Made by a program: the position numbers and the translations under genes. A stretch of 64,000 bases of DNA. It comes from Paracoccus cavernae. Its GTDB lineage: Bacteria > Pseudomonadota > Alphaproteobacteria > Rhodobacterales > Rhodobacteraceae. Numbering within the stretch: the first letter of the stretch is position 1; each line of letters starts with the position of its first letter. Positions 1-64,000 of this stretch are shown piece by piece. Location: contig JAUFRC010000003.1 in the NCBI GenBank assembly GCA_030410095.1, positions 1 to 64,000 on the forward strand, in the 5' to 3' direction. The notes below the pieces were generated by a model. That model was not told the DNA's origin. It saw only the letters and a list, made by a program, of their open reading frames with translations, and did not search any database.

Positions 1-92
1 CCAAGATCAACGAATCGCTCGCGAAGATGAAAGAAGACGGCCGCTACGACGCGATCTACGAAAAGTGGTTTGGCACCAAGCCGGCCAAGTAA
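1..92 (+). CDS. Amino-acid ABC transporter substrate-binding protein, C-terminal end only
   Basis: The window opens inside this gene. The last 29 codons, ending in TAA, read like the C-terminal helix of a family 3 periplasmic solute-binding protein: the segment DGRYDAIYEKWFG matches the DG-x-YdaIyeKWFG ending of polar amino-acid binding proteins. It is followed by a permease and an ATPase of the same transporter class, so it is the binding component of that importer. Start, signal peptide and ligand site lie outside the window, so the substrate cannot be read. Confidence 0.85.
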   Translation, partial: KINESLAKMKEDGRYDAIYEKWFGTKPAK

Positions 93-93
93 G

Positions 94-116
94 CGCCTCC
101 CGCACCTCCAGAGGCG
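94..116 (+). terminator. Intercistronic hairpin after the binding-protein gene
   Basis: CGCCTC at 94-99 pairs with GAGGCG at 111-116 around an 11-nt loop, one base after the stop codon. There is no T run. Hairpins here often protect the abundant binding-protein mRNA or partly terminate transcription before the permease gene. Weak evidence, based on position and pairing only. Confidence 0.35.
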
Positions 117-158
117 GGCGCGCGCCTCTGATCTTCCCCCATCCGGAGGCATTTTTCC

Positions 159-854
159 GTGAATATCGACTGGTCCGTCATCCCGACCTTCCTGCCTGCC
201 TTGCTTGCCGGCGCGAAGGTCACGCTTTTCATCACATTCTTCGGCCTGATCGGCGGCACGATCCTTGGCGTCCTGACGGGCCTCATGCGCGCTTACGGCA
301 ATAAACTCGTCAATGGTCTGGCGCTGGTCTATGTCGAGCTGATCCGCGGCACGCCCATCGTCGTGCAGGTGATGTTTTTGTATTTCGCGCTGCCGATCAT
401 CTTCAAGATCATCGGGCAAAGCTATGGAATCGAAGCACTTTCCAAGTTCCGCATCAATCCGATGACTGCCGCCGTCCTGACCATCATCATCAATGCCGGC
501 GCCTATATCGCCGAGGTGGTGCGCGGCGCGCTGCAATCGATCCCCAAAGGTCTGAGCGAAGCGGGCCTCGCCATGGGGCTGCCGCGCTGGAAGGTGCTGG
601 CCTATATCGTGGGCCCCCTGGCCTTCCGCCGCATGATCCCGCCGCTCGGCAACCAATATATCGTCTCGCTCAAGGACACCTCGCTCTTCATCGTCATCGG
701 TGTCGCCGAGCTGACGCGGACGGGGCAGGAAATCATGGCCTCGAACTTCCGCGCGGTCGAAATCTGGACGGCGGTCGGCCTCGTCTATCTGGTCATGACC
801 GGCATTTTGTCGATGACCCTCCGTCTCATTGAAAAGCGCATGAGGATCCTGTGA
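159..854 (+). CDS. Polar amino-acid ABC transporter permease
   Basis: Inner-membrane channel subunit of the HisM/GlnP type, 231 aa, intact. The GTG start is chosen because GGAGG lies about 10 bases upstream at 145-149. Hydrophobic segments occur near residues 12-40, 60-85, 95-125 and 190-220. The EAA loop that contacts the ATPase is visible as [20 protein letters not shown] (about residues 140-159). The stop codon overlaps the GTG of the ATPase gene by 4 bases. Only one permease gene is visible, so the channel may be a homodimer, or a second permease lies upstream of the window. Confidence 0.92.
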
Positions 855-1576
855 GCATCATCGAATTCCGCAAGACCTCGAAAAACTTCGGGGCGGTCCA
901 GGTTCTCAACGAGGTCGATCTGAACATCGACACCGGCGAGGTCGTCGTGCTGATCGGGCCTTCGGGCTCGGGCAAATCGACGCTTTTGCGCTGCATCAAC
1001 GGGCTCGAGCAGATCACCGGCGGCGATCTGGTCGTGGACGGGATGTCGGTGAAATCCGGCAATGCCAATCTGCGCACCATCCGTCAGGAAGCCGGCATGG
1101 TCTTCCAGCAGTTCAACCTTTTCCCCCAGATGACCGCGCTTGAAAACGTGGCTTTCGGTCCGCGCAAGGTCCGCGGCCTGTCGAAATCCGAGGCCGAGGC
1201 GCAGGCGCTGGACCTTCTCGACAAGGTCGGCCTCAAGGAGCGCGCGCATCATTACCCGTCCGAACTGTCGGGCGGCCAGCAGCAGCGCGTCGCGATCGCG
1301 CGGGCTTTGGCGATCCGGCCCAAGGTCATGCTCTTCGACGAGCCGACCTCGGCGCTCGACCCCGAACTCAAGCAAGAGGTGCTCAATGTCATGCGCCAGC
1401 TTGCGACCGAGGGCATGACCATGGTTGTCGTCACCCACGAGATGGGTTTCGCCAAACAGGTCGGCACGCGGCTGATCTTCATGGAACACGGAATAATCTC
1501 GGTGGATGGCGATCCGCGCGAGATGATTGATAACCCGCCAAGCGAGCGGTTGAAGGACTTTCTGCAACATGTCTAA
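851..1576 (+). CDS. Polar amino-acid ABC transporter ATP-binding protein
   Basis: Cytoplasmic ATPase of the GlnQ/HisP class, 241 aa, intact. Walker A is GPSGSGKST (residues 37-45), the Q-loop lies in [10 protein letters not shown], the signature is LSGGQQQR, Walker B is [12 protein letters not shown], and the H-loop is [10 protein letters not shown]. It starts with GTG, overlapping the permease stop, and its end overlaps the next gene by 8 bases. The importer is therefore translationally coupled to the C45-type enzyme that follows. Confidence 0.95.
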
Positions 1577-2615
1577 GCAAGCAAACGGCGCCGCCCACGA
1601 ACTCGGCTGGCGCAAGATCGCGGGCTCGACCCCGCGCGAGACCGGACGCGCCCTCGGCGCGGCGGGGCGCGACGCGGTGCACAAGCACCTGCCCTCCTCG
1701 GAGTATTTCCAGCTGATCACCGGCGAGGCCCATGCCGAAGCCGTGGCCCGCATGGCCGAACAGACCCGCCTCCGTTTCCCGAAGATCTGGGAAGAGATCG
1801 AAGGTCTGGCCGAGGGGCTCGAACTCTCGCTCGAGCAAACCTTCGCCTGGAACTGCCGCGGCGATTTGCTGGCGCGCACGCCGGACGGCTGCACCACGAT
1901 CCTGAGCGCCGGCCAATCCGATGGTCCGATGATCGCCCATAACGAAGACGGCCTGCCCTTCTTTCGCGGATCGAGCTTCATCGGCGAATTCGCCCCCGAA
2001 GGCGCACCCGCCTTCCGCGCCTTCTGCTATCCGGGCTCGATCCCGGGTCATACGATGGCTTTCAACGCGGCCGGTCTGGTGCAGGCGGTCAACAACATCC
2101 GCCTGACGGGGACCGAGCCCGATGTCCCGCGCATGGTGCTCGGCCGTGCGGTTCTGTCGGCGGCGGGCCTTGACGAAGCCGTTGCGATCCTGCGCGCCAA
2201 CGCCAATTCCGGCGGCTTCCATTTCGGTCTGGCCTGCGCGGGCGATCCGCGGCTTTTGTCGGTCGAATTCGGGCGCGGCGAGGTCTCGGTCGTGGCGCTT
2301 TCGGGCGTGAACGCCCATGCCAACCATGCGCTGCACCACGAGATCGGGCTGAAGCACCAGATCATCACGCAATCCTCGGGCGATCGCCAGATCCGCGCCG
2401 ATGCGCTGGTCGCCGAAGGACTCGATGCACTGTCGATCCTGCGCGATACCGGCGGCGCGGGCCTGCCGATCCGCCGCGATGCCGAGGATGATCCCGATGA
2501 CGAAAACACCCTCGGGACCGGCATTTTCCACATCAAGGCCGATGGCGTCCATTGGAGCATCTATGACCAAAGCACCGGACCTGCCGCCTATTCCGGCGTC
2601 GACCAGCGGGGCTGA
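1569..2615 (+). CDS. C45-family Ntn acyltransferase/hydrolase
   Basis: 348 aa, intact, related to acyl-CoA:6-aminopenicillanate acyltransferase and the C45 autoproteolytic family. These are N-terminal-nucleophile enzymes that cleave themselves before a cysteine and then hydrolyse or transfer acyl groups on amides. Gly107-Cys108 in DGCTTIL fits the self-cleavage site and nucleophile, and the following MIAHNEDG block is typical of the family. No signal peptide is seen, so it is cytoplasmic. Being coupled to an amino-acid importer, it probably deacylates or processes the imported compound. The true substrate is unknown; penicillin processing is not implied. Confidence 0.78.
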   Translation: MSKQANGAAHELGWRKIAGSTPRETGRALGAAGRDAVHKHLPSSEYFQLITGEAHAEAVARMAEQTRLRFPKIWEEIEGLAEGLELSLEQTFAWNCRGDLLARTPDGCTTILSAGQSDGPMIAHNEDGLPFFRGSSFIGEFAPEGAPAFRAFCYPGSIPGHTMAFNAAGLVQAVNNIRLTGTEPDVPRMVLGRAVLSAAGLDEAVAILRANANSGGFHFGLACAGDPRLLSVEFGRGEVSVVALSGVNAHANHALHHEIGLKHQIITQSSGDRQIRADALVAEGLDALSILRDTGGAGLPIRRDAEDDPDDENTLGTGIFHIKADGVHWSIYDQSTGPAAYSGVDQRG

Positions 2616-3572
2616 GGCGGGGCAGTCGGGACGAAAAGCGGGCAAAACCGGCACGGGCGGAGGCATTCCGCCCGAGGCCGGCGCGCCCCTCTCCCCCGCG
2701 AATTTCGAGGAATTGCGCGCTCTGGCCGTGGCGATCGCGCGCGGCGAGGCACGGGTCAGTCTGGGCAGCAAGGCGCGGGCGGCTTTGGGCCATCTGCTCG
2801 AATTGTCGGGCCATCCCGCGCTTTTGTCGATCACCAGCCTCGCCGAACATCTCGGCGTCAATCCCTCGACGCTGACGCGGCTGTCGCATGCGCTCGGCTA
2901 TCCGGGGTTCCCCGCCTTCCAGCGCGTGCTTTTGTCGTCATCGATGAATGCGCCGGGGATTTTCTATGCGCGGCAGGCCGAAGGCGCGCTGGTTGCGGGC
3001 AATAGCCTGCGCGGTGCGGTCACGCGGCTTTGTCGCGAAAATCAGGCCAATATCGACCGTTTCGTCGATCACTTCGACGAGGCGGGTTTTGCCGAGGCGG
3101 TCACGATGATCATGGCTGCGCCCCGCGTCGCGGTCCACGGCATCCGGCAATTTCACGCATTGGCAAGCTTTCTGGCCTACGGGCTGCGCATGATCCGCGC
3201 CGATGTCGTCATGCTGGACGGCAACAATCTCGGGATTGCCGAAGGGCTGGCCACTCTTGGTCCGCAGGATGTGCTGATCTCGGCCAGCTGCACCCCTATT
3301 CGGCGACGGTGATCGAGGTCGCGAATGCCGCGCGGGAAGCGGGGATCGCCACGGTCGCGATCACCGATCTGGCCAGCTCGCCGCTGGTGCCGAGCTCGCG
3401 CGCGGCGGTGCTCGTCGGGCATCAGTCGAGCTTCATCTCGAACAGCATCGGGGCCTTCATGGTCGCGGCGGAATGCCTGATCAACGCCTGCGCCGCCCAT
3501 CGCCCCGAAGAGACCCGCGCCGCTTTGCAGGCACGGGCCAGGATGATCCGGCGGCTGGGAATCGAGGTCTAG
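2563..3572 (+). CDS. RpiR-family transcriptional regulator (one frame break)
   Basis: An N-terminal helix-turn-helix of RpiR type (SITSLAEHLGVNPSTLTRLS) is followed by a SIS domain (VAVHGIRQFHALASFLAY ... VIEVANAAREAGIATVAITD). The ATG at 2563 has GGAG about 8 bases upstream and lies inside the end of the C45 gene, a 53-base overlap. The reading frame shifts near 3290: LISAS continues as HPYSATVIEV in another frame. I read this as a single-base sequencing error. RpiR regulators usually sense sugar phosphates through SIS, but several act in amine and amino-acid catabolism. It probably controls this operon. Confidence 0.82.
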
Positions 3573-3630
3573 GCGGGGCGGGGTCGTCTCCGCCCGAGCG
3601 GGCGGTCCGCGCCGCTCTGCCCTGTTCCGG

Positions 3631-3669
3631 TCTGGTGGCGCGGCGGTTCAGCCCAGCCGCGCCACCAGA
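3631..3669. terminator. Perfect 14-bp inverted repeat between convergent genes
   Basis: TCTGGTGGCGCGGC at 3631-3644 and its exact complement at 3656-3669 flank an 11-nt loop. The loop contains the stop codon of the BKACE gene (3648-3650). No T run follows on either strand. The position between convergent RpiR and BKACE genes suggests a two-way terminator or mRNA end-protecting hairpin. Confidence 0.5.
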
Positions 3670-4402
3670 TCCGCCACCCGCGCGGCATTGCTGTCGGCAA
3701 GCCGCCCGTCGGGGTGGTGGAGGTTGTTCTCGAAACCGATCCGCGCCTTGCCGCCAAGCGCCAGCGCCGCGATCAGGCAATCGGTTTCCGATTGGCCAAA
3801 AGCGCAAAGCCCCCAATCAACCTTGCGGTCCGCGAAATGCGCCGCACGCCGCGCGACGTCCGTAGGGTCCGAGACCTGACCGACCGAATAGCGCCCCAGC
3901 ACATGCAGGATCTGCGGCACTTCGTCCGGAATCACGAGTTTGTCATGCAAGGCAATGAATTCGCGGCATTCTTCCTCGCTGTAAAGAATGTGCTGAACCC
4001 CGATGCCTTCCACTTTGCAGAAGGCGAAAAGATCGGCGGTCGCGGCTTCGTCGCCGTCCGACAGGATCTCGCGCATCCCGATCGAGACCTGTTTGGGCCG
4101 CAGGTCGCGCACCAGATCGCGCTGGACCTGTGCGGAATACTGCCCGACCGCCTCGGTGGTGATCTGGACGAAAAAGCCTGGAAAGGCGCGGTCGGTCTCG
4201 GCCAGAAGCTCGCGGTAAAGGCCCGCGTCAAGGCTGTGTTTTCCTCGGCGTCGCGGATATGGGCGTGAAGACCGTCCGCGCCGGCGGCAATCGCGGCGCG
4301 GGTTTCCTCGATGACTTCGGCCACCGTCACCGGCAGGCGGGGATGGTCGGCCTTGGTTTTGCGCGCCCCGTTCGGCGCGAGCATGATGCGGGGAAGCGCC
4401 AT
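3648..4402 (-). CDS. BKACE (DUF849) beta-keto acid cleavage enzyme (one frame break)
   Basis: Beta-keto acid cleavage enzymes condense a 3-keto acid with acetyl-CoA and release acetoacetate plus a new CoA ester, using a zinc-bound TIM barrel. The N-terminus LPRIMLAPNGARKTKADHP and the segment AGADGLHAHIRDA, with the HxH zinc ligands, are diagnostic. So are RPKQVSIGMREI and, near the C-terminus, ARIGFENNLHHPDGRLADSN. The frame breaks near 4230; DAGLYRELLAETDRAFPGFF can be read between the two pieces. It overlaps the aminotransferase stop by one base, so the two genes are coupled. Substrate specificity cannot be read. Confidence 0.85.
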
Positions 4403-5718
4403 CAGCCCACCACCGCGCGGATCGCGCCCGAGATGCGCTCGACGATCAGATCGACCTCCTCCGCGGTGATGATATAGGGCGGCGCGAGCAGGATGTGGTC
4501 GCCCCTGATGCCGTCGATCGTCCCGCCCATCGGATAGGACATGAGGCCGCGCGCCATTGCCTCTTTCTTGATTTTGGCGTGGGTCTTGAGCTTGGGGTCA
4601 AGGGTTCTTTGCTGGCGCGGTCGGCGACCAGCTCGATGCCGCGAAACAGCCCGCGACCGCGGATGTCGCCGACATTGGGGTGATCGCCAAGCGCGGCCGT
4701 CAGCCCGTCCTGCAGGCGTTGACCCATCGCGTTCACATTCTCCATCAGGCCGGGGCGGGTCATGATCTCGACCACTTTATCGGCCGCAGCCGCCGCAACC
4801 GGATGGCCGAGATAGGTATGGCCATGCTGGAACAACCCCGAGCCGTTGCGGAAGGCGTCGTAGATTTTCGTCGACAGAAGCAGCGCGCCCACCGGCTGGT
4901 AGCCACCGCCCAGACCCTTGGCGATTGTCACGATATCCGGGACAATCCCTCTTGCTCGAACGCGAAGATCGAGCCGGTCCGGCCCATGCCGCACATCACC
5001 TCGTCAAGGATCAGCAGCACGCCGTATTTGTCGCAAACCGCTCGGATCTGCTTGAAGTAACCGGCCACGGCAGGCACCGCGCCAAGCGTTGCCCACCACC
5101 GGCTCGGCCACGAAAGCGATGACCTCGTCGGCACCCAAGGCAAGGATCTGGTCCTCCAGCTCGCGGGCGAGACGGGCGGCATAGGCCTCGGGGCCTTCCT
5201 GCGCGCCCATGTCGCGATAGGCGTAGCAGGGCGAGACGTGGTGCGTCTCTGGCAGGATCGGCTGGAATTGCGCGCGCCGCCAGGCATTGCCGCCCGTCGC
5301 AAGCGCGCCGATCGTATTGCCGTGATAGCTTTGCCGGCGCGCGATGATATGGCGGCGCTGCGGCTGGCCGATCTCGACGAAATATTGCCGCGCCATTTTC
5401 AGCGCCGCCTCGACCGCCTCTGAGCCGCCGGACACGAGATAGACGTAATCGAGCCCCTCGGGCGTCAGCCCGACCAGACGTTCGGCGAGGGATTCCGCCG
5501 CATCGGTGGTGAAAAACGATGTATGCGCATAGGCGATCTTGTCCATCTGCGCGCGCATCGCATCCAGCACCTCGGCATTGCCGTGGCCAAGGCTGGTGAC
5601 CGCCGCCCCGCCCGAGCCGTCGAGATAACGCCGCCCCTCGGAGTCGGTGATCCAGACACCCTGCCCCGCGACGGCGCGGGAGATCGGGTCCGATGCTGCG
5701 ATGGAGGATTTTCGTCAT
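4402..5718 (-). CDS. Class III aminotransferase (omega-transaminase type, about four frame breaks)
   Basis: A PLP-dependent fold-type I aminotransferase of about 440 aa. N-terminal MTKILHRSIG is followed by the substrate-entry block GHGNAEVLDAMRAQMD, GGSEAVEAALKMARQY (phosphate-binding Gly-Ser), HHVSPCYAYRD, LILDEVMCGMGRTG (the PLP-binding Asp) and TIAKGLGGGYQPVGA with the Schiff-base lysine. It ends in GDHILLAPPYIITAEEVD. Breaks lie near 5685, 5095, 4955 and 4600, each with clear continuation. It is translated just before BKACE. An amino compound could be transaminated to a keto acid and then cleaved by BKACE. Confidence 0.86.
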
Positions 5719-5756
5719 GATGCTGGTCCCGATGGCGCGAATCACGCGCAATTGCT

Positions 5757-5766
5757 GAAACGTTTC
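5757..5766. promoter_or_regulatory. Palindrome GAAACGTTTC, candidate RpiR operator
   Basis: A perfect 10-bp palindrome lies in the 198-bp divergent region, 39 bp upstream of the aminotransferase start. Further GAAAC/GTTTC half sites lie close by (5803-5807, 5892-5896). RpiR-family operators are often palindromes of this kind. Assignment to the neighbouring RpiR gene is inference. Confidence 0.4.
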
Positions 5767-5916
5767 TTCGACTGTGCACCGCGCCGGAAGAATTGCAACA
5801 TCCGTTTCATTATGACAGATTGGATTCATTCAGATCGCTCCATGTCGCGCCGCCATTCCTATTATGCTTGGAATCCGCGCAAGGATGCGGAAACATGATC
5901 CGGCCTGCCCCGAAAG

Positions 5917-6816
5917 ATGAAACAGATGTCGCAAAACGGTCCCCTTCACCAACAGCTGATCGACCGTTTCGACGAAATGTCGCCGCAGCTTCAGCAGGCT
6001 GCGCGCTATCTGATTGAAAATCCGCAGGAAATTGCTCTCCGCTCGATGCGAGAGCTGGCGCGTAATGCCGGCGTCCAGCCTGCGACCATGACCCGGCTCG
6101 CAAAATTTATCGAGCTGTCGGGCTATGAGGATCTGCGTCGCGAACAGGCGCGGCTGATCCGTCAGGGCGGCGAGGGCTTTGTCCATCGCGCGCTCGAAAG
6201 CGACCGCAATCTGGTCGCGGGCAGTCCGGAGGGGCTCGCGCAGGAGGTGCTTGGGGGCCTTGCCGCGCAGATCGAGCAGCTGCGCCAGCCCCAGACCATC
6301 GCGCGCCTGACCGGTGCCGCCGATTGTCTGGCGGGCGCGCGGCGCATCTATGTGCAGGGCGCCCGCTCGTGTCATTCGGTCGCGTGGCAGTTCCATTACG
6401 TCCTCTCGCTCATGGGCGAAAAGACGGTGCTTCTGGAGGCACCGGGGGCACGGGGCCGATGCCTTGATGCGCGCCGAGGCGGGCGATGTCCTTTGGTGAT
6501 CGCGGTCAGCCCCTATTCGCGCCAGAGCCTCGATGTCGCCAATCTCGCGCGCGAGCGCGGGCTAAAGCTGGTGGCGATCACCGATAGCGCGGTCTCGCCG
6601 CTGCTGTCTTTGGCCGATCATGCCGTGCTCTGCCCGACCGCCAGCCCGACCTTTTTCCACAGTCTGACCCCCGCGATGGCGGTTTGCGAGGTGCTTTGCG
6701 GGCTTTTGGCCAAGGCCGACCGCGGCGCGGCGCTCGAAGCTTTGGCGAAAACCGACGCCCAGCTCCGCGCGCTCGAGGCCTATGCGGCGGCGATCCCCAA
6801 GCGCAAGATCGGCTAG
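5917..6816 (+). CDS. RpiR-family transcriptional regulator, second copy
   Basis: 299 aa with an HTH near residues 45-65 (ARNAGVQPATMTRLAKFIEL) and a SIS domain from about residue 130 (RIYVQGARSCHSVAWQFHY ... VIAVSPYSRQSLDVANLARERG). The frame looks open, but residues about 176-192 are unlike the family. Shifting one frame across 6440-6495 restores GHGADALMRAEAGDVL, so an extra G near 6440 and a missing T near 6493 cancel out. It is divergent from the aminotransferase-BKACE pair and is its likely regulator. A start at 5926 is possible. Confidence 0.85.
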   Translation: MKQMSQNGPLHQQLIDRFDEMSPQLQQAARYLIENPQEIALRSMRELARNAGVQPATMTRLAKFIELSGYEDLRREQARLIRQGGEGFVHRALESDRNLVAGSPEGLAQEVLGGLAAQIEQLRQPQTIARLTGAADCLAGARRIYVQGARSCHSVAWQFHYVLSLMGEKTVLLEAPGARGRCLDARRGGRCPLVIAVSPYSRQSLDVANLARERGLKLVAITDSAVSPLLSLADHAVLCPTASPTFFHSLTPAMAVCEVLCGLLAKADRGAALEALAKTDAQLRALEAYAAAIPKRKIG

Positions 6817-6885
6817 GGCGATTGCGGCAGCCTCGGCCCGCCGGCGGCGCTTGAAACCGCGCGGCTTTTGCGCCGATATGGCGGG

Positions 6886-8416
6886 ATGAACCACATCGCC
6901 CCTCTCCGGATATGGCCCCTTCTCGGCTGGTTTGTCGCCGCGGCCCTGTGCCTTGGCGCGGTGGCTTTGGCCAATTACCGCAACGGGCTCGCGACGCTGG
7001 TGACCGGCCTGTCGGAGGCCGAGACGGTGCTGGCCGAAAAGCTTGCCCAGCATGACGCCCATCTGACCGCGCTGGCGGCCTTGGCGCGGATGCCGGTCGA
7101 AAGCGGCCCTTCGGCGGGGGTCGCACCTTCGGCCAGCGTGCAGGTTCTGGCCGAGGCGATCGAGACCTTCTACCCCCGCATCACCGAAATCGCGACGATC
7201 GACGCCGGCACGGCGCGCGAGATCCGCTATGGCGGGGCCTCCGGTCCGCAGGCGGGCCCCTCGGATGTGGCGGCCTTGCCCGAGCTGGAAAAGGCGGGCA
7301 GCAGCGCGCTGCGCATTCAGGCGGGTCTGGCGGAATACGAAATCGTCAAACTCGCGGCACCGGGGCTGTTTTTGCGCATGCGGATCAATGCCCGCGCTTT
7401 GCTTGATCCGGTGCTCATGGCGCGGGGCGACGGGTTCCGCCTGTCTTTCGGCCCCGATCTTCTGGTCGGCAACGATCCCGCCCCCGCCCTGCTGACCGCG
7501 AGCCGCGCGGTTGCGGTCAATAGCGCGAGCCAGCCTCTCCGGCTCGAAATGACCCATGGTTTCACCCTTGGCGATCTGCTGCCTTTCGTAGTGGTTGTGC
7601 CGCTTTTGCTGGGCCTTGGCGCGATTGCCTTGCTGATCGGGGCCTATCGCCGCGCCGTCCTCGCCCGTCGTCAGGGCGAGATCCGCGCCGCGCTTTTGGA
7701 ACAGGAGACGCGGCTCGCACATGCGGGACGGGTCAATGCGCTGGGAGAGATGGCCTCGGGGATCGCGCACGAGCTGGCACAGCCGGTCGCGGCGCTCCTG
7801 AGCCAAAGTCAGGCGGCGCGGCGCGCGATGGAGCAGGACCGCCGCGATATCCTGACCCTCGCCCTTGATGCCAATGTCGGCGAGGCCAAGCGCGCGGGCG
7901 ATATTCTGGCGCGGATGCGGGCGAGCATCGCGGGCGAGGCCCCGATTCTGGCCGATGTCGCGGTGCGTGACGCTTTGGCCGATGCCTTGGCGCTGATCCG
8001 GCCGCAGCTTGCGCAACAGGGCATTGCCTTCGTGCTCGACGATACGGCCGAGGGGCCTCGATCCGCATCGATTCCATCGCCTTCCAGCAGGTCCTGCACA
8101 ATCTTTTGCGCAATGGCGCGGATGCTTTGATGGCCGATCCGCCCGAGGGCGGGCCGCGCCTTTCGCTTTCGGCGCGGCTCGAGGACGCTGGGTCGAGATC
8201 ACGGTCAAGGACAACGGCGCAGGCATTCCCGCCGCCGTACTGCCGCGCATTTTCGAGCCTTTCTTCACCACCAAGACCGAAGGCATGGGCCTTGGCCTGC
8301 CGCTTTCCGCCCGCCTGATCGAGCAGATGGAGGGCACGATTTCCGCCACCAGCGATCACGGCGCGCAATTCACCATCCGCCTGCCGCTGCGGGCCACTTC
8401 AGGGGAGGGGCGATGA
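6886..8416 (+). CDS. Membrane sensor histidine kinase (two frame breaks)
   Basis: A sensor with an N-terminal membrane helix (residues about 8-28), a periplasmic domain of about 190 aa and a second helix (FVVVVPLLLGLGAIALLIGAY). The kinase core follows: H-box ASGIAHELAQPVAALL with the phosphorylated His, N-box LLRNGADALM, G1 DNGAGIP, F-box IFEPFFTTK and G2 GMGLGLPLS. Breaks occur near 8058 and 8190. The arrangement resembles DctB/FixL-type kinases. Its TGA overlaps the response-regulator ATG by 4 bases. The signal it senses is unknown. Confidence 0.88.
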
Positions 8417-8993
8417 TTTATCTCGTCGATGACGACGAAGCCGTGCGCAATGCGCTGGCGCTTTTGCTCGCGACCTACGGCAAGGAGGTCGCGACCTTCC
8501 CGATGCCGCGCATTTTCTCGCCCATGTCCGGCGCGACAAACCGGGGATCGTGATCCTCGATCTGCGCATGCCGACGGTCAGCGGGCTGCAGCTGATGGAA
8601 CAGCTTGGCGCGCGCGGCACCGACTGGCCGCGCATCATGATCACCGGCCACGGCGATGTCGCGGCCTGCCGGCGTGCCTTTCGTGCGGGCGTCACCGATT
8701 TCCTGACCAAACCCGTGGACGAACATGTCCTGATGGATGCCGTCACCCTTGCCGAGGCGCAGCTTGCCGAGCATTTCGCCCGCGACGAGGCCCGCGCCCA
8801 GCTTGCGCTTTTGACCGCGCGCGAGGCCGAGGTGATCGCGCTGATCGCCAAGGGCCTCGGTACCAAGGAGATCGCCAATGCGCTGGAGGTCTCGGTGCGA
8901 ACGGTCGACAGCCACCGCGCCAGCATCGCGACCAAACTCGGCACGGCCTCGATTGCCGAACAGACGCGGCTCTGGATGCAGATCAAGGGCTGA
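8413..8993 (+). CDS. FixJ/NarL-type response regulator (one frame break)
   Basis: A receiver domain begins MIYLVDDDEAVRNAL with the acidic pair; the phosphorylated Asp is in IVILDLRMP, and the switch Thr and Lys in MITGHGD and FLTKPVDE. The C-terminal LuxR-type HTH reads LTAREAEVIALIAKGLGTKE and VSVRTVDSHRASI. A missing C near 8503 breaks the frame: FP then DAAHFLAHVRRDKPG. GGGGAGGGG precedes the ATG. It pairs with the kinase just upstream. Targets are unknown; the next gene downstream is a candidate. Confidence 0.88.
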
Positions 8994-9034
8994 AGGCCGC
9001 GCCGCATTTCGTCCGTCTTTCGCTCCGAAAACGG

Positions 9035-9056
9035 CCCTCGGTAATCCTACCGAGGG
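9035..9056 (+). terminator. Rho-independent-like terminator after the two-component operon
   Basis: CCCTCGGTA and TACCGAGGG form a 9-bp stem with a 4-nt loop, followed by CTTTCGGTTTTCC. It lies 41 bases after the response-regulator stop, so the secreted protein downstream has its own promoter. Confidence 0.75.
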
Positions 9057-9137
9057 CTTTCGGTTTTCCTGCGAATAGTGCGGCGGGCGCGGCGGGTTAG
9101 CTTTTGGTCATCACGACACACCATTCAGGAGCTTCCG

Positions 9138-9623
9138 ATGAAAACGACCACTCTCGCACTGGGCCTTGCACTTCTCGCGGCTCCGGCTTTCGCGCAGGAC
9201 AAAGTTGCGCAAGAGAGCCTCGGCACCGCATTCGCGGTCGAGCTGGCCCAGTCGACCGTCGCGGCTTGCGCAGCCGACGGCTATCAGGTCACCGCAGCCG
9301 TGACCGACCGTGCGGGCAACCTGCTGGCACTGGTGCGTGCCGAGAATGCCGGCCCCCATACCGTCGATGCGGCGACCGCGAAGGCCTATACCTCGGCTTC
9401 CTCGCGCAACCCGACCAGCGGCATCGCGAAGGCCGTGCAGGAGAACGCCGGTGCGGCGGGCATGGTCGACATTCCGGGCTTCCTCGTGCTGGCAGGCGGT
9501 CTGCCGGTGAAATCGGGCGACGTGACCCTTGGCGCGATCGGCGTCGGCGGTGCACCGGGCGGCCATCTCGACGAAGCCTGCGCGCAAAAGGCGCTGGACG
9601 GTCTGGCTGCACGGCTGCAGTAA
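9138..9623 (+). CDS. Secreted GlcG/HbpS-family haem-binding-type protein
   Basis: 161 aa, intact, with a clear Sec signal peptide (MKTTTLALGLALLAAPAFAQ, cleavage after AFA). The rest is a DUF336/GlcG domain: VTAAVTDRAGNLLALVRAENAGPHTVDAATAKAYTSAS, then GFLVLAGGLPVK and LGAIGVGGAPGGHLDEACA. Relatives bind haem or act beside two-component systems as extracytoplasmic partners. CAGGAG precedes the start. The kinase/regulator pair lies just upstream but is separated by a terminator, so a functional link is only suggested. Confidence 0.82.
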   Translation: MKTTTLALGLALLAAPAFAQDKVAQESLGTAFAVELAQSTVAACAADGYQVTAAVTDRAGNLLALVRAENAGPHTVDAATAKAYTSASSRNPTSGIAKAVQENAGAAGMVDIPGFLVLAGGLPVKSGDVTLGAIGVGGAPGGHLDEACAQKALDGLAARLQ

Positions 9624-9642
9624 GCCCTCCGCAAGGACAGGA

Positions 9643-9671
9643 CCCGCGGCGCGAAAGTGCTGCGGGCTTTT
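9643..9671 (+). terminator. Rho-independent terminator after the haem-binding-type gene
   Basis: CCCGCGGCGC and GTGCTGCGGG form a 10-bp stem (two G-T pairs) closed by a GAAA tetraloop and followed by CTTTT. It lies 20 bases after the stop codon. Confidence 0.8.
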
Positions 9672-9722
9672 CGTTTCTGGGCCCCGAACGCCCGCGTTGC
9701 GACCCCGTTTTACGATCCCGTG

Positions 9723-10580
9723 TTACGATCCCGACCTGCCGCGGGCGCGCTGCGCCAGAAGGCCGATCATTTCGGCGGCGAGATCGGCAATCGCTCCGGC
9801 ATTTTCCCAGGCATAAAGCGAGAGCGTCATCGACGGCTCGGGCGCGAAGGCCGGACTGGGGCGCAGACCGGCAAGGCCGACCGCATGCAGGGGCAAAAGG
9901 GACAGGCCGAGACCCGCGGCAACAGCAACCTCGACGCTTTTGAGGCTGCTGCCCGAAAAGGCCACATACCAGCGCCGGTTCTCGCGCTCGATGGCGGCAA
10001 ACATCGCCTCGCGGTAAAGACCGCCCGGCGGAAAGGCGACCAGAGGCACCGGATCCGCATGGACGGGCGGGGCTTCGGCGCTTTCGAACCAACCGAGCGG
10101 TTCGGGAAAAGAGGCGCGGCTATCGGCCTCGGCCGCGCGTTCCTTGACGACGACGATATCGAATTCGCCGCTGCGGTAGCGCTGCATGAGATCGCGGCTG
10201 AGGCCTGCGGTCACATCCAGACGGAACTGGCGATGCGTGGCGGAAAAAGCCTTGAAGACCCGCGCCATCTCGGCGCCCGCGATGTCTTCGGGCACGCCGA
10301 TGCGGATCGCGGCGCTGCCGACCGGATCGCGCAACAGCGTCTCGGCCTCGGTTTGCAGCGCGAGGATGCGGCGGGCATGACCCAAAAGCCGCTCGCCTGC
10401 GGTGGTGGGCCGGATCGGACGGGCGCTGCGGTCGATCAGGCTACGGCCCACCGCCTCTTCGAGCCGCCCGAGCTGCTGGCTGATCGTCGATTGCGTCATG
10501 TTCAGAAGCTCTGCCGCGCGGGTAAAGCCGCCCGCATCGCAGATCGTCACGAAAGCGCGCAGCAGACGGGGATCAAGCAT
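9723..10580 (-). CDS. LysR-family transcriptional regulator
   Basis: 285 aa, intact. The N-terminal winged HTH is LLRAFVTICDAGGFTRAAEL and LNMTQSTISQQLGRLEEAVG, followed by the usual effector-binding region with IRIGVPEDIAG at its start and SVEVAVAAGLGLSLLPLHAV near the end. It is divergent from the ankyrin-deaminase-transporter operon, as is typical for a LysR regulator and its target. The inducer is unknown. Confidence 0.9.
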   Translation of the reverse strand: MLDPRLLRAFVTICDAGGFTRAAELLNMTQSTISQQLGRLEEAVGRSLIDRSARPIRPTTAGERLLGHARRILALQTEAETLLRDPVGSAAIRIGVPEDIAGAEMARVFKAFSATHRQFRLDVTAGLSRDLMQRYRSGEFDIVVVKERAAEADSRASFPEPLGWFESAEAPPVHADPVPLVAFPPGGLYREAMFAAIERENRRWYVAFSGSSLKSVEVAVAAGLGLSLLPLHAVGLAGLRPSPAFAPEPSMTLSLYAWENAGAIADLAAEMIGLLAQRARGRSGS

Positions 10581-10642
10581 GAGGGCGTTCCTTTCGACGG
10601 GGCGTCCTGCGGCAAACTTATGCACAAAATGGATGGTAGCCA

Positions 10643-10660
10643 TGAAAACATTTAATTTCA
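10643..10660. promoter_or_regulatory. Inverted repeat TGAAAACATTTAATTTCA, candidate LysR operator
   Basis: TGAAA and TTTCA flank an 8-bp AT-rich spacer in the 181-bp divergent region between the LysR gene and the ankyrin gene. Size and position fit a LysR site. No binding data. Confidence 0.4.
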
Positions 10661-10761
10661 CCATGATTTCGCCTTGGGGTAAGAAAGCCCACCCATTCGC
10701 CTTTGACGGCATTGCGCCCCGCGCGCCCCGACAACGCCCCGTTCCTTCAGGAATTTTGACC

Positions 10762-11562
10762 ATGACCCGAAGCACACGACAGATCTCCTCCGCGACCGCA
10801 GCCGCGCTTGCGGCCCGTGCCGCCGCCAGACCCGCGCGCTCCGGTCTGGCGATGCGGCTGGCGCCCGCGCTTTTGCCCGCTTTCCTGTTCGCTCCGGCCT
10901 TCGCGCTGTCTTTTGCCCTCGCCCCCCATGCCCAAGGACAGACCATGACCGTCTCCGCCACGTCCGCCGAGGCTGCCGCCGCGCTGCACAAAGCCGCCTC
11001 CTCCGGCGATCTGGCGACGCTTTCGCGGCTTTTGCAGGGCGGCGTACCGGTCGACAGCCGCGATTCCGGCGGCGCGACCGCCCTTTTGGCCGCGACCCAT
11101 GCCAACCGGATCGAGGCGGCCCGCATGCTGATCGCCGCCGGTGCCGATGTGAACGCCAAGGACAACATCAGCGACAGCGCCTATCTTTATGCCGGTGCGC
11201 GCGGCCATATCGAGATCTTGCGCATGACTTTGGAAAATGGCGCGGATCTCGAAAGCCTCAACCGCTTTGGCGGGACCGCCCTGATCCCCGCCGCCGAGCG
11301 CGGCCATGTCGAAACGGTCAAGACCCTGATCGAGGCCGGAGTCGCGGTCGATCACGTCAACCGCCTCGGCTGGACCGCCTTGATCGAGGCGGTCATTCTG
11401 GGCGACGGCGGCAGGCCCCATCAGGAGATCGCGAGCGCGCTGATCGCGGGCGGTGCCGATGTCGATCTGGCCGATGCCGACGGGGTGACGCCTTTGGCCC
11501 ATGCCAAGGCGCGCGGCTTTTCCGGACTGGTCGCGATCCTGACCAATGCGGGGGCAAAATGA
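10762..11562 (+). CDS. Secreted ankyrin-repeat protein
   Basis: 266 aa, intact. The N-terminus is basic and then hydrophobic (ALLPAFLFAPAFALSFALAPHAQGQ), consistent with export to the periplasm. Five ankyrin-like repeats follow, for example GGATALLAATHANRIEAARM, AGADVNAKDN, ARGHIEILRMTLENGADLES, RGHVETVKTLIEAGVAVDH and IAGGADVDLADADGVTPL. Ankyrin repeats bind proteins. Its stop overlaps the deaminase start by 4 bases, so the two are co-translated. The partner is unknown. The long leader suggests the true start could be further inside. Confidence 0.85.
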   Translation: MTRSTRQISSATAAALAARAAARPARSGLAMRLAPALLPAFLFAPAFALSFALAPHAQGQTMTVSATSAEAAAALHKAASSGDLATLSRLLQGGVPVDSRDSGGATALLAATHANRIEAARMLIAAGADVNAKDNISDSAYLYAGARGHIEILRMTLENGADLESLNRFGGTALIPAAERGHVETVKTLIEAGVAVDHVNRLGWTALIEAVILGDGGRPHQEIASALIAGGADVDLADADGVTPLAHAKARGFSGLVAILTNAGAK

Positions 11563-12143
11563 CGCGGGATCAATCGCTTGATGACGGTTTCCTCGAACTT
11601 GCGATCTCGCTCGCCGGCGACAATACGGCAGGCGGCGGTCGTCCGTTCGGCGCTTTGGTCGTGCGCGACGGCTGGGTCATCGCGACCGGCGTCAACGAGA
11701 TCCACGCGCGGCAGGATCCGACCGCCCATGCCGAGATGGTCGCGATCCGCGAGGCTGCCAAGCTGCTCGGCCCCGATCTGAGCCGCTGCACCATCTATGC
11801 CAGCGGCCATCCCTGCCCGATGTGTCTGGCCGCCATGCATCTGAGCGGCATCGAAGCGGTGCGCTATGCCTATTCCAACGAGGCTGCCGCGCCCTTCGGT
11901 CTCTCGACGGCGGCGGTTTACGCCGATCTCGCGCGCCCCTTTCACGAGCAGCGCCTCTCGATCGCGCAGCTTGCGCCCGCCGATGCCGCCGATCCCGCGA
12001 TCTACCGCGCCTGGCGTGACGGAACGGTGCATCATGCGGCTGCGGCAGCCCGCTCGCCGGAGCGCGTCGCGGCACCCGCCCCGTTCCGGCAGAGGGCTGA
12101 GCGGAGATGGCCGGTTCCGGCGGGGCGAAAAACGCGCCCATGA
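11559..12143 (+). CDS. Nucleoside/base deaminase of the CMP/dCMP deaminase superfamily
   Basis: Zinc hydrolase with HAEMVAIREA (His ligand and catalytic Glu) and GHPCPMCLAA (the PCxxC Cys ligands). RPFGALVVRDGWVIATGVNE is the usual N-terminal block. It most resembles the guanine deaminase/tRNA adenosine deaminase-like branch. Core length is about 155 aa, but the frame stays open to residue 194 with an unusual Arg/Pro-rich tail. That tail may result from a missed frame error or be a genuine extension ending in the ATGA overlap with the transporter gene. Being followed by a carrier suggests a role in nucleobase salvage or breakdown. Confidence 0.82.
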   Translation: MTRDQSLDDGFLELAISLAGDNTAGGGRPFGALVVRDGWVIATGVNEIHARQDPTAHAEMVAIREAAKLLGPDLSRCTIYASGHPCPMCLAAMHLSGIEAVRYAYSNEAAAPFGLSTAAVYADLARPFHEQRLSIAQLAPADAADPAIYRAWRDGTVHHAAAAARSPERVAAPAPFRQRAERRWPVPAGRKTRP

Positions 12144-13443
12144 GCGCCGCCCCGACCTTTGCCGCGCCCACGACGCCCGCGCATTGCACGCAGCAGAGCG
12201 CGCCGCGATTGATGCCAATGCCCTCCGCGCCTGTGCAAAGGGACGTGCCGCGCGGCACAGCCCAAGCGCGCAGGCTGGTGCTTTTGGCGACAATCGCGGT
12301 CATCGGGCTGAACCTGCGCCCCTTCATGACGGCGGTCGGGCCGCTTTCGGGGCAGATCCACGCGGCGACCGGCCTTGATCTGGCGCGGATGTCCTTGCTG
12401 ACGCTGGTGCCGATGCTGCTGATGGGGGTGGTCGCTTTCGCCGGTCCCGCCCTTCAGGGCCGCTTTGGCGCGAAACCTCTGGTCATCGCGGCGCTGGCGG
12501 CGCTTCTGGCTGGATCGGGCGCGCGACTTTTGTTGAAAGCGGCAACCAGCTGATCGCGACGGCGGCGGTTCTGGGGCTGGGGGCCGCGATCATTCAGGCG
12601 GTTTTCCCGGCATGATCAAAGGCCTCTTTCCGCATCAGACCGGCATGGTCATGGGGCTTTACTCGGGCATGCTGATGGGCGGAGGCGCGCTTGGCGCCCA
12701 GCTCGCCCCCGCATCGCGGCCCGAAGCGGCGATTGGCATATCGGGCTGGGCTGGGTCGTGGTCCTGCCGGTGATCGGGCTGGCGCTGGCCTGCGCCTTTC
12801 TGCCGCGCCCCGCCCGCAAGGCCCAAAGTCCGCGCGGCAAAGCCGGTGCGGGGCTGATCCGCCAGCCGCGCCTGTGGCTTCTGATGGGCTGTTTCGGGCT
12901 GGTGAACGGCGGCTATTCCTCGGTCGTGGCGTGGCTCTCGCCCTCTTATCAGGCGCTTGGCTGGGATAGCGCCCCGAGCGGCAGCCTGCTTGCTGTCCTT
13001 GCGCTGTTTCAGGCGGCGAGCGCGCTTTTCCTGCCGATCCTTGCAAGGCGCGGGCACGACCGCAGGCCGTGGCTGGCGCTGACTTTGGCGGCGCAATTCG
13101 CGGGCTTTTCCGGTCTGGCCTTCTGGCCCGAAGCGGCCCCTTACTATGGGCCGCGCTTTTGGGCGCAGGGCTTGGCGGCTGTTTCTCGATGTCGCTGATC
13201 GTGGCGCTCGAACATCTGCCCGACCCAGCCGAAGCCGGCGCGCTTTCGGCGATGATGCAGGGCGGAGGCTTTCTGCTCGCCTCGCTGCCGCCCTTCCTCC
13301 TTGCGCGGCTCCATGACTGGAGCGGCGGCTTCGCGACGGGCTGGCTTTTGCATCTCGCGGCCGTTCTGGTGGTGGCGGTATTGGTCACGCGGCTCTCGCC
13401 CGCAAGCTACGGCCCCGCGCTGCAAAGCCCGACCCGTGGCTAG
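12140..13443 (+). CDS. CynX/NimT-type MFS transporter (four frame breaks)
   Basis: A 12-helix major-facilitator carrier. The first helix with LNLRPFMTAVGPLSGQI is characteristic of the CynX (cyanate/2-nitroimidazole) family. Pieces read in order: VIAALAALLAGSGARL, then QLIATAAVLGLGAAIIQAV, PGMIKGLFPHQTGMVMGLYS, the long piece with LLMGCFGLVNGGYSSVVAWL, and the end GGCFSMSLIVALEHLPD. Breaks lie near 12532, 12606, 12713 and 13148. It starts in a 4-base overlap with the deaminase. The substrate may be a nucleobase-related or small anionic compound; this is inference from context. Confidence 0.82.
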
Positions 13444-13446
13444 AGC

Positions 13447-14033
13447 CTAGCGCCCCATCGCGAAGAATTCGTCATTGGGCCGCAGCGCCATCACATTGGC
13501 CATGCGGTTCGACATGCCGAAAAACGCGGCAATCGCGGCAATATCCCAGACGTCTTCGGTCGAAAATCCATGCGACTGCAGCGCCGCGACATCCTCGGGG
13601 CCGGTGGTGGCCGCCCCGCCGAGACCTTCATCGCGAAGTCGAGCATCGCGCGTTGACGCGCGGTAATATCGGCCTTGCGGTAATTGCCCGCGATCTGGTC
13701 GGCGATCAGCGGGTTCTTCGCACGCACCCTCAAGATCGCGCCATGGGCAATCACGCAATACTGGCATTGGTTGGCGGCGCTGGTCGCGACCACGATCATC
13801 TCGCGCTCGGCCTTGTCGAGATTGCCGGGCTTGTCCATCAGCGCGTCGTGATAGGCGAAAAAGGCGCGGAACTCCTCGGGGCGGCGGGCGAAGGCCAGAA
13901 AGACATTGGGCACGAAACCCGCCTTTTCCTGAACCGCCATGATCCGCGCGGCGATATCGTCGGGGAGCGCGGAAAGATCGGCGGGATCGGCGGCGGGAAA
14001 AGCGCTGATCGCGCGGACGGGCGTGTTGGTCAT
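13447..14033 (-). CDS. AhpD-like/carboxymuconolactone-decarboxylase-family peroxidase-related protein (one frame break)
   Basis: About 195 aa. The catalytic motif SAANQCQYCVIAHGAIL (CxxC plus His) is that of alkylhydroperoxidase AhpD-like proteins, preceded by FLAFARRPEEFRAFFAYHDAL, typical of the peroxidase-related subgroup. The frame breaks near 13630; the C-terminal piece begins GPEDVAALQSHGFSTEDVWD. Such proteins are small cytoplasmic antioxidants. It converges on the transporter gene with only 3 bases between stop codons. Confidence 0.85.
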
Positions 14034-14611
14034 GAGGCTTTTCCTGTGCTCTGGCGGCCGGGGCCGAAACGGCGCGGCGGGCGAAGGCATGCCGTGAACC
14101 GCATTCTGCCTGCGAGAACCAGAATGGCGGGCAGCCGCTGCCTGTCAAGGCCGATGCGGGGAGACGACTTTGCCTCTTGCGACACGCAAGAGCAGGCGGA
14201 AACCGCCGCGCGGGGCGCAATTGCGCGGGCGCATTGCGACAAAATGTCTACACTTATTCGCGCGTCGGCCGATGCGGCCTCCGGCCGTCTTCCGATTGCC
14301 GCAGACACCTGACGCCGCCCCTTTCCCACTGAAAGATAAGCCGTTTCCGGCACGAAACCCGCCTGAAAGCCGCGCGGATCCGAAGAAGTTTCCTTCGATC
14401 CGGCAAGAGCCTGTCGCGACTTCTCATACTTTTTGAGCATCTTCGGCTTGCACCCTGCCGGAGCTGCGGCTTTACTCCGCCCCGCAAGGTCCGCGTCGTG
14501 GCCTCGCGCCGCAAAGACGCCCCGCAAGGCGCGCCCGACCCGCCTTTTTCCATCCTCGCCGGTGTTTGTCCGGCGTGGCCGGTCGGCAATTCCTCCGGTA
14601 AATCCGCATCC

Positions 14612-14619
14612 TGTATACA
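14612..14619. promoter_or_regulatory. TGTATACA palindrome, candidate GntR-type operator
   Basis: The perfect 8-bp palindrome, within CTGTATACAAG, sits about 90 bp before the first gene of the hydroxyproline operon. TTGTATACAA-like sites are typical for FCD-subfamily GntR regulators, and a GntR protein (HypR) controls the hydroxyproline operon of Sinorhizobium. No GntR gene is present in this window. Confidence 0.45.
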
Positions 14620-14650
14620 AGAAATATTTTTATTGATCGGGAGCAATTGC

Positions 14651-14671
14651 CGACACATAGTCGACACATAG
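14651..14671. repeat. Tandem 10-bp repeat CGACACATAG
   Basis: CGACACATAG occurs at 14651-14660 and 14662-14671, an 11-bp period, just upstream of the binding-protein gene. About one helical turn apart, the two copies would face the same side of DNA, so a protein-binding role is possible. Unproven. Confidence 0.5.
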
Positions 14672-14709
14672 ACAGATCAGGATCAACGATCACAACGACA
14701 GGGATGACC

Positions 14710-15517
14710 ATGAAACTGAGCCATTTTGCCGCAGGCCTGCTGACGGCCACCATCGCCTCGAGCGCGGCCTATGCCGACAAGCTCGACGACATCATCGCCT
14801 CGGGCACGCTGCGTTGCGCGGTCGTGCTGGATTTCCCGCCGATGGGATCGCGCGATGAAAACAACAATCCGATCGGCTTCGACGTCGATTACTGCAACGA
14901 CCTCGCCGCCTCGCTCGGCGTGACGGCCGAGATCGTCGAAACCCTTCCCCGAGCGCATCCCCGCGCTGATGTCGGGCCGCGTCGATGTCGGCGTCGCCTC
15001 GACCTCGGACACGCTCGAGCGCGCCAAGACCATCGGCGTGACCATCCCCTATTACGCTTTCGAGAACTCGGTCGTCGTCAACGACAAGACCGACATCACC
15101 AGCTGGGAAGGCATGAAGGGCAAGACCGTCGGCGCGACCGCGGGCACTTATGAAGCCATCTGGCTGGAAGGCCAGATCAAGGAATGGGGCGAAGGCACCT
15201 TCCGTCCCTACCAGACCCAGGCGGATGTCTTCCTTGCGCTGAGCCAGGGCCAGCTGGACGCGACCGTCGGCACCACCGAAGTCGCCAATGCCAACGTCAA
15301 ATCCGGCAAATTCGCCGGCATCAAGATCGTCGACAAGGCACCGATGGTTCCCGACTACGTCTCGCTCTTCACGATGCGTCAGGAATACGGCCTGATCAAC
15401 TACATGAACCTGTTCATCAACCAGCAGGTCCGTACCGGCCGTTATGCCGAACTCTACGCCAAATGGGTCGGCGAGGGCGAGCCCGCCAACCTGACCGTTC
15501 AGGGCGTTTACCGCTGA
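14710..15517 (+). CDS. ABC transporter substrate-binding protein, probable hydroxyproline importer (one frame break)
   Basis: A periplasmic family 3 solute-binding protein with signal peptide MKLSHFAAGLLTATIASSAAYA. Motifs follow in order: TLRCAVVLDFPPMGSRDENN, IGFDVDYCNDLAASLGV, RIPALMSGRVDVGVASTSDT and KGKTVGATAGTYEAIWLE. An extra C near 14950 breaks the frame at VET/FPERIPAL. It is first in an operon whose enzymes all handle hydroxyprolines, so trans-4-hydroxy-L-proline or a related compound is the likely ligand (inference from context). A hairpin follows the gene. Confidence 0.85.
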
Positions 15518-15532
15518 TCTAATGTTTCATCG

Positions 15533-15562
15533 CGGCGCGGGGCCAAAGCCCTGCGCCGTTTT
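15533..15562 (+). terminator. Intercistronic stem-loop with T run after the binding-protein gene
   Basis: A 10-bp stem pairs 15533-15542 with 15549-15558 (one G-T pair) around a 6-nt loop and is followed by TTTT. In binding-protein operons such elements let most transcripts stop, so the binding protein is made in excess over the membrane subunits. Confidence 0.65.
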
Positions 15563-15591
15563 CCCGAACAACAACAATCAGCGGGAAGAGA

Positions 15592-16257
15592 ATGTTTAGT
15601 TACACGTTCCAGTGGAATCAGGCGCTCCAGCGTTTGCCACAGATGCTGGACGGCGCATTGGTGACGATGCAGATCGCGATTTTGTCGATGGTCCTCGGGA
15701 TCGTCCTTGCGGTTGCCCTCACCATCTTCCGCCGCTCCGGCTCGCGCATTTTGCGCGCCATCGCCACAGGCTGGGTCGAGCTTGCCCGCAACACGCCGGC
15801 GCTGTTCCAGATCTATATGGCCCATTTCGGCATCGCGAGTTTCGGCGTCCACCTGAGCCCCTTCGTCTCGCTGCTGATCGGCATCACCTTCAACAATGCG
15901 GGCTATCTGGCGGAGAACTTCCGCGGCGCGCTGAAGGCCATTCCCGATACCCAGACCCGCGCCGGCCGCTCGCTCGGCATGAGCGAGGGACAGAGCTTCC
16001 GCTATATCGTCGCGCCCCAGATGCTGCGCATCGCCTTCCTGCCGATGACCAACCAAATGGTCTGGGCCGTGCTGATGACCTCGCTCGGCGTGACGGTGGG
16101 CATGAACACCGACCTTTACGGGGTGACGCAGGATCTCAATGCCCTGACCTTCCGCACCTTCGAGCTTTTCGCGATTGCCGCCGTGATCTTCTATGTGATC
16201 ACGAAAGTCATCACCCTTGGCGCGCGCCTGATTGCGGCGCGGCTGTTCCGGTACTGA
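15592..16257 (+). CDS. Amino-acid ABC transporter permease, subunit 1
   Basis: 221 aa, intact, HisM/GlnP type. The membrane helices include TMQIAILSMVLGIVLAVALTIF and FVSLLIGITFNNAGYLAENF. The EAA loop reads AGRSLGMSEGQSFRYIVAPQ. GGGAAGAG precedes the ATG. It pairs with the next gene to form a heterodimeric channel. Confidence 0.92.
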   Translation: MFSYTFQWNQALQRLPQMLDGALVTMQIAILSMVLGIVLAVALTIFRRSGSRILRAIATGWVELARNTPALFQIYMAHFGIASFGVHLSPFVSLLIGITFNNAGYLAENFRGALKAIPDTQTRAGRSLGMSEGQSFRYIVAPQMLRIAFLPMTNQMVWAVLMTSLGVTVGMNTDLYGVTQDLNALTFRTFELFAIAAVIFYVITKVITLGARLIAARLFRY

Positions 16258-16269
16258 GGGAGACACGCG

Positions 16270-16922
16270 ATGTTCGATACCGCCCTCACAACGGCCGATC
16301 TGGTCTTCCTCGCCAAAGGCGCGGGCATGACATTGCTCGTCACCGCCATCGCGGTGGTGGTGGGGACCATTCTCGGGATCATTTTCGGCGTGATCCGCTA
16401 TCAGGTCGGTGCGATCTGGGCCGCGCCTTTGACCTTCATCCTCGACATCTGCCGCTCGATCCCGCTGCTGATCCAGCTGGTGCTGCTCAATGCCTTCTTC
16501 GGCATCGTGCTCGGGCTGCGCTGGCCGGGGTTGACGGTCGCCTGTCTGGTGCTGTCGCTTTACACGGCCGCCTATTGCTCGGAAATCGTGCGCGGCGCGA
16601 TCGAGGCCGTGCCCGCCAATACCCGCCGCGCGGGGCGTTCGCTCGGGCTGAACTGGTGGCAGGACATGCGCTATATCGTGGCGCCGCTGGCGACGCGGGT
16701 CGCGCTGCCTTCGTGGATCGGGCTCGCGCTCGGCGTGATGAAGGATCGGCGCTGGTCTATGTCGTGCAGGTCACCGAGCTGATGAAATCGACCCAGATCC
16801 TCATCACGCGCCTGCAGGAGCCCTTGTTCCTTCTGCTCATCTGCGGCGCCTTCTACTTCATCATCTCCTACCCTCTTGCCCGTTTCGGCGGCTATCTCGA
16901 AAAACGGTGGTCCAATGATTGA
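16270..16922 (+). CDS. Amino-acid ABC transporter permease, subunit 2 (one frame break)
   Basis: An inner-membrane subunit of about 217 aa. It begins MFDTALTTADLVFLAKGAGMT and has the EAA loop AGRSLGLNWWQDMRYIVAP. A missing T near 16745 breaks VMKD/SALVYVVQVTELMKS; the C-terminus FYFIISYPLARFGGYLEKR is typical. The end overlaps the ATPase gene by 8 bases. Confidence 0.9.
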
Positions 16923-17640
16923 GATCGAAAACGTCCGCAAATCCTTTGGCCAGCTCGAGGTTCTCAAGGGCATCGACCTGACCGTCAAGAAAGGCGAGGT
17001 CGTCACCATCATCGGCGGTTCGGGTTCGGGGAAATCGACGCTTCTGACCTGTATCAACGGGCTGGAGCCGATCGCTTCGGGCAAGATCGTCATCGACGGG
17101 GTGGATGTCCACGCCAAGTCGACCGATCTGAACAAGCTGCGCCAGAAGGTCGGGATCGTTTTCCAGCAATGGAACGCCTTTCCGCACCTGACCGTGCTGG
17201 AAAACGTAACCCTCGCACCCCGCAAGGTGCTGGGCTATTCCAAGGAAAAGGCCGAGGAAATCGCCGTCAAACAGCTGACCCATGTCGGCCTTGGCGACAA
17301 GCTCAAGACCTATCCGACGCGGCTTTCGGGCGGCCAGCAGCAGCGTATGGCGATCGCCCGCGCGCTGGCGATGTCGCCCAGCTACATGCTGTTCGACGAG
17401 GTGACCTCGGCGCTCGATCCTCAGCTGGTGGGCGAGGTTCTCGATACGCTCAAGATGCTGGCGGACGAGGGGATGACGATGATCTGCGTCACCCACGAGA
17501 TGGCCTTTGCGCGCGACGTCTCGGACCGCGTGGCCTTCTTCCACCAAGGCGTCATGGCCGAGATCGGCGCGCCCGAGCAGCTGTTCGGCAATCCCCAGCA
17601 TCCCGAAACCCAGAAGTTCCTGTCGAGCACCCGTCAATGA
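16915..17640 (+). CDS. Amino-acid ABC transporter ATP-binding protein
   Basis: 241 aa, intact. Walker A GGSGSGKST (residues about 34-42), Q-loop IVFQQWNAFPHL, signature LSGGQQQR, Walker B YMLFDEVTSALD, H-loop CVTHEMAFA. Walker B has Val where most relatives have Pro (DEVTSALD); this variant is also known in GlnQ-like proteins. It energises the importer of this operon and overlaps the dehydrogenase start by 4 bases. Confidence 0.95.
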   Translation: MIEIENVRKSFGQLEVLKGIDLTVKKGEVVTIIGGSGSGKSTLLTCINGLEPIASGKIVIDGVDVHAKSTDLNKLRQKVGIVFQQWNAFPHLTVLENVTLAPRKVLGYSKEKAEEIAVKQLTHVGLGDKLKTYPTRLSGGQQQRMAIARALAMSPSYMLFDEVTSALDPQLVGEVLDTLKMLADEGMTMICVTHEMAFARDVSDRVAFFHQGVMAEIGAPEQLFGNPQHPETQKFLSSTRQ

Positions 17641-18865
17641 ACCAAGACGTCACGATTGTCGGTGCGGGGGTCGTCGGCCTCTCCATCGCATTGGCCGCGC
17701 AGTCGCGCGGCCTTTGTGTCCGCGTGATCGAGCGCGAGGGCCCGCCGCGGGCGCCTCGGCCGGCAATGCGGGCGCTTTCGCTTTTACCGACATCTTCCCG
17801 CTGGCCTCGCCCAAGATCATGCGAAAGGCGCCGAAATGGCTGCTCGATCCGCTGGGACCCTTGTCGGTGCCGCCCTCATACGCGCTGAAGATCGCGCCGT
17901 GGATGTGGAAATTCTGGCGCGCCTGTTCGCCCGCGAAAGTGCGCGCCTCGACGGTCGCGCAGACCGCGATGATGGATTATTCCAAAGCCGCGCTGGAGCC
18001 CGCTTTGGCGCGAGACGGGCTGACCCATATGCTGCGCCGCAACGGCCAGCTTGAAGTTTACGAGGGCGAAGCGGCCTTTCGCGCCTCGCTCGAGGGCTGG
18101 GATGCGCGGGCCGAACACGGCATCGCCTTCAACCATCTCATGTCGCCCGCCGAAATCGCCGAGATCCAGCCCGGCATCGCGCCGCGCTTCACCCATGCGA
18201 CCTTCACGCCCGGTTGGTATTCGATCAGCGACCCCAAGGATTACACGCTGGCCCTCGCGGATCGTTTCCGCGCCAATGGTGGCGAGATCGTGATTGCCGA
18301 GGCAACCGCCTTGACCGATGACGGCGTGACCACCACGGCCGGTCACTTCAAGGGTCGCGTCGTTCTGGCGGCGGGGGCCTTTTCGCATCTTCTGGCCAAG
18401 ACCCAAGGCGTCAGCATCCCGCTGGAAACCGAACGCGGCTACAACACCACCCTGCCCGCCGACGCCTTTGATCTCAAAGTGCAAATCACCTTCGGCGGTC
18501 ATGGTTTCGTTGTCACGACGATGAATTCCGGCATCCGTGTCGGCGGTGCGGTCGAATTGGGCGGGCTGAAGCTGCCCCCGAACTTCAAGCGCTCCGAGGC
18601 GATGCTGACCAAGGCCGCGCAATTCCTGCCCGCGCTCAAGACGACCGGCGGCAAGCAATGGATGGGCTTTCGCCCCTCGATGCCCGACAGCCTGCCCGCG
18701 ATCGGCCCCTTGCCGGGCCATCCCAACACCCTATGTGCATTCGGCCACGGCCATCTCGGCCTGACCCAATCGGCGGGGACCGCGCAGATCGTCGCGGATC
18801 TTCTGACCGGCCAAACACCCGCGATCGACCTTGCGCCCTTCTCTCCGGCGCGCTTCCGAGGCTAA
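17637..18865 (+). CDS. FAD-dependent D-amino-acid/D-hydroxyproline dehydrogenase (one frame break)
   Basis: About 409 aa, a DadA-like oxidoreductase of the DAO superfamily. The N-terminal dinucleotide motif is VTIVGAGVVGLSIALAAQSR. After a break near 17745 the frame continues ASAGNAGAFAFTDIFPLASP. The C-terminus carries WMGFRPSMPDSLPAIGPLPG and FGHGHLGLTQSAGTAQIV, both typical. It lies directly before the 4-hydroxyproline epimerase, so it probably oxidises cis-4-hydroxy-D-proline to the pyrroline-hydroxycarboxylate, passing electrons to the respiratory chain. The specificity is inferred from context. Confidence 0.83.
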
Positions 18866-18866
18866 C

Positions 18867-19869
18867 ATGACCCAATATATTTTTCCCTGCATCGACGGCC
18901 ACACCTGCGGCAATCCCGTGCGCCTCGTCGCCGGCGGCGCCCGCGTCTCAAAGGCGCGAACATGCTGGAACGTCGCGCGCATTTTCTGGCCGAATACGAC
19001 TGGATCCGCACCGGCCTGATGTTCGAGCCGCGCGGCCACGACATGATGTCGGGCTCGATCCTCTATCCGCCGACCCGCGAGGATTGCGATGTGGCGGTGC
19101 TTTATATCGAGACCTCGGGCTGCCTGCCGATGTGCGGCCACGGCACGATCGGGACGATCACAATGGGGATCGAAAACGGCCTGATCACCCCGCGCGAGCC
19201 GGGTCGCCTGTCGATCGAAACCCCCGCCGGCAAGGTCGATATCGAATACCGGCAGGAAGGCCGCTATGTCGAGGAGGTCCGCCTGACCAACGTGCCGGGC
19301 TTCCTTTATGCCGAGGTCTGACCGCCGAGGTCGAGGGCTTGGGCGAGATCGTGGTCGATGTGGCTTACGGCGGCAATTTCTATGCCATCGTCGAGCCGCA
19401 AAAGAACTTCCGCGACATGGCCGATTACACCGCGGGCGAGCTGATCGGCTTTTCGCCGAAGCTGCGCGCGGCGCTGAACGCCAAATACGAATTCGTCCAT
19501 CCCGAATTCCCCGAGATCAACGGCCTGTCGCATATCCAATGGACCGGCGCGCCGACCGTCGAAGGGGCGCATGGCCGCAACGCGGTTTTCTATGGCGACA
19601 AGGCCATCGACCGCTCGCCCTGCGGCACCGGCACCTCGGCCCGCATGGCGCAGCTTGCCGCCAAGGGCAAACTGGCGGTCGGTGACGAATTCCACCACGA
19701 GTCCATCATCGGCTCGATCTTCAAGGGTCGTGTCGAGGCCGCGACCACCGTCGCGAACCGCCCCGCCATCATCCCCTCGATCGCGGGTTGGGCGCGCCAG
19801 ACGGGTCTGAATACGATCTATATCGACACCGAGCGCGACCCCTTCGCGCATGGCTTTGTCGTCAAGTAA
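18867..19869 (+). CDS. 4-hydroxyproline 2-epimerase (proline racemase family, two frame breaks)
   Basis: Cofactor-free epimerase converting trans-4-hydroxy-L-proline to cis-4-hydroxy-D-proline with two cysteines. Both are present: MCGHGTIG and [20 protein letters not shown]-terminal [19 protein letters not shown] and [19 protein letters not shown] are family hallmarks. Frames break near 18940 (after GGA) and 19318 (FLYAEV/..LTAEVEGLG). It lies between the dehydrogenase and the AcnX gene with almost no spacing. Confidence 0.88.
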
Positions 19870-21542
19870 ATGGCGCTCGGCATCCTGACGGGCGAGGCTT
19901 CGGGGCGGTTCTGGCCTCTCCCGAAGGGCTCAGCTTCTGGGGCGGCGTCGATGCCGCCTCGGGGCGCGTGATCGACGCGCATCATCCCTGGCACGGCGAA
20001 AGCCTTGCGGGAAAAATCGTGATGATGCCGACTTCGCGCGGCTCCTGCACGGGATCGGGCGTGCTTTTGGAACTGATCCTGAACGGCAACGCCCCCGCCG
20101 CTCTGATCTTTTCCGGCCCCGAGGACGTGCTGACGCTTGGCGCGATGATCGGCGAGCGTCTCTTTGATCACGGCATCCCCGTGCTGCGCCTCTCACCCGA
20201 GGATTTCGCGCGGGTCGCAACCAAGACTGAGGCCGTGATCCACGGCGACCACCTGCGCGCGGGCGATCTTTCGGTGCCGCTGACGCGCCTGCCGATGGCC
20301 GAGCTGGCCCTGACGGCAGAAGATCACGCCAAACTTGCGGGCCGCGACGGCAAACCCGTGCAGCTCGCGATGCAGATCATCACGGCGATGGCTGCCATTC
20401 AGGGCGCGACCAGCCTGATCGATGTGGCGCAGGTCCATATCGACGGCTGCATCTATGCCAGCGACGCCAACCGCATTTTCGCCGAGCGCATGGCCGATAT
20501 GGGCGCGAAAGTGGTGCTGCCGACCACGATGAACGCGATTTCCGTCGATCGCGACAATTGGGAGAAACAGGGCGTGCCGCCGAGTTTCGGCACCCCCGCC
20601 AGCCGCCTTGCCGATGCCTATGTCCGCATGGGCGCGCGGGCGAGCTTTACCTGCGCCCCCTATCTTCTGCCGAGCGCGCCGGAATACGGCGACAACATCG
20701 CCTGGGCGGAATCCAATGCGGTGATCTTCGCCAATACGGTGATCGGGGCGCGGACGGTGAAACATCCCGATTTCTTCGACCTGCTGATCGCGATGACCGG
20801 CCGCGCGCCGCGCTCGGGCGTCTATCTGGACGCTGACCGCCACCCGAGCCGCATCATCCATGTCGCAGCGCCAAAGGGGCTCGACGATTCCTTCTGGCCG
20901 ATGCTCGGCTATCTCGCGGGGAAACTCGCGCCCGACCGCATCCCGCTGATCACCGGACTTGAGGGCGTGACGGCGAGCCGCGACGATCTCAAGGGAATGT
21001 GCGGCGCTTTCGGGACGACTTCTGCCGCGCCGATGCTCCATGTCGCGGGCCATACGCCCGAGGCGGGGTTAAAGCCGCGCGCCGATGCCGATCACGTCGC
21101 GGTTTCCGTCGCCGATTTCGCGGCGATCTGGCGCGAGCTGAACAATGCCCCCGACGAGATCGAGCTGGCCGCTTTCGGCAGCCCGCATTTCTCGGCCTCG
21201 GAAACCCGCGCGCTCGTCGCGTTGATGGACGGACGGCGGCCCGCGCAAGGCGTCTCGGTCGTGGTCACGGTCGGGCCGGATGTGCTTGGCGACTTACGCG
21301 CCGACGGTACGGTCGCGGCGCTGGAGGCCCTTGGCTGCAAGATCGTGTCGGATATCTGCTGGTGCTCGATCACCGAGCCGGTTTTCCCGCCCGAGGCCCG
21401 CACCCTGATCACCAATTCGGGCAAATATGCCCATTACGGCCCCGGATTGTCGGGTCGCGCCGTGCGGTTTTCCAGCCTTGAAGGCTGCGTCTTTGCCGCC
21501 TTGACCGGCCGCGCGCCCGACCTGCCTGATTGGCTTAGATGA
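19870..21542 (+). CDS. Aconitase X (fused DUF126-DUF521), probable cis-3-hydroxy-L-proline dehydratase (one frame break)
   Basis: About 557 aa. The first ~140 residues are the small swivel domain (DUF126): [56 protein letters not shown]. The rest is the large DUF521 domain: [76 protein letters not shown]. Characterised aconitase X proteins dehydrate cis-3-hydroxy-L-proline. A missing G in the G4 run near 19906 breaks the frame at [20 protein letters not shown]. The ATG directly follows the epimerase stop. The reaction product would need a pyrroline-2-carboxylate reductase, which is not in this window. Confidence 0.85.
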
Positions 21543-21551
21543 AAGAATATC

Positions 21552-22577
21552 ATGCGTAGTATCAAGACCATCCATGTCATTTCCGCCCATGCAGAAGGCG
21601 AGGTCGGCGATGTCATCGTCGGCGGCGTCCGCCCCCGCCGGGCGAGACGATCTGGGAGCAGTCGCGCTGGATCGCGCGCGACAACACCTTGCGCAATTTC
21701 GTCCTGAATGAGCCGCGCGGCGGTTTTCCGCCATGTGAACCTGCTGGTTCCGCCGAAACACCCCGATGCGGATGCCGCCTGGATCATAATGGAGCCCGAG
21801 GATACGCCGCCGATGTCGGGATCGAATTCGATCTGCGTCTCGACCGTTCTGCTCGACGGCGGGATCATCCCGATGGTCGAGCCCGTGACCGAGATGCTGC
21901 TTGAAGCCCCGGGCGGGCTGGTCAAGGTCCGCGCCGAATGCCGCAACGGCAAGGCCGAGCGGATCTTCGTCCAGAACCTGCCGTCCTTTGCCTATAAGCT
22001 CGACCAGCCGCTCGAGGTCGAGGGGATCGGCACGCTGACCGTCGACACCTCTTTCGGCGGCGACAGTTTCGTCATGGTCGATGCCCGCGCCATGGGTTTC
22101 AACCTCACCGCCGACGAGGCCCACGACATCGCGCGGCTCGGAGCCAAGATCACCAAAGCCGCGACCGACCAGATCGGGTTCCGCCACCCGACCAACCCCG
22201 ACTGGACGCATTATTCCTTCTGCCTTTTCGGCGGTCCGATCGAGAAGACGCCCGAGGGTCTGCGCGCCGGTGCGGCGGTCTCGATCCAGCCGGGCAAGGT
22301 CGACCGCTCGCCTACCGGAACGGCGCTTTCGGCACGGATGGCGGTGCTTCATGCGCGCGGCCAGATGACGACGGCGGACAGCCTGACCACGGTGTCGCTG
22401 ATCGGATCGACCTTCACCGGCCGCATCGTCGAGGCGACCGAGATCGGCGGCGTGCCCGCGATCATCCCCGAAATCTCGGGGCGCGGCTGGATCACGGGGA
22501 TCCACCAGCACATGCTCGACCCTTCGGATCCGTGGCCCGAGGGCTACCGCCTGACCGATACCTGGGGCGCACGCTAA
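21552..22577 (+). CDS. Proline-racemase-family protein, probable trans-3-hydroxy-L-proline dehydratase (two frame breaks)
   Basis: About 342 aa. Starts [20 protein letters not shown], then [20 protein letters not shown]. In the two active-site positions this protein has Ser ([19 protein letters not shown], normally MCGH) and Thr ([20 protein letters not shown], normally SPCGTG). A Thr at the second site is the known mark of trans-3-hydroxy-L-proline dehydratases; Ser at the first, plus loss of the adjacent His, is a further variant. Missing C near 21640 and missing G near 21722 break the frame. Last gene of the operon, before a strong terminator. Confidence 0.72.
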
Positions 22578-22586
22578 GGAAAACAC

Positions 22587-22614
22587 AAAAGGGCCGCATC
22601 GACGCGGCCCTTTT
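22587..22614. terminator. Strong bidirectional terminator
   Basis: AAAAGGGCCGC and GCGGCCCTTTT form an 11-bp stem with a 6-nt loop, with a T run on each strand. It ends the hydroxyproline operon and, on the other strand, the secreted-protein gene at 22626. Confidence 0.92.
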
Positions 22615-22625
22615 CTTTCCGATGC

Positions 22626-23390
22626 TTAGAGCGTCGATTTGAGGAATTCGGCGCAATCGGGCAAAGGATCCGCCGGCAGGAAACCGGGATGGTCCGCATC
22701 ATAGCGGTAACGCGCGGCATAGCTGCAGGTCTGGTCCGGCTCGTCGATCAGATCGGCGGGCATGATCGGCTCGGCCCTTGCGCTGTCGTGCAGCCGGCTT
22801 GCGCCTTTGGGATAGCGTGTGGCCGAAGTCGTGACCGAAAATTCGGGGATCGCGCCTTCGACCGGCACCAGCGACAGGTCGGTCTTGAAGGCAAACTGGT
22901 CGCTGCAGGCCTCGCCGCGCCGCTCCTGATCCTCGGCATCGAAACAGGCGCGCACCGAAATGTCGCGGCTGATCGGAATGGTGCCGATATTGTTCGAGCC
23001 CGCGACCTCGCCGAGTGAGGCTTCGAAAAGATAAAGGTCGCGCGCCTCGAAAATCCCGCCGGAATAGGGCTGCTCCTCGCGGACGATGACGCCGACAAAG
23101 GCGCGTTCTTCGTCCAGACGGATCAGCTGGGGCAGAAATTCCGCCTTGGCGAGACCCTTGGGCACCTCGGGCAGATCCCAAAGATGGATCTCGCTGCGCA
23201 GGGTCCGGCTGGTCGCGAAAGGCCCGTCCTGATCGACGCCGAGGCAGAAATCCAGCGCGCTGTTGCAGTAAAGCGCGCTGTCGCTTTGCGGGGTCAGTTC
23301 CTCGATCACGGCCTGAGCCTCGGCGGCTTGGGGCACCGCGACGGCGCCGAAAACGGGCAACATCAGGGCAAGGGCGAAAAGCGGGCGTTT
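22626..23390 (-). CDS. Secreted protein of unknown function
   Basis: 254 aa from a GTG start with AGGA 8 bases upstream; longer in-frame starts exist but lack a ribosome site. The N-terminus is a signal peptide (LFALALMLPVFGAVAVPQAAEAQ, cleavage after AEA). The mature part is acidic, with four or more Cys (ALYCNSALDFC, VRACFDAEDQ, GEACSDQ, QTCSY), suggesting disulfides in the periplasm. I do not recognise a family. It is convergent with the hydroxyproline operon. Confidence 0.7.
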   Translation of the reverse strand, partial: KRPLFALALMLPVFGAVAVPQAAEAQAVIEELTPQSDSALYCNSALDFCLGVDQDGPFATSRTLRSEIHLWDLPEVPKGLAKAEFLPQLIRLDEERAFVGVIVREEQPYSGGIFEARDLYLFEASLGEVAGSNNIGTIPISRDISVRACFDAEDQERRGEACSDQFAFKTDLSLVPVEGAIPEFSVTTSATRYPKGASRLHDSARAEPIMPADLIDEPDQTCSYAARYRYDADHPGFLPADPLPDCAEFLKSTL

Positions 23391-23673
23391 CACGGCAAAG
23401 ATCCTGTCAAAAATGGTCCGTTCCAATCCCCGCCCCGTCCGACGGCGGCATTGTCGAGAGCGGGTCAAAGGGCACCATCAGTCTAGCCGACCGACCGCTT
23501 GTAGCCAATCACCGACACAAAGCCCGAGGAAGTTTCGGCGAAATTCCGGCCATCGTCGGAATTTTTCCGCCCCGCTTTCGGCGGGTTCCCTCTGGAGGCA
23601 GGATCAGGGGCGCGGCAGGCGGATTTCCGGCGCTTCGCGGCCCGCCTTCAGGCGTGATGTTGCCGGAGCCCGC

Positions 23674-24198
23674 TTAGTCGGCGAAGGCTTCGAGGCTTTC
23701 GGCCTCGCGCTCGGGCGTCAGGCGCTGGCCGAGATTGCTTTGCGTCAGATAATCGTCGAGGTTCTGCATCGAGCCCGAGCCGGGCAAAAGCAGCTCGCCC
23801 TCGGAGATCACCGTGATCGAGAACCGCCGGTTCCAGTCCCAGAACTCGCGGCAGGCGATCGAGATGCGCATGACGCGGTCGCGATGGGTCTCGTATTCGC
23901 GGCAGAAAATCCCGTCGCTGGTCATGAAGGACGACAGGATGTTCATCTGTCGCCCGTCGGGCAAAAGCTCGCCCTCGCCAGAGGGCAGGCGTTCGAGCAC
24001 CGCGCGCTCGTCGGCAGAGGGGCCGCCCTCGTCGTCATGACCCCATTGCCACCAACCAAGCCCGATCGCCGCAATCGCAAGGCCGGTCGCGACAATCCCG
24101 AACGGCCGCGCATTCGAAGCACCCGCGGCTTTCTGTTCGCCCCCGGTTGCGGCTGCGCCAGCGTCTCGAGCTTTATCCGACGACTTATTGATCGGCAT
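23674..24198 (-). CDS. Single-span membrane protein with surface-antigen-like C-terminal domain
   Basis: 174 aa from the ATG preceded by AGGAAAACC. Residues about 1-30 are polar, then one membrane helix (FGIVATGLAIAAIGLGWWQW), then an extracytoplasmic domain. The segment FMTSDGIFCREYETHRDRVM followed by IACREFWDWN has the CREY...ACR pattern seen in 17-kDa surface-antigen/anti-sigma-like domains. Function unknown; the family match is by eye only. It reads alone with no operon partner. Confidence 0.6.
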   Translation of the reverse strand: MPINKSSDKARDAGAAATGGEQKAAGASNARPFGIVATGLAIAAIGLGWWQWGHDDEGGPSADERAVLERLPSGEGELLPDGRQMNILSSFMTSDGIFCREYETHRDRVMRISIACREFWDWNRRFSITVISEGELLLPGSGSMQNLDDYLTQSNLGQRLTPEREAESLEAFAD

Positions 24199-24362
24199 TG
24201 GTTTTCCTGCGGCGCCGCCATGCCCCGGGTATCGGTTGGGCCGGAGGGCATCCGGTCCGGACGAAAGTACAAGGCGCAACGGCAGACTCATCTAGAACTT
24301 TGAAATCCGGTTACCATAGGCCACCTCGGGGCGCGGAGGCGACCGGCGATCAGGGGGCGCGG

Positions 24363-25333
24363 CTATCTGTCGCGACCCGACGCGACCACCCCGCCGAGCC
24401 GCGCGATCCCCGCGAGGTAGCGCGCCACCGCCTGCCGGCGCGTCCGCGCAAAGCCCGTGGCCTGAGCGGGGGTGAGGGCGCGAAAATGCAGGCTCTCGTT
24501 CGGGCGCATCTGCGCCAGCGCATCGAGATCGGCATCGAGAATGGTCGCGATGCGCGGATAGCCTCCGGTCGTCTGGTGATCGGCCATGAGCACGCTCGCA
24601 ACCCCGTCCCCCGCAATCTGGACCGCCCCGCGCGCCACAGGCCCCGAAGGGATGGCCAAAGCGCCTTCAGGCGTCAGATCAGGCCCCGCAAGGCGCATTC
24701 CCATCCGGTCGAAAGCGGGGGTGACGCGGAAGGGCATCGTCAAAAGCCGCGCCAAAACCGCGGGGAAAAGCAATCCTCCTGCGGGCCGATCGTGACATGG
24801 GCCAGCCCCGAAGGGCGCGCCCAAACCGGCACGGGAAGGCGCGCGGAGGCCAGCGGATCGGGGCGCAGCTCCTCCAGCAACAGCTCCCGCCCCGCCGTCA
24901 ATCTGCCGCCGCCGAAGCCCGAAAGCGAATGGGTCGAGGCGCTGCCGAGCCAAAGCGGCACCTGCAAAGTGCCGGCGAAAGCCAAATAGCACCAGCTGCC
25001 CCAAGGGCCGGGCCGAACCTCGATCCGGTCGCCAGCGCAGAGCCGGGCGCGATGCCACGACACATGGTCGCGCCCGTTGCGCCGGATGCGGAACCCGCCG
25101 CCTGCCACCGCATAATCGACGCTTCCCTCGAGGCAATCGAGCACGAGACCGCCAAGCGAAATCTCGATCCCCGTCCGGCCCGCATCCTGCCCGAGCGCGA
25201 GATTGGCCGCCTGAAAAGCCGTGCGGTCCATCGGCCCCGATTGTGGGACGCCAAAGCGCAGGAAGCCGCGCCGGCCGCCGTCCTGCACCGACACATGCGG
25301 GCCCGCCGCATGGATGCGAAGACGCGCGCTCAC
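24363..25333 (-). CDS. pxpC: 5-oxoprolinase subunit PxpC (KipA/biotin-dependent carboxylase-like, one frame break)
   Basis: About 323 aa. PxpABC hydrolyses 5-oxoproline (pyroglutamate) to glutamate with ATP. N-terminus IHAAGPHVSVQDGGRRGFLR and FGVPQSGPMDRTAFQAANLA are diagnostic of the KipA/UAHS family, as are ALAIPSGPVARGAVQIAGDG and LMADHQTTGGYPRIATI. A missing base in the C4 run near 24765 breaks CFSP/AVLARLLTMPFRV. GTG start overlaps the pxpB stop by 4 bases. Confidence 0.9.
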
Positions 25334-26036
25334 GACCGCTCCCCCGATGCGGTTCCCAAGGCGGAGGCGGCGATGCGGCGAAAGCGGATGCGGTCGCCGA
25401 CCTCGAAGCGGAAAGGCCGCGCGGGATCGCCGGTCAGCACCGGATCGGGCGAGCGGCCGATGATCCACCATCCGGTGGGCATGGTCAGCGTGGTGATCAG
25501 GCATTGACCGGCGGCGATGATGACGCTGCCTGCGGGCACATCGCGCAGCGCCGCGGCTTTGCGCGGCAGGCTGATCGGCGCGGGCAGGCCCGACAGATAG
25601 GCGTAACCGGGCGCGAAACCATAGAGCGCGACATGGTAATCGCCCGCCAGATGGCTTTGTGCGACCGCCTCGGGTGCAAGGCCGGTCAGCCGCGCGACCT
25701 CGGCCAGATCGGGGCATAGGGCGGATCATAGCAGACCGCGATCTCGTGGCTCCGGATGGCGCGTTGCGGCGCGTCCCGACGGGAAAGCAAGGCGCGGATC
25801 GCGGTGGCGGCGGCTGTGCAATCGCAAACCTCGGGATCGAATTCGACCATCAGGCTGGTCAGCGCGGGCACCGCCTCGCGCAGACCGGCGAAAGGTCGCG
25901 CGGTCAAGGCGGCATCAAGGGCCAGCACGCGGTGATGGGCCGCCGCCATGTCGCTCGGGTTCGGGAAATCGACCAGAAGGGCATGTTCTGCCACCGGCTT
26001 CAGGACGGGATCAATGCTCATTGGGTCGTTGTTCAT
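25330..26036 (-). CDS. pxpB: 5-oxoprolinase subunit PxpB (KipI, one frame break)
   Basis: About 235 aa, allophanate-hydrolase subunit 1 fold. The first piece has EHALLVDFPNPSD and AVPALTSLMVEFDPEVCDC. A missing C near 25713 breaks VCYDPPYAP/DLAEVARLTGL. The second piece carries LYGFAPGYAYLSGLPAPISL, PRKAAALRDVPAGSVIIAAG and TMPTGWWIIGRSPDPV, all hallmark blocks. Starts at 26045, 26036 or 26021 are possible; none has a strong ribosome site. Confidence 0.88.
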
Positions 26037-26073
26037 GGGTCGCACTCATCGGGTCGGGCTCATCGCTTCCGGC

Positions 26074-26844
26074 TCACGGCTTCGGGCCGAGAAAGGGCCG
26101 GATCGCGACGCCCGCCGCCTCCAGCTTCTGCCGGATCATCGCGGCCATGGCGACCGCACCGGCGCTGTCGCCGTGAACGCAGATCGACTGCGCCTGCAAA
26201 GGGATCGGCGCGCCGTCGACCACCGGCATCAGCCCCGTTTCGAGGAAGGCCAAGAGCCGCACGGCGGCCTCGTCGGGATCGTGGATCATCGCCCCCGCCT
26301 GATTGCGCGGCACCAGCTGGCCGCTGGAGAGATAGCCGCGATCGGCGAAAATCTCGGAATGGACGGCAAGGCCCTGCGCGCGGGCCACCGTCTCGAGCGT
26401 GGTGCCCGAAATCGCCAGAACCGCGAGCCCGCCAATGCGCCCGATCGCCTTGGCACAGGCCTCGGCAACGGCGGTATCGGCGGCCGCGAGATTGGCCAAA
26501 GCGCCGTGGAGTTTGACATAGCCCACCTGCGCCCCCGCCAGCGCCGCGACGCCTTGGAGCGCGCCGATCTGGGCCGCGACAAGCCGCGCGATCTCGGGCG
26601 GGGTCATCGGAATGATGCGGCGGCCGAAGCCCTCGCGGTCGGCATAGCCGGGATGGGCGCCGATCACGACGCCTCGTCGCGCGGCTTCTGACAGGGTGCG
26701 AAACATCACCTCGGGATCACCCGCATGCCCGCCGCAAGCGATATTGGCCGAGCTGACCAGATCCAGCATCGCCCCGTCCTCGCCCATGGTCCAAGGCCCG
26801 AAGCTCTCGCCAAGATCGGCATTCAGATCAATCTCTTGCGCCAT
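26074..26844 (-). CDS. pxpA: 5-oxoprolinase subunit PxpA (LamB/YcsF family)
   Basis: 256 aa, intact. IDLNADLGESFGPWTMGEDG, VSSANIACGGHAGDPEVM, IGAHPGYADREGFGRR and GYVKLHGALAN are the LamB/YcsF signatures, with metal-site Asp/His. AAGGGG lies just before the chosen ATG. First gene of a pxpA-pxpB-pxpC operon, which recycles the unavoidable damage product 5-oxoproline or uses it as a nutrient. Confidence 0.93.
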   Translation of the reverse strand: MAQEIDLNADLGESFGPWTMGEDGAMLDLVSSANIACGGHAGDPEVMFRTLSEAARRGVVIGAHPGYADREGFGRRIIPMTPPEIARLVAAQIGALQGVAALAGAQVGYVKLHGALANLAAADTAVAEACAKAIGRIGGLAVLAISGTTLETVARAQGLAVHSEIFADRGYLSSGQLVPRNQAGAMIHDPDEAAVRLLAFLETGLMPVVDGAPIPLQAQSICVHGDSAGAVAMAAMIRQKLEAAGVAIRPFLGPKP

Positions 26845-26956
26845 TTCCATCCCCTTTCGCATCCGGCCGGACACGATGCAGGCCACAGTATAGCCCGCAT
26901 GGGCGCGCATGCAAAGGGCCGCAAAAGCGGCCCCTTCATCCGGCATGGCGCCCGTC

Positions 26957-28040
26957 TTAAAAGAGCAAAAGCGCGAGGGCGAGGCTCACGCCCGAAATCC
27001 AGACCGTCGCCGCGGCGCCGAGGATCAGGGGTTTGGGCCCAAGCGCGCGGAGCTTGCGGAAATTGGTGCCGAGCCCAAGCGCGGTCAGCGCGAGCGTCAG
27101 AAGGACCGGCGTCAGCGCGACCAGCCCGTCATGGGCCACCACCGGCACCACGCCCGCGCTATTGGCCAGCATGATCACGACAAAGCCGATCAGAAAGGCC
27201 GGAACCAGCGGGGTTTCGTCCCCGTTGCCGCGCCTTCGGGGCGGAAGCGGCTGGCCATCAAACCCATGACGATCAGGAGCGGCGCGAGCATCAAAACGCG
27301 GCAAAGCTTGATCACGACGGCGATGGTCAGCGCCTCCTCGCCGCCCTGCACGCCTGCGCCGACGACCTGCGCCACCTCGTGGATCGCGGCCCCCGACCAT
27401 GCGCCGAATTGCGTGGCGTCAAGCCCGAGCGCCGGCATTGCCAGCGGGAAGCCGAACATCAAAAGCGTGCCGAAGATCGTGACGCAGGAGACCGCATAGG
27501 CCACATCCTCGTCGCGGGCATGGATCTGCGCATCCGCCGCCGCAATCGCCGACGCCCCGCAGATCGACGAGCCCGCCGCAATCAGCGCGCTCAGCGACCG
27601 CGCCACCCCGAGCCGGTCCCCCAGCCAGAGCGTGACGAAAAAGGTCGAAAAGAGCGCGGCCGCCGCAATGGCAAAGCCCGAAAAGCCCAGACTGGCCACC
27701 TGCGCAAGCGTGATCTGCAGCCCCAAAAGCGCGACCGCGAGGCGCAGCAGGGTCTTGGCGGCAAAGCGCACCCCGCCATCGCGCTCGCGGGCAGACTTGC
27801 GAGATTGGCAAAGCCCATCCCCACCACAATCCCGAGGATCATCGGACTGAAAAGCCCCAGCCCCGGCAGGGCGCGCAGAGCATAGCCCACGGCCGCGAGC
27901 GCTCCGACCAACAGAAGGCCGGGCAGCAGTCCGGCAAGCCCCGCAGCTGCCTGCAATTTGTCCTGCGCCTTGGCGGGCGGGTCGGCGGCCGGATGGTCGG
28001 GCAGGCTGGCGGGAGAAACGCTGTGGTTGAGGAAGGCCAT
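26957..28040 (-). CDS. YeiH-family putative sulfate/sulfonate exporter (two frame breaks)
   Basis: A protein of about 360 aa with 9-11 membrane helices (UPF0324, YeiH type). LPGLGLFSPMILGIVVGMGF, KTLLRLAVALLGLQITLAQV, LIAAGSSICGASAIAAADAQ and FGAWSGAAIHEVAQVVGAG are the conserved blocks. Frames break near 27785 and 27225. The family is annotated as putative sulfate exporter, but experimental support is thin. It ends 112 bp upstream of pxpA on the same strand. Confidence 0.85.
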
Positions 28041-28391
28041 GATCGTCGTCTTTCGCTACTTCACGATGGAAATGGGGCGAGAGGATCAAAAGGACAAACC
28101 GAAAGGTTTTATTGTTTCCATCGGAGAAACCGATTGATAGTCGAAGCGTGGCCACATTGCGGTATTTTATCTTTTCATTTCCGCATTCTAACGCGGATGT
28201 CGCGCCGTGATCGGGAACATCCTTGACGGCGACCGGCAAAGAATTTTTCAATCCGCGTCGACACCGAGAGGAATTTACCTCCGATGCGGCCACGAAAGGA
28301 ATGTCCTTCTTCGACCTCTGCCGCCCCAGCCCGCCTTGAACCCGTCCGCGAAAAGAGCGAATCTCCGCGCGAACAAGCACAAGGAGCCGCC
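28041..28391. other. 351-bp divergent regulatory region between the YeiH-type gene and pepT
   Basis: AT-richer than its surroundings around 28105-28190, so promoters for both genes are likely here. I see only short weak inverted repeats (for example TCGGAGAAACCGA) and no convincing gene or operator. Confidence 0.5.
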
Positions 28392-29639
28392 ATGGAGCGC
28401 CCGTTCGATCCCGAACTCGAAAGCCGCCTGTTGCGCTATGCCGCGATCGACAGCCAATCCGATGCCGCCAGCGCCAGCGCGCCGAGCACGCCGATCCAGT
28501 TCGACATGCTGCATCTTCTCGAGCGCGAATTGCGCGAGATCGGGGCCTCGGATGTGCGGCTGACGGATTACGGCGTGGTGCTCGCGACCCTGCCCGCCAC
28601 GATGCCGGCGACGGCTGCCGCAGGCCCCGTGATCGGCCTTGTCGCCCATGTCGATACCACGCCGCAATTCAATGCGACCGGCGTCAAACCACGGGTCATC
28701 CGCGGCTATAACGGCGGCGCGATCACCTTTCCCGACGCGCCCGATCTTGTGCTCACCCCCGAGGAATTTCCCTATCTCGCCGAGAAGCAGGGGCACGACA
28801 TCATCACCGCTTCGGGGCTGACGCTGCTTGGCGCGGACGACAAGGCGGGGGTCGCGATCATCATGACCGCAGCGCGCCATCTGCTGGCAAACCCCGCGAT
28901 CCCGCATCCGGAAATCCGCATCGCCTTTACCCCCGACGAGGAAATCGGGCGCGGGGTCGGGCCGGCGCTGCCGAAGGATCTCGGCGCGGATTTCGCCTAT
29001 ACATTCGACGGCGCGGGGCTGGGCGAGATCGAATACGAGAGCTTCTCGGCGGACGGGGCCGAAATCCGCATCACCGGCGTCTCGATCCATCCGGGGCAGG
29101 CCAAGGGCAAGCTGGTCAATGCGATCCATCTCGCCGCGAAAATCATCGCGATGCTGCCGCAGGCCAGCATGGTCCCGGAGCTGACCGAGGGGCGCGAGGG
29201 CTTTATCCACGCCACCGACATGGACGGCGGCTCGTCGGAGATGGTGATCAAGCTGATCCTGCGCGATTTCGAGCTGGACGGCCTTGCCGCCAAGGGCGCA
29301 TTGGTGCGCGCGATCTGCGATGCGGTTCAGGCGACAGAGCCGCGCGCCACCATCTCTTGCGAGATCCGCCCGCAATACCGCAACATGCGTTACTGGCTCG
29401 AAAAGGACATGACGCCGGTCGAGCTGGCCCGCGCCGCCCTGCGCAAACAGGGGATCGAGCCGGTCTCGGTCCCGATCCGCGGCGGCACCGACGGCTCGCG
29501 GCTGACCGAAATGGGGGTGCCCAACCTTTTCACGGGGATGCAGAACATCCACGGCCCGCTCGAATGGGTCTCGGTTCAGGATATGGCGGCGGCGGTGCGG
29601 CTGTGCCTTGATCTGGTACAGGAAGCCGCGACGGCGTGA
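28392..29639 (+). CDS. pepT: Peptidase T (tripeptide aminopeptidase)
   Basis: 415 aa, intact. M20B zinc exopeptidase that removes the N-terminal residue of tripeptides in the cytoplasm. Metal and catalytic residues are visible: GLVAHVDTTP (His and Asp), LLGADDKAGVAIIM (bridging Asp), AFTPDEEIGRGVG (catalytic Glu and Glu ligand) and NIHGPLEWVS (last His). AAGGAG lies before the ATG at 28392. It is divergent from the YeiH-type gene. The neighbouring 5-oxoprolinase genes suggest a peptide/glutamate-recycling theme. Confidence 0.93.
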   Translation: MERPFDPELESRLLRYAAIDSQSDAASASAPSTPIQFDMLHLLERELREIGASDVRLTDYGVVLATLPATMPATAAAGPVIGLVAHVDTTPQFNATGVKPRVIRGYNGGAITFPDAPDLVLTPEEFPYLAEKQGHDIITASGLTLLGADDKAGVAIIMTAARHLLANPAIPHPEIRIAFTPDEEIGRGVGPALPKDLGADFAYTFDGAGLGEIEYESFSADGAEIRITGVSIHPGQAKGKLVNAIHLAAKIIAMLPQASMVPELTEGREGFIHATDMDGGSSEMVIKLILRDFELDGLAAKGALVRAICDAVQATEPRATISCEIRPQYRNMRYWLEKDMTPVELARAALRKQGIEPVSVPIRGGTDGSRLTEMGVPNLFTGMQNIHGPLEWVSVQDMAAAVRLCLDLVQEAATA

Positions 29640-29680
29640 CGGCAGTTTCGGGATCGGCCTTGCGCTGATCCCGAACCCTC

Positions 29681-30099
29681 TCAGGCGCCGGGGTCCTGTT
29701 CGTCCTTGGCCCAGAGATAGCCCACGAATGCGCCTTTGACATAGCGCAGCAGGATCAGCGTCATCACCGAGGTCAGCGCGCTCAGCACGACCAGCATCAC
29801 GAAGGGGCTGAGGCGGAACCATACCCAGGTCGCCGCGATCATCGGGATCAGCAGCAGCATGATGTTGGTGATGGTGAAAAACGCCGGACCGTCGGCTGCG
29901 GGATAGCTGCCCAGAGGCTCTCCGCAATTTTCGCAGCGATCGACGATCTGGAGATAGCCGCGCATCATATGGCCCTTGCCGCATTTCGGGCAGCGGTTGG
30001 TAAAGCCGCGCAGAATGGCCTGTCGCGTGTCGCGGTGATGCTGGGGGCGCGGCCCGCTGCGGGCTGGCCTTCGGGCGGCATTTCGTTCGGCAGGGACAT
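29681..30099 (-). CDS. DUF983 zinc-ribbon membrane protein (one frame break)
   Basis: About 139 aa. The N-terminal zinc ribbon has two Cys pairs (NRCPKCGKGHM and DRCENCGEPLG), followed by two membrane helices (ITNIMLLLIPMIAATWVWF and FVMLVVLSALTSVMTLILL). This is DUF983, common in Alphaproteobacteria near respiratory genes; the function is unknown. The frame breaks near 30055, in the polar leader. AGGAGGGC precedes the ATG. Confidence 0.83.
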
Positions 30100-30268
30100 T
30101 GCTGCCCTCCTTTGGATAGGGATCGCCATGACCGCCCGGACGCGGATGCGCCGGATCGGGGCTGCCACACAGACAGTCTCTGCCTGTCGCAGGCCCCGCG
30201 CAACGCGATATTGCGCCGCAGGGAAAGGGCCGGAGGCGAAGCTGTCGCCCCGCCCCCGCGCTCCTTGC

Positions 30269-31984
30269 TTATTGGCCGCCCTTGGCGCGCAGCTCGACGC
30301 GGCGGATCTTGCCCGAGATGGTTTTCGGCAGCTCGGTCACGAAATGGATCCGGCGCGGGTATTTGTAGGGCGCGGTCTTTTCACGACAGAAGGCCTGGAT
30401 TTCCTTGACCAGATCGTCCGAGCCCTCATAGCCCTTGATCAGGATGATATAGGCCGTCACCACCTCGCCGCGCTCGGGATCGGGCAGGCCGATCACCGCG
30501 CTTTCGGCGACGGCCTCATGTTCAAGCAGCGTGCTTTCGACCTCGAATGGGCTGATGCGGTAGCCTGACGAGGTGATCAGGTCGTCGGCGCGGCCCACGA
30601 ACCAGAAATAGCCGTCCTCGTCGCGCCGCGCGGTATCGCCGGTGTAATACCAGCCGTGGCGGAAGGCTTTGCGGTCGGGGCCCTCCGGCGTGTAATAGCC
30701 CGAAAAGAGGCCCGGCGGCCAGGGATCGGTCGCGCGCATCGCGATATTGCCGACCTCGCCCGTGGCGCATTCGCGGCCCTCGTCATCGACCACGCGCATG
30801 TCGAGCCCCGGCACCGGCAGGCCGGTCGCGCCGATCTTGACGGGTTTCGAGGGAAGTTTCCGATGATGTTGAGCGTCTCGGTCTGGCCATAGCCGTCGGC
30901 GATCAGCGTGCCGGTATGGTCCTGCCAGAAGCGGATGACCTCGGGGTTCAGCGGCTCGCCCGCGCCGAGCGAGCGGCGGATCGAAGCGAGATCATAGCCC
31001 GAAAGATCCATCTGCGCGAAAACGCGGTAAACGGTCGGCGGTGCGCAGAAGGTCGTGACGCCGAGTTTCGCGATCAGCCGCAGATGGAGATCGGCGTCGA
31101 ACCCCGTGCCGTTGAACAAGATCACGGTGGTTTCGGCCAGAAACTGCGGGAAAAGCATCCCCAAGCCGCCTTGGCCCAGCCGGTATCGGTCAGCGTCCAA
31201 TGGCGGTCCGCGCGGGTCAGATCCATCCAGAACAGCGCGGTCGAGGCATGGGCGAGCGCATAGGAATAATCGCGCGGCACCATTTTCGGCATGCCGGTCG
31301 TGCCCGAGGTGAAATAGCCCATCATCACCTCGTCGCGCCTTGTGCGCGGGTGGTCCTCGGGGGCCACTTCGGGGCGGCGGCTGCGGCCAGAACCTCGGCC
31401 GAACTCCAGCCTGCCTGTTCGGGGCCGAGCACGATGAAGACTTCGAGCGAGGGGCATTCGGCGCGGATCTGGTCGACCTTGGCGCAATGGTCGGGCGTCA
31501 CGATCACGGCGCGGGCGCGGGTCGCATTGACGCGGTAGGCGATATCCTTCGCGGTGAGCTGGGTCGTGCCGGGAAGCGAGATCACGCCGCGCTTCATGCA
31601 GCCGAAAATCGCATCATACCAGCCGATCACCCGACCCGCGACGAGGACCGCGTAATCGCCCTTCTCGAGCCCCAGCCCCGACAGCATATTGGCAAAACGC
31701 GACGAGCGCGCCGAGAGGTCGCCATAGCTGTATTCCGCCACATGCTCCCCATCGCCCGAGACCGCGAGCACCGCCGTCTTGTCACGATTTTGTGCAATAT
31801 CGTCAATGACATCAAAGGCGAAGTTGAAATTCTCGGGGCAGTCGAAACGGTAGTTCGCGACCGCGGTATCATAGTCGCGCGGGCTGGCCATCAGCGCCTT
31901 GACGGCGGCGCGGGCGACCGGATCCACCGCCATTCCCCGACGCCCCTGCGCGCCCTGTTCCGCTTCGCTTGCGGCATTGTTCAT
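30269..31984 (-). CDS. Acyl-CoA synthetase, medium-chain/benzoate type (three frame breaks)
   Basis: About 572 aa, AMP-forming ligase. Motifs in order: ARSSRFANMLSGLGLEKGDY, P-loop YFTSGTTGMPKMV, DGYGQTETLNIIGNFPSK, GWYYTGDTARRDEDGYFWFV, ADDLITSSGYRISPFEVEST and the C-terminal lysine in LPKTISGKIRRVELR. Breaks lie near 31368, 31160 and 30855. GGGGAGGAG precedes the ATG. It follows the aldehyde dehydrogenase on the same strand. It would activate the acid formed from an oxidised amine, such as butyrate from butylamine, for beta-oxidation (inference). Confidence 0.88.
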
Positions 31985-32253
31985 TGCTGTCTCCTCCCCA
32001 GAGCATTGTTGCGGGCCTTTGTCTCGCCCTGCCCCGCGCCGGCGGCCCCGCCTCCTGAAAGGGTCGCCGAAGGGGCATCAGCCGCCCGATCCTTGGCACC
32101 ATCATGCGGGGCTCTCGGCGCGGCTCAAGCCATTCATGCGCGTTTTGTCGCGTTTTCTGCCGCTGGTCCGGCGCGGGCGATGCGCCGGACGAACGGCTCG
32201 GGCGGCCCTGCCAAGCGCGAAGGCCCGCCCCTTTGACGGCATCCGGCGAGCGC

Positions 32254-33655
32254 TCAGCGCGCCTCGTTGATCACGCGGATCTGAGTGAACTCGGCCAGTC
32301 CCTCCTCGGCGAATTCGACGCCGAGACCCGATTGCTTGGCCCCGCCAAAGGGCATGTTCGGGCCGAAATCGAGGTGTTTGTTGACCCAGACCGTGCCGCT
32401 TTCCATCTGTTCGGCGACGCGGATGTTTTCCTCGCGATCCTCGCCCCAGACCGAGCCGCCCAGCCCGAGCGGGCTGTCGTTGGCCGCACGGATCACCGCA
32501 TCGACATCATCGAACCGGATCACCGGCAGGATCGGGCCGAATTGCTCTTCGTCGACAATGCGGTCCCCGTTCGAGACATCCGCGACGATGGTCGGGCGCA
32601 GGAAATAGCCCGGGCGGTCCTCGGTCGTGCCTCCGGCGATAATGCGGCCGTCCTCGCGGGCCGAGGCGATGAAATCCTTGACCTTTTCATATTGCGCGCG
32701 GTTTTGCAGCGGGCCGATGGTGGTGCCCTGTTTCATGCCGTCATCGACCACGGCGGCATCCGCCAATGCGGCCAGACGCTCGCAAACCTCGTCATAGATC
32801 GAGGCATGGACATAGGCGCGCTTGATCGCGAGACAGACCTGCCCCGCGTTCATGAAGGCCCCCGAAAACAGCCCCGGCGCGACTTTGGCCGGATCGGCGC
32901 CCGGCAAAACGATCGCGGCATCGTTGCCGCCCAGTTCAAGCGTCAGGCGCTTGATCGTGCCCGCCGCGCTCGCCATGACCTTCGCGCCGGTCGCGGTCGA
33001 TCCGGTAAAGGTGATCTTGGCGACATCGGGATGCGCGCTCAGCCGCGCGCCGAGATCATTGAGGTCGCTCACGACGTTGACCACGCCCGCAGGCAGCAGG
33101 TCGGCCATGATCTCGCCCAGTTTCAGCGCGGTCAGCGGCGTCGTCGGCGAGGGTTTGATCACCACCGTATTCCCCGCCAACAGCGCCAGCGGCAGCTTGA
33201 AGGCGATGATGAGCACGGGAAGTTCCACGGAATGATCGCGCCGACCACGCCCAACGGCTTGCGCAGCTGGCGCACGAGACGGTTGTCGTTGTCCTCGATC
33301 ACCTTGACCGGCAGGTCGTAGCTCGCGAGATGGCGGATGAAGGCCGCGCTATAGGCGATCTCGGCCTGCGCCTCGGGCAGGGTTTGCCCTGTTCCTGCGT
33401 CAGAAGGCGCGCGAAAGCATCGGCATCGGCCTCGATCCGGTCGGCGAGCGTCAGGATGAGGGCGCGGCGGGCCTCGATCGTCAACGCGGCCCATGCGGGA
33501 AAGGCCGCTTTGGCGGCGGCGACGGCGGCGTCGAGCTGTTCGGCAGAGCCGCGCGGCGCATGGGCCAGAAGCTCTTCGGTGGCGGGGTTCACGACCTCCA
33601 TCTCCATCGCGCCGGCCACCAGCTTGCCGCCGATCAGCAGTTTGTACTCGGTCAT
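32254..33655 (-). CDS. NAD(P)-dependent aldehyde dehydrogenase (two frame breaks)
   Basis: About 467 aa. Conserved blocks: GVVGAIIPWNFPVLIIAFKL, VIKPSPTTPLTALKL, ITFTGSTATGAKVM, LELGGNDAAIVL (general-base Glu), NAGQVCLAIKRAYVH (catalytic Cys), EEQFGPILPVI and MPFGGAKQSGLGVEF. Frames break near 33385 and 33217. GGAGGACGGAG precedes the ATG. Its upstream region shares an operator-like pair with the qhp operon, so it probably oxidises the aldehyde released by the amine dehydrogenase. Confidence 0.9.
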
Positions 33656-33754
33656 CTCCGTCCTCCTCGAGCGTATGACTTGGCCCCGAAGGCGCGGCTC
33701 CTGGCCGGCGCTTTCGGGCATTTCGAGCAAATGACGGGAGGCCTGCCCGATTCT

Positions 33755-33769
33755 TGCCATTTGCGGCCA
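33755..33769 (-). promoter_or_regulatory. qhp motif, proximal copy (aldehyde dehydrogenase side)
   Basis: The minus strand reads TGGCCGCAAATGGCA, differing from the copy at 33801 at one position. It lies 100 bp upstream of the aldehyde dehydrogenase start. Candidate binding site for QhpR. Confidence 0.7.
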
Positions 33770-33800
33770 CAAAGCCGCAGGCGCGGGCGGCGGGGAAAAT

Positions 33801-33815
33801 TGGCCGCAAATGTCA
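33801..33815 (+). promoter_or_regulatory. qhp motif, distal copy (aldehyde dehydrogenase side)
   Basis: TGGCCGCAAATGTCA, identical in all 15 bases to the copy at 42069 in the qhpA/qhpG region. With the proximal copy it forms an inverted pair with centres 46 bp apart. Confidence 0.72.
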
Positions 33816-34017
33816 TGTCGCTACGGCGGCCCGCGCCTATCATGACAAAAAAGAGTAAAAAGATAACACCGCATTAGCCGGCACATCGCGGAAAAAACGC
33901 GGTCCCCAAGCTTTCCGCGCCCTTTCGCGGGGCTGTGCTATGATGGGGTGACAGGGAGATGACGCCTGCCCCGAATGCCGCTTGCGGCGCGGGGTGGCCG
34001 ATGGATTGGGTTGAGGG

Positions 34018-34981
34018 ATGCAGACATCATGGATCCGTGCGCCGGTGGTCTCGTCGCTGCTTGGCGCGGAAGGAGAATCCTCGGCAGCCGTGCCTTTGGA
34101 TTTTTCGTCGGCCAGCTTGAAGCCAGCCGCAATGCCGCAGAAAATCCTCTGGCGCTCTGGTCGATGGGGAAGGCATCAAGGTCGCCGCCCTCGGCTGTCT
34201 GGGCGAAGCGATTTCCGCTTCGGCCACGCTCGGCAAGGCGCTGCGCGTCTTTGCGCAGGGCTTCGGGCTGATCCAGTCCAATACCGATGTCCAGATGGAG
34301 GTCGACGAGGACGAGGTCCATATCAGCTACCGCGTCCTCGACCCCCATATCTGGCCGCGCCGCGCCGATGCGGAACTGTCGCTCGGCCTGATCCGCGGCA
34401 TTTGCGAGACCTTCGCCCCCGGCCGCGACGCCTATCGCGGCGTCAGTTTCGAGCACGAGACCGCGGGCGAGCATCGCCAGTTGAGCCAGCATCTGGGCTG
34501 TCTCGCGCGGTTCGGCCAAGAGGAAAACCGCATCACCCTTGCCACTGCCGCCCTTTCGCAGCGCCGCCGCGAAACCACGCCCGACGAGGAAAAAGCCGCC
34601 CTGCGCGCGATGGAGAACGCGATGATCGCGCAGCGCCGCGAGACGCCTTTGTCCGAGCGCGTGCGCAGCGCCATCCTTGGCCAGATCGGGCGCAGCGCGA
34701 TCAACCAGCAGGCGGTTGCGGTGCAGCTCGGTCTGTCGGACCGTTCGCTCAGGCGCGGACTTGCCGCCGAGGACCGGCCCTTTCACGAGATCCTCGAGGA
34801 ATGCCGCCGCATTCAGGGTTTCGCGCTTCTGGTGCGCAGCGAGCGCCCGTTGAGCGAGATCGCCCTCGCGCTGGGGTATTCCGATCAGACCGCTTTCTCG
34901 CGCGCGTTTTCGCGCTGGTTCGGGGTCTCGCCGCGCGAGCTCAGGCGCAGCGGCGCGATCGAGGAAAGCGTGATCCGCTGA
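34018..34981 (+). CDS. qhpR: AraC-family regulator, probable QhpR (two frame breaks)
   Basis: About 320 aa. The N-terminal effector domain is of the arabinose-binding AraC type (VAALGCLGEAISASATLGKA, RVFAQGFGLIQSNTDVQMEV). The C-terminal double HTH reads INQQAVAVQLGLSDRSLRRG and RSERPLSEIALALGYSDQTA, then FSRAFSRWFGVSPRELR. Breaks lie near 34105 and 34172. In Paracoccus denitrificans an AraC regulator activates the qhp operon in response to n-butylamine. Position beside qhpF and the shared motif support that role. Its last 97 bases overlap the end of qhpF on the opposite strand. Confidence 0.82.
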
Positions 34982-36659
34982 TCGAAATCCAGCCCCCGCA
35001 CCGGCCCGTTATGGGCGATGAAGATCAAAAGCCGCTCTGGGAAGCGTGTCTCCAGCGCGGCGAGGATGCGCATCGCGCCGGCCTCGTCGATCTCCGAAAA
35101 GCTCTCGTCGAAGACCATGACGGGACTCTCGGCCAGAAAGGCGCGGGCAAGCGAGATCCGCTGGCGCATCCCGCCCGACAGATCGGCTCCGGTCTCGGCG
35201 AGATCCGTGTCCAACCCCGCGCGGCTGCGCGCCCAAACGCCCAGATCGGCCTGTTCCAGCGCCTGCCATAGCGCCGCGTCGCCGGCACGAGGCGCGGCAA
35301 GGCGCAGGTTCTCGCCAAGCGTGCCGCGCATGATCCCCGGACGTTGCGGCAGATGGAGGATCAGCCCCCGCAAAGCGGCGGGGCCGAAGTCGCCGACCGC
35401 CCGCCCGTCGATTTCGGCCGCGCCGCATTCCACCGGCGCATCCCGCGTCAGCGTCGCGACAAGCCGCGTCTTGCCGATCCCCGACGGCCCGTCGAGCAGC
35501 ACGCGGCTGCCGGTCCGCAGCACCGCCGATACCGGCTGATGCCGTGCCCCGCCGCCCGCAGGCGGGTCAGCGTGATCTCCTCCATCGCGCGGGGCGGCGC
35601 GGGGCCCTCCTCGTCGCGTGCCGCGGCGAAAAGCGCATCGAGCCGCGCCACCGCGACCTTGCTGCGAGCCTGCGCATGATAAAGGCCCAAAAGGTTGCGC
35701 AAGGGCCCTGCATCATCGCGGCATAGGCCAGATAGGCGATCAATGTGCCGAGCGGCCAGTCGCCGCGCACGACCAGCCAGCCGCCGACCAGCAGAACGCC
35801 CGCCCGCACCACCGCGCCGAGGATCTGGCTGACCGCGCCCACCGTTTCGGCCCAGAGGCGCTGCCGCATCAGTCCCGCGATCTGGCTGTGTTGCTGCTCC
35901 CCGAAATGCGCAAGTCGGGCTTGGCTCGCGCCAAGCGCCGCGAGGGTTTGGCGCAGCGACAGGGTTTCGGCGAGGGTCGAGGACAGGGCGCCGCGCTGGT
36001 CGCGGACTTCTCCGGCAAGGCTTTGGGTGCGCGGACGCGCGAGCGTCAGGAAGATCAGCTCGATCGGGGTCAAGAGCACCGGCAAAAGCACCAGCCTCCA
36101 GTCAAGCCAGGCCATGAGCGCCACGCCTCCCGCCAGCCGGAACAACGCGCCGATCGCGACCAGCACCGTATCGAAGGCGAAACGCTGGATTTCGCCGCTG
36201 TCGCCGTCGAGCCGCGCCATCGTCTCGCCCAAAGGCAGGTCCTTTCGCGCGGGATCGCGGCGGAGCGCGGCGTCGAAAGCGCGTTGGCGCAGATCGGCCA
36301 GCATATCGGCCGAGGCGCGCAGATGAACCATGCCGTTCGCGATCCCCAAGGCGACCGCGCCCAGACCCAAGGCGAAACTCAGCGCCGCATAATGGACGAG
36401 CCGGCCCATGTCGCGCGCCATGATGCCGCGGTCGATCACCAGCTTGGTCAGCATCGGCAGCGCCAGACCCAAAGCGGCCGCCAAGAGCGAAAGCGCCAGC
36501 ACCGCCCCGATCCCCGGCAAGGCACGCGCCAGCACCGGTGCAAGCCAGCCGACCTCGCGCGTGCCGAAAATCACCCGCGCGAGGCGGGCGGCGAAGGCGG
36601 CGCGGCGCGGGAAGGGGGACGGGCTGGACAGGGCGCGGTTCGGGCATGGCCACGCTCAT
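34885..36659 (-). CDS. qhpF: QhpF, ABC exporter for the QHNDH gamma subunit (three frame breaks)
   Basis: About 590 aa, half-transporter with an N-terminal six-helix domain (VLALSLLAAALGLALPMLTK, AIGALFRLAGGVALMAWLDW, VRAGVLLVGGWLVVRGDWPL) and a C-terminal ATPase: Walker A LLDGPSGIGKTRL, signature LSGGMRQRISLARAF, Walker B VMVFDESFSEID, then FIAHNGPVRG at the H-loop. An extra C near 36610 and breaks near 35710 and 35533 interrupt it. The ATG overlaps the qhpE stop by 4 bases. In the qhp system this transporter moves the processed gamma subunit to the periplasm. Confidence 0.85.
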
Positions 36660-37432
36660 GGCTGCAAGATTGGCGGCGGGGAGGCCGCGAACCGTCGGCC
36701 GGCGGGCTCTTGCCGCGCCACCGCATTCGGGCTTTCGATCCGGCAGCTCTGGGGCAAACCTCCCGCCCCGCCGCGATATTCGCGCCCGCGCCAGCGCAGG
36801 CCCTTGCGCATATCGGCCAAAGCCTCCTCTGCCGTCATTCCCGCCGCAAGCCGCGCCGCGAGATGACCCGCGACCCGCGCGGCCCCCATGCTGGCACCGC
36901 CGACGCCTCCCGCTTCGGGCGAGGCATTCCACGCGCCGAAGACGCCCGTTCGCGGCTCGGACAGATCGTCCCAGCCGCAACGCGCGTCGCCCGTTGCCGC
37001 GATCACGCCCGCATAGGCCGCCGGATAGCAGGGCGCGCCCTGAGCGGGATGGGCCGCGACCAGCAAAAGCCCCGCTTCCAAGGTCAGCGCGCAGGCCGCG
37101 CGCAGGGGCGGACGGTCCTGAGCCAGGCCGAGGCTCATGCAGATCACTTCGGGACGCTCGCCCGCGGGCATGGATGCGAACCAGCGCAAGGCCGCCGCGA
37201 CCCGCAAGGCGGAGGTCACGGGGCGGTCGTCGAAAATCTGGGCATGGATGATCGCGGCATCCGGACAGGCGCGGCGGATCACCGCCGCGACCGCCGTTCC
37301 GTGGCCGAGCCGGTCGGGCCGCGCCTCGACCGCGCTGCCGTCGGGCAAAAAGCCGCGGGCGCGTGCCGGATCCTGCGCCGGATCATCGGCAGGGCCACCG
37401 CTGTCGATGACGCCCACCCCGACCATGATCAC
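36656..37432 (-). CDS. qhpE: QhpE, subtilisin-like protease that removes the gamma-subunit leader
   Basis: 258 aa, intact, short S8 protease without signal peptide or propeptide. The triad is visible: Asp in VGVGVIDSGGP, His in RLGHGTAVAAV, Ser in VGGASMGAARVAGH. EVICMSLGLAQ and LLLVAAHPAQG fit the subtilase core. In qhp loci this enzyme cleaves the 28-residue leader of QhpC after cross-linking. GTG at 37432 overlaps the qhpB stop; ATG at 37426 is an alternative. Confidence 0.88.
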   Translation of the reverse strand: MIMVGVGVIDSGGPADDPAQDPARARGFLPDGSAVEARPDRLGHGTAVAAVIRRACPDAAIIHAQIFDDRPVTSALRVAAALRWFASMPAGERPEVICMSLGLAQDRPPLRAACALTLEAGLLLVAAHPAQGAPCYPAAYAGVIAATGDARCGWDDLSEPRTGVFGAWNASPEAGGVGGASMGAARVAGHLAARLAAGMTAEEALADMRKGLRWRGREYRGGAGGLPQSCRIESPNAVARQEPAGRRFAASPPPILQP

Positions 37433-38516
37433 TCGTCCCGATGGAAGATGCGCACGCTCGACAGCGACATCGAGGCCCCGTCCGGCAGATCGACCGCCGC
37501 TTTGCGCTCGAGCGTTTCGGCATCATAGGCCGCGATATTGCCGAGCGCGCCCGACAGGAAAATCGTCTTGTTGTCCTTGGAAACGTTGATCGAATAGTAG
37601 CTGTGGGGCAGCGGAACCCGCTTGATCGAGGCGCCCTTGGTCAGATCGAAGCTTTCGAGCACGTTGTAGACGCCATAGGCGCGGGTCTTGTCCGGGCTGA
37701 CGGCGGTCGAGAAATAGAAAACATCCATCGTGCGCACATCGCGCATCACCATCTCGTCGCTTTCGAGGTCGAGCGTCAGAAGGCCGGTGCGGTAGGCCTC
37801 GGGATCGGCCGGATCCATCGCCTTTTTCGTCGTGTAGAAAGGCGTGACCATGACGCCGGAATTCTCGTGCTGGCTCCAGACATCGAGCACGTCGGGGATG
37901 TTGTAGGTCTCGGATCTCACTGCGAAATCGTGCGCTCGTTGATCTGCTCGCCGCTCGTCGCGTCGAATGTGTACATGTTGCGGCCCATGCCGTGCAGCTT
38001 GGTGCCGTCGCGCGAAAACATCAAAAGCGTGATCTGGCGCGGCGCGGGAAAGGTCTTGATCGGGGTCAGATCCGCGGCGTTGAACAGCGTGATCTGGGTC
38101 GGCTGCACCTCGAAATGGGCGGCTTCGAGTTTGACGGGGCTTTGATAGGCCGCGACGGTCTTGCCGTCGGGCGAAAGCGCCAGACCGAACAGGTTCTTGA
38201 CCCGCAAACCCGGTTGGCTGAGGTCGACGCGCGCCACCGTCTCGCCCGAAACGAGATCGACCTTGGCGATGCTTTCGGTCTTGTTGATCGAGACGAAGGC
38301 GAACTTGCCGGTCGGGTCGACGGTGGGCGTCATCGGCATCGGGCCGGCATCCGCGTCCAAGGTCACGACCTTTTCGACCGCCATTTTCTCTGTATCGACG
38401 ACCACGAGCTTGTTGGGCCGTGCGGGCGCAAGGATATATTCGCGCGCCGAGACCTCGGCCCCCGCAAGCAGCGCGACAGAGGCGGCCAGCGCCGCGATTT
38501 TGCCGGATATCGTCAT
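37429..38516 (-). CDS. qhpB: QhpB, beta subunit of quinohemoprotein amine dehydrogenase (one frame break)
   Basis: About 362 aa. Signal peptide MTISGKIAALAASVALLAGA (cleaved near EVSA), then a YVTN-type seven-bladed propeller: NKLVVVDTEKMAVEKVVTLD, DPTGKFAFVSINKTESIAKV, LSPDGKTVAAYQSP, MYTFDATSGEQINERTI, VSPDKTRAYGVYNVLESFDL and VSKDNKTIFLSGALGNIAAY. The frame breaks near 37918 (INERTI/RSETYNIPDVLDVW). The beta propeller holds the small gamma subunit in the periplasmic enzyme. Confidence 0.9.
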
Positions 38517-38520
38517 CGCA

Positions 38521-38847
38521 TCAGCCTTTCGTCTCGGGGAAAACCGATTGCAGGTTGCGCCAGTCGCGCGTGAGGTTGTCGGCACCCTCGCTCCAGTCGG
38601 GATAGGTGTTGAGCGTGTCCGCGACCTGCGCGGGCCACCAGCAGGGATCGGCGCAGCCGTAAAGATCGGCCTCCATCGGCTGGCAGAGGTTGGCGACCGC
38701 GCCGAAAGCGTCGATCTCCCAACCCGGATCGAAAGAGGTCGTGCAACCGACCAGCGCGTTCATCGCGACGACCTCTTCCTCGCGGCCCTCGGCCTCGGCT
38801 TCGACAAAGGCTTTGGCCTTCGCATTGGCGGGGGTGAGATGTTTCAT
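38521..38847 (-). CDS. qhpC: QhpC, gamma subunit precursor carrying cysteine-tryptophylquinone
   Basis: 108 aa, intact. A 28-residue leader ([20 protein letters not shown] then GREEEVVA) precedes the mature chain. All residues needed for the cross-linked gamma subunit are present in precursor numbering: thioether pairs Cys35-Glu44, Cys55-Asp61 and Cys69-Asp77, and the quinone pair Cys65-Trp71. Subtracting 28 gives Cys7-Glu16, Cys27-Asp33, Cys41-Asp49 and Cys37-Trp43 of the known enzyme. It starts in a 4-base overlap with qhpD and lies 4 bases before qhpB. Confidence 0.95.
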
Positions 38848-40361
38848 GCGGAAAAAGCCTCCTTGGCTGGGCCGGTTGCGGCGCGCGGGCTGGGATTGGG
38901 GCCGGAGTTGGGGCTGATGCTGGGGCCGGAGTTGGGTCGCGTCATCCGCGGTTCCAGCTGGTTGCGGAAGAAGGACGGATTGGCCTGCATGATGCGGACA
39001 TAGGCCTCGAGGCCGAAGTCCACCCAGTCGCGCAACAGGTCGCAATAGTGATAGACCGGCGCGAAGGGATCGCCTTGGCGCGCATAGCTTTCGTGATAGC
39101 ACCCCCGCGCAGATCGAGCGGATGCGGCAGGTCTTGCAGCCGAACTGGCTGCGGTCCTGCGCGCCCTCGATGAAGGCGGCGAGTTTGGGCACGTCGATAC
39201 CCTTGTCGACATTGCCGTAGGTCGGCTGGTTGGAGCCGACGAAGCGGTGGCACAGATGCAGATCGCCGTCTTTGTCGACCGCCAGCATCCCCAGTCCCGC
39301 CCCGCAAGGCACCGCCTTTTGGTGCCCTGCGCGATATCGGTCAGCAGCTGGTGCATATTGGAAAAGCCGATGTTCTCGCCACGGCAGGCGGCCTCGGTAT
39401 AGCGGCGGCCAAGGGTTTTCATATCCTCGAACACCGCCTTCAGCGCATCGGTATCAAGGTTGAAAACCGCGATCGGGCCAGAGGTCGCGGGGCCGAAACC
39501 GACCTCGTGAAAGCCCAGATCGTATTTCAGGTGATCGTGGATCGCGATCACATCGGTCACGCCGCGCGTCAGCGTGACGCGCACGCCGACCGGCCGCGCG
39601 GTATAGCGCGACAGCAGCATCCGCACCTTTTGCGCCACGACATCATAAGTCCCGCGCCCGCCCACCGTCTTGCGGTTCGCGTCATGCAGCGCCTTGGGCC
39701 CGTCCATCGAAACCGTGATCGCGAAATTGTTGGCGTTGAACCAATCGACCATTTCCTCGGTCAGAAGCGTCGCATTGGTTGTCAGCGAGAAATCGACCGT
39801 CTTGCCGAATTCGGCGGCGCGCGGCACCGCATAGGCCACGACCTCGCGGATCAGCGGCATGTTCGACAAGGGCTCGCCGCCGAAAAAGACCACATTCAGG
39901 CGATCGCGGTCATAACCCTGTTTGAGCAGCAGCTCGAACGAGGCTTTCGCGGTCGCGAACTGCATCTTCTCGCCCTTGGAGGGGATCGCGAGATCTTCCT
40001 TGTAGCAATAGGTGCAGGCCAGATTGCAGCCTGTATTGACGTTCAAAATGATGGTCGAGAGCGGGATTTCCGTCACTTCGACGATCTTGCGCGGAATGTC
40101 GGGCGTCGCCGCATCGCGCAGGATATCGAGCGAGAGAAAGCTCTTGATGCAGTCGGCAAGGCTATCGGGGCTGTGCTGCGTGCCCAGCTCCTGCTGCATG
40201 ATCGCCGCGCTGAACCGCTCGTGACGGCGCGACAGGTCGAAGACGTCGCGCGCGATCGGGTCCAGCTCGAACAGGCTGGTCGAGGGGACATGCATCAGCA
40301 TGGCATGGCCGTCGACATCGACGCGGTGGGCGTTGTGGCGGATGAGGGTCAGGTCTCCCAT
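38844..40361 (-). CDS. qhpD: QhpD, radical SAM/SPASM enzyme forming the thioether cross-links (two frame breaks)
   Basis: About 505 aa. Radical SAM cluster motif CNLACTYC in [17 protein letters not shown], then [19 protein letters not shown] and [16 protein letters not shown]. The SPASM region holds further Cys: [41 protein letters not shown] and [10 protein letters not shown]. Breaks lie near 39300 and 39105. GGGAG precedes the ATG at 40361. It makes Cys-to-Asp/Glu thioethers in QhpC. The C-terminus has a Pro/Ser/Asn-rich tail of about 35 residues with a tandem PNSGP motif, encoded by a GGGGCCGGAGTTGGG-like repeat. Confidence 0.92.
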
Positions 40362-40374
40362 TTCAATGCTCCCT

Positions 40375-41919
40375 TTACCGGATCGGCGCGTCGACGAAGC
40401 GCTGGACGGTCGCGTAAAGATGGGCCTCGGCACTCAGCACCTGCCCGCCTTCGCCGACTTCGGCGACGACCTTGAGGTTGCCGACGTTGTTCGTCGACAT
40501 CGGACGTTCGGGGTTGGGACCTGCATCGGCGGGCATGAAGAGACCCTGCGCGTCGATCGTGCCCGCGAATTTGGTATCCTCCATCGCAAGCGCCGCCTCG
40601 TCGAAATTCTCGAGCCGCCAGCTCGCGGGCAGATAGCCGAGCGCGAGATCGTCTTCGGTGCCGGCCTGACCGTCCGCGCCGTTGATCCAGGCCATCGCCT
40701 CGAACTGGGCGGGGTTTTCGGGATCGGGCCGCCGTTGCCGCCGATCCGCGCCAGCGTGAGCTCGGGGACGACGGTGATGCGGTCGATGCTGTCATAGGCC
40801 ACAAGCGCGGCCTTCTGTACGCCCAGATCCAGCTCGATCGCGCGCGGCTGCCGGTGGCGGTCAGGGTCAGCGTGATGCCTTCGGGCGTGGCGGCGGTTAC
40901 GCTGCCGGTCACGCCCTCGGGCAGGGTAAGCCCGTCGCCGAGCGCGGGACCGGAGATGCGCACCTCGGTCGCCTCGCCGATCTTCAAACGCGGCGGGACC
41001 ACCGCCAGAACCTGCGCGGCAGAGCCCGCCTTGACCGCCGAGATCCGCCCGCCGGTCACGTCATAGGTACGGTCGAACCAGCGGCCGGTGATCGAGCCGT
41101 CCTCGTTCAGGGCAAAGACCTGCCGGATCTCGGTCGTCCCGTCGCTCAGGCTCGCACGCCATTCGCCCGCGCCGATGATGCGGCCGGTGCCGGTAAAGCG
41201 GCGCTCGACTTCGCCCGAAAGCACCATCTCGACCGTATAATCGCGATCGGCCTTGGCAATGGTCAGCGTGCCCGTGTAATCGCCTTGCCCCGGTTGGCGG
41301 CCCGCCAAAATGTAGCTGCCCGACAGATCGCCGTCATAGGGTGCGGGGGCCTCGCCCATAGGATAGGTCGCGCTCAGAAAATCGTGGATCTCGGTCTGGG
41401 CGATGCCCCACCAGTCGCGGTCGCGCGCCAAAGCCTGATATTCCAGCGTCGGAAACTGGCCGAGATGGAAATTGATCAGATGCTCCCAATCCTCGGGCGT
41501 GCGGCGTTGCAGCGCGACACGCGCATAGGAATGGCAGCGCGAGCAGGTCTGGGTCATCAGCTCCGAGGGGCCCGCATCATTCGCGACCGGCTCGCGTTCG
41601 AGGATGTAGCGCAGGCCCTCGGTCTCGGCGACGCTCAGGCCGCGCGTGTCCGAGAGGTAGCGCACCACCGCCAGACGCTCCTCGTCCGAGAGCGCGACCT
41701 CATGGTTGCGCATCATCCGCACCACGGTCATGTCCCAGGCTTCGGGGTTTTGCGCACCGCATCGATGCGGTCGATCTTGCCGTCCCCGCCCGTCGCATGG
41801 CAGGCGGCACAGGTGTTTTCCAGAACCTCTGCGCCGGTCACCGCGAAGGCCGGCAGGGCCAAAGTCGCGAAACCGAAAGCACAGCTGGAGGCAAGGGCGA
41901 GACGGGTGAGAGATGTCAT
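40375..41919 (-). CDS. qhpA: QhpA, dihaem cytochrome alpha subunit of quinohemoprotein amine dehydrogenase (three frame breaks)
   Basis: About 515 aa. Signal peptide ends LALPAFA. Two c-type haem sites are visible: NTCAACHATGGDG and MTQTCSRCHSYARV. The remainder is beta-rich (GSYILAGRQPGQGDYTGTLT, GRWFDRTYDVTGGRI, VRISGPALGDGLTLPEG) as in the alpha-subunit barrels, and ends HLYATVQRFVDAPIR. Breaks lie near 41735, 40840 and 40725. It passes electrons from the quinone in the gamma subunit to a soluble cytochrome or copper protein. First gene of the qhpADCBEF operon. Confidence 0.92.
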
Positions 41920-42011
41920 CGGTCGGGCTTTCCTCTGGCTTGCGGGCGGCCCATTCCGGTTCCCGCCACTTGCTGTTTGCCTATGGGAGGCGAGGCGGGG
42001 CCGAATTTTCT

Positions 42012-42026
42012 TGTCATTACCGGCCA
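42012..42026 (-). promoter_or_regulatory. qhp motif, proximal copy (qhpA side)
   Basis: Minus strand TGGCCGGTAATGACA matches TGGCCGCAAATGTCA at 12 of 15 positions. It lies 93 bp upstream of the qhpA start. Confidence 0.6.
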
Positions 42027-42068
42027 AAGTTGCGGCAATCTGACGCAGGGCTTTGCGCGGCGCGCCAC

Positions 42069-42083
42069 TCTGGCCGCAAATGT
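42069..42083 (+). promoter_or_regulatory. qhp motif, distal copy (qhpA/qhpG region)
   Basis: TGGCCGCAAATGTCA, 15/15 identical to the copy at 33801. With the copy at 42012 it forms an inverted pair with centres 57 bp apart. Confidence 0.75.
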
Positions 42084-42168
42084 CAGGCACAGGCGCGCGG
42101 GCTGGCCGAGGTTGGAGCGGAACGGCCACGCGGGACGGTCGGAACACGGCAGAAACGCGGACGAAGCG

Positions 42169-42192
42169 CGGTCGAAGCGACGGTCGAAGCGA
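42169..42192. repeat. Tandem 12-bp repeat CGGTCGAAGCGA x2
   Basis: Two exact head-to-tail copies, with a related ACGAAGCG just before, end 19 bases before the qhpG ribosome site. This may be a regulatory element or simple slippage. Confidence 0.6.
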
Positions 42193-42224
42193 CGGGGCTC
42201 CTGCAACCGCGGGAGGCGGCAGAG

Positions 42225-43559
42225 ATGGTGGGGGCGATGGAACAGGCGGGGGCGATCTGGTCGTTCTGGGCGGCGGTCCGGCGGGTGCGGTGTCCGCCAT
42301 CCTCGGGCTGCGCGACGGATTGCGCGTCACGCTGGTCAGCCCCGCCCCTGTTCCTTCGCGCGCCGGACGGCTCGAAGGGCTAAGCCCGCGCCTCCATCAA
42401 TGGCTCGCGCGTGAAGGCCTTTTGAACGGGTTCGACGGCATTACCGGCCCCTTGCCACGCCGCGTCGATTGGGCGGGGATCAGCGGGAGCAACCGCGAAT
42501 TCGTCGTCGACCGCGCCGCGCTGGACGCCCATCTTTGTGCGCTGGCCGAAGCGCGGGGCGCGCGGCGCGTGACAGGAACCGGACGGATCGTCGGCAGTGG
42601 CGAGAGTGCAAAGCGGTCGGTTCTTCTTTCCGACGGGCGCCGCGTCTTCCCCGACTGGATCATCGACGCGCGCGGCCGGAGTGCGCCGCGCATGGCCTCC
42701 GGCGCGGCCAGCCTTGGCCGCATGCCTGCGACCGTGGCGCTTTGCGGCTGGCTCGAGGGCGATGTTTCGGGGTTGAAGCGGGGATCGCGCTTTGCGCTTT
42801 GCCTCAGGGCTGGCTCTGGCGCGTGGCCTTGCCAGACGGCAGGATCTGGGCGCAGTTTCTCGGCGATGCGGCCGACCCCGAACCCGCCCCCGCGCGCCTC
42901 GTCGCCGCAATTACTGCGGGCACAAGATGCGCGCCCGCGCCGACGCTGCGCCTTGCCGGTCCCTTGATCGCCCGCGAGGCGGCGCCGCGACTGCCCGCGC
43001 CGGTGACCGATCTGCGCTGTCTGCCGGTGGGCGATGCCTTTGCGGCAATGGATCCTTTGTCGGGGCATGGCCAGTTCTGGGCGGTATCGAGCGCGCTGGC
43101 CGCGGCCGCCGCGCGCCGCACCCTGACCGCCGATCCGGCATCAGAGGATCGCTGCCTGCGCTACCTGCGCGAACGGGCAGCGGAAACCGCATGGCGCATG
43201 GCACGGGTCGGGCGCGATTTTCTGGCGCTCGAAACGCGGTTCTCCGGCCAGCCCTTTGGGCCGCGCGCCGCGCCTTGCCCGACAGCCTGCCCGCCCACGA
43301 AAGCCGCGAGGGCTTTGCCGTTGCGCAGGCGCTTGTCATCGATAACGGGCTGATCACCGAGCGCGAAGTGCTCAAGACCCCGTGCTCGCCCGCGGGAATA
43401 GGCTGGTTCGGCCGCCTGCCCGCACCCGAGATCTACCGTCTGGCGCAAGCAGGCCCCGAGGCTTTGCGCCAGCGTTTCGGACCGCAGGCAGAGGCGCTCT
43501 TGGCGGCCATCGAAAGCGAAAGGACGAGCCCGCACCAAAGGGTTGAAAACCCGTCCTAA
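42225..43559 (+). CDS. qhpG: QhpG, FAD-dependent monooxygenase for quinone-cofactor formation (about three frame breaks)
   Basis: About 445 aa. FAD-binding motif DLVVLGGGPAGAVSAILGL, then LEGLSPRLHQWLAREGL, FVVDRAALDAHLCALAEARG, VFPDWIIDARGRSAPRM and, near the second FAD motif, CLPVGDAFAAMDPLSGHGQF. In qhp loci this tryptophan-halogenase-like enzyme hydroxylates the QhpC tryptophan. The ATG at 42225 is chosen for GGGAGG at 42211-42216; it requires a base missing in the G run near 42250. Further breaks lie near 42790 and 43260. Transcribed away from the qhpADCBEF operon from the shared intergenic region. Confidence 0.85.
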
Positions 43560-44168
43560 ATCTCCGGCGCGATCTCGAAACGCGGATCCTCGGCCCAGAG
43601 TTTCGGCGGCCATTTCGCCGGATCCGGCGTCGGGTCCTGACCGGGGCGGAAGCCGTCGAAACGCGGCTCGAACCCTTTGGATTTGACCCAATGCGCCAAG
43701 GCGTAACCCGTCCCCGAGGGCCAGCATTTGACCTCGGATGCCTTTTCCCAACGGTATTCGACCAGCTCGGGGAAAGACGGACCTCACCCTCGACGCGCAG
43801 GTGATAGGCGACAATCACCTGATTCATCCGCAGGAATTCCACGATCCCAGAACGCGCAATGCCTTGGTGCGCAGGCCGGTTTCCTCGAATGCCTCGCGGC
43901 AAACCCCCGCCTCGGGGATCGCCCGCCTCCATGAAGCCGGTGATCAGGCCGAACACACCTTCTTCCCAAAGCGCGTTGCGCGCGATCAGGACCTCGCCTT
44001 GGTCGTTCTCCAGAACCGCCGCCAGAACCGGCGTCGGATTGCCCCAATGGGTCCAGCCGCAATTGGCGCAACGCAGGCGCTCGGTCGGGCCGCTGTCCTC
44101 GTGAAGGGTGATCAGGGCCAGTTTATGGGCGCAATTGGGACAAAACGCATCTCGAACGGGGCGGTCAT
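43556..44168 (-). CDS. Nudix hydrolase with N-terminal zinc ribbon (about four frame errors)
   Basis: About 205 aa. Zinc ribbon MRFCPNCAHKLALI and LRCANCGWTHWGNPTPVLAA, then the Nudix box GFMEAG...VCREAFEETGLRTKAL with the metal-binding REaxEE residues. A missing T near 44146 separates start and ribbon. Two cancelling errors (C run near 43922 and a missing G near 43850) garble the Nudix box in the raw frame, and a further break lies near 43780. The C-terminus FRPGQDPTPDPAKWPPKLWA is clear. It resembles NADH-pyrophosphatase-like Nudix proteins. Its stop overlaps the qhpG stop on the other strand. Confidence 0.78.
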
Positions 44169-44473
44169 GGGCGATCTCGGCAGCGAATAAAGGGGGCGGG
44201 AATGAACGGGAGGTAAAGCGGGCCCGCGACAGGATGCGGGCGCCTGCGCCGAGTTGTGACGCGAAACCGGCCGAGGTCAAGAGCCGCCCCCACTGTGCCC
44301 CCACCCGCTTTGCCCGAAGGGATCGCGGCGCGGCCCCATCCCCGAAATGCAGCGCGGGGGATGGGGGCCGGTCTTCGGCGGAGGCGCGCGGCCCCCGCAG
44401 GGTCCTTGCACGCAAAGACCCGAGCCCGACCGGCGCGCGGGGAGGCGGTGCCGGTCGGGAAAGCGGTTGCGGA
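44169..44473. other. 305-bp region between pcaF end and Nudix gene start
   Basis: No gene is seen. Besides the terminator-like stem at 44425-44459 there is another inverted repeat: CCCCATCCCC at 44334-44343 pairs with GGGGATGGGG at 44357-44366. It probably holds the 3' end of the pca operon and the promoter of the Nudix gene. Confidence 0.5.
44425..44459 (-). terminator. Terminator-like stem after the pca operon
   Basis: CCCGACCGGC and GCCGGTCGGG form a perfect 10-bp stem with a 15-nt loop just beyond the pcaF stop. On the minus strand it is followed by CTCGGGTCTTTGCG, a weak T-rich tail. Confidence 0.55.
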
Positions 44474-45671
44474 TCAGACGCGCTCGATCGCGATGGCGAT
44501 GCCTTGGCCGACGCCGATGCACATGGTGGCCAGCGCGCGTTTTCCGCCGGTCTCCACCAGTTCGAGCGCGGCGGAGCCGGTGATGCGCGCCCCCGACATG
44601 CCGAGCGGATGGCCAAGCGCGATCGCGCCGCCGTTGCGGTTCACGCGGGCATCGTCATCGGCAATGCCCAGACGGCGCAGAGTGGCCAGACCTTGGCTCG
44701 CAAAGGCCTCGTTCAGCTCGATCACGTCGAAATCGGCCGGCGTCAGGCCCAGACGCGCCATCAGCTTTTCCGAGGCCGGCGCAGGGCCGATCCCCATGAT
44801 GCGCGGCTCGACACCCGCCGTCGCCCCGCCAAGGATGCGCGCGATCGGGTTGAGCCCGTGGCGTTTGACCGCCTCGGCGCTGGCGATGATCAGCGCGGCC
44901 GCGCCGTCATTGACGCCTGACGCATTGCCCGCCGTGACGGAACCACCCTTGCGGAAAGGCGCTTTGAGACCGGCGAGAACCTCGATCGTCGTCGGGCGCG
45001 GATGTTCGTCGCGATCGACGATCTGGGGGTCGCCCTTGCGTTGGGAAATGGTGACCGGCGTGATCTCTCGCGCCAAGCGGCCATTGGCTTGGGCAGCAGC
45101 CGCCTTGTCCTGACTGCGCAGCGCGAATGCGTCCTGATCCTCGCGCGAGATTGCGAAATCCTCGGCCACGTTTTCGGCGGTTTCCGGCATGGAATCAACG
45201 CCGTATTGCGCCTTCATCAGCGGATTGACGAAGCGCCAGCCGATGGTGGTGTCGTGGATTTCCGCCGCGCGCGAAAAGGCGCTTTCGGCCTTGGGCATGA
45301 CGAAAGGCGCGCGCGACATCGATTCCGCGCCGCCCGCGATCATCAGCTCGGCCTCGCCCGCCTTGATCGCGCGCGCCGCCATGATGATCGCATCCATCCC
45401 CGAGCCGCACAGCCGGTTGATCGTGGTGCCCGAAACCGAAACCGGCAGCCCCGCCAGAAGGCTCGACATCCGCGCGATGTTGCGGTTGTCCTCGCCCGCC
45501 TGATTGGCGCAACCGAAGATCACGTCGTCGACGGCCTCCCAATCAAGACCCGCGTGGCGCGCCATCAGCGCGCAGGGATCGCCCCAGATCATCGGCGCGC
45601 ACGCCCGACAAAGCCCCGCCGAAACGCCCGATCGGGGTCCGGATATAATCGCAAATGAAAACGTCGCGCAT
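44474..45671 (-). CDS. pcaF: 3-oxoadipyl-CoA thiolase (one frame break)
   Basis: About 399 aa. Thiolase motifs: nucleophile in INRLCGSGMDAIIMAARAIK, MSRAPFVMPKAESAFSR, NGGAIALGHPLGMSGARI (catalytic His) and the second Cys in MCIGVGQGIAIAIER. The frame breaks near 45590, early in the protein (FGGALSGVRADD/..IPIRALMARH). Located downstream of pcaIJ, it would split 3-oxoadipyl-CoA to succinyl-CoA and acetyl-CoA, the last step of the beta-ketoadipate route. A general acetyl-CoA acetyltransferase role is less likely, given its neighbours. Confidence 0.88.
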
Positions 45672-45673
45672 GG

Positions 45674-46344
45674 TCAAAGCTCCGGCACAATGAGATCGGC
45701 AACCGGCCCGTCCAGATGGAGCGGGGCGCCGGTCAGGGCTTGCAGGTCGTCGAAGGAGATCGAGGGCAGTTTCTCGCGCAGAACGAAGCGGCCGCCCTCG
45801 ATGTCGATGACCGCAAGCGAGGTATAGACGCGCGTGACGCAGGCCACGCCCGTGAGGGGCAGCGTACAGGCCTTTAGCAGTTTCGGCTTGCCGTCCTTGG
45901 TGACGTGATCGGTGATCACCGCGACGCGTTTCGCGCCATGAACCAGATCCATCGCGCCGCCGACTGCAGGCACGCCTTTGGGTCCAACCGACCAATTCGC
46001 GAGGTCACCATTCTGCGCGACCTGATAGGCCCCGAGGATCGCCACATCGAGATGCCCGCCCCGCACCATCGCGAAACTGTCGGCATGATGGAAAAACGAC
46101 GCGCCGGGCTTGAGCGTGATCGCCTTTTTGCCCGCGTTGATCAGATCCCAGTCCTCGGTGCCCGCCGCAGGGCCTCGCCAAAGCCCAAAACGCCGTTTTC
46201 GGTGTGGAAAACCGCCTCGCGGCCCTTGGGCTGGAATTTCGCGACCATTTCGGGAAAGCCGATCCCGAGATTGACGTAAGCGCCGTCCTGAATGTCTTGC
46301 GCCGCGCGCCACGCGATCTGCGCATTGCCGAGTTTGATGGTCAT
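45674..46344 (-). CDS. pcaJ: 3-oxoadipate CoA-transferase subunit B (one frame break)
   Basis: About 224 aa. NLGIGFPEMVAKF and the catalytic Glu in FHTENGVLGFG mark the B subunit of class I CoA-transferases. Also present are FAMVRGGHLDVAILGAYQVA, LANWSVGPKGVPAVGGAMDL and ITDHVTKDGKPKLLKACTLP. The frame breaks near 46175. It overlaps the pcaI stop by 4 bases and is followed by pcaF 2 bases later. Confidence 0.9.
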
Positions 46345-47075
46345 GCCTGCACCTCCGGATAGCTGGCATTGGCGCGGTTGAGGGCCTCTTCCTGCGCGGG
46401 ATCGGAGACTTCGATGATCGCATCGACGAAGATGCCCGGCGTGATGACGCTTTCGGGCTCGATCATGCCCGCCTCGACGGCGCGGCTGACCTGAACCACG
46501 GTGCGCGCGGCCGCCATCGCCATGATCGGCGCGAAATTGCGCGCGGCCATGCGGAAGGTCAGGTTGCCGTGGGCATCGCCGAGCTCTGCCTTGAGCAGCG
46601 CGAAATCGGCCTTGAGCCAGCGCTCCTGCACATAGGAACGCCCCTCGAATTCGGCGACGGGCTTGCCCTTGGCCAGATCGGTCCCGAAAGAGGTCGGCGT
46701 ATAGAAAGCGGGAATGCCCGCGCCGCCTGCGCGGATACGCTCGGCCAAAGTGCCCTGCGGCACCAGTTCAAGCGCGATCTCGCCGGCCAGATATTTCGTG
46801 GTGAAGACCACCGGATCGGCCGAACGCGGGAAAGAGCAGATCATCTTGGCGACCATGCCCTGCTCGATCAGCGCGGCAATGCCGACGTGACCGTTGCCGG
46901 CGTTGTTGTTGATCACGGTCAGCGCCTTGGGGCTGCCGGTCGCGAGAAAGCGGTCGATCAGGGCATGGATCAGCTCGATCGGCGCGCCCGAGCCGCCAAA
47001 TCCGCCGATCATTACCGTGGCCCCGTCAGGGATGCCGGCAACGGCCTCCTGCAGCGAGGCAATGCGCTTGTCCAT
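46341..47075 (-). CDS. pcaI: 3-oxoadipate CoA-transferase subunit A
   Basis: 244 aa, intact. ATVMIGGFGGSGAPIELIHA with the glycine loop, VINNNAGNGHVGIAALIEQG, ICSFPRSADPVVFTTKYLAG and ELVPQGTLAERIRAGGAGIP are characteristic of the A subunit. With PcaJ it moves CoA from succinyl-CoA to 3-oxoadipate during aromatic ring catabolism. Upper-pathway pca genes are not in this window. It is divergent from an IclR-type regulator. Confidence 0.92.
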   Translation of the reverse strand: MDKRIASLQEAVAGIPDGATVMIGGFGGSGAPIELIHALIDRFLATGSPKALTVINNNAGNGHVGIAALIEQGMVAKMICSFPRSADPVVFTTKYLAGEIALELVPQGTLAERIRAGGAGIPAFYTPTSFGTDLAKGKPVAEFEGRSYVQERWLKADFALLKAELGDAHGNLTFRMAARNFAPIMAMAAARTVVQVSRAVEAGMIEPESVITPGIFVDAIIEVSDPAQEEALNRANASYPEVQA

Positions 47076-47134
47076 TCTGTCCTCCGTCACTGTTGGCGCG
47101 ATCTTGCGCCTTCCGGCGGGCAAGGCGAAGCCGG

Positions 47135-47184
47135 TTTGTGCGCATCTTGAACTTTGTTCAACTGGCGGGTAAATTTGTGCGCAT
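47135..47184. repeat. Direct repeat TTTGTGCGCAT flanking the pca operator
   Basis: Exact copies at 47135-47145 and 47174-47184, 39 bp start to start. The second overlaps the IclR start codon. The palindrome at 47147-47161 lies between them. Confidence 0.55.
47147..47161. promoter_or_regulatory. Palindrome TTGAACTTTGTTCAA, candidate IclR/PcaR operator
   Basis: 6+3+6 perfect inverted repeat in the 107-bp region between pcaI and the IclR gene, 72 bp upstream of pcaI. Size and placement fit an IclR-family operator controlling both genes. Confidence 0.6.
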
Positions 47185-47941
47185 GGTGAACAAAACCGAT
47201 TTTATCGCCTCTTTGGGCAAGGGTCTGGCCGTGATCGAGGCCTTTCGCGCCGAATCGCCGCGCCTCGCGATTGCGGATGTGGCCGAGGCGACCGGCCTTG
47301 ACCGCGCCACGGCGCGGCGCTGCCTGCTGACGCTGCACAGCCTCGGCTATGCCGATTACGACGGCAAATACTTCACGCTGACGCCGCGGGTTTTGCGGCT
47401 CGGCATGGGGGCTTTGGCCGCACTGCCTTTGGCGCAGATGGTGCAGCCCTGGCTCGACCAGCTGTCCGAACGGATCGGGCAATCGGTGTCGGTGTCGATC
47501 CGCGACGAGACCGAGATCGTCTATCTCGCCCGCGCGGCGCAGCGCAAAGTCATGTCGATCGGGCTTTTGCCCGGCTCGCGGCTTCCGGCACATTGCTCCT
47601 CGATGGGGCGGGTGCTGCTGGCCGCCCTGCCCGAGCCGGAAGCCCGCGCGCTGGTCGAGCGCTCGGACCTGTCGCCGCGCACGCCCTTCAGCCTGACCAT
47701 GCCGGAAGAGATCTTCGCGCGGCTGCGGCAGATACGCCACGACGGTTATGCCGTCATCGATCAGGAGATCGAGCTGGGCCTGTGTTCGCTGGCGGTCCCA
47801 CTTTACGACGGGCATGGCCGCGTGGTCGCGGCCCTGAACACCGGCGTCGCGAAAACGGCGGATATGCCGGCGCGACTGGTCGTCGATTATCTGCCCGCGC
47901 TACTCGGCGTGCAGGACGGGCTGCGGCGCATCATCCACTGA
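47183..47941 (+). CDS. IclR-family regulator of the pca genes (PcaR/PcaU type)
   Basis: 252 aa, intact. The HTH is LAIADVAEATGLDRATARRC (residues about 28-47), followed by the IclR effector domain: RIGQSVSVSIRDETEIVYLA, GSRLPAHCSSMGRVLLAALP, GYAVIDQEIELGLCSLAVPL. The pcaIJF operon starts 107 bp away in the opposite direction. PcaR/PcaU proteins respond to beta-ketoadipate or protocatechuate. ATG at 47183 is used; upstream in-frame codons lack a ribosome site. Confidence 0.88.
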   Translation: MVNKTDFIASLGKGLAVIEAFRAESPRLAIADVAEATGLDRATARRCLLTLHSLGYADYDGKYFTLTPRVLRLGMGALAALPLAQMVQPWLDQLSERIGQSVSVSIRDETEIVYLARAAQRKVMSIGLLPGSRLPAHCSSMGRVLLAALPEPEARALVERSDLSPRTPFSLTMPEEIFARLRQIRHDGYAVIDQEIELGLCSLAVPLYDGHGRVVAALNTGVAKTADMPARLVVDYLPALLGVQDGLRRIIH

Positions 47942-48867
47942 GCCACCGGAGCCTTCCGCGCCCGCGTGCCCCGCCACCAGATCGGCAAAGGCGCGCGCCG
48001 CGCGGGAAAAGTGGCGCTCGAGATGGCGCAGCTGCAAAAACGGGCGCGCATCGAGGGTAAAGGGCAGCGCGACCAGACGGCCCGCCTCGATCAGCGGACC
48101 CGCGACCAGACGCGGCACGACCCCCAGACAGGGCTGTGTTCGACCGCCGAACAGACCGCCTCGTTGGTCGAAAACTCCATCATCACGCGCAGCGCGGCCG
48201 GATCGCCGCCCATGCGGCGCAGCTGGTCCTCGAAGCTCGAGCGTGTCCCCGAGCCGCTCTCGCGCATGACCCACAGCTGCGCGGCAAAGCCCTGACGCAG
48301 ACGCGCGGGCGGACGGACGGCCCAGGGATGCGTGGGGGCGGCGATCAGGACGAGCTGGTCCTGCGCGACCGCCGAAACCGCGATCCGCGCGGCCTCGGGC
48401 CCGCTCAAACGGCTTTCGACCTCGCCCTCGACAAAGCCCAGATCACAGGCGCCACGCTGGACGGCATCGAGACATTGGCTGGTGTTTCCGACCGCGATGT
48501 CGAGATCGATCGCGGGATGCAAGGCTTTGTATTCCATAACGAAACGGGGCAGCCAATGGCTCGCGACCGTCTGGCTGGCAAAGATGCGCAGCGCCCCAAT
48601 CCGAAGTCCCGAGAGATCGCCGAGCGTGGTTTCCGCATCCTGAACGCCTGCCAGAATCCCGCGCGCTTTCTCTTGCAGGATACGCCCCGCCTCGGTCAGC
48701 CGGATGCCGCGCCCGACGCGGTCGAACAGCGCCACCTGATGGGTGTTTTCCAGCGTCGCAATCGCGCCGCTCACCGCCGATTGCGTCAGATTGAGACGCC
48801 GCGCCGCCTCGGTGACATGTTCGAGTTCGGCGACCATCAGGAAAATGCGCAGCTGTTCAAAGGTCAT
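47900..48867 (-). CDS. LysR-family transcriptional regulator (one frame break)
   Basis: About 322 aa. HTH LEHVTEAARRLNLTQSAVSG then AIATLENTHQVALFDRVGRG. The effector domain has IGALRIFASQTVASHWLPRF and FVEGEVESRLSG, as in CysB/CbbR-like LysR proteins. The frame breaks near 48140 (EAVCSAVE/..GLGVVPRLVAGPLIEAG). The annotated end overlaps the IclR gene by 42 bases in convergent orientation. It is divergent from a short-chain dehydrogenase gene, its most likely target. Confidence 0.85.
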
Positions 48868-48902
48868 CGCCCCATCCTTTTTCGCAACTGTGACCGAATT
48901 GC

Positions 48903-48925
48903 GGCGCGGCGCAGCGCTCCGCGCC
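48903..48925. promoter_or_regulatory. Interrupted palindrome GGCGCGG-N9-CCGCGCC
   Basis: 7-bp perfect arms in the 150-bp divergent region between the LysR gene and the short-chain dehydrogenase gene. Candidate LysR site. GC-rich arms make chance pairing more likely here. Confidence 0.35.
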
Positions 48926-49017
48926 ACCCGAATGCCATGCTGTACCGCTTGCGCATTTTGCGCTGGCCCTTTCCCGCCCCCCATCCTGCGGCCGAAACGC
49001 CAAAAGAGGATGCGGTC

Positions 49018-49763
49018 ATGTCTGAATTTGCAGGGAAACTGGTGGTCATTACGGGTGCGGCGCGCGGAATCGGCGCGGCGACTGCCCGCGCTTTTGCCGC
49101 CAAAGGTGCCAAACTCGGGCTGATATCGCGCGACAAGGCCGCGCTGGAGGCTTTGGCGGCCGAGACCGGCGGGCTGGCATTGCCCTGTGACGTGGCCGAT
49201 GGTGCGGCGCTCGCCAAAGCGGTTGCCGAAGCCGAGGCGGCCTTCGGTCCGCTGGCGGTTCTCGTCAACAACGCCGGCATGATCGAGCCGGTCTCGCTTT
49301 TGTCCGAAACCGATCCCGAGGCTTTCGTCCGCGCGGTCTCCGTCAATTTCATCGGCGTTTTCAACGGGATGCGCGCAGCGATGCCCGGCATGATCGCGCG
49401 CGGAGAAGGCACGATCCTGACGGTGAGTTCGGGCGCGGCCCATAATCCCTACGAGGGTGGTCGGCCTATTGTTCCTCGAAGGCGGGCGCATGGATGCTGA
49501 GCCAGAGCGCCCATCTCGAGGCGGCCTCGAAGGGGCTGCGCATCCTCTCGCTCTCGCCCGGCACGGTTGCGACCGATATGCAGCGCGTGATCAAGGCGAC
49601 GGGGGTCAATCCGGTCAGCCAGCTCGAATGGTCCGATCACGTCCCGCCCGAATGGCCGGCGCAGGCGATCGTCTGGCTCTGCGGCGACGGCGGGGCGGAT
49701 TATGCCGGGCGCGAGACCTCGCTGCGCGACGAGGATCTGCGCCGCAAGATCGGACTGATCTGA
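49018..49763 (+). CDS. Short-chain dehydrogenase/reductase (one frame break)
   Basis: About 248 aa. NAD(P) site VVITGAARGIGAATARAF, then NNAG in LVNNAGMIEPVSL, the Ser in TILTVSSGAAHNPY and YxxxK in SAYCSSKAGAWML. The frame breaks near 49460. AGAGGA precedes the ATG. The substrate cannot be predicted. It is divergent from a LysR regulator. Confidence 0.87.
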
Positions 49764-49783
49764 GGCGGAACAGCGGATGGAAC

Positions 49784-49797
49784 GGGGCTTCGGCCCC
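49784..49797. terminator. Short UUCG hairpin between convergent genes
   Basis: GGGGC-TTCG-GCCCC forms a 5-bp stem with a stable UUCG loop, 21 bases after the dehydrogenase stop and touching the stop codon of the iron permease. No T run. A weak two-way terminator at best. Confidence 0.4.
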
Positions 49798-51518
49798 TAG
49801 CCCTGCTGCTCGTTGCGCCCGATCCGCGCCAGCAGGATCACCGGCAGAATGCCCACGACGACAATCGCCAGCGCGGCAATCGAGGCCTCCTCATAGGTGC
49901 CGCGCGCGGCCTCGCCGTAAAGATGGGTGGCCAGCGTCTCGAAATTGAGCGGGCGCAGCAGCAGCGTCGCCGACAATTCCTTCATGCAATCGACGAAAAC
50001 CAGCAGCCCCGCCGCCGCGATCGCCGCCTTGGACAGCGGCAGATGGACGTGGCGGAAGGTGCCCGTCAGGCTGTGGCCGAGCGTGCGCGCGGCCTGATCG
50101 TAGCTGCGCGGGATGCGGGTCAGACCCGCCTCGACCGAGCCGACCGAAATCGCGAGGAACCGCGCGAGATAGGCATAGCCCAAAGCCGCCCCCGAGCCGA
50201 TCAGCAAAAGGCCGGTCGAGACGCCCAGCCATTCCCGCGCCTGCGCGTCGAGAAAGCGGTCGAAACCCGCCGTGGCGATCAGGATGCCGAGCGCCAGCAC
50301 CGTCCCCGGCATGGCATAGCCGAGCGTCGAGATGCGCGAGACCGCCTGCATTCCCCGCTGCGGATAGGAGCGCGCGGCAAAGGCTACGACCAGCCCGCAG
50401 ACCAGCACCGCGACCGTCGCCAACGCCGAGAGGGTGAAGGTATTGCGCGCCTCGATCAGCAATTTCCCCGAGAGGCCCGCGAACTGGAACCGCTTCCATG
50501 CCTCGACCGCGAGATAGCCGGCGGGCAGCAGAAAGCCGAAAACCACGGGCAGAAGCCCGAGGACCAGCGCCAGAGCGGCGGCTTTGCCCTTGAGCGGCTT
50601 TGGCGCGAAGCTGCGGGCACGCTGCGCGGTGATGCTGTAGCGCTGGCGCCGGCGCGCCCACCGCTCGAGCGAGACCAGCGCGATCACCAGCACGATCATC
50701 GCCAGCGCGATTTGCGCCGCGCCCGGCAGATCCGAACGCGTGACCCAGGTGGTATAGATCGACACCGTCAGCGAGCGCACGCCGAGAAATTCGGAGGCGC
50801 CGATGTCGTTGAGCGTCTCCATCAGGGCAAGGCTGACCCCGACCGCGACGGCGGGGCGCGCAAGCGGCATGGCCACGCGCCAAAAGATCGCGCGGCGGCG
50901 GATGCCCAAAGTGCGCGCGACCTCGACCAGATTGGCGGCCTGCGTCATGAACATCGCGCGGACCGGCAGGTAGACATAGGGGTAAAGCACGAGGCTGAGC
51001 AGGATGATCGCCCCGCTCATCGAGCGGATGTCGGGCAGGCGGAACTGGCGCGGGCTGTCGTAACCCAAAACCGCGCGCACCCCCGACTGCACCGGCCCAA
51101 GCGGGTGCAGCAGGTCGAGATAGGCATAGGCCACGATATAGGTCGGCACCGCCAAAGGCAGCAAAAGCGCCCATTCGAGCACCCGTTTGCCCTTGAAATC
51201 ATAGGCCGTGACCAGCCATGCCGCCCCCGTCCCGATCGCGGCGACCAAAACCCCCACTCCCGCCATGAGGATCGCGGTCTGGGACAGCGCATGGGGAAGC
51301 ACAAAGCGCGCGAGATGCGACCAGAGCCCCGCCGAGCCCTGAAGCGCCTGCCACAGCAGCGCCGCGACCGGCACCATGACCAGCGCCGCGATCACGAAGC
51401 TCGCAAACAGCCAAACCCTTCCGCGGCTGCGGAAGGGTTTGAACAGGCGGCGCTGGCCGCGGAAATTTCGCTCTGAGACATCATCGCCCGAATGCAGAAA
51501 GGCGGCACCTCGCGGCAC
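49797..51518 (-). CDS. Iron(III) ABC transporter permease (FbpB type)
   Basis: A permease of about 560 aa with two fused BPD-type domains and about 12 membrane helices. EAA-like loops: VARTLGIRRRAIFWRVAMPL in the first half and AARTLGHSLTGTFRHVHLPL in the second. VPTYIVAYAYLDLLHPLGPV is typical for FbpB/SfuB. The GTG at 51518 has no clear ribosome site; the real start may be the ATG near 51483 (MMSQSEIS) with a small frame error after it. Middle position: binding protein upstream. Confidence 0.88.
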   Translation of the reverse strand: MPRGAAFLHSGDDVSERNFRGQRRLFKPFRSRGRVWLFASFVIAALVMVPVAALLWQALQGSAGLWSHLARFVLPHALSQTAILMAGVGVLVAAIGTGAAWLVTAYDFKGKRVLEWALLLPLAVPTYIVAYAYLDLLHPLGPVQSGVRAVLGYDSPRQFRLPDIRSMSGAIILLSLVLYPYVYLPVRAMFMTQAANLVEVARTLGIRRRAIFWRVAMPLARPAVAVGVSLALMETLNDIGASEFLGVRSLTVSIYTTWVTRSDLPGAAQIALAMIVLVIALVSLERWARRRQRYSITAQRARSFAPKPLKGKAAALALVLGLLPVVFGFLLPAGYLAVEAWKRFQFAGLSGKLLIEARNTFTLSALATVAVLVCGLVVAFAARSYPQRGMQAVSRISTLGYAMPGTVLALGILIATAGFDRFLDAQAREWLGVSTGLLLIGSGAALGYAYLARFLAISVGSVEAGLTRIPRSYDQAARTLGHSLTGTFRHVHLPLSKAAIAAAGLLVFVDCMKELSATLLLRPLNFETLATHLYGEAARGTYEEASIAALAIVVVGILPVILLARIGRNEQQG

Positions 51519-51542
51519 CGCCTCCGACGTTATCCGCCGTAA

Positions 51543-52568
51543 TCAGTTGTCGAAGCCAACTTTGTCGACCAGCTCGCTGGCTTCCTTGCGGTTCTTGACG
51601 ATCTCGGTCAACGGGGTGCTGTCGATCTTCAGCGTGCCGAAGGAAGCGACGATCGGGTCGATTTCGGCATTCGGGTTGACCGGATATTCGAAATTCGCCT
51701 CGCCGTAGATCTTCTGCGCCTCGTCCGATGCCAGATATTCGATCAACTGGACGGCCTGATCGCGGTTGGGTGCATTCTTGGCAACGGCCGCGCCCGAGAT
51801 GTTCACATGGGTGCCGCCGTCGGCGAAGGTCGGCAGAACGACCTTGATCGCATCGCCCCATGCGCGCTGTTCGTCGCCGCCTTTGCCCGAGCGCATCAGC
51901 CCGACGTAATAGGAGTTCGCAACAGCGATATCGCAGATGCCGCCGAGGATGTCCTTGGCACCGTCGCGGTCGCCGCCACCCGCCTGACGCGCGAGATTGG
52001 CCTTGAGGCCGGTCAGCCATTCCTCGGTCTGGGCCGCGTCGTGATGCGTGAGGAAGGCCGAGATCAGGCCGGTGTTATAGGGGTGCTGGCCCGAACGGAT
52101 GCAGACTTTGCCCTTCCATTTCGGATCGGCCAGCTCTTCATAGGTGATCGCGTCCAGATCGAGATCCTTGGCCGCATAGACGACGCGGGCGCGCATCGAC
52201 AAAGCGAACCACTGGTTGCCCGGATCGCGCAGGTTTTCCGGAACAGCCGCGCTGAGCGCCTCGGATTCGACCGGCTGGGTCAGGCCCTTTTCGACCAGAT
52301 CGACCAGATTGCCGACATCGACCGCCATCAACACATCGGCGGGCGAGCTTGCGCCTTCCGAAGCGACACGCTCCGCCAGACCATCCTTGAGGAAGACGGT
52401 ATTCACCTTGACGCCGGTCTTGGTGGTGAAGGCTTCGAGCAGCGGCTCGACCAGACCCGGCTCGCGCGAGGTATAGAGGTTCAGCTCTTGCGCGGCGAGA
52501 CTACCGGCGGAACCGGCCATGACGGCGCCGGCCAGAAGAAGACGCGACAGATTGCGATCGAAGATCAT
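51543..52568 (-). CDS. Iron(III) ABC transporter periplasmic binding protein (FbpA/FutA type)
   Basis: 341 aa, intact. Signal peptide ends GSAGSLAAQ. Blocks LNLYTSREPGLVEPLLEAFT, GLAERVASEGASSPADVLMA, KWKGKVCIRSGQHPYNTGLI, ICDIAVANSYYVGLMRSG and NFEYPVNPNAEIDP are shared with ferric-binding proteins; the YY in NSYYVG matches the iron-coordinating tyrosines. It is followed 24 bases later by the permease gene. Confidence 0.92.
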   Translation of the reverse strand: MIFDRNLSRLLLAGAVMAGSAGSLAAQELNLYTSREPGLVEPLLEAFTTKTGVKVNTVFLKDGLAERVASEGASSPADVLMAVDVGNLVDLVEKGLTQPVESEALSAAVPENLRDPGNQWFALSMRARVVYAAKDLDLDAITYEELADPKWKGKVCIRSGQHPYNTGLISAFLTHHDAAQTEEWLTGLKANLARQAGGGDRDGAKDILGGICDIAVANSYYVGLMRSGKGGDEQRAWGDAIKVVLPTFADGGTHVNISGAAVAKNAPNRDQAVQLIEYLASDEAQKIYGEANFEYPVNPNAEIDPIVASFGTLKIDSTPLTEIVKNRKEASELVDKVGFDN

Positions 52569-52614
52569 GAGGAAACCTCTGAGGGGATGGGTGACAATTT
52601 TACTTGGACGTGAT

Positions 52615-52632
52615 GCTCTTATATCTTAGAGC
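52615..52632. promoter_or_regulatory. Imperfect palindrome GCTCTTATATCTTAGAGC, possible iron-regulator site
   Basis: 5-bp outer arms (GCTCT/AGAGC) around an AT core, 47 bp upstream of the iron-binding-protein gene in the 167-bp gap after the ATPase gene. It could be bound by Fur, Irr or RirA, but it does not closely match a consensus I know. Confidence 0.3.
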
Positions 52633-52735
52633 TTTAATCAAGATTGACCGTTCTGGGACAAAATGTCGCATCCCGAAACCCGCCTGTCGCGCCCTTTGGC
52701 CAAGCGGATGCGCGGCCCGCGACGGATTGCGGCGA

Positions 52736-53819
52736 TCAGCCTTCGGGCCGCGGCTGGGCCGGATCGGCAAAGACATGGACCTGCGCCCCGTTCAGCCGCA
52801 GGCTGACGCGCGCGCCGACCTCCATCGGGATGCGGAAATGGCTGTGCATGCGCAGGGGCGCGCCGAGCGGATGGACCTGAATGTCGATCTGCTCGCTCTC
52901 GCCGATGAAGGTTTTCCCCAGCACCCGCGCCGAAATCCCCGCCCCATCCGGCTCGATCGACAGCGCTTGCGGGCGGATGCAGGCCAAAGCGAGCGTCCCG
53001 TCCGGCAGGTCGAGATTGCCCGGAAAGGCCCCGATCGGGGTTTCGAGCATCCCCTGCGACCAGATCCCCGTCAGCCGGTTGCACGGCCCCATGAATTCGG
53101 CGGCATAGGGCGAGACGGGGTTGTCGTAGATCGCGAAAGGGCTCGCGACCTGCTCGATGGTACCCTCGCGCATCAGCACGATGAGATCGCCGACCGCCAG
53201 AGCCTCTTGCGGATCATGGGTGACGATGATCGCGGTCGCGCCAAGCGCGCGCAGGGTCTGGACGGTCTCGCGCCGGACCTTCTCGCGCAGGCCCTGATCG
53301 AGATTGGAGAAAGGCTCGTCCATCAGCAGGATCGCGGGCTTGGGCGCCATGGCGCGGGCAAGGGCCACGCGCTGCTGCTCGCCCCCGAAAGCGAATGCGG
53401 GAAACGGCCGCGCAAATGGCCGATGCTGATGCGCTCGGCGACTTCGGCAACGCGGGCATCGCGCTCGGCGCGCGACAGGTGGCGCAGGCCGAAGGCGAGG
53501 TTGTCGTCCACGCTCAGATGCGGAAACAGCGCGTAATCCTGAAACATGAAGCCGATGGCGCGGTCTTCGGGCTCGATGAAGGTACGCGGCCCGACGATCT
53601 CCCGACCGCCCATGCGGATGCGGCCGCCATCCGGCGCATCGACCCCCGCGAGCAGGCGCAAAAGCGTCGATTTCCCAGAGCCCGATCCCCCAGCAGGCAG
53701 GTGATCTTGCCTTCGGGCACAGCCAAGGTGATGTCGGAGAGAACCTCGCGCGCGCCGAACCGGCGCACGAGGCCGTCGATTTCCAAGGCGATGCGACCGG
53801 CTTCGGACATGTCTGCCAT
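52736..53819 (-). CDS. Iron(III) ABC transporter ATP-binding protein (FbpC type, two frame breaks)
   Basis: About 360 aa. ATPase domain: Walker [17 protein letters not shown]-loop IGFMFQDYALFPHL, signature SLSGGEQQRVALARAM, Walker B AILLMDEPFSNLD, H-loop IIVTHDPQEALAVG. The C-terminal ~110 residues form a TOBE-like regulatory domain (LACIRPQALSIEPDGAGISA ... VGARVSLRLNG). Breaks lie near 53690 and 53385 (a missing G in SLSGG). It is first in the iron operon, 167 bp before the binding-protein gene. Confidence 0.9.
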
Positions 53820-54075
53820 CCTCGTTACCCCATAGCTCCGGCCGCGACGGCCCGTCCGGTCGACCGCCTGCCGCCTGCCCTCGGGCCTGCGGCGGTGAAG
53901 CCGAGTGTTTTTGTTCCATACTGGGGAAGCATGGCCCCCGTCCAGTCACTGCTTGCCGCGCGCGCCCAAGCCTGTCGCGCCCGAAAGTCGCGCTCGCGGC
54001 AAGCCGCAAAGGTGGGTATGATGATGGCCGACGACAACCATCCGGCTTGTGCCGCCCCGCACGGAAAGAGCGACC

Positions 54076-54773
54076 ATGCGCATCAATGACGATTTCGACC
54101 GGCCGGTTCTGGTCCAGGGCGCGGCGCTCGACTGGATCCCCAGCCCTGCGGCAGGGGTCGACAGGCGGATGCTCTTCCGGATCGGGGACGAGGTTGCCCG
54201 CGCCACCTCGATCGTGCGCTATGCCCCCGGCAGCAGCTTTCCGCGCCATATCCATTCGGGCGGCGAGGAGATCCTCGTCCTCGAAGGCACCTTTCAGGAC
54301 GAGCACGGAGACTATCCGGCGGGCAGCTATTTCCGCAATCCGCCCGGCACCGGCCATGTGCCTGCGGCCGAAGACGGCTGCGTGATCTTCGTGCGGCTCT
54401 GGCAATATCGCGCGGGCGATGCGGTCCAGATCGTGCGCCAACCCGGCGAGGGCGAGGAGCTCGCGCCCCGTTCGGGCGAGACCCGCCTGCGCCGCCTCTT
54501 TGCCGACGGGGCCGAAGAGGTCCGCATCGGCGATTGGGCCGCAGGGGCCGACATCGCGATCGACAATCCGCGCGGGCTGGAATTCATCGTCATCACAGGC
54601 GGCGCCACCGTCAGAGGCGCGCTTGGCGGGAACGAGACCCTGCGCCCGCAAAGCTGGGGCCGCCTGCCCGCAGGCCAACCCTGAGCGCGGTTGCGGGACC
54701 AGAGGGCGTCTCGATCTGGATCAAGGACGGCGCGCTGCTGCATCCCGATGTACTGACCCTGCCCGGGACCTAG
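54076..54773 (+). CDS. ChrR-like bicupin protein (one frame break near the end)
   Basis: About 232 aa. First cupin: APGSSFPRHIHSGGEEILVL, EGTFQDEHGDYPAGSYFRNP, PGTGHVPAAEDGC, with His/His/Glu/His metal ligands. The second half has a degenerate cupin (IVITGGATVRGALGGNETLR). A break near 54680 leads into SAVAGPEGVSIWIKDGALLH. Resembles the ChrR cupin domain without the anti-sigma part, so probably a cytoplasmic metal-dependent cupin of unknown substrate. GGAAAGAG precedes the ATG. Divergent from the iron operon. Confidence 0.78.
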
Positions 54774-54943
54774 GCCCCTTTCGCAGCCCCTCAAGCCCCA
54801 TTGCCGCATGAAACCGCGCGCAGGATTTTGCCTGCACGCGGACGAAGTCGTTGGCGATTTCCGACCGCATTGCACCCAAGTGTTCGCAAATTGCGAACGC
54901 CGCATTTGCCCTGCGGAGACGGTGATACCACTCCTTATCACTT

Positions 54944-54961
54944 TAATACCGAACCGTATTA
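54944..54961. promoter_or_regulatory. Palindrome TAATACCGAACCGTATTA, candidate TetR operator
   Basis: 6+6+6 perfect inverted repeat in AT-rich DNA 68 bp before the EamA gene, whose operon includes a TetR gene. Fits an autoregulated TetR promoter. Confidence 0.6.
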
Positions 54962-55028
54962 TTCTAACTTGAGCTCAACGAAAGCCGCATCGACTGGCTG
55001 GAACCCGTAGCCCAAGAAAGAAAGAACG

Positions 55029-55997
55029 ATGTCCATGTCACCCAAACTCGCGGCTGCAATCGCGGCCATCCTGTGGGGCTTCACCTATATCATCACCACC
55101 AGTTTCCTGCCGCCGAACCCGATGTTCAACGCGGCTTTGCGTGCCCTTGGCGGCGGCCTGCCGCTCTTGCTTCTGGCGCGGGACTTTCCGCCGCGCGAAT
55201 GGTGGGGCCGCATCCTCGTGCTGGGGACGCTGAACAGCGCGCTGTTCTTTGCGCTTCTCTTTGTCGCCGCGATCCGCCTGCCGGGCGGGATGGCCGCAAC
55301 CTTCCAGGCGCTCGGGCCGCTGTTCATGGTGCTTCTGGCATGGCCGGTTCTGGGAGCGATCCCCTCGAAAGCCAAGGTCGGCGCGGTTGCGCTGGGTGCG
55401 GTCGGCGTCTCGATGGTCGTGCTCAAGGGCAATGCCGCGCTTGACGCGATCGGGATTGCGGCGGCTTTGGGGGCGGCTCTGGCTGTCGCACTGGGCGGGA
55501 CCTTGCTGCACAAATGGGGCCGTCCCAGCTCGATCATCAGCCTGACCGGCTGGCAAATGATCGTCGCCGGTGTCGAGCTGTCGATTGTCGCGGCCTTCCT
55601 TGGCGACATTCCGGCGACCATCACCGCCGCCAACCTGCTCGGCTTTGTGCTGATCGCCCTTGTCGTCACCGCTCTGGCCTTCGCCTTGTGGTTCTTTGCG
55701 ATCCAATCGGCCGGAGCCGCCTCTGTCGCGCCGCTCTTGCTGATGACCCCGCTCACCGCTTTCGCGCTGGATGCGGTCTTCAACGGGGTTGTGCCCTCGG
55801 TGATCCAGTCGATCGGGGTTGCCGTCGTCATCGCAAGCCTGCTTTTGTCGCAACATATCGATCGCCGCGCCTTCCGCATCGCCCACCACCATGCGAAATC
55901 GGCACGGCAGGAGGCCCGCGAGCAGGCCAATGCAATGGCACGACCGGACGGACGGCAAGCCGGACCGGCCCCCGAACAGAAGGCTGAATTCAAATGA
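55029..55997 (+). CDS. EamA-family (DMT superfamily) exporter
   Basis: 322 aa, intact. Ten membrane helices in two EamA repeats, starting LAAAIAAILWGFTYIITTSF; the second repeat starts near IGIAAALGAALAVALGGTLL. LPGGMAATFQALGPLFMVLL is a typical block. A polar C-terminal tail of about 45 residues is longer than usual. Exporters of this family expel amino acids, metabolites or drugs. AAGAAAGAACG precedes the ATG, and the gene overlaps the TetR gene by 4 bases. Confidence 0.9.
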   Translation: MSMSPKLAAAIAAILWGFTYIITTSFLPPNPMFNAALRALGGGLPLLLLARDFPPREWWGRILVLGTLNSALFFALLFVAAIRLPGGMAATFQALGPLFMVLLAWPVLGAIPSKAKVGAVALGAVGVSMVVLKGNAALDAIGIAAALGAALAVALGGTLLHKWGRPSSIISLTGWQMIVAGVELSIVAAFLGDIPATITAANLLGFVLIALVVTALAFALWFFAIQSAGAASVAPLLLMTPLTAFALDAVFNGVVPSVIQSIGVAVVIASLLLSQHIDRRAFRIAHHHAKSARQEAREQANAMARPDGRQAGPAPEQKAEFK

Positions 55998-56652
55998 GCG
56001 CGGCGAAGACGCCCCGACAAACCGCAACCGGCAGCCCGACCTCCGCGCAAGCGGAGGGCGGGCCCCGGCTCAACACCCGCGGCCTCGCGCGGCGCGAGCT
56101 GATCGTCGAGACCGCGACCAACCTCTTTCTGGAGCGCGGCTATGATGCGGTCTCGATCGACGAGATCATCCGCGAAGTCGGCGGCTCGAAGACCAATATC
56201 TACAAGATGTTCGGCGGCAAAGAGGGGCTTTTCGTCGCCATTTTCCAAGGGCTTGGTGCGGAATTCGTGTCGCCCCTGCGCCAGCTCGATCTGGGCGACA
56301 CCCCGCCCGCCATCGCGCTGGGGATCCTCGGGCGCACTCTGATGCGCCAGCTGACCGCGCCGCGCCATCTCGCTTTCCAGCGCATGGTTCTGGCCGCCTC
56401 GGGGCGTTTCCCCGAGATCCTGCGCGAATGGTATATCGCGGGGCCGCGCGCCAGCCGCAAAGTGATCGCGCAGGTTTTGCGCGATTTGCCCGACCCGCGC
56501 GGCGCGCGCTGCTTTTCCACGATATGATCGCGACGGATGCCATCATTCGCGGGCTGATGGACAACCCTCCGGAATGGAGCGAAATCGAGGCGCGGATCGA
56601 TCTGGCGGTGCGCGTCACCTGCGAGCCGCCGCAACAGGACGGGCAATCATGA
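55994..56652 (+). CDS. TetR-family transcriptional regulator (one frame break)
   Basis: About 219 aa. HTH: LIVETATNLFLERGYDAVSI, DEIIREVGGSKTNIYKMFGG, KEGLFVAIFQ. The break lies near 56505 (VLRDLPDP/..ARALLFHDMIATDAIIRG). It begins in the EamA stop and ends in an ATGA overlap with the TauE/SafE gene, so all three genes form one operon. It is probably an autorepressor acting at 54944-54961. Confidence 0.88.
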
Positions 56653-57428
56653 TCACCTTTCTCGCCTTGTTTCTCGCAGGTCTCTTCGGCGGGTTGCTGC
56701 TCGGCATGATCGGGGTCGGCATGGCCTTGGTGGCGGTGCCGGTGCTGACCTTCTCGCTGCCCCATCTCGGCGTGCCGCCGGATCTGGCGCCGACGGTGGC
56801 GCTGGCGACCTCGATGGGGATCGTGACCATCGGCTCGGTCAGCTCGGTCGTGACCCACAACCGGCTCGGCAATATCGACTGGTCGAGCTTTCGCATGATC
56901 GTGCCGTTCAGCCTGATCGGCGTGCTGGCGGGCTCGGTTCTGGTGACGCGGCTGCCCGCGGATATGCTCAAGCTGATCTTCGCGGCCTTCCTGATCTTTG
57001 TCGGGCTGAAGATGCTGCTTTCGCGCAAACAACGCGTGCAGGACCGTCCGGTATCGGCCGCGACCTACCGCGCGGCGGGGGCGGCAATCGGCTTTGCCGG
57101 TGCGTTGATCGGCGCGGGCGGCGGGGTCTTCATGGTGCCCTTCCTGTCGGGGCGCGGCTGGAAGATGGTGCGCGCCGTTGCCACCTCGGCCACGATCGGC
57201 CTGCCGGTGACGGTCGCGGGCGCGGTCTTTACGCGCTGCGGCCGGTCGGGGGTGGATGCACCCATGCTCGGCACGCTCCATATCGAGGCGCTTCTGGGGA
57301 TCGGTTTCGGCAGCCTGATCGGGGCGCCCTTCGGGGCGCGTCTGGCCAGCCGCGTGCCGGGGGCTCTGCTCAAACGGGGCTTTGCCGTGGTGCTCCTGAT
57401 CCTTGCGGTCGGGCTGGTCCTCGGCTGA
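56649..57428 (+). CDS. TauE/SafE-family membrane transporter
   Basis: 259 aa, intact. LFLAGLFGGLLLGMIGVGMA and AGAAIGFAGALIGAGGGVFM are the paired glycine-rich repeats of TauE/SafE proteins, which export sulfite, sulfoacetate or other organosulfur anions. VALATSMGIVTIGSVSSVVT is also conserved. The stretch AGAVFTRCGRSGVDAPMLGT is atypical and may hide a small cancelling frame error. Third gene of the EamA-TetR-TauE operon. Confidence 0.87.
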   Translation: MITFLALFLAGLFGGLLLGMIGVGMALVAVPVLTFSLPHLGVPPDLAPTVALATSMGIVTIGSVSSVVTHNRLGNIDWSSFRMIVPFSLIGVLAGSVLVTRLPADMLKLIFAAFLIFVGLKMLLSRKQRVQDRPVSAATYRAAGAAIGFAGALIGAGGGVFMVPFLSGRGWKMVRAVATSATIGLPVTVAGAVFTRCGRSGVDAPMLGTLHIEALLGIGFGSLIGAPFGARLASRVPGALLKRGFAVVLLILAVGLVLG

Positions 57429-57463
57429 CCGGACGCAACTGCGGCCGAAGCGGCGAAGAATAC

Positions 57464-57483
57464 GGCGGGCTTTCGGGCCCGCC
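57464..57483. terminator. Terminator between TauE/SafE and cytochrome b561 genes
   Basis: GGCGGGC and GCCCGCC form a 7-bp stem around TTTCGG, followed by CTTGCGTT. It lies between convergent genes. Confidence 0.6.
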
Positions 57484-57490
57484 CTTGCGT

Positions 57491-58044
57491 TCAGGCCAGC
57501 ATGCGCTTCATGGTGTCGTCGCGCAGCACGCGGTGATGGAACACGGCCATGAAAATATGGCTCAGCACCAGCAGGCCCATGAGCCAGGCCAATTCGCCAT
57601 GGAACATGTCGCCCAGCTCGACGGCGGCGGTCACCACGGTATCGGGCGTGCGGGGGCGAACAGCTCGAAGCCGAAGGGAGAAAAGCCGCGCTCGCGTCCC
57701 CAGGCGCGGATCAGCGCCATCAGCGGCACGAGGAGCATCAGCGTATAGATCGCGGTATGGCCCGCAACAGCCGCCTTGGCCAAAAGCCCCGCCCCGTGCG
57801 AGGGCCGGTTGCGGCGGTTGATGAAGGCCCAAGCCAAACGCAGGACGATCAGCACGAAGAGCACCGTCCCGATGTTCAAGTGATAGCCCCCGAGAAACTG
57901 GCTCACGGGGTGTTCGCGACCCACGGCGACCTTGCTGATCATGCCGACGAACTGCCAGCCTATCAGCACGGCCATGCTCCAATGAAGGGCGCGGGTCACG
58001 GTGCCGAAACATCCTTGATTGTCCATTATCTGCATCTTTTTCAT
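57491..58044 (-). CDS. Cytochrome b561 family protein (one frame break)
   Basis: About 184 aa with four membrane helices: RALHWSMAVLIGWQFVGMIS, YHLNIGTVLFVLIVLRLAWA, GHTAIYTLMLLVPLMALIRA and AWLMGLLVLSHIFMAVFHHR. The b-haem histidines sit in RALHWS, GGYHLNIG, AVAGHTAIY and VLSHIFMAVFHH. The frame breaks near 57645 (FELFAPAR). It shuttles electrons from quinol or oxidises superoxide in the inner membrane. GAGG lies upstream of ATG 58044. Confidence 0.87.
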
Positions 58045-58210
58045 CCTTGCGGCCTCTGGTTGGAATCGGGTTAGCGGCCCCGACCGAAACAAAGACCAAA
58101 CGGAAATATGCACGCGCCGCAGTGCGGCAATCCGCCGCGGGAGCACCGGAGGCGGGGATGCGGACGAAACCGGACTGGAAAAAGCGCGCGCGGAGGCACC
58201 TGCTTCGGGC

Positions 58211-59758
58211 CTAATGCCCGCCGCCGCCCCCGCCGCCGCCGATTGCCGGACGCTGCACGAAAAAGAGCAAAAACGCCAAGCCGAGGAAAAGCCCCGTCAA
58301 AAGCACGAAGAGATCGATCAGCGACATCACCATCGCCTGCACCGAAACCATCCGCGCCAGCGTCGCATAGGCCGCGCTTTCCGCCGCATCGCCCAGCCCC
58401 GCAAAGGCCTGAGTCAGCGTGGCAAGCGCCCCCGCGGCACTGTCGTTGGCGCCGTTCACACTTTCGGCAAGACGCGCGAAATGGACATCCTCGCGGTTCG
58501 ACAGAATCGTATTGATGAGCGCAAGCCCCACCGCGCCGCCAAGATTGCGCGTCAGGTTGAACAGCCCCGAGGCGTTCTTGACCTGCTCGGGCGGCAGCAT
58601 CCCCAGCGCGATATTCGAAACCGGCACCATGCACAGCATGAGCGAGATCCCCGCAGCACCTGCGGCAGGAAGATCTCCCAATAGTCCCAGTCGTCGGTCA
58701 GGCCGGTCATCATCCATGCGCTCAGCGCGAAAAGCGCGAAGCCCACACCCATGACCAGCCGCAGATCGACCGATTGCACCAGCCGCCCCGCAATCGGCGC
58801 GGTCAGGAACATCGCGACGCCGGTGACCATCATCGTCTCGCCGATCTGGAGCGAATTGTGCCCCCGCACCCCGAGAGATAGACCGGAAAGATATAGATCA
58901 TGCCGTAAAGCCCGATCCCCAGCCCGAAGGAGAAGATGGAACCCATCGCGAAGTTGCGGTCGGTGAAGGCATCGAGCCGCACGATCGGCTCTTCGGCGGT
59001 AAAGGCGCGCCAGAAGAACAGAAAGCCGCCCAAAGTCATGATCGCGGTCATCATCACGATCGTCGGCTCGGCAAACCAGTCGTCGGCCGCGCCCTCCTCG
59101 AGGACATATTCCATCGTGCCGAGGAAAACCGCGAGGCCGAGAAAGCCCCACCAGTCGAAACGGCTGAGCAGGCTCAGATCCGGTTTGTCGAAATCGATCA
59201 GGAAGAAGGCGGCCAGGGTCACCACGATGCCGGGAACGACATTGATGAAAAACAGCCAGTGCCAGCTGAGGAATTCCGTCAGATAGCCGCCCAAAGTCGG
59301 CCCGATCGTCGGCGCCAGCGTCGCCACCAGCCCGATCAGCGGCGAGACGATATGCATCTTGGAGCGCGGGAAGATCGTATAGGCGCTGGCAAACACCATC
59401 GGGATCATCGCCCCGCCCAGAAAGCCCTGTAGCGTGCGCCACAAGATCATCTCGCCCATGGAATTGGACAGGCCGCAAAGCACGCTCATCACGGTGAAAC
59501 CGCCTGCCGAGATCGTGAACAGCCAACGCGTCGACAGCATCCGCGACAGATAGCCCGACAGCGGGATCATGATGACTTCGGCGATCAGGTAGGAGGTCTG
59601 GATCCAGGAATCTCGTCGCTCGACGCGCCGAGTCCCGCCTGGATTTCCGGCAACGAGGCCGAGACGATCTGGATGTCCAGAATTGCCATGAACATGCCCA
59701 GCACCATCAGAAGGAAGGTGACCAGCTTGCGCATGTCGAGATGTTCTTCGGCGGGCAT
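58211..59758 (-). CDS. EmrB-type DHA2 MFS multidrug exporter (three frame breaks)
   Basis: About 515 aa, 14-helix drug exporter. First helix KLVTFLLMVLGMFMAILDIQ then IVSASLPEIQAGLGASSDEI; also SYLIAEVIMIPLSGYLSRML, GFLGGAMIPMVFASAYTIFP (motif C region) and GLFNLTRNLGGAVGLALINT near the end. Frames break near 59610, 58865 and 58660. The tail is a run of eight Gly before His-stop. No stop codon separates it from the EmrA gene, and no ribosome site is seen at the internal ATGs (59758, 59734), so it may be translated as one fused protein. Confidence 0.87.
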
Positions 59759-61054
59759 CGCCACGGGCGGGGCAGCCGAAGGGACGCCGCCGGCGGTGGC
59801 CGCGCCCGATGTGGGGCCGGCCAAATCAGCCCCCGTGGTGGTGGTGGCGGCCGGTTGCTCGGCCTTGCTCGTCGTAGCGGCGGGCTGTTCGCCCTGCGCT
59901 GCCGGCGCGGGCAGAAGCAGGCGGTTCTCGCCGGTGCGGGTATCGACCTCGACCACGACCGACATGCCCGGACGCAAAGGCAGGCGGTTGCGGTCGGCCT
60001 CGTCAAGCGTGATGCGGACCGGCACGCGCTGGACGACTTTGGTGAAATTGCCGGTCGCATTGCTTGAGGGCAGCAGGCTGAAAACCTGCCCCGTCCCCGC
60101 CGTCAGGCTTTCGACCGTGCCCGAAAGGCGCTCTTTCGGCCAGGCATCGACGCGGATCCCGACTTTCGCGCCGGGGTGGATATCGGCGATCTGGGTCTCT
60201 TTGAAATTCGCGCCGACATAGAGGTTCTGGACCGGAACCAGCGTGCCGAGACGGCTGCCCGCCGCCACGAAAGAGCCGACCTGGATCTGGCGCTCGGTCA
60301 GGATGCCGTCGAAAGGCGCGCGGATCGTGGTGAAGTCGAGATCGAGCTGGGCGCGCTCGACCTGCGTGCGCGCAACCCGCACGTCGAGGCGCGCGGTATC
60401 AAGCTGGGCGCGCAAGACGCCGAGCTGGGCCTGGGCCTGCGCGATCGTGGCCTTGGCGCTTTCGACTTCGGCGGCGGCGGATTTGGCATTGGCTTCGGCC
60501 GCATCCAGCGCGGCCTGCGTCCCTGCGGAATTGGTGCGCAGTTCGCGCGCGCGCTGATAGGCCTTTTGCGCGCCGTCGTTTTGCGCCTCGGCGGCGATCA
60601 GCAGTGCCTCGCCCTGACGCACGGTCGCTTCGGCCGCGACGATCTGCGCCTCGAGCTGGAGGCCCGCGCTTTTAGCGACTTCGAGGCTGTTTTGCGCGGC
60701 GGTCAAGGCGATCTCGTAATCGCGCGGATCGATGCGGGCGATGATCTGGCCACGGCTGACCGGCGCGTTGGGCGCAATCGCGATTTCGGTGATATAGCCG
60801 CTTTCGCGCGCCTGCAGCACCACGAGATCGGCCTGAAGATAGGCGTCGTCGGTGCTTTCGTGGAAGCGCCCGAAGGTGAACCAGCGGTAGCCCTCATAGG
60901 CCACGACCCCCAGAAGGATCAGCGCCACCAGCCCCAGAACCCGCTTGGCCTTGCCCGATTTCGCGGGAGGAGCCGCCGGCGCGGATGCCGGAGCCGGCCC
61001 GCCGTCGGGCGTCGCGGTTTCGGCTTGGGCTGACGAGGTCGGGGGTGTTGCCAT
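59759..61054 (-). CDS. EmrA-type membrane fusion protein (HlyD family), in frame with EmrB
   Basis: About 430 aa up to the EmrB part. One N-terminal membrane helix (RVLGLVALILLGVVAYEGYR), FHESTDDAYLQADLVVLQAR as the lipoyl-like half, a long coiled coil (residues about 115-235, ALTAAQNSLEVAKSAGLQLE onwards), then IRAPFDGILTERQIQVGSFV and VRITLDEADRNRLPLRPGMS. The last ~60 residues are an Ala/Thr/Pro-rich linker with repeated EQPAATT. It bridges the inner-membrane pump to the outer membrane. AGGAAAGG precedes the ATG. Confidence 0.87.
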
Positions 61055-61163
61055 GATCGGGGCCTTTCCTCTGCGCTACATGCCGCAACACGGGTCCAGA
61101 GGCTGGATCAGGGCATGATTCGACCCGCGCCAAAACGGCGCGACTCCTTGTCACAACCGCTAT

Positions 61164-61188
61164 CATTGACCGAACGGTTCGGTCAATG
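61164..61188. promoter_or_regulatory. 25-bp perfect palindrome, TetR operator of the EmrAB system
   Basis: CATTGACCGAAC, a central G, then the exact reverse complement GTTCGGTCAATG. It lies 110 bp before emrA and 64 bp before the divergent TetR gene. A palindrome this long and perfect in a divergent TetR/efflux gap is very likely its operator. Confidence 0.85.
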
Positions 61189-61251
61189 TTAATTACCTTG
61201 AACCCGCAAAATTGCGGACCCGCCCCGCCACGGCCGACGCAGGAGCCCCGC

Positions 61252-61992
61252 ATGAACACGACCTTTCCCCTCGGCTATCCCGCCGGTCCCCACAGGCCGA
61301 AACCGCAAGACCGCCCAAATCCCGCGTCGAAGGACGGGCAAATCAGCGACGGGCTTCCCGGGGACGGGCAGCCCGCGCCCGAAGACAATCCCAAGCGCCG
61401 CCAGATCCTCGACGGCGCGCGGCGGATGTTTCTGGCCAAAGGTTTCGAGGCCGCCTCGATGCAGGATGTCGCCCGCGCGGCCAAGGTCTCCAAAGGGACG
61501 CTCTACGTCTATTTCGACAGCAAGGAAGCGATGTTCGAAAGCCTCGTTCTGGCCGAGTGCAGCCGGATGCAGCAGGCCATCCGCGAGATCGGCAGCGGCG
61601 CGGGCGCGATCGGCGACGAGCTGCGCCGGATCGCGCGCCATGTCATCACCACCCTCATGAGCGGCGATGTCATGGCTTCGATGCGCATGATGATCGGCGC
61701 GGGCGAGAAATTTCCCGATCTCGCGCGCTACCTTTACACCTCGGGGCCGGAACGCTCGATCCAGTCGCTGGCCGATTATTTCGGCACCCGCGTCGCGCGC
61801 GGCGATCTCGTGATGCCCGATTGCCGCGAGGCCGCGAGCGAGTTTCTCGACATGATCATCGCGGGCCTGCAGCGACGCGCGCTGTTGATGATGCCGCCTC
61901 TGGCCGAAGACGAGCTCGATGCCTTCATCGCGCGCAGGGTGGCGCGTTTCCTCTCGCTTTATCCGCCGCAATCCGCAGGCGAAACCCGCTAA
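61252..61992 (+). CDS. TetR-family regulator of EmrAB
   Basis: 246 aa, intact. A polar, Pro-rich N-terminal extension of about 45 residues, then the HTH: RQILDGARRMFLAKGFEAAS, MQDVARAAKVSKGTLYVYFD, SKEAMFESLVLAE. The C-terminal ligand domain includes LARYLYTSGPERSIQSLADY. AGGAG lies before ATG 61252. Divergent from emrA; it should repress both through the palindrome between them. Confidence 0.9.
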   Translation: MNTTFPLGYPAGPHRPKPQDRPNPASKDGQISDGLPGDGQPAPEDNPKRRQILDGARRMFLAKGFEAASMQDVARAAKVSKGTLYVYFDSKEAMFESLVLAECSRMQQAIREIGSGAGAIGDELRRIARHVITTLMSGDVMASMRMMIGAGEKFPDLARYLYTSGPERSIQSLADYFGTRVARGDLVMPDCREAASEFLDMIIAGLQRRALLMMPPLAEDELDAFIARRVARFLSLYPPQSAGETR

Positions 61993-62021
61993 GGAAATGC
62001 GCGCAACCCATTGACGCAAAA

Positions 62022-62053
62022 GCCGCCGCGCGAGGATATCCCCGCGCGGCGGC
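62022..62053. terminator. Bidirectional terminator between TetR and copper oxidase genes
   Basis: GCCGCCGCGCG and CGCGCGGCGGC form a perfect 11-bp stem with a 10-nt loop. CCTGTTTTGC follows on the plus strand and TTTTGC on the minus strand. It lies between convergent genes. Confidence 0.85.
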
Positions 62054-62073
62054 CCTGTTTTGCGCTACCCCGA

Positions 62074-63728
62074 TCAGGCGGCCGCGATGCGGAACTCCGC
62101 CATCATGCCGGTCTGGAGATGCGGCATATGGTGGCAATGGAGCATCCAGCGCGCCGCCTCTCCGGCATCGAGCGCGACGGTCACCGCAGCATTCGGCGGG
62201 ACATAGACCGTATCGCGCAGCGCCCCCGCAAAGCGGTGGTTGTTGATCGCGACGACCTGGAAAACATGGCCGTGCAGATGCATCGGATGGCCCATCATCG
62301 ACATGTTGTGAAAGGTCAGCTCGACCCTTTCGCCGGTGATGGCGGGCACGGGGTGATGCTCGCCCCAGACCGCGCCGTCGATCGTCCAGCGATAGGGCGA
62401 CATCGAGCCGCCGAGCATGATCATCTGCGCGCGCTGGACCGCGCGCGCGGCCAGAGGCGCAGCGGCGGCAAGGCCCGCTTCCTGCTTGAGGTCGATGTCG
62501 AAAGCCGGTGCCTCGGTCTCGGCCAGAAGGTCGATCTTCGCGACCTGCGCACCGGGATTGGCGAGAATGATGCCGGTCTGCTCGCGCGCGCCTTCACGCA
62601 AGGCGAGGATCGGCCAAGCGCCGGTTTCGGCCGGAAGATCGATCTCGAGATCGAGGCGCTGCCCCATCGCCACGCCGAAGCGCGTCCCCGAAACCGGCAC
62701 GATCTCGTGGCCGTCGACAGCCACCAGTCGCGCGGGTGCGCGGCCGGTCTCGATGAAAAAGACGGTGGCGGCGGCACCATTGATCACGCGCAGACGGATG
62801 CGCCCTCCGCGCTCGACGGTAACGACCTCCGGGTCGGAGAGAATGCGGTCGTTGGCGAGATAGGCGTCCCAGTTATAGTCGTTGAGATCCATCTCCATGC
62901 CCGACATATCCATGCCGCCCATATCCATGCCCGACATGTCCATGTTGCCGTGGCCCATCGCGGCGTGGTCCATGCCCGACATCGCCGTTCCGGCCATTCC
63001 GCCCGAAACCGCGCCCGAAGCCGCCCCATGCCCCATCGCGGAATGATCCATCCCCGTTTGCGCCTCGGGCGCTGTGGCGGTCGTCGCGCCGGTCATCGCC
63101 CCGTGGTTCATCGCCCCGTGATCCATCGACCCGTGATCCATTCCGCCCTGACCGGAGGCAGGCGGGGCTTCGGCCCCATGCGAGCCGCCATGGCCTTCAA
63201 GGATCGTCGCCATGATCTCCTCGGGCGTGCTGAACGAGAAATCATGGAGGAACATCACCACCTCCTGCCGGTCGGCGGCGACATCCTCGGGGCGGCGCAC
63301 GATCAGGGGCGCGGCCAGAAGCTGCATCTCCTGCATCGGAATATGGCTGTGCATCCAATGCGTACCGGGCTGCGGCGCGAAGTCATAGCTGCGCATCTCC
63401 CCCGGTGCGAGGACCGGCGCAGGCAGATCCGGCACGCCGTCCTGCGCATTGGGCGGGATCTGGCCATGCCAATGGATCAGCGTGCCGACATCGAGCTTGT
63501 TCGTCAGATCGACGCGGAAGCGCTGGCCGGGATCGAGGACCAGCCCTGACCCGAGGGGCCGGAGAGCCCGTAGACGGTGGCGGCACGCCCGCCGATATCA
63601 AGCGTGCGGCTTTGCGCGGAAAGCGCAATCGCTGGGGAACCTTGGGCGAAGCCGCGCAAAGGCATCTGGCCGGCCGCAAAGGCGGCGGCGGTTGCGGTCA
63701 TGAAACCGCGACGGGAAAATCTGGTCAT
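62074..63728 (-). CDS. CopA-type multicopper oxidase (one frame break)
   Basis: About 550 aa. Tat signal TRFSRRGFMTATAAAFAAGQ. Copper ligands: LIHWHGQIPP (HxH), HWMHSHIPMQ (HxH), HPMHLHGHVF (HxxHxH) and MLHCHHMPHLQTGMM (HCHxxxHxxxxM) for the T1 site. A Met/His-rich insert at about 62880-63160 has tandem MDHGSMDHGAMNHGAM-like units, as in copper-tolerance proteins. The frame breaks near 63545. GAGGAGG precedes the ATG. Exported folded to the periplasm to oxidise Cu(I). Confidence 0.9.
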
Positions 63729-63794
63729 AAGACCTCCTCGGGGCAAAGCCCCCTTGAAAATCAAACATTGCGGCACCAAAGCGGCCGCCGGACG

Positions 63795-64000
63795 TCAAAG
63801 GGTGGCCGCGATCGGCGGGCGCTGGTCGACGGGAGGTGCGCCCGCAAGCGGCAAAGCGGGGCTTTGGCGCAAATAGGGCTCGCGACGCGCATCGCCGAGC
63901 CCCGCAATCCGCCCCGCAAAGGGCAAGGCGCCAAGGCCGGTGCAGACGAAACCGCACAGCGCCGAGGCCGAAAGGCAACCCGCCCCAGTGGCGCTTCCGC
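63795..64000 (-). CDS. Unidentified protein, C-terminal part only
   Basis: 68 codons in frame from the window edge to a TGA. A Cys-containing, fairly hydrophobic stretch (AGCLSASALCGFVCTGLGAL) is followed by a Pro-rich end. It lies 66 bases upstream of the copper oxidase on the same strand, so it may belong to the same copper-handling operon. I do not recognise the family, and the frame itself is uncertain. Confidence 0.4.
   Translation of the reverse strand, partial: GSATGAGCLSASALCGFVCTGLGALPFAGRIAGLGDARREPYLRQSPALPLAGAPPVDQRPPIAATL

Follow-up and report, generated by a model that had tools for sequence, protein, structure and literature searches.

A glutamine-type importer, C45 Ntn-hydrolase and aminotransferase neighborhood in Paracoccus cavernae as a candidate system for catabolism of a glutamine-like amide

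The proteins of the gene cluster described here have relatives in several known systems. C45 Ntn-hydrolases, presumably including insect Tan, comprise the solved penicillin acyltransferase 2x1d (acyl-CoA:6-APA acyltransferase by its Pfam name), whose natural acyl group, alpha-aminoadipyl, resembles glutamyl. Clusters that we take to represent the catabolism of beta-lysine and N6-acetyl-beta-lysine (here the L036 type) combine an aminotransferase with true BKACE, a GNAT protein, an HDAC-like deacetylase and C45. For BKACE/Kce (DUF849, PF05853) it has been reported that the substitution E171L abolishes the activity of the true enzyme PdKce (PMC11961710), and one published DUF849 group, not matched to the subfamily treated below, is described as 'not BKACE, presenting decarboxylation activity' (PMC4922564). 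Among TAXI-TRAP importers, VcGluP reportedly prefers L-glutamate with a Kd of 0.065 uM (PMC11574862), and a TAXI system of Cereibacter sphaeroides is described as supporting growth on L-glutamate (PMC12632250). Beta-glutamate and beta-glutamine are included among the osmolytes of methanogens (PMC1224877), while in the ammonia oxidiser Nitrosopumilus maritimus beta-glutamic acid is given as the identified metabolite of highest abundance (730 mM), and two ocean profiles reportedly have more of it in deep than in surface water (PMC8269262). In the literature searched, we found no bacterial genes for the breakdown of beta-glutamate or beta-glutamine, for which the present cluster is a directly testable gene set.

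The cluster opens the window, i.e. the 64,000 nucleotides analyzed from the start of Paracoccus cavernae contig JAUFRC010000003.1. This contig measures 375,395 bp, and its first ~80.6 kb are present again at its end, with 99.4-99.9% identity in the stretches compared and differences that are nearly all indels; this repeat suggests a circular Paracoccus-type replicon of ~295 kb that was left open in the assembly. Consequently, the window contains no more than the final ~92 bases of glnH (1..92, plus strand), which encodes the solute-binding protein, and the remainder is at the far contig end (locus L003, ~9151-9855). Genes were called with an in-house gene caller. On the same strand follow the glutamine-type ABC permease gene glnP (159..854; NCBIfam NF007028, 342.2 bits, cut-off 303), the ATPase gene glnQ (851..1576; NF007027, 440.5 bits, cut-off 379), a C45 Ntn-hydrolase with a predicted amidase role (1569..2615; PF03417, 98.4 bits; NF040521, 224.1 bits) and a first RpiR-type regulator (~2563-3572, start approximate). 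The overlaps are four bases for glnP/glnQ and eight for glnQ/C45. Facing these on the minus strand are a class III aminotransferase (AT) of the PRK07483 group (~4402-5718; NF005685; in the second assembly copy, each of its two halves matches PF00202) and a BKACE-like zinc TIM-barrel protein (3660..4402; PF05853, 146.3 bits against a cut-off of 24.8 in the second copy), which share a single base (TGATG). Divergent from the AT, a second RpiR regulator occupies 5917..6816 on the plus strand (HTH_6, 32.2 bits, cut-off 28.3; SIS, 55.1 bits, cut-off 25). Gene content and order agree with the original prediction. Frameshifts in the assembly affect several of the genes: the BKACE-like frame is broken in the window and open in the second copy except for its first codons, the C45 frame is intact in the window and broken in the second copy, the AT is broken at different places in the two copies, and the first RpiR gene is broken at one and the same place (~3294) in both. 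The pieces of the latter reach 26.6 bits for HTH_6 (cut-off 28.3) and have no SIS match, and are 67 and 65% identical to an intact relative in L015, the cluster of Paracoccus pantotrophus DSM 2944.

We tentatively read the cluster as a system for the catabolism of a glutamine-like amide, with beta-glutamine as the leading substrate, and give this somewhat less than an even chance. GlnHPQ would import the amide and the C45 enzyme would cut its side chain to leave a glutamate-like acid, the (beta-)amino group of which the AT would move, yielding a beta-keto dicarboxylate. This the BKACE-like zinc enzyme would process without acetyl-CoA, most likely by decarboxylation, and the RpiR regulators may sense an intermediate. 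The leading route would run from beta-glutamine via beta-glutamate and 3-oxoglutarate to acetoacetate and CO2, whereas genomes carrying a glutamate-type TAXI importer instead of GlnHPQ and C45 would take up the free acid. What was observed is the set of genes, its conservation, the class of the importer, the absence of a catalytic Glu and the replacement of the BKACE-like gene by one of a decarboxylase family; we infer all reactions and the substrate, for which beta-glutamine and beta-glutamate are the best-fitting candidates. The order of import, C45 hydrolysis, transamination and keto-acid processing is that of the original prediction and still reads best; its acetyl-CoA step is not supported, as detailed below.

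All three importer subunits exceed their NCBIfam equivalog cut-offs, with the partial GlnH from L003 at 377.8 bits against the glutamine-transporter cut-off of 303. In GlnH proteins from C45 loci, D10, F13, F50, G68, T70, R75 and D157 are conserved in 66/66, position 115 is K in 47 and R in 19, and G119 is replaced throughout, by S in 61 and A in five; these positions we take to be the glutamine-contact residues. Together with the coupling to C45, the last substitution sets the window-type importer apart from GlnHPQ glutamine transporters. It is no proof of altered specificity, since structure 4f3p, which we take to be a Burkholderia-type GlnH, also has Ala at this position and the residue is hence not diagnostic. 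As the binding protein is GlnH-type and keeps seven of the presumed glutamine contacts, the imported substrate is more likely a glutamine-like amide, i.e. a free amino acid bearing an amide in its side chain, judged from sequence. Retention of these contacts speaks against an N-acyl amine, the substrate originally proposed.

Like other C45 Ntn-hydrolases, the window enzyme matches the family profiles and has its nucleophile in a D/E-G-C-T motif; Cys108 is invariant in alignment A1, and Cys is found in 89/89 relatives. It differs from the described members in its glutamine-importer context and in its low similarity to 2x1d (33.5 bits as a single sequence, 71.5 bits with a profile).

The neighborhood was found in many genera and in differing arrangements, and is therefore not a chance assembly. 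Presence of AT, BKACE-like and carboxymuconolactone-decarboxylase family (CMD) genes was scored by tblastn searches that used a small number of queries and preset identity thresholds. Among 90 C45 loci (cut-offs 50% for GlnH and AT, 40% for the first RpiR, 38% for BKACE-like), which were chosen for similarity and, like the 63 AT loci below, contain closely related members as well as a copy from the contig itself (L003), GlnH lies directly upstream in 68, confirming a conserved neighborhood in other genomes, and AT and BKACE-like are both present in 19. The glnHPQ-C45-RpiR core often stands alone, and many such loci have no AT nearby. When 26 selected ones were searched genome-wide, the AT was found elsewhere in 21, nine of which also had a BKACE-like gene, always beside the AT; in the other five, no AT was found at E<=1e-100. 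In a sample of 218 genomes from the window's family, the AT (127 genomes) and the BKACE-like gene (59) are both commoner than C45 (six). The AT accompanies BKACE-like in 55 of the 59, and 72 of the 127 AT genomes have no BKACE-like gene at the cut-off, in a search that covered AT, BKACE-like and C45. An obligatory unit of all five genes is thus not supported.

Around the AT itself, 63 loci were surveyed (cut-offs 50% for AT, 35% for BKACE-like; adjacency limit 1.5 kb). The neighbor is BKACE-like in 43 and CMD in nine; no locus has both, and 11 have neither, among them L140, whose CMD gene is just past the limit. The lack of overlap would have P = 7e-6 if the loci were independent; as they are related and chosen by similarity, the value is descriptive. 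The CMD gene stands in for BKACE-like beside the AT in these nine loci. As to the CMD assignment, the L043 protein exceeds the PF02627 cut-off (43.3 bits, cut-off 23), the enterobacterial proteins fall short of it (20.0 bits in L018, no match in L017), and the remaining six loci were identified by tblastn. An AhpD-like peroxidase role was rejected because the two CMD proteins examined (P0001, P0002) have no CxxC. In L022, L064 and L082 the downstream genes are of a third kind, encoding an acyl-CoA ligase plus one or two enoyl-CoA hydratases, a set that would suit a beta-amino acid. The L036-type clusters share a related AT (45%) with the window cluster, which unlike them has no GNAT, HDAC or true BKACE gene.

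AT regions without C45 have a glutamate-type TAXI importer beside the AT in 21/35 and none in 14/35, and 18 of the 21 also contain BKACE-like. The 21 binding proteins are 56-68% identical to VcGluP and all keep its residues Y45, S75, Q93 and E125; M201 is Thr in 20/21, which together with the adjacent AT and, mostly, BKACE-like gene distinguishes them from the VcGluP system. Judged from the operon order in L115, C. sphaeroides rsp_3804-3802 are likely Usp, AT and BKACE-like.

The main rival, which we consider unlikely, is that GlnHPQ and C45 salvage L-glutamine or a gamma-glutamyl amide such as gamma-glutamylmethylamide or theanine. C45 would then be a glutaminase or gamma-glutamyl amidase releasing L-glutamate (and an amine), with the AT and BKACE-like protein as accessories acting on another metabolite. 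The glutamine equivalog score and contact residues of GlnH, the frequent solitary glnHPQ-C45-RpiR core, the glutamyl-like natural acyl group of 2x1d and the L-glutamate binding and growth data on TAXI relatives are all consistent with it. Salvage leaves unexplained, however, why the AT has either BKACE-like or CMD as its neighbor and never both, why an acyl-CoA ligase/hydratase module is an alternative, and why ordinary glutamine should have a dedicated importer and regulators.

The BKACE-like protein has the fold of BKACE: for the structure model of a relative, the nearest fold is Kce (2y7e, Z 30.9), in a search that ranks DUF849 relatives first and tells nothing on function. Its zinc ligands His46, His48 and Glu230 are conserved in 36/36 proteins and Tyr145 in 35/36. 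In contrast to BKACE, the catalytic Glu143 (E143 in Kce, E171 in PdKce) is Ile and Asp231 is Asn in 36/36, the first Gly and the Met of the GGM motif are kept in 0/36, and Glu14 is replaced by Arg (30/36) or Thr, whereas all three L036-type BKACE proteins have the catalytic Glu. This DUF849 subfamily lacking the catalytic base is labelled 'cleavage protein' in databases, and automatic labels may thus mislead. Arg14 and an Arg in an LGRY motif, invariant in 14/14 sequences, suggest a dicarboxylate substrate. This would also fit another glutamate-like amino dicarboxylate (e.g. a 3- or 4-substituted glutamate) as substrate of the AT and a DUF849 protein acting as hydro-lyase or hydrolase, like the cis-epoxysuccinate hydrolase 5zmu of the same fold group (Z 26.1, 233 residues, rmsd 2.3, 24% identity); exchange with a decarboxylase family nevertheless favors decarboxylation, Kce is the closer structure, and we regard this alternative as quite unlikely. 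The originally proposed route from an N-acyl or amide amine via a beta-amino acid and a 3-keto acid to retro-Claisen cleavage with acetyl-CoA, giving acetoacetate and an acyl-CoA, agrees with the DUF849 membership, zinc ligands, Tyr145 and nearest fold, but is very improbable given the missing Glu and Asp231, the loss of activity reported for E171L and the replacement of BKACE-like by CMD.

Should catabolism of a glutamine-like amide be the correct reading, a DUF849 enzyme would have been repurposed from CoA-dependent cleavage to decarboxylation. A broader proposal is possible, though on balance doubtful: bacteria may have a dedicated pathway for archaeal beta-amino-acid osmolytes, in which beta-glutamine (via GlnHPQ and C45) and beta-glutamate (via TAXI) would converge on one AT and a DUF849 decarboxylase, with CMD as a non-homologous stand-in. 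Counted against the model were the L-glutamate data on TAXI relatives, the Ala at position 119 of 4f3p, the 72 of 127 AT genomes without BKACE-like, the 11/63 AT loci with neither partner, the 14/35 regions without TAXI, the core loci with no AT close by (including the five of 26 genomes in which none was found), the unmatched decarboxylating DUF849 group and the enterobacterial CMD proteins short of the Pfam cut-off. Carriers of the cluster also include the plant-associated Rhizobium, Shinella and Pantoea, likewise counted against beta-glutamine; to our knowledge, these are not known as places rich in this compound.

Lastly, gene lengths in L051 had prompted the idea that C45 in Halomonas is linked to polyamines (Puu-like). 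It was discarded on the identities of the three genes concerned: one encodes a histidine kinase, another a response regulator, and the third has no Pfam match. The Vreelandella C45 neighbors tested are guaB, guaA, argA and a permease.

A search profile (A1) built from ten proteins of the C45 family (Ntn-hydrolases, predicted amidases) gave 456 relatives, of which the best 80 were collected as named loci. Nine plasmid loci and the window's own second copy at the far end of its contig bring the set to 90 C45 loci, and that second copy contributes one to each count below. The binding protein gene glnH of the glutamine-type importer GlnHPQ was found in 68 of the 90, always within 3 kb upstream of C45, and the regulator gene rpiR1 in 63. 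A class III aminotransferase (AT) was present in 28 and a BKACE-like protein (DUF849) in 20; the two occurred together in 19 loci, and all five genes in 16. Where GlnH was absent at the cut-off used (22 loci), the contig is short in some cases and C45 lies in other surroundings elsewhere. The placement of AT and BKACE-like genes varies, being divergent upstream in Paracoccus pantotrophus, downstream in L026, co-directional in L042 and split around an RpiR gene in Shinella and Rhizobium. Carriers of the core include Rhodobacterales, Rhizobiaceae, Halomonadaceae, Paraglaciecola, Paraburkholderia, Pantoea and Phytobacter. The cluster is real and conserved: the five families do co-occur in other genomes, where the original prediction had suggested looking for them, and its neighborhood and overall logic are right. 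The cluster is built from known families and, as far as searched, is undescribed as a system, in line with the earlier statement that no pathway with exactly this set is known. Literature searches on C45 with 3-keto-5-aminohexanoate cleavage (which gave no papers), BKACE with aminotransferase/RpiR, BKACE/DUF849, and beta-glutamate and beta-glutamine yielded, among the titles and passages covered, no paper recognised as a description of either the cluster or genes for beta-glutamate breakdown.

In Paracoccus aminovorans (L014, 11989-17628), a TniQ/TniB/Mu-type transposase region follows glnHPQ-C45 at the place where relatives have RpiR, BKACE-like and AT genes. A C45 gene on a conjugative plasmid of Thioclava (L021, 9977-11014) follows an RND efflux operon and is without a glutamine importer. 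C45 matches were found in 221 plasmid records, 154 of them from Escherichia, Salmonella or Shigella; in the one resistance plasmid read, the homolog (L020, 9004-9912; 44% identity, the match beginning at query residue 49) is flanked by a Tn3-family transposase and aph(3')-Ia.

AT and BKACE-like form a pair of their own. A survey of the window's family (218 genomes, 217 genera) detected AT in 127 genomes, BKACE-like in 59, and C45 and a close GlnH in six each. AT was present in 55 of the 59 BKACE-like genomes and in all six with C45; BKACE-like was missing at the cut-off in 72 of the 127 AT genomes. For 48 of 61 BKACE-like places an AT place lay at most 2 kb away; the remaining 13 include the window's own second copy. 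Out of 35 AT regions without C45 (19 from the window's family, chosen among the hits, the rest from 16 genomes or regions in which the C45 locus lacks a neighbouring AT), 30 had RpiR, 24 BKACE-like, 21 a TAXI-TRAP importer (binding protein, fused permease and universal stress protein), and 18 both of the latter two. Of 26 selected genomes in which the C45 core has no local AT, 21 carry AT at another site (with an identity of at least 54% in 18) and nine carry BKACE-like, adjoining AT in all nine.

The alignment is anchored on the Tyr two residues past the catalytic Glu, Tyr145 in CcaKce and Tyr173 in PdKce (PMC12871164). The Zn ligands and Arg226 are kept in all 36 BKACE-like proteins and Tyr145 in 35, but every one of the 36 has Ile in place of the catalytic base Glu143 and Asn in place of Asp231; Glu14 is replaced by Arg (30) or Thr (6). 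True BKACE proteins from L036-type clusters (n=3) differ in keeping Glu and Asp. Replacement of the equivalent residue, E171, by Leu in the Paracoccus denitrificans BKACE abolished activity (PMC11961710). The acetyl-CoA-dependent cleavage originally proposed is therefore probably wrong, given the Ile at position 143, and these proteins are probably mislabelled in databases. A structure predicted for a close relative (the L029 protein, with 13 others; mean pLDDT 94.4) had Kce as its nearest fold match (Z 30.9, rmsd 2.2, 248 residues), which indicates that the DUF849 fold is retained and that the change is in the active site. A re-analysis of the 725-protein study labels one group "not BKACE, presenting decarboxylation activity" and further groups "not BKACE" (PMC4922564).

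The last enzyme appears to be exchangeable. Beside AT in 63 loci (at least 50% identity, partner gene within 1.5 kb), we found BKACE-like in 43, a carboxymuconolactone-decarboxylase family (CMD) gene in nine (Vreelandella, Billgrantia, Roseinatronobacter, Natronohydrobacter, Pantoea and Phytobacter), both in none and neither in 11; the exclusion has P ~7e-6 assuming independence, which holds only in part for these loci. One CMD protein (L043) scores above the Pfam cut-off, two (L017 and L018) do not, and no CxxC motif was found in the two CMD proteins inspected. That a single slot is filled by two unrelated families suggests that both serve the same reaction. A reaction compatible with each is decarboxylation of a beta-keto acid, which does not require acetyl-CoA. 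Three loci have a third solution next to the C45 core: an ADP-forming-type acyl-CoA ligase, accompanied by two enoyl-CoA hydratases in L022 and L082 and by one in L064. These genes could run in reverse the proposed beta-glutamate synthesis route via glutaconyl-CoA and beta-glutamyl-CoA (PMC1224877).

As to the cargo, the window's GlnH, GlnP and GlnQ all score above the NCBIfam glutamine equivalog cut-offs. Across 66 GlnH proteins encoded at C45 loci, the glutamine contacts (those of the E. coli structure) are kept apart from G119, replaced by Ser or Ala in 66/66; this change is only a hint, because another solved glutamine-binding protein (4f3p) also has Ala there. With these cut-offs exceeded and contacts kept, an N-acyl amine, as first envisaged, is probably not what is imported. 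The TAXI binding proteins adjoining AT (n=21) are 56-68% identical to VcGluP, with Y45, S75, Q93 and E125 kept in all, Y200 in 19 and M201 replaced by Thr in 20. VcGluP has a Kd of 0.065 uM for L-glutamate and of 11 uM for L-glutamine (PMC11574862), and a Cereibacter sphaeroides TAXI system, with three likely co-transcribed genes downstream, supports growth on L-glutamate (PMC12632250). One kind of AT is thus accompanied either by a glutamate-type importer or by an amidase together with a glutamine-type importer, and we therefore infer that C45 would convert an amide to the acid used by AT.

The succession of a class III aminotransferase and a beta-keto-acid-type enzyme suggests a beta-amino acid as substrate, and the importers suggest a glutamate/glutamine shape; together these lead to beta-glutamate and beta-glutamine. 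At the end of such a pathway, 3-oxoglutarate would be decarboxylated to acetoacetate and CO2. We propose the overall model, from amide to decarboxylation, tentatively; taken alone, the naming of beta-glutamate and beta-glutamine as substrates is doubtful. Insect Tan is a C45 enzyme that hydrolyses beta-alanyl amides, and beta-glutamine is a substituted beta-alanine amide. Carcinine, for example, is hydrolysed to beta-alanine and histamine (PMC5555718). Methanohalophilus produces beta-glutamine, and methanogens and Nitrosopumilus produce beta-glutamate (PMC1224877, PMC8269262); many C45 carriers are halophilic or marine, judging from genus names. Against these substrates count the plant-associated carriers, which they leave unexplained, and the L-glutamate data on TAXI relatives.

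A related operon in L036 (256-10999), L039 and L073 combines a Liv-type ABC transporter, class III AT, true BKACE, GNAT, HDAC-like deacetylase, DgcA-/DgcN-like genes and C45, and resembles N6-acetyl-beta-lysine catabolism. Part of it (AT, BKACE, GNAT and HDAC) adjoins a glnHPQ-C45 core in L082 (16690-20485).

The window lies at the start of contig C3. The six nearest plasmid matches are all from Paracoccus, and the window's genome is of Paracoccus type. The first ~80.6 kb of its contig recur at the contig end (1-~80,600 and ~294,764-375,395) with many small indels, as compared at both ends and over ~30 kb from the start, and the contig is probably an unclosed circle of ~295 kb. The glnH gene is truncated by base 1 of the window, most of it lying at the opposite contig end. 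The plus strand reads glnH-glnP-glnQ-C45-rpiR1, followed on the minus strand by BKACE-like and AT, with rpiR2 next and divergent from AT; the gene overlaps reported earlier were correct on re-checking. Several cluster genes are frameshifted in the assembly, and the second contig copy is available for comparison. C45 and BKACE-like are each open in one copy and broken in the other (BKACE-like being open except for its first codons), and AT is broken in both at different places, differences that point to sequencing error; the RpiR1 break is at the identical place in both. A second amino-acid ABC transporter lies 8 kb beyond the cluster (14857-17625), with 27-35% identity to GlnH, 33-34% to GlnP and 51% to GlnQ.
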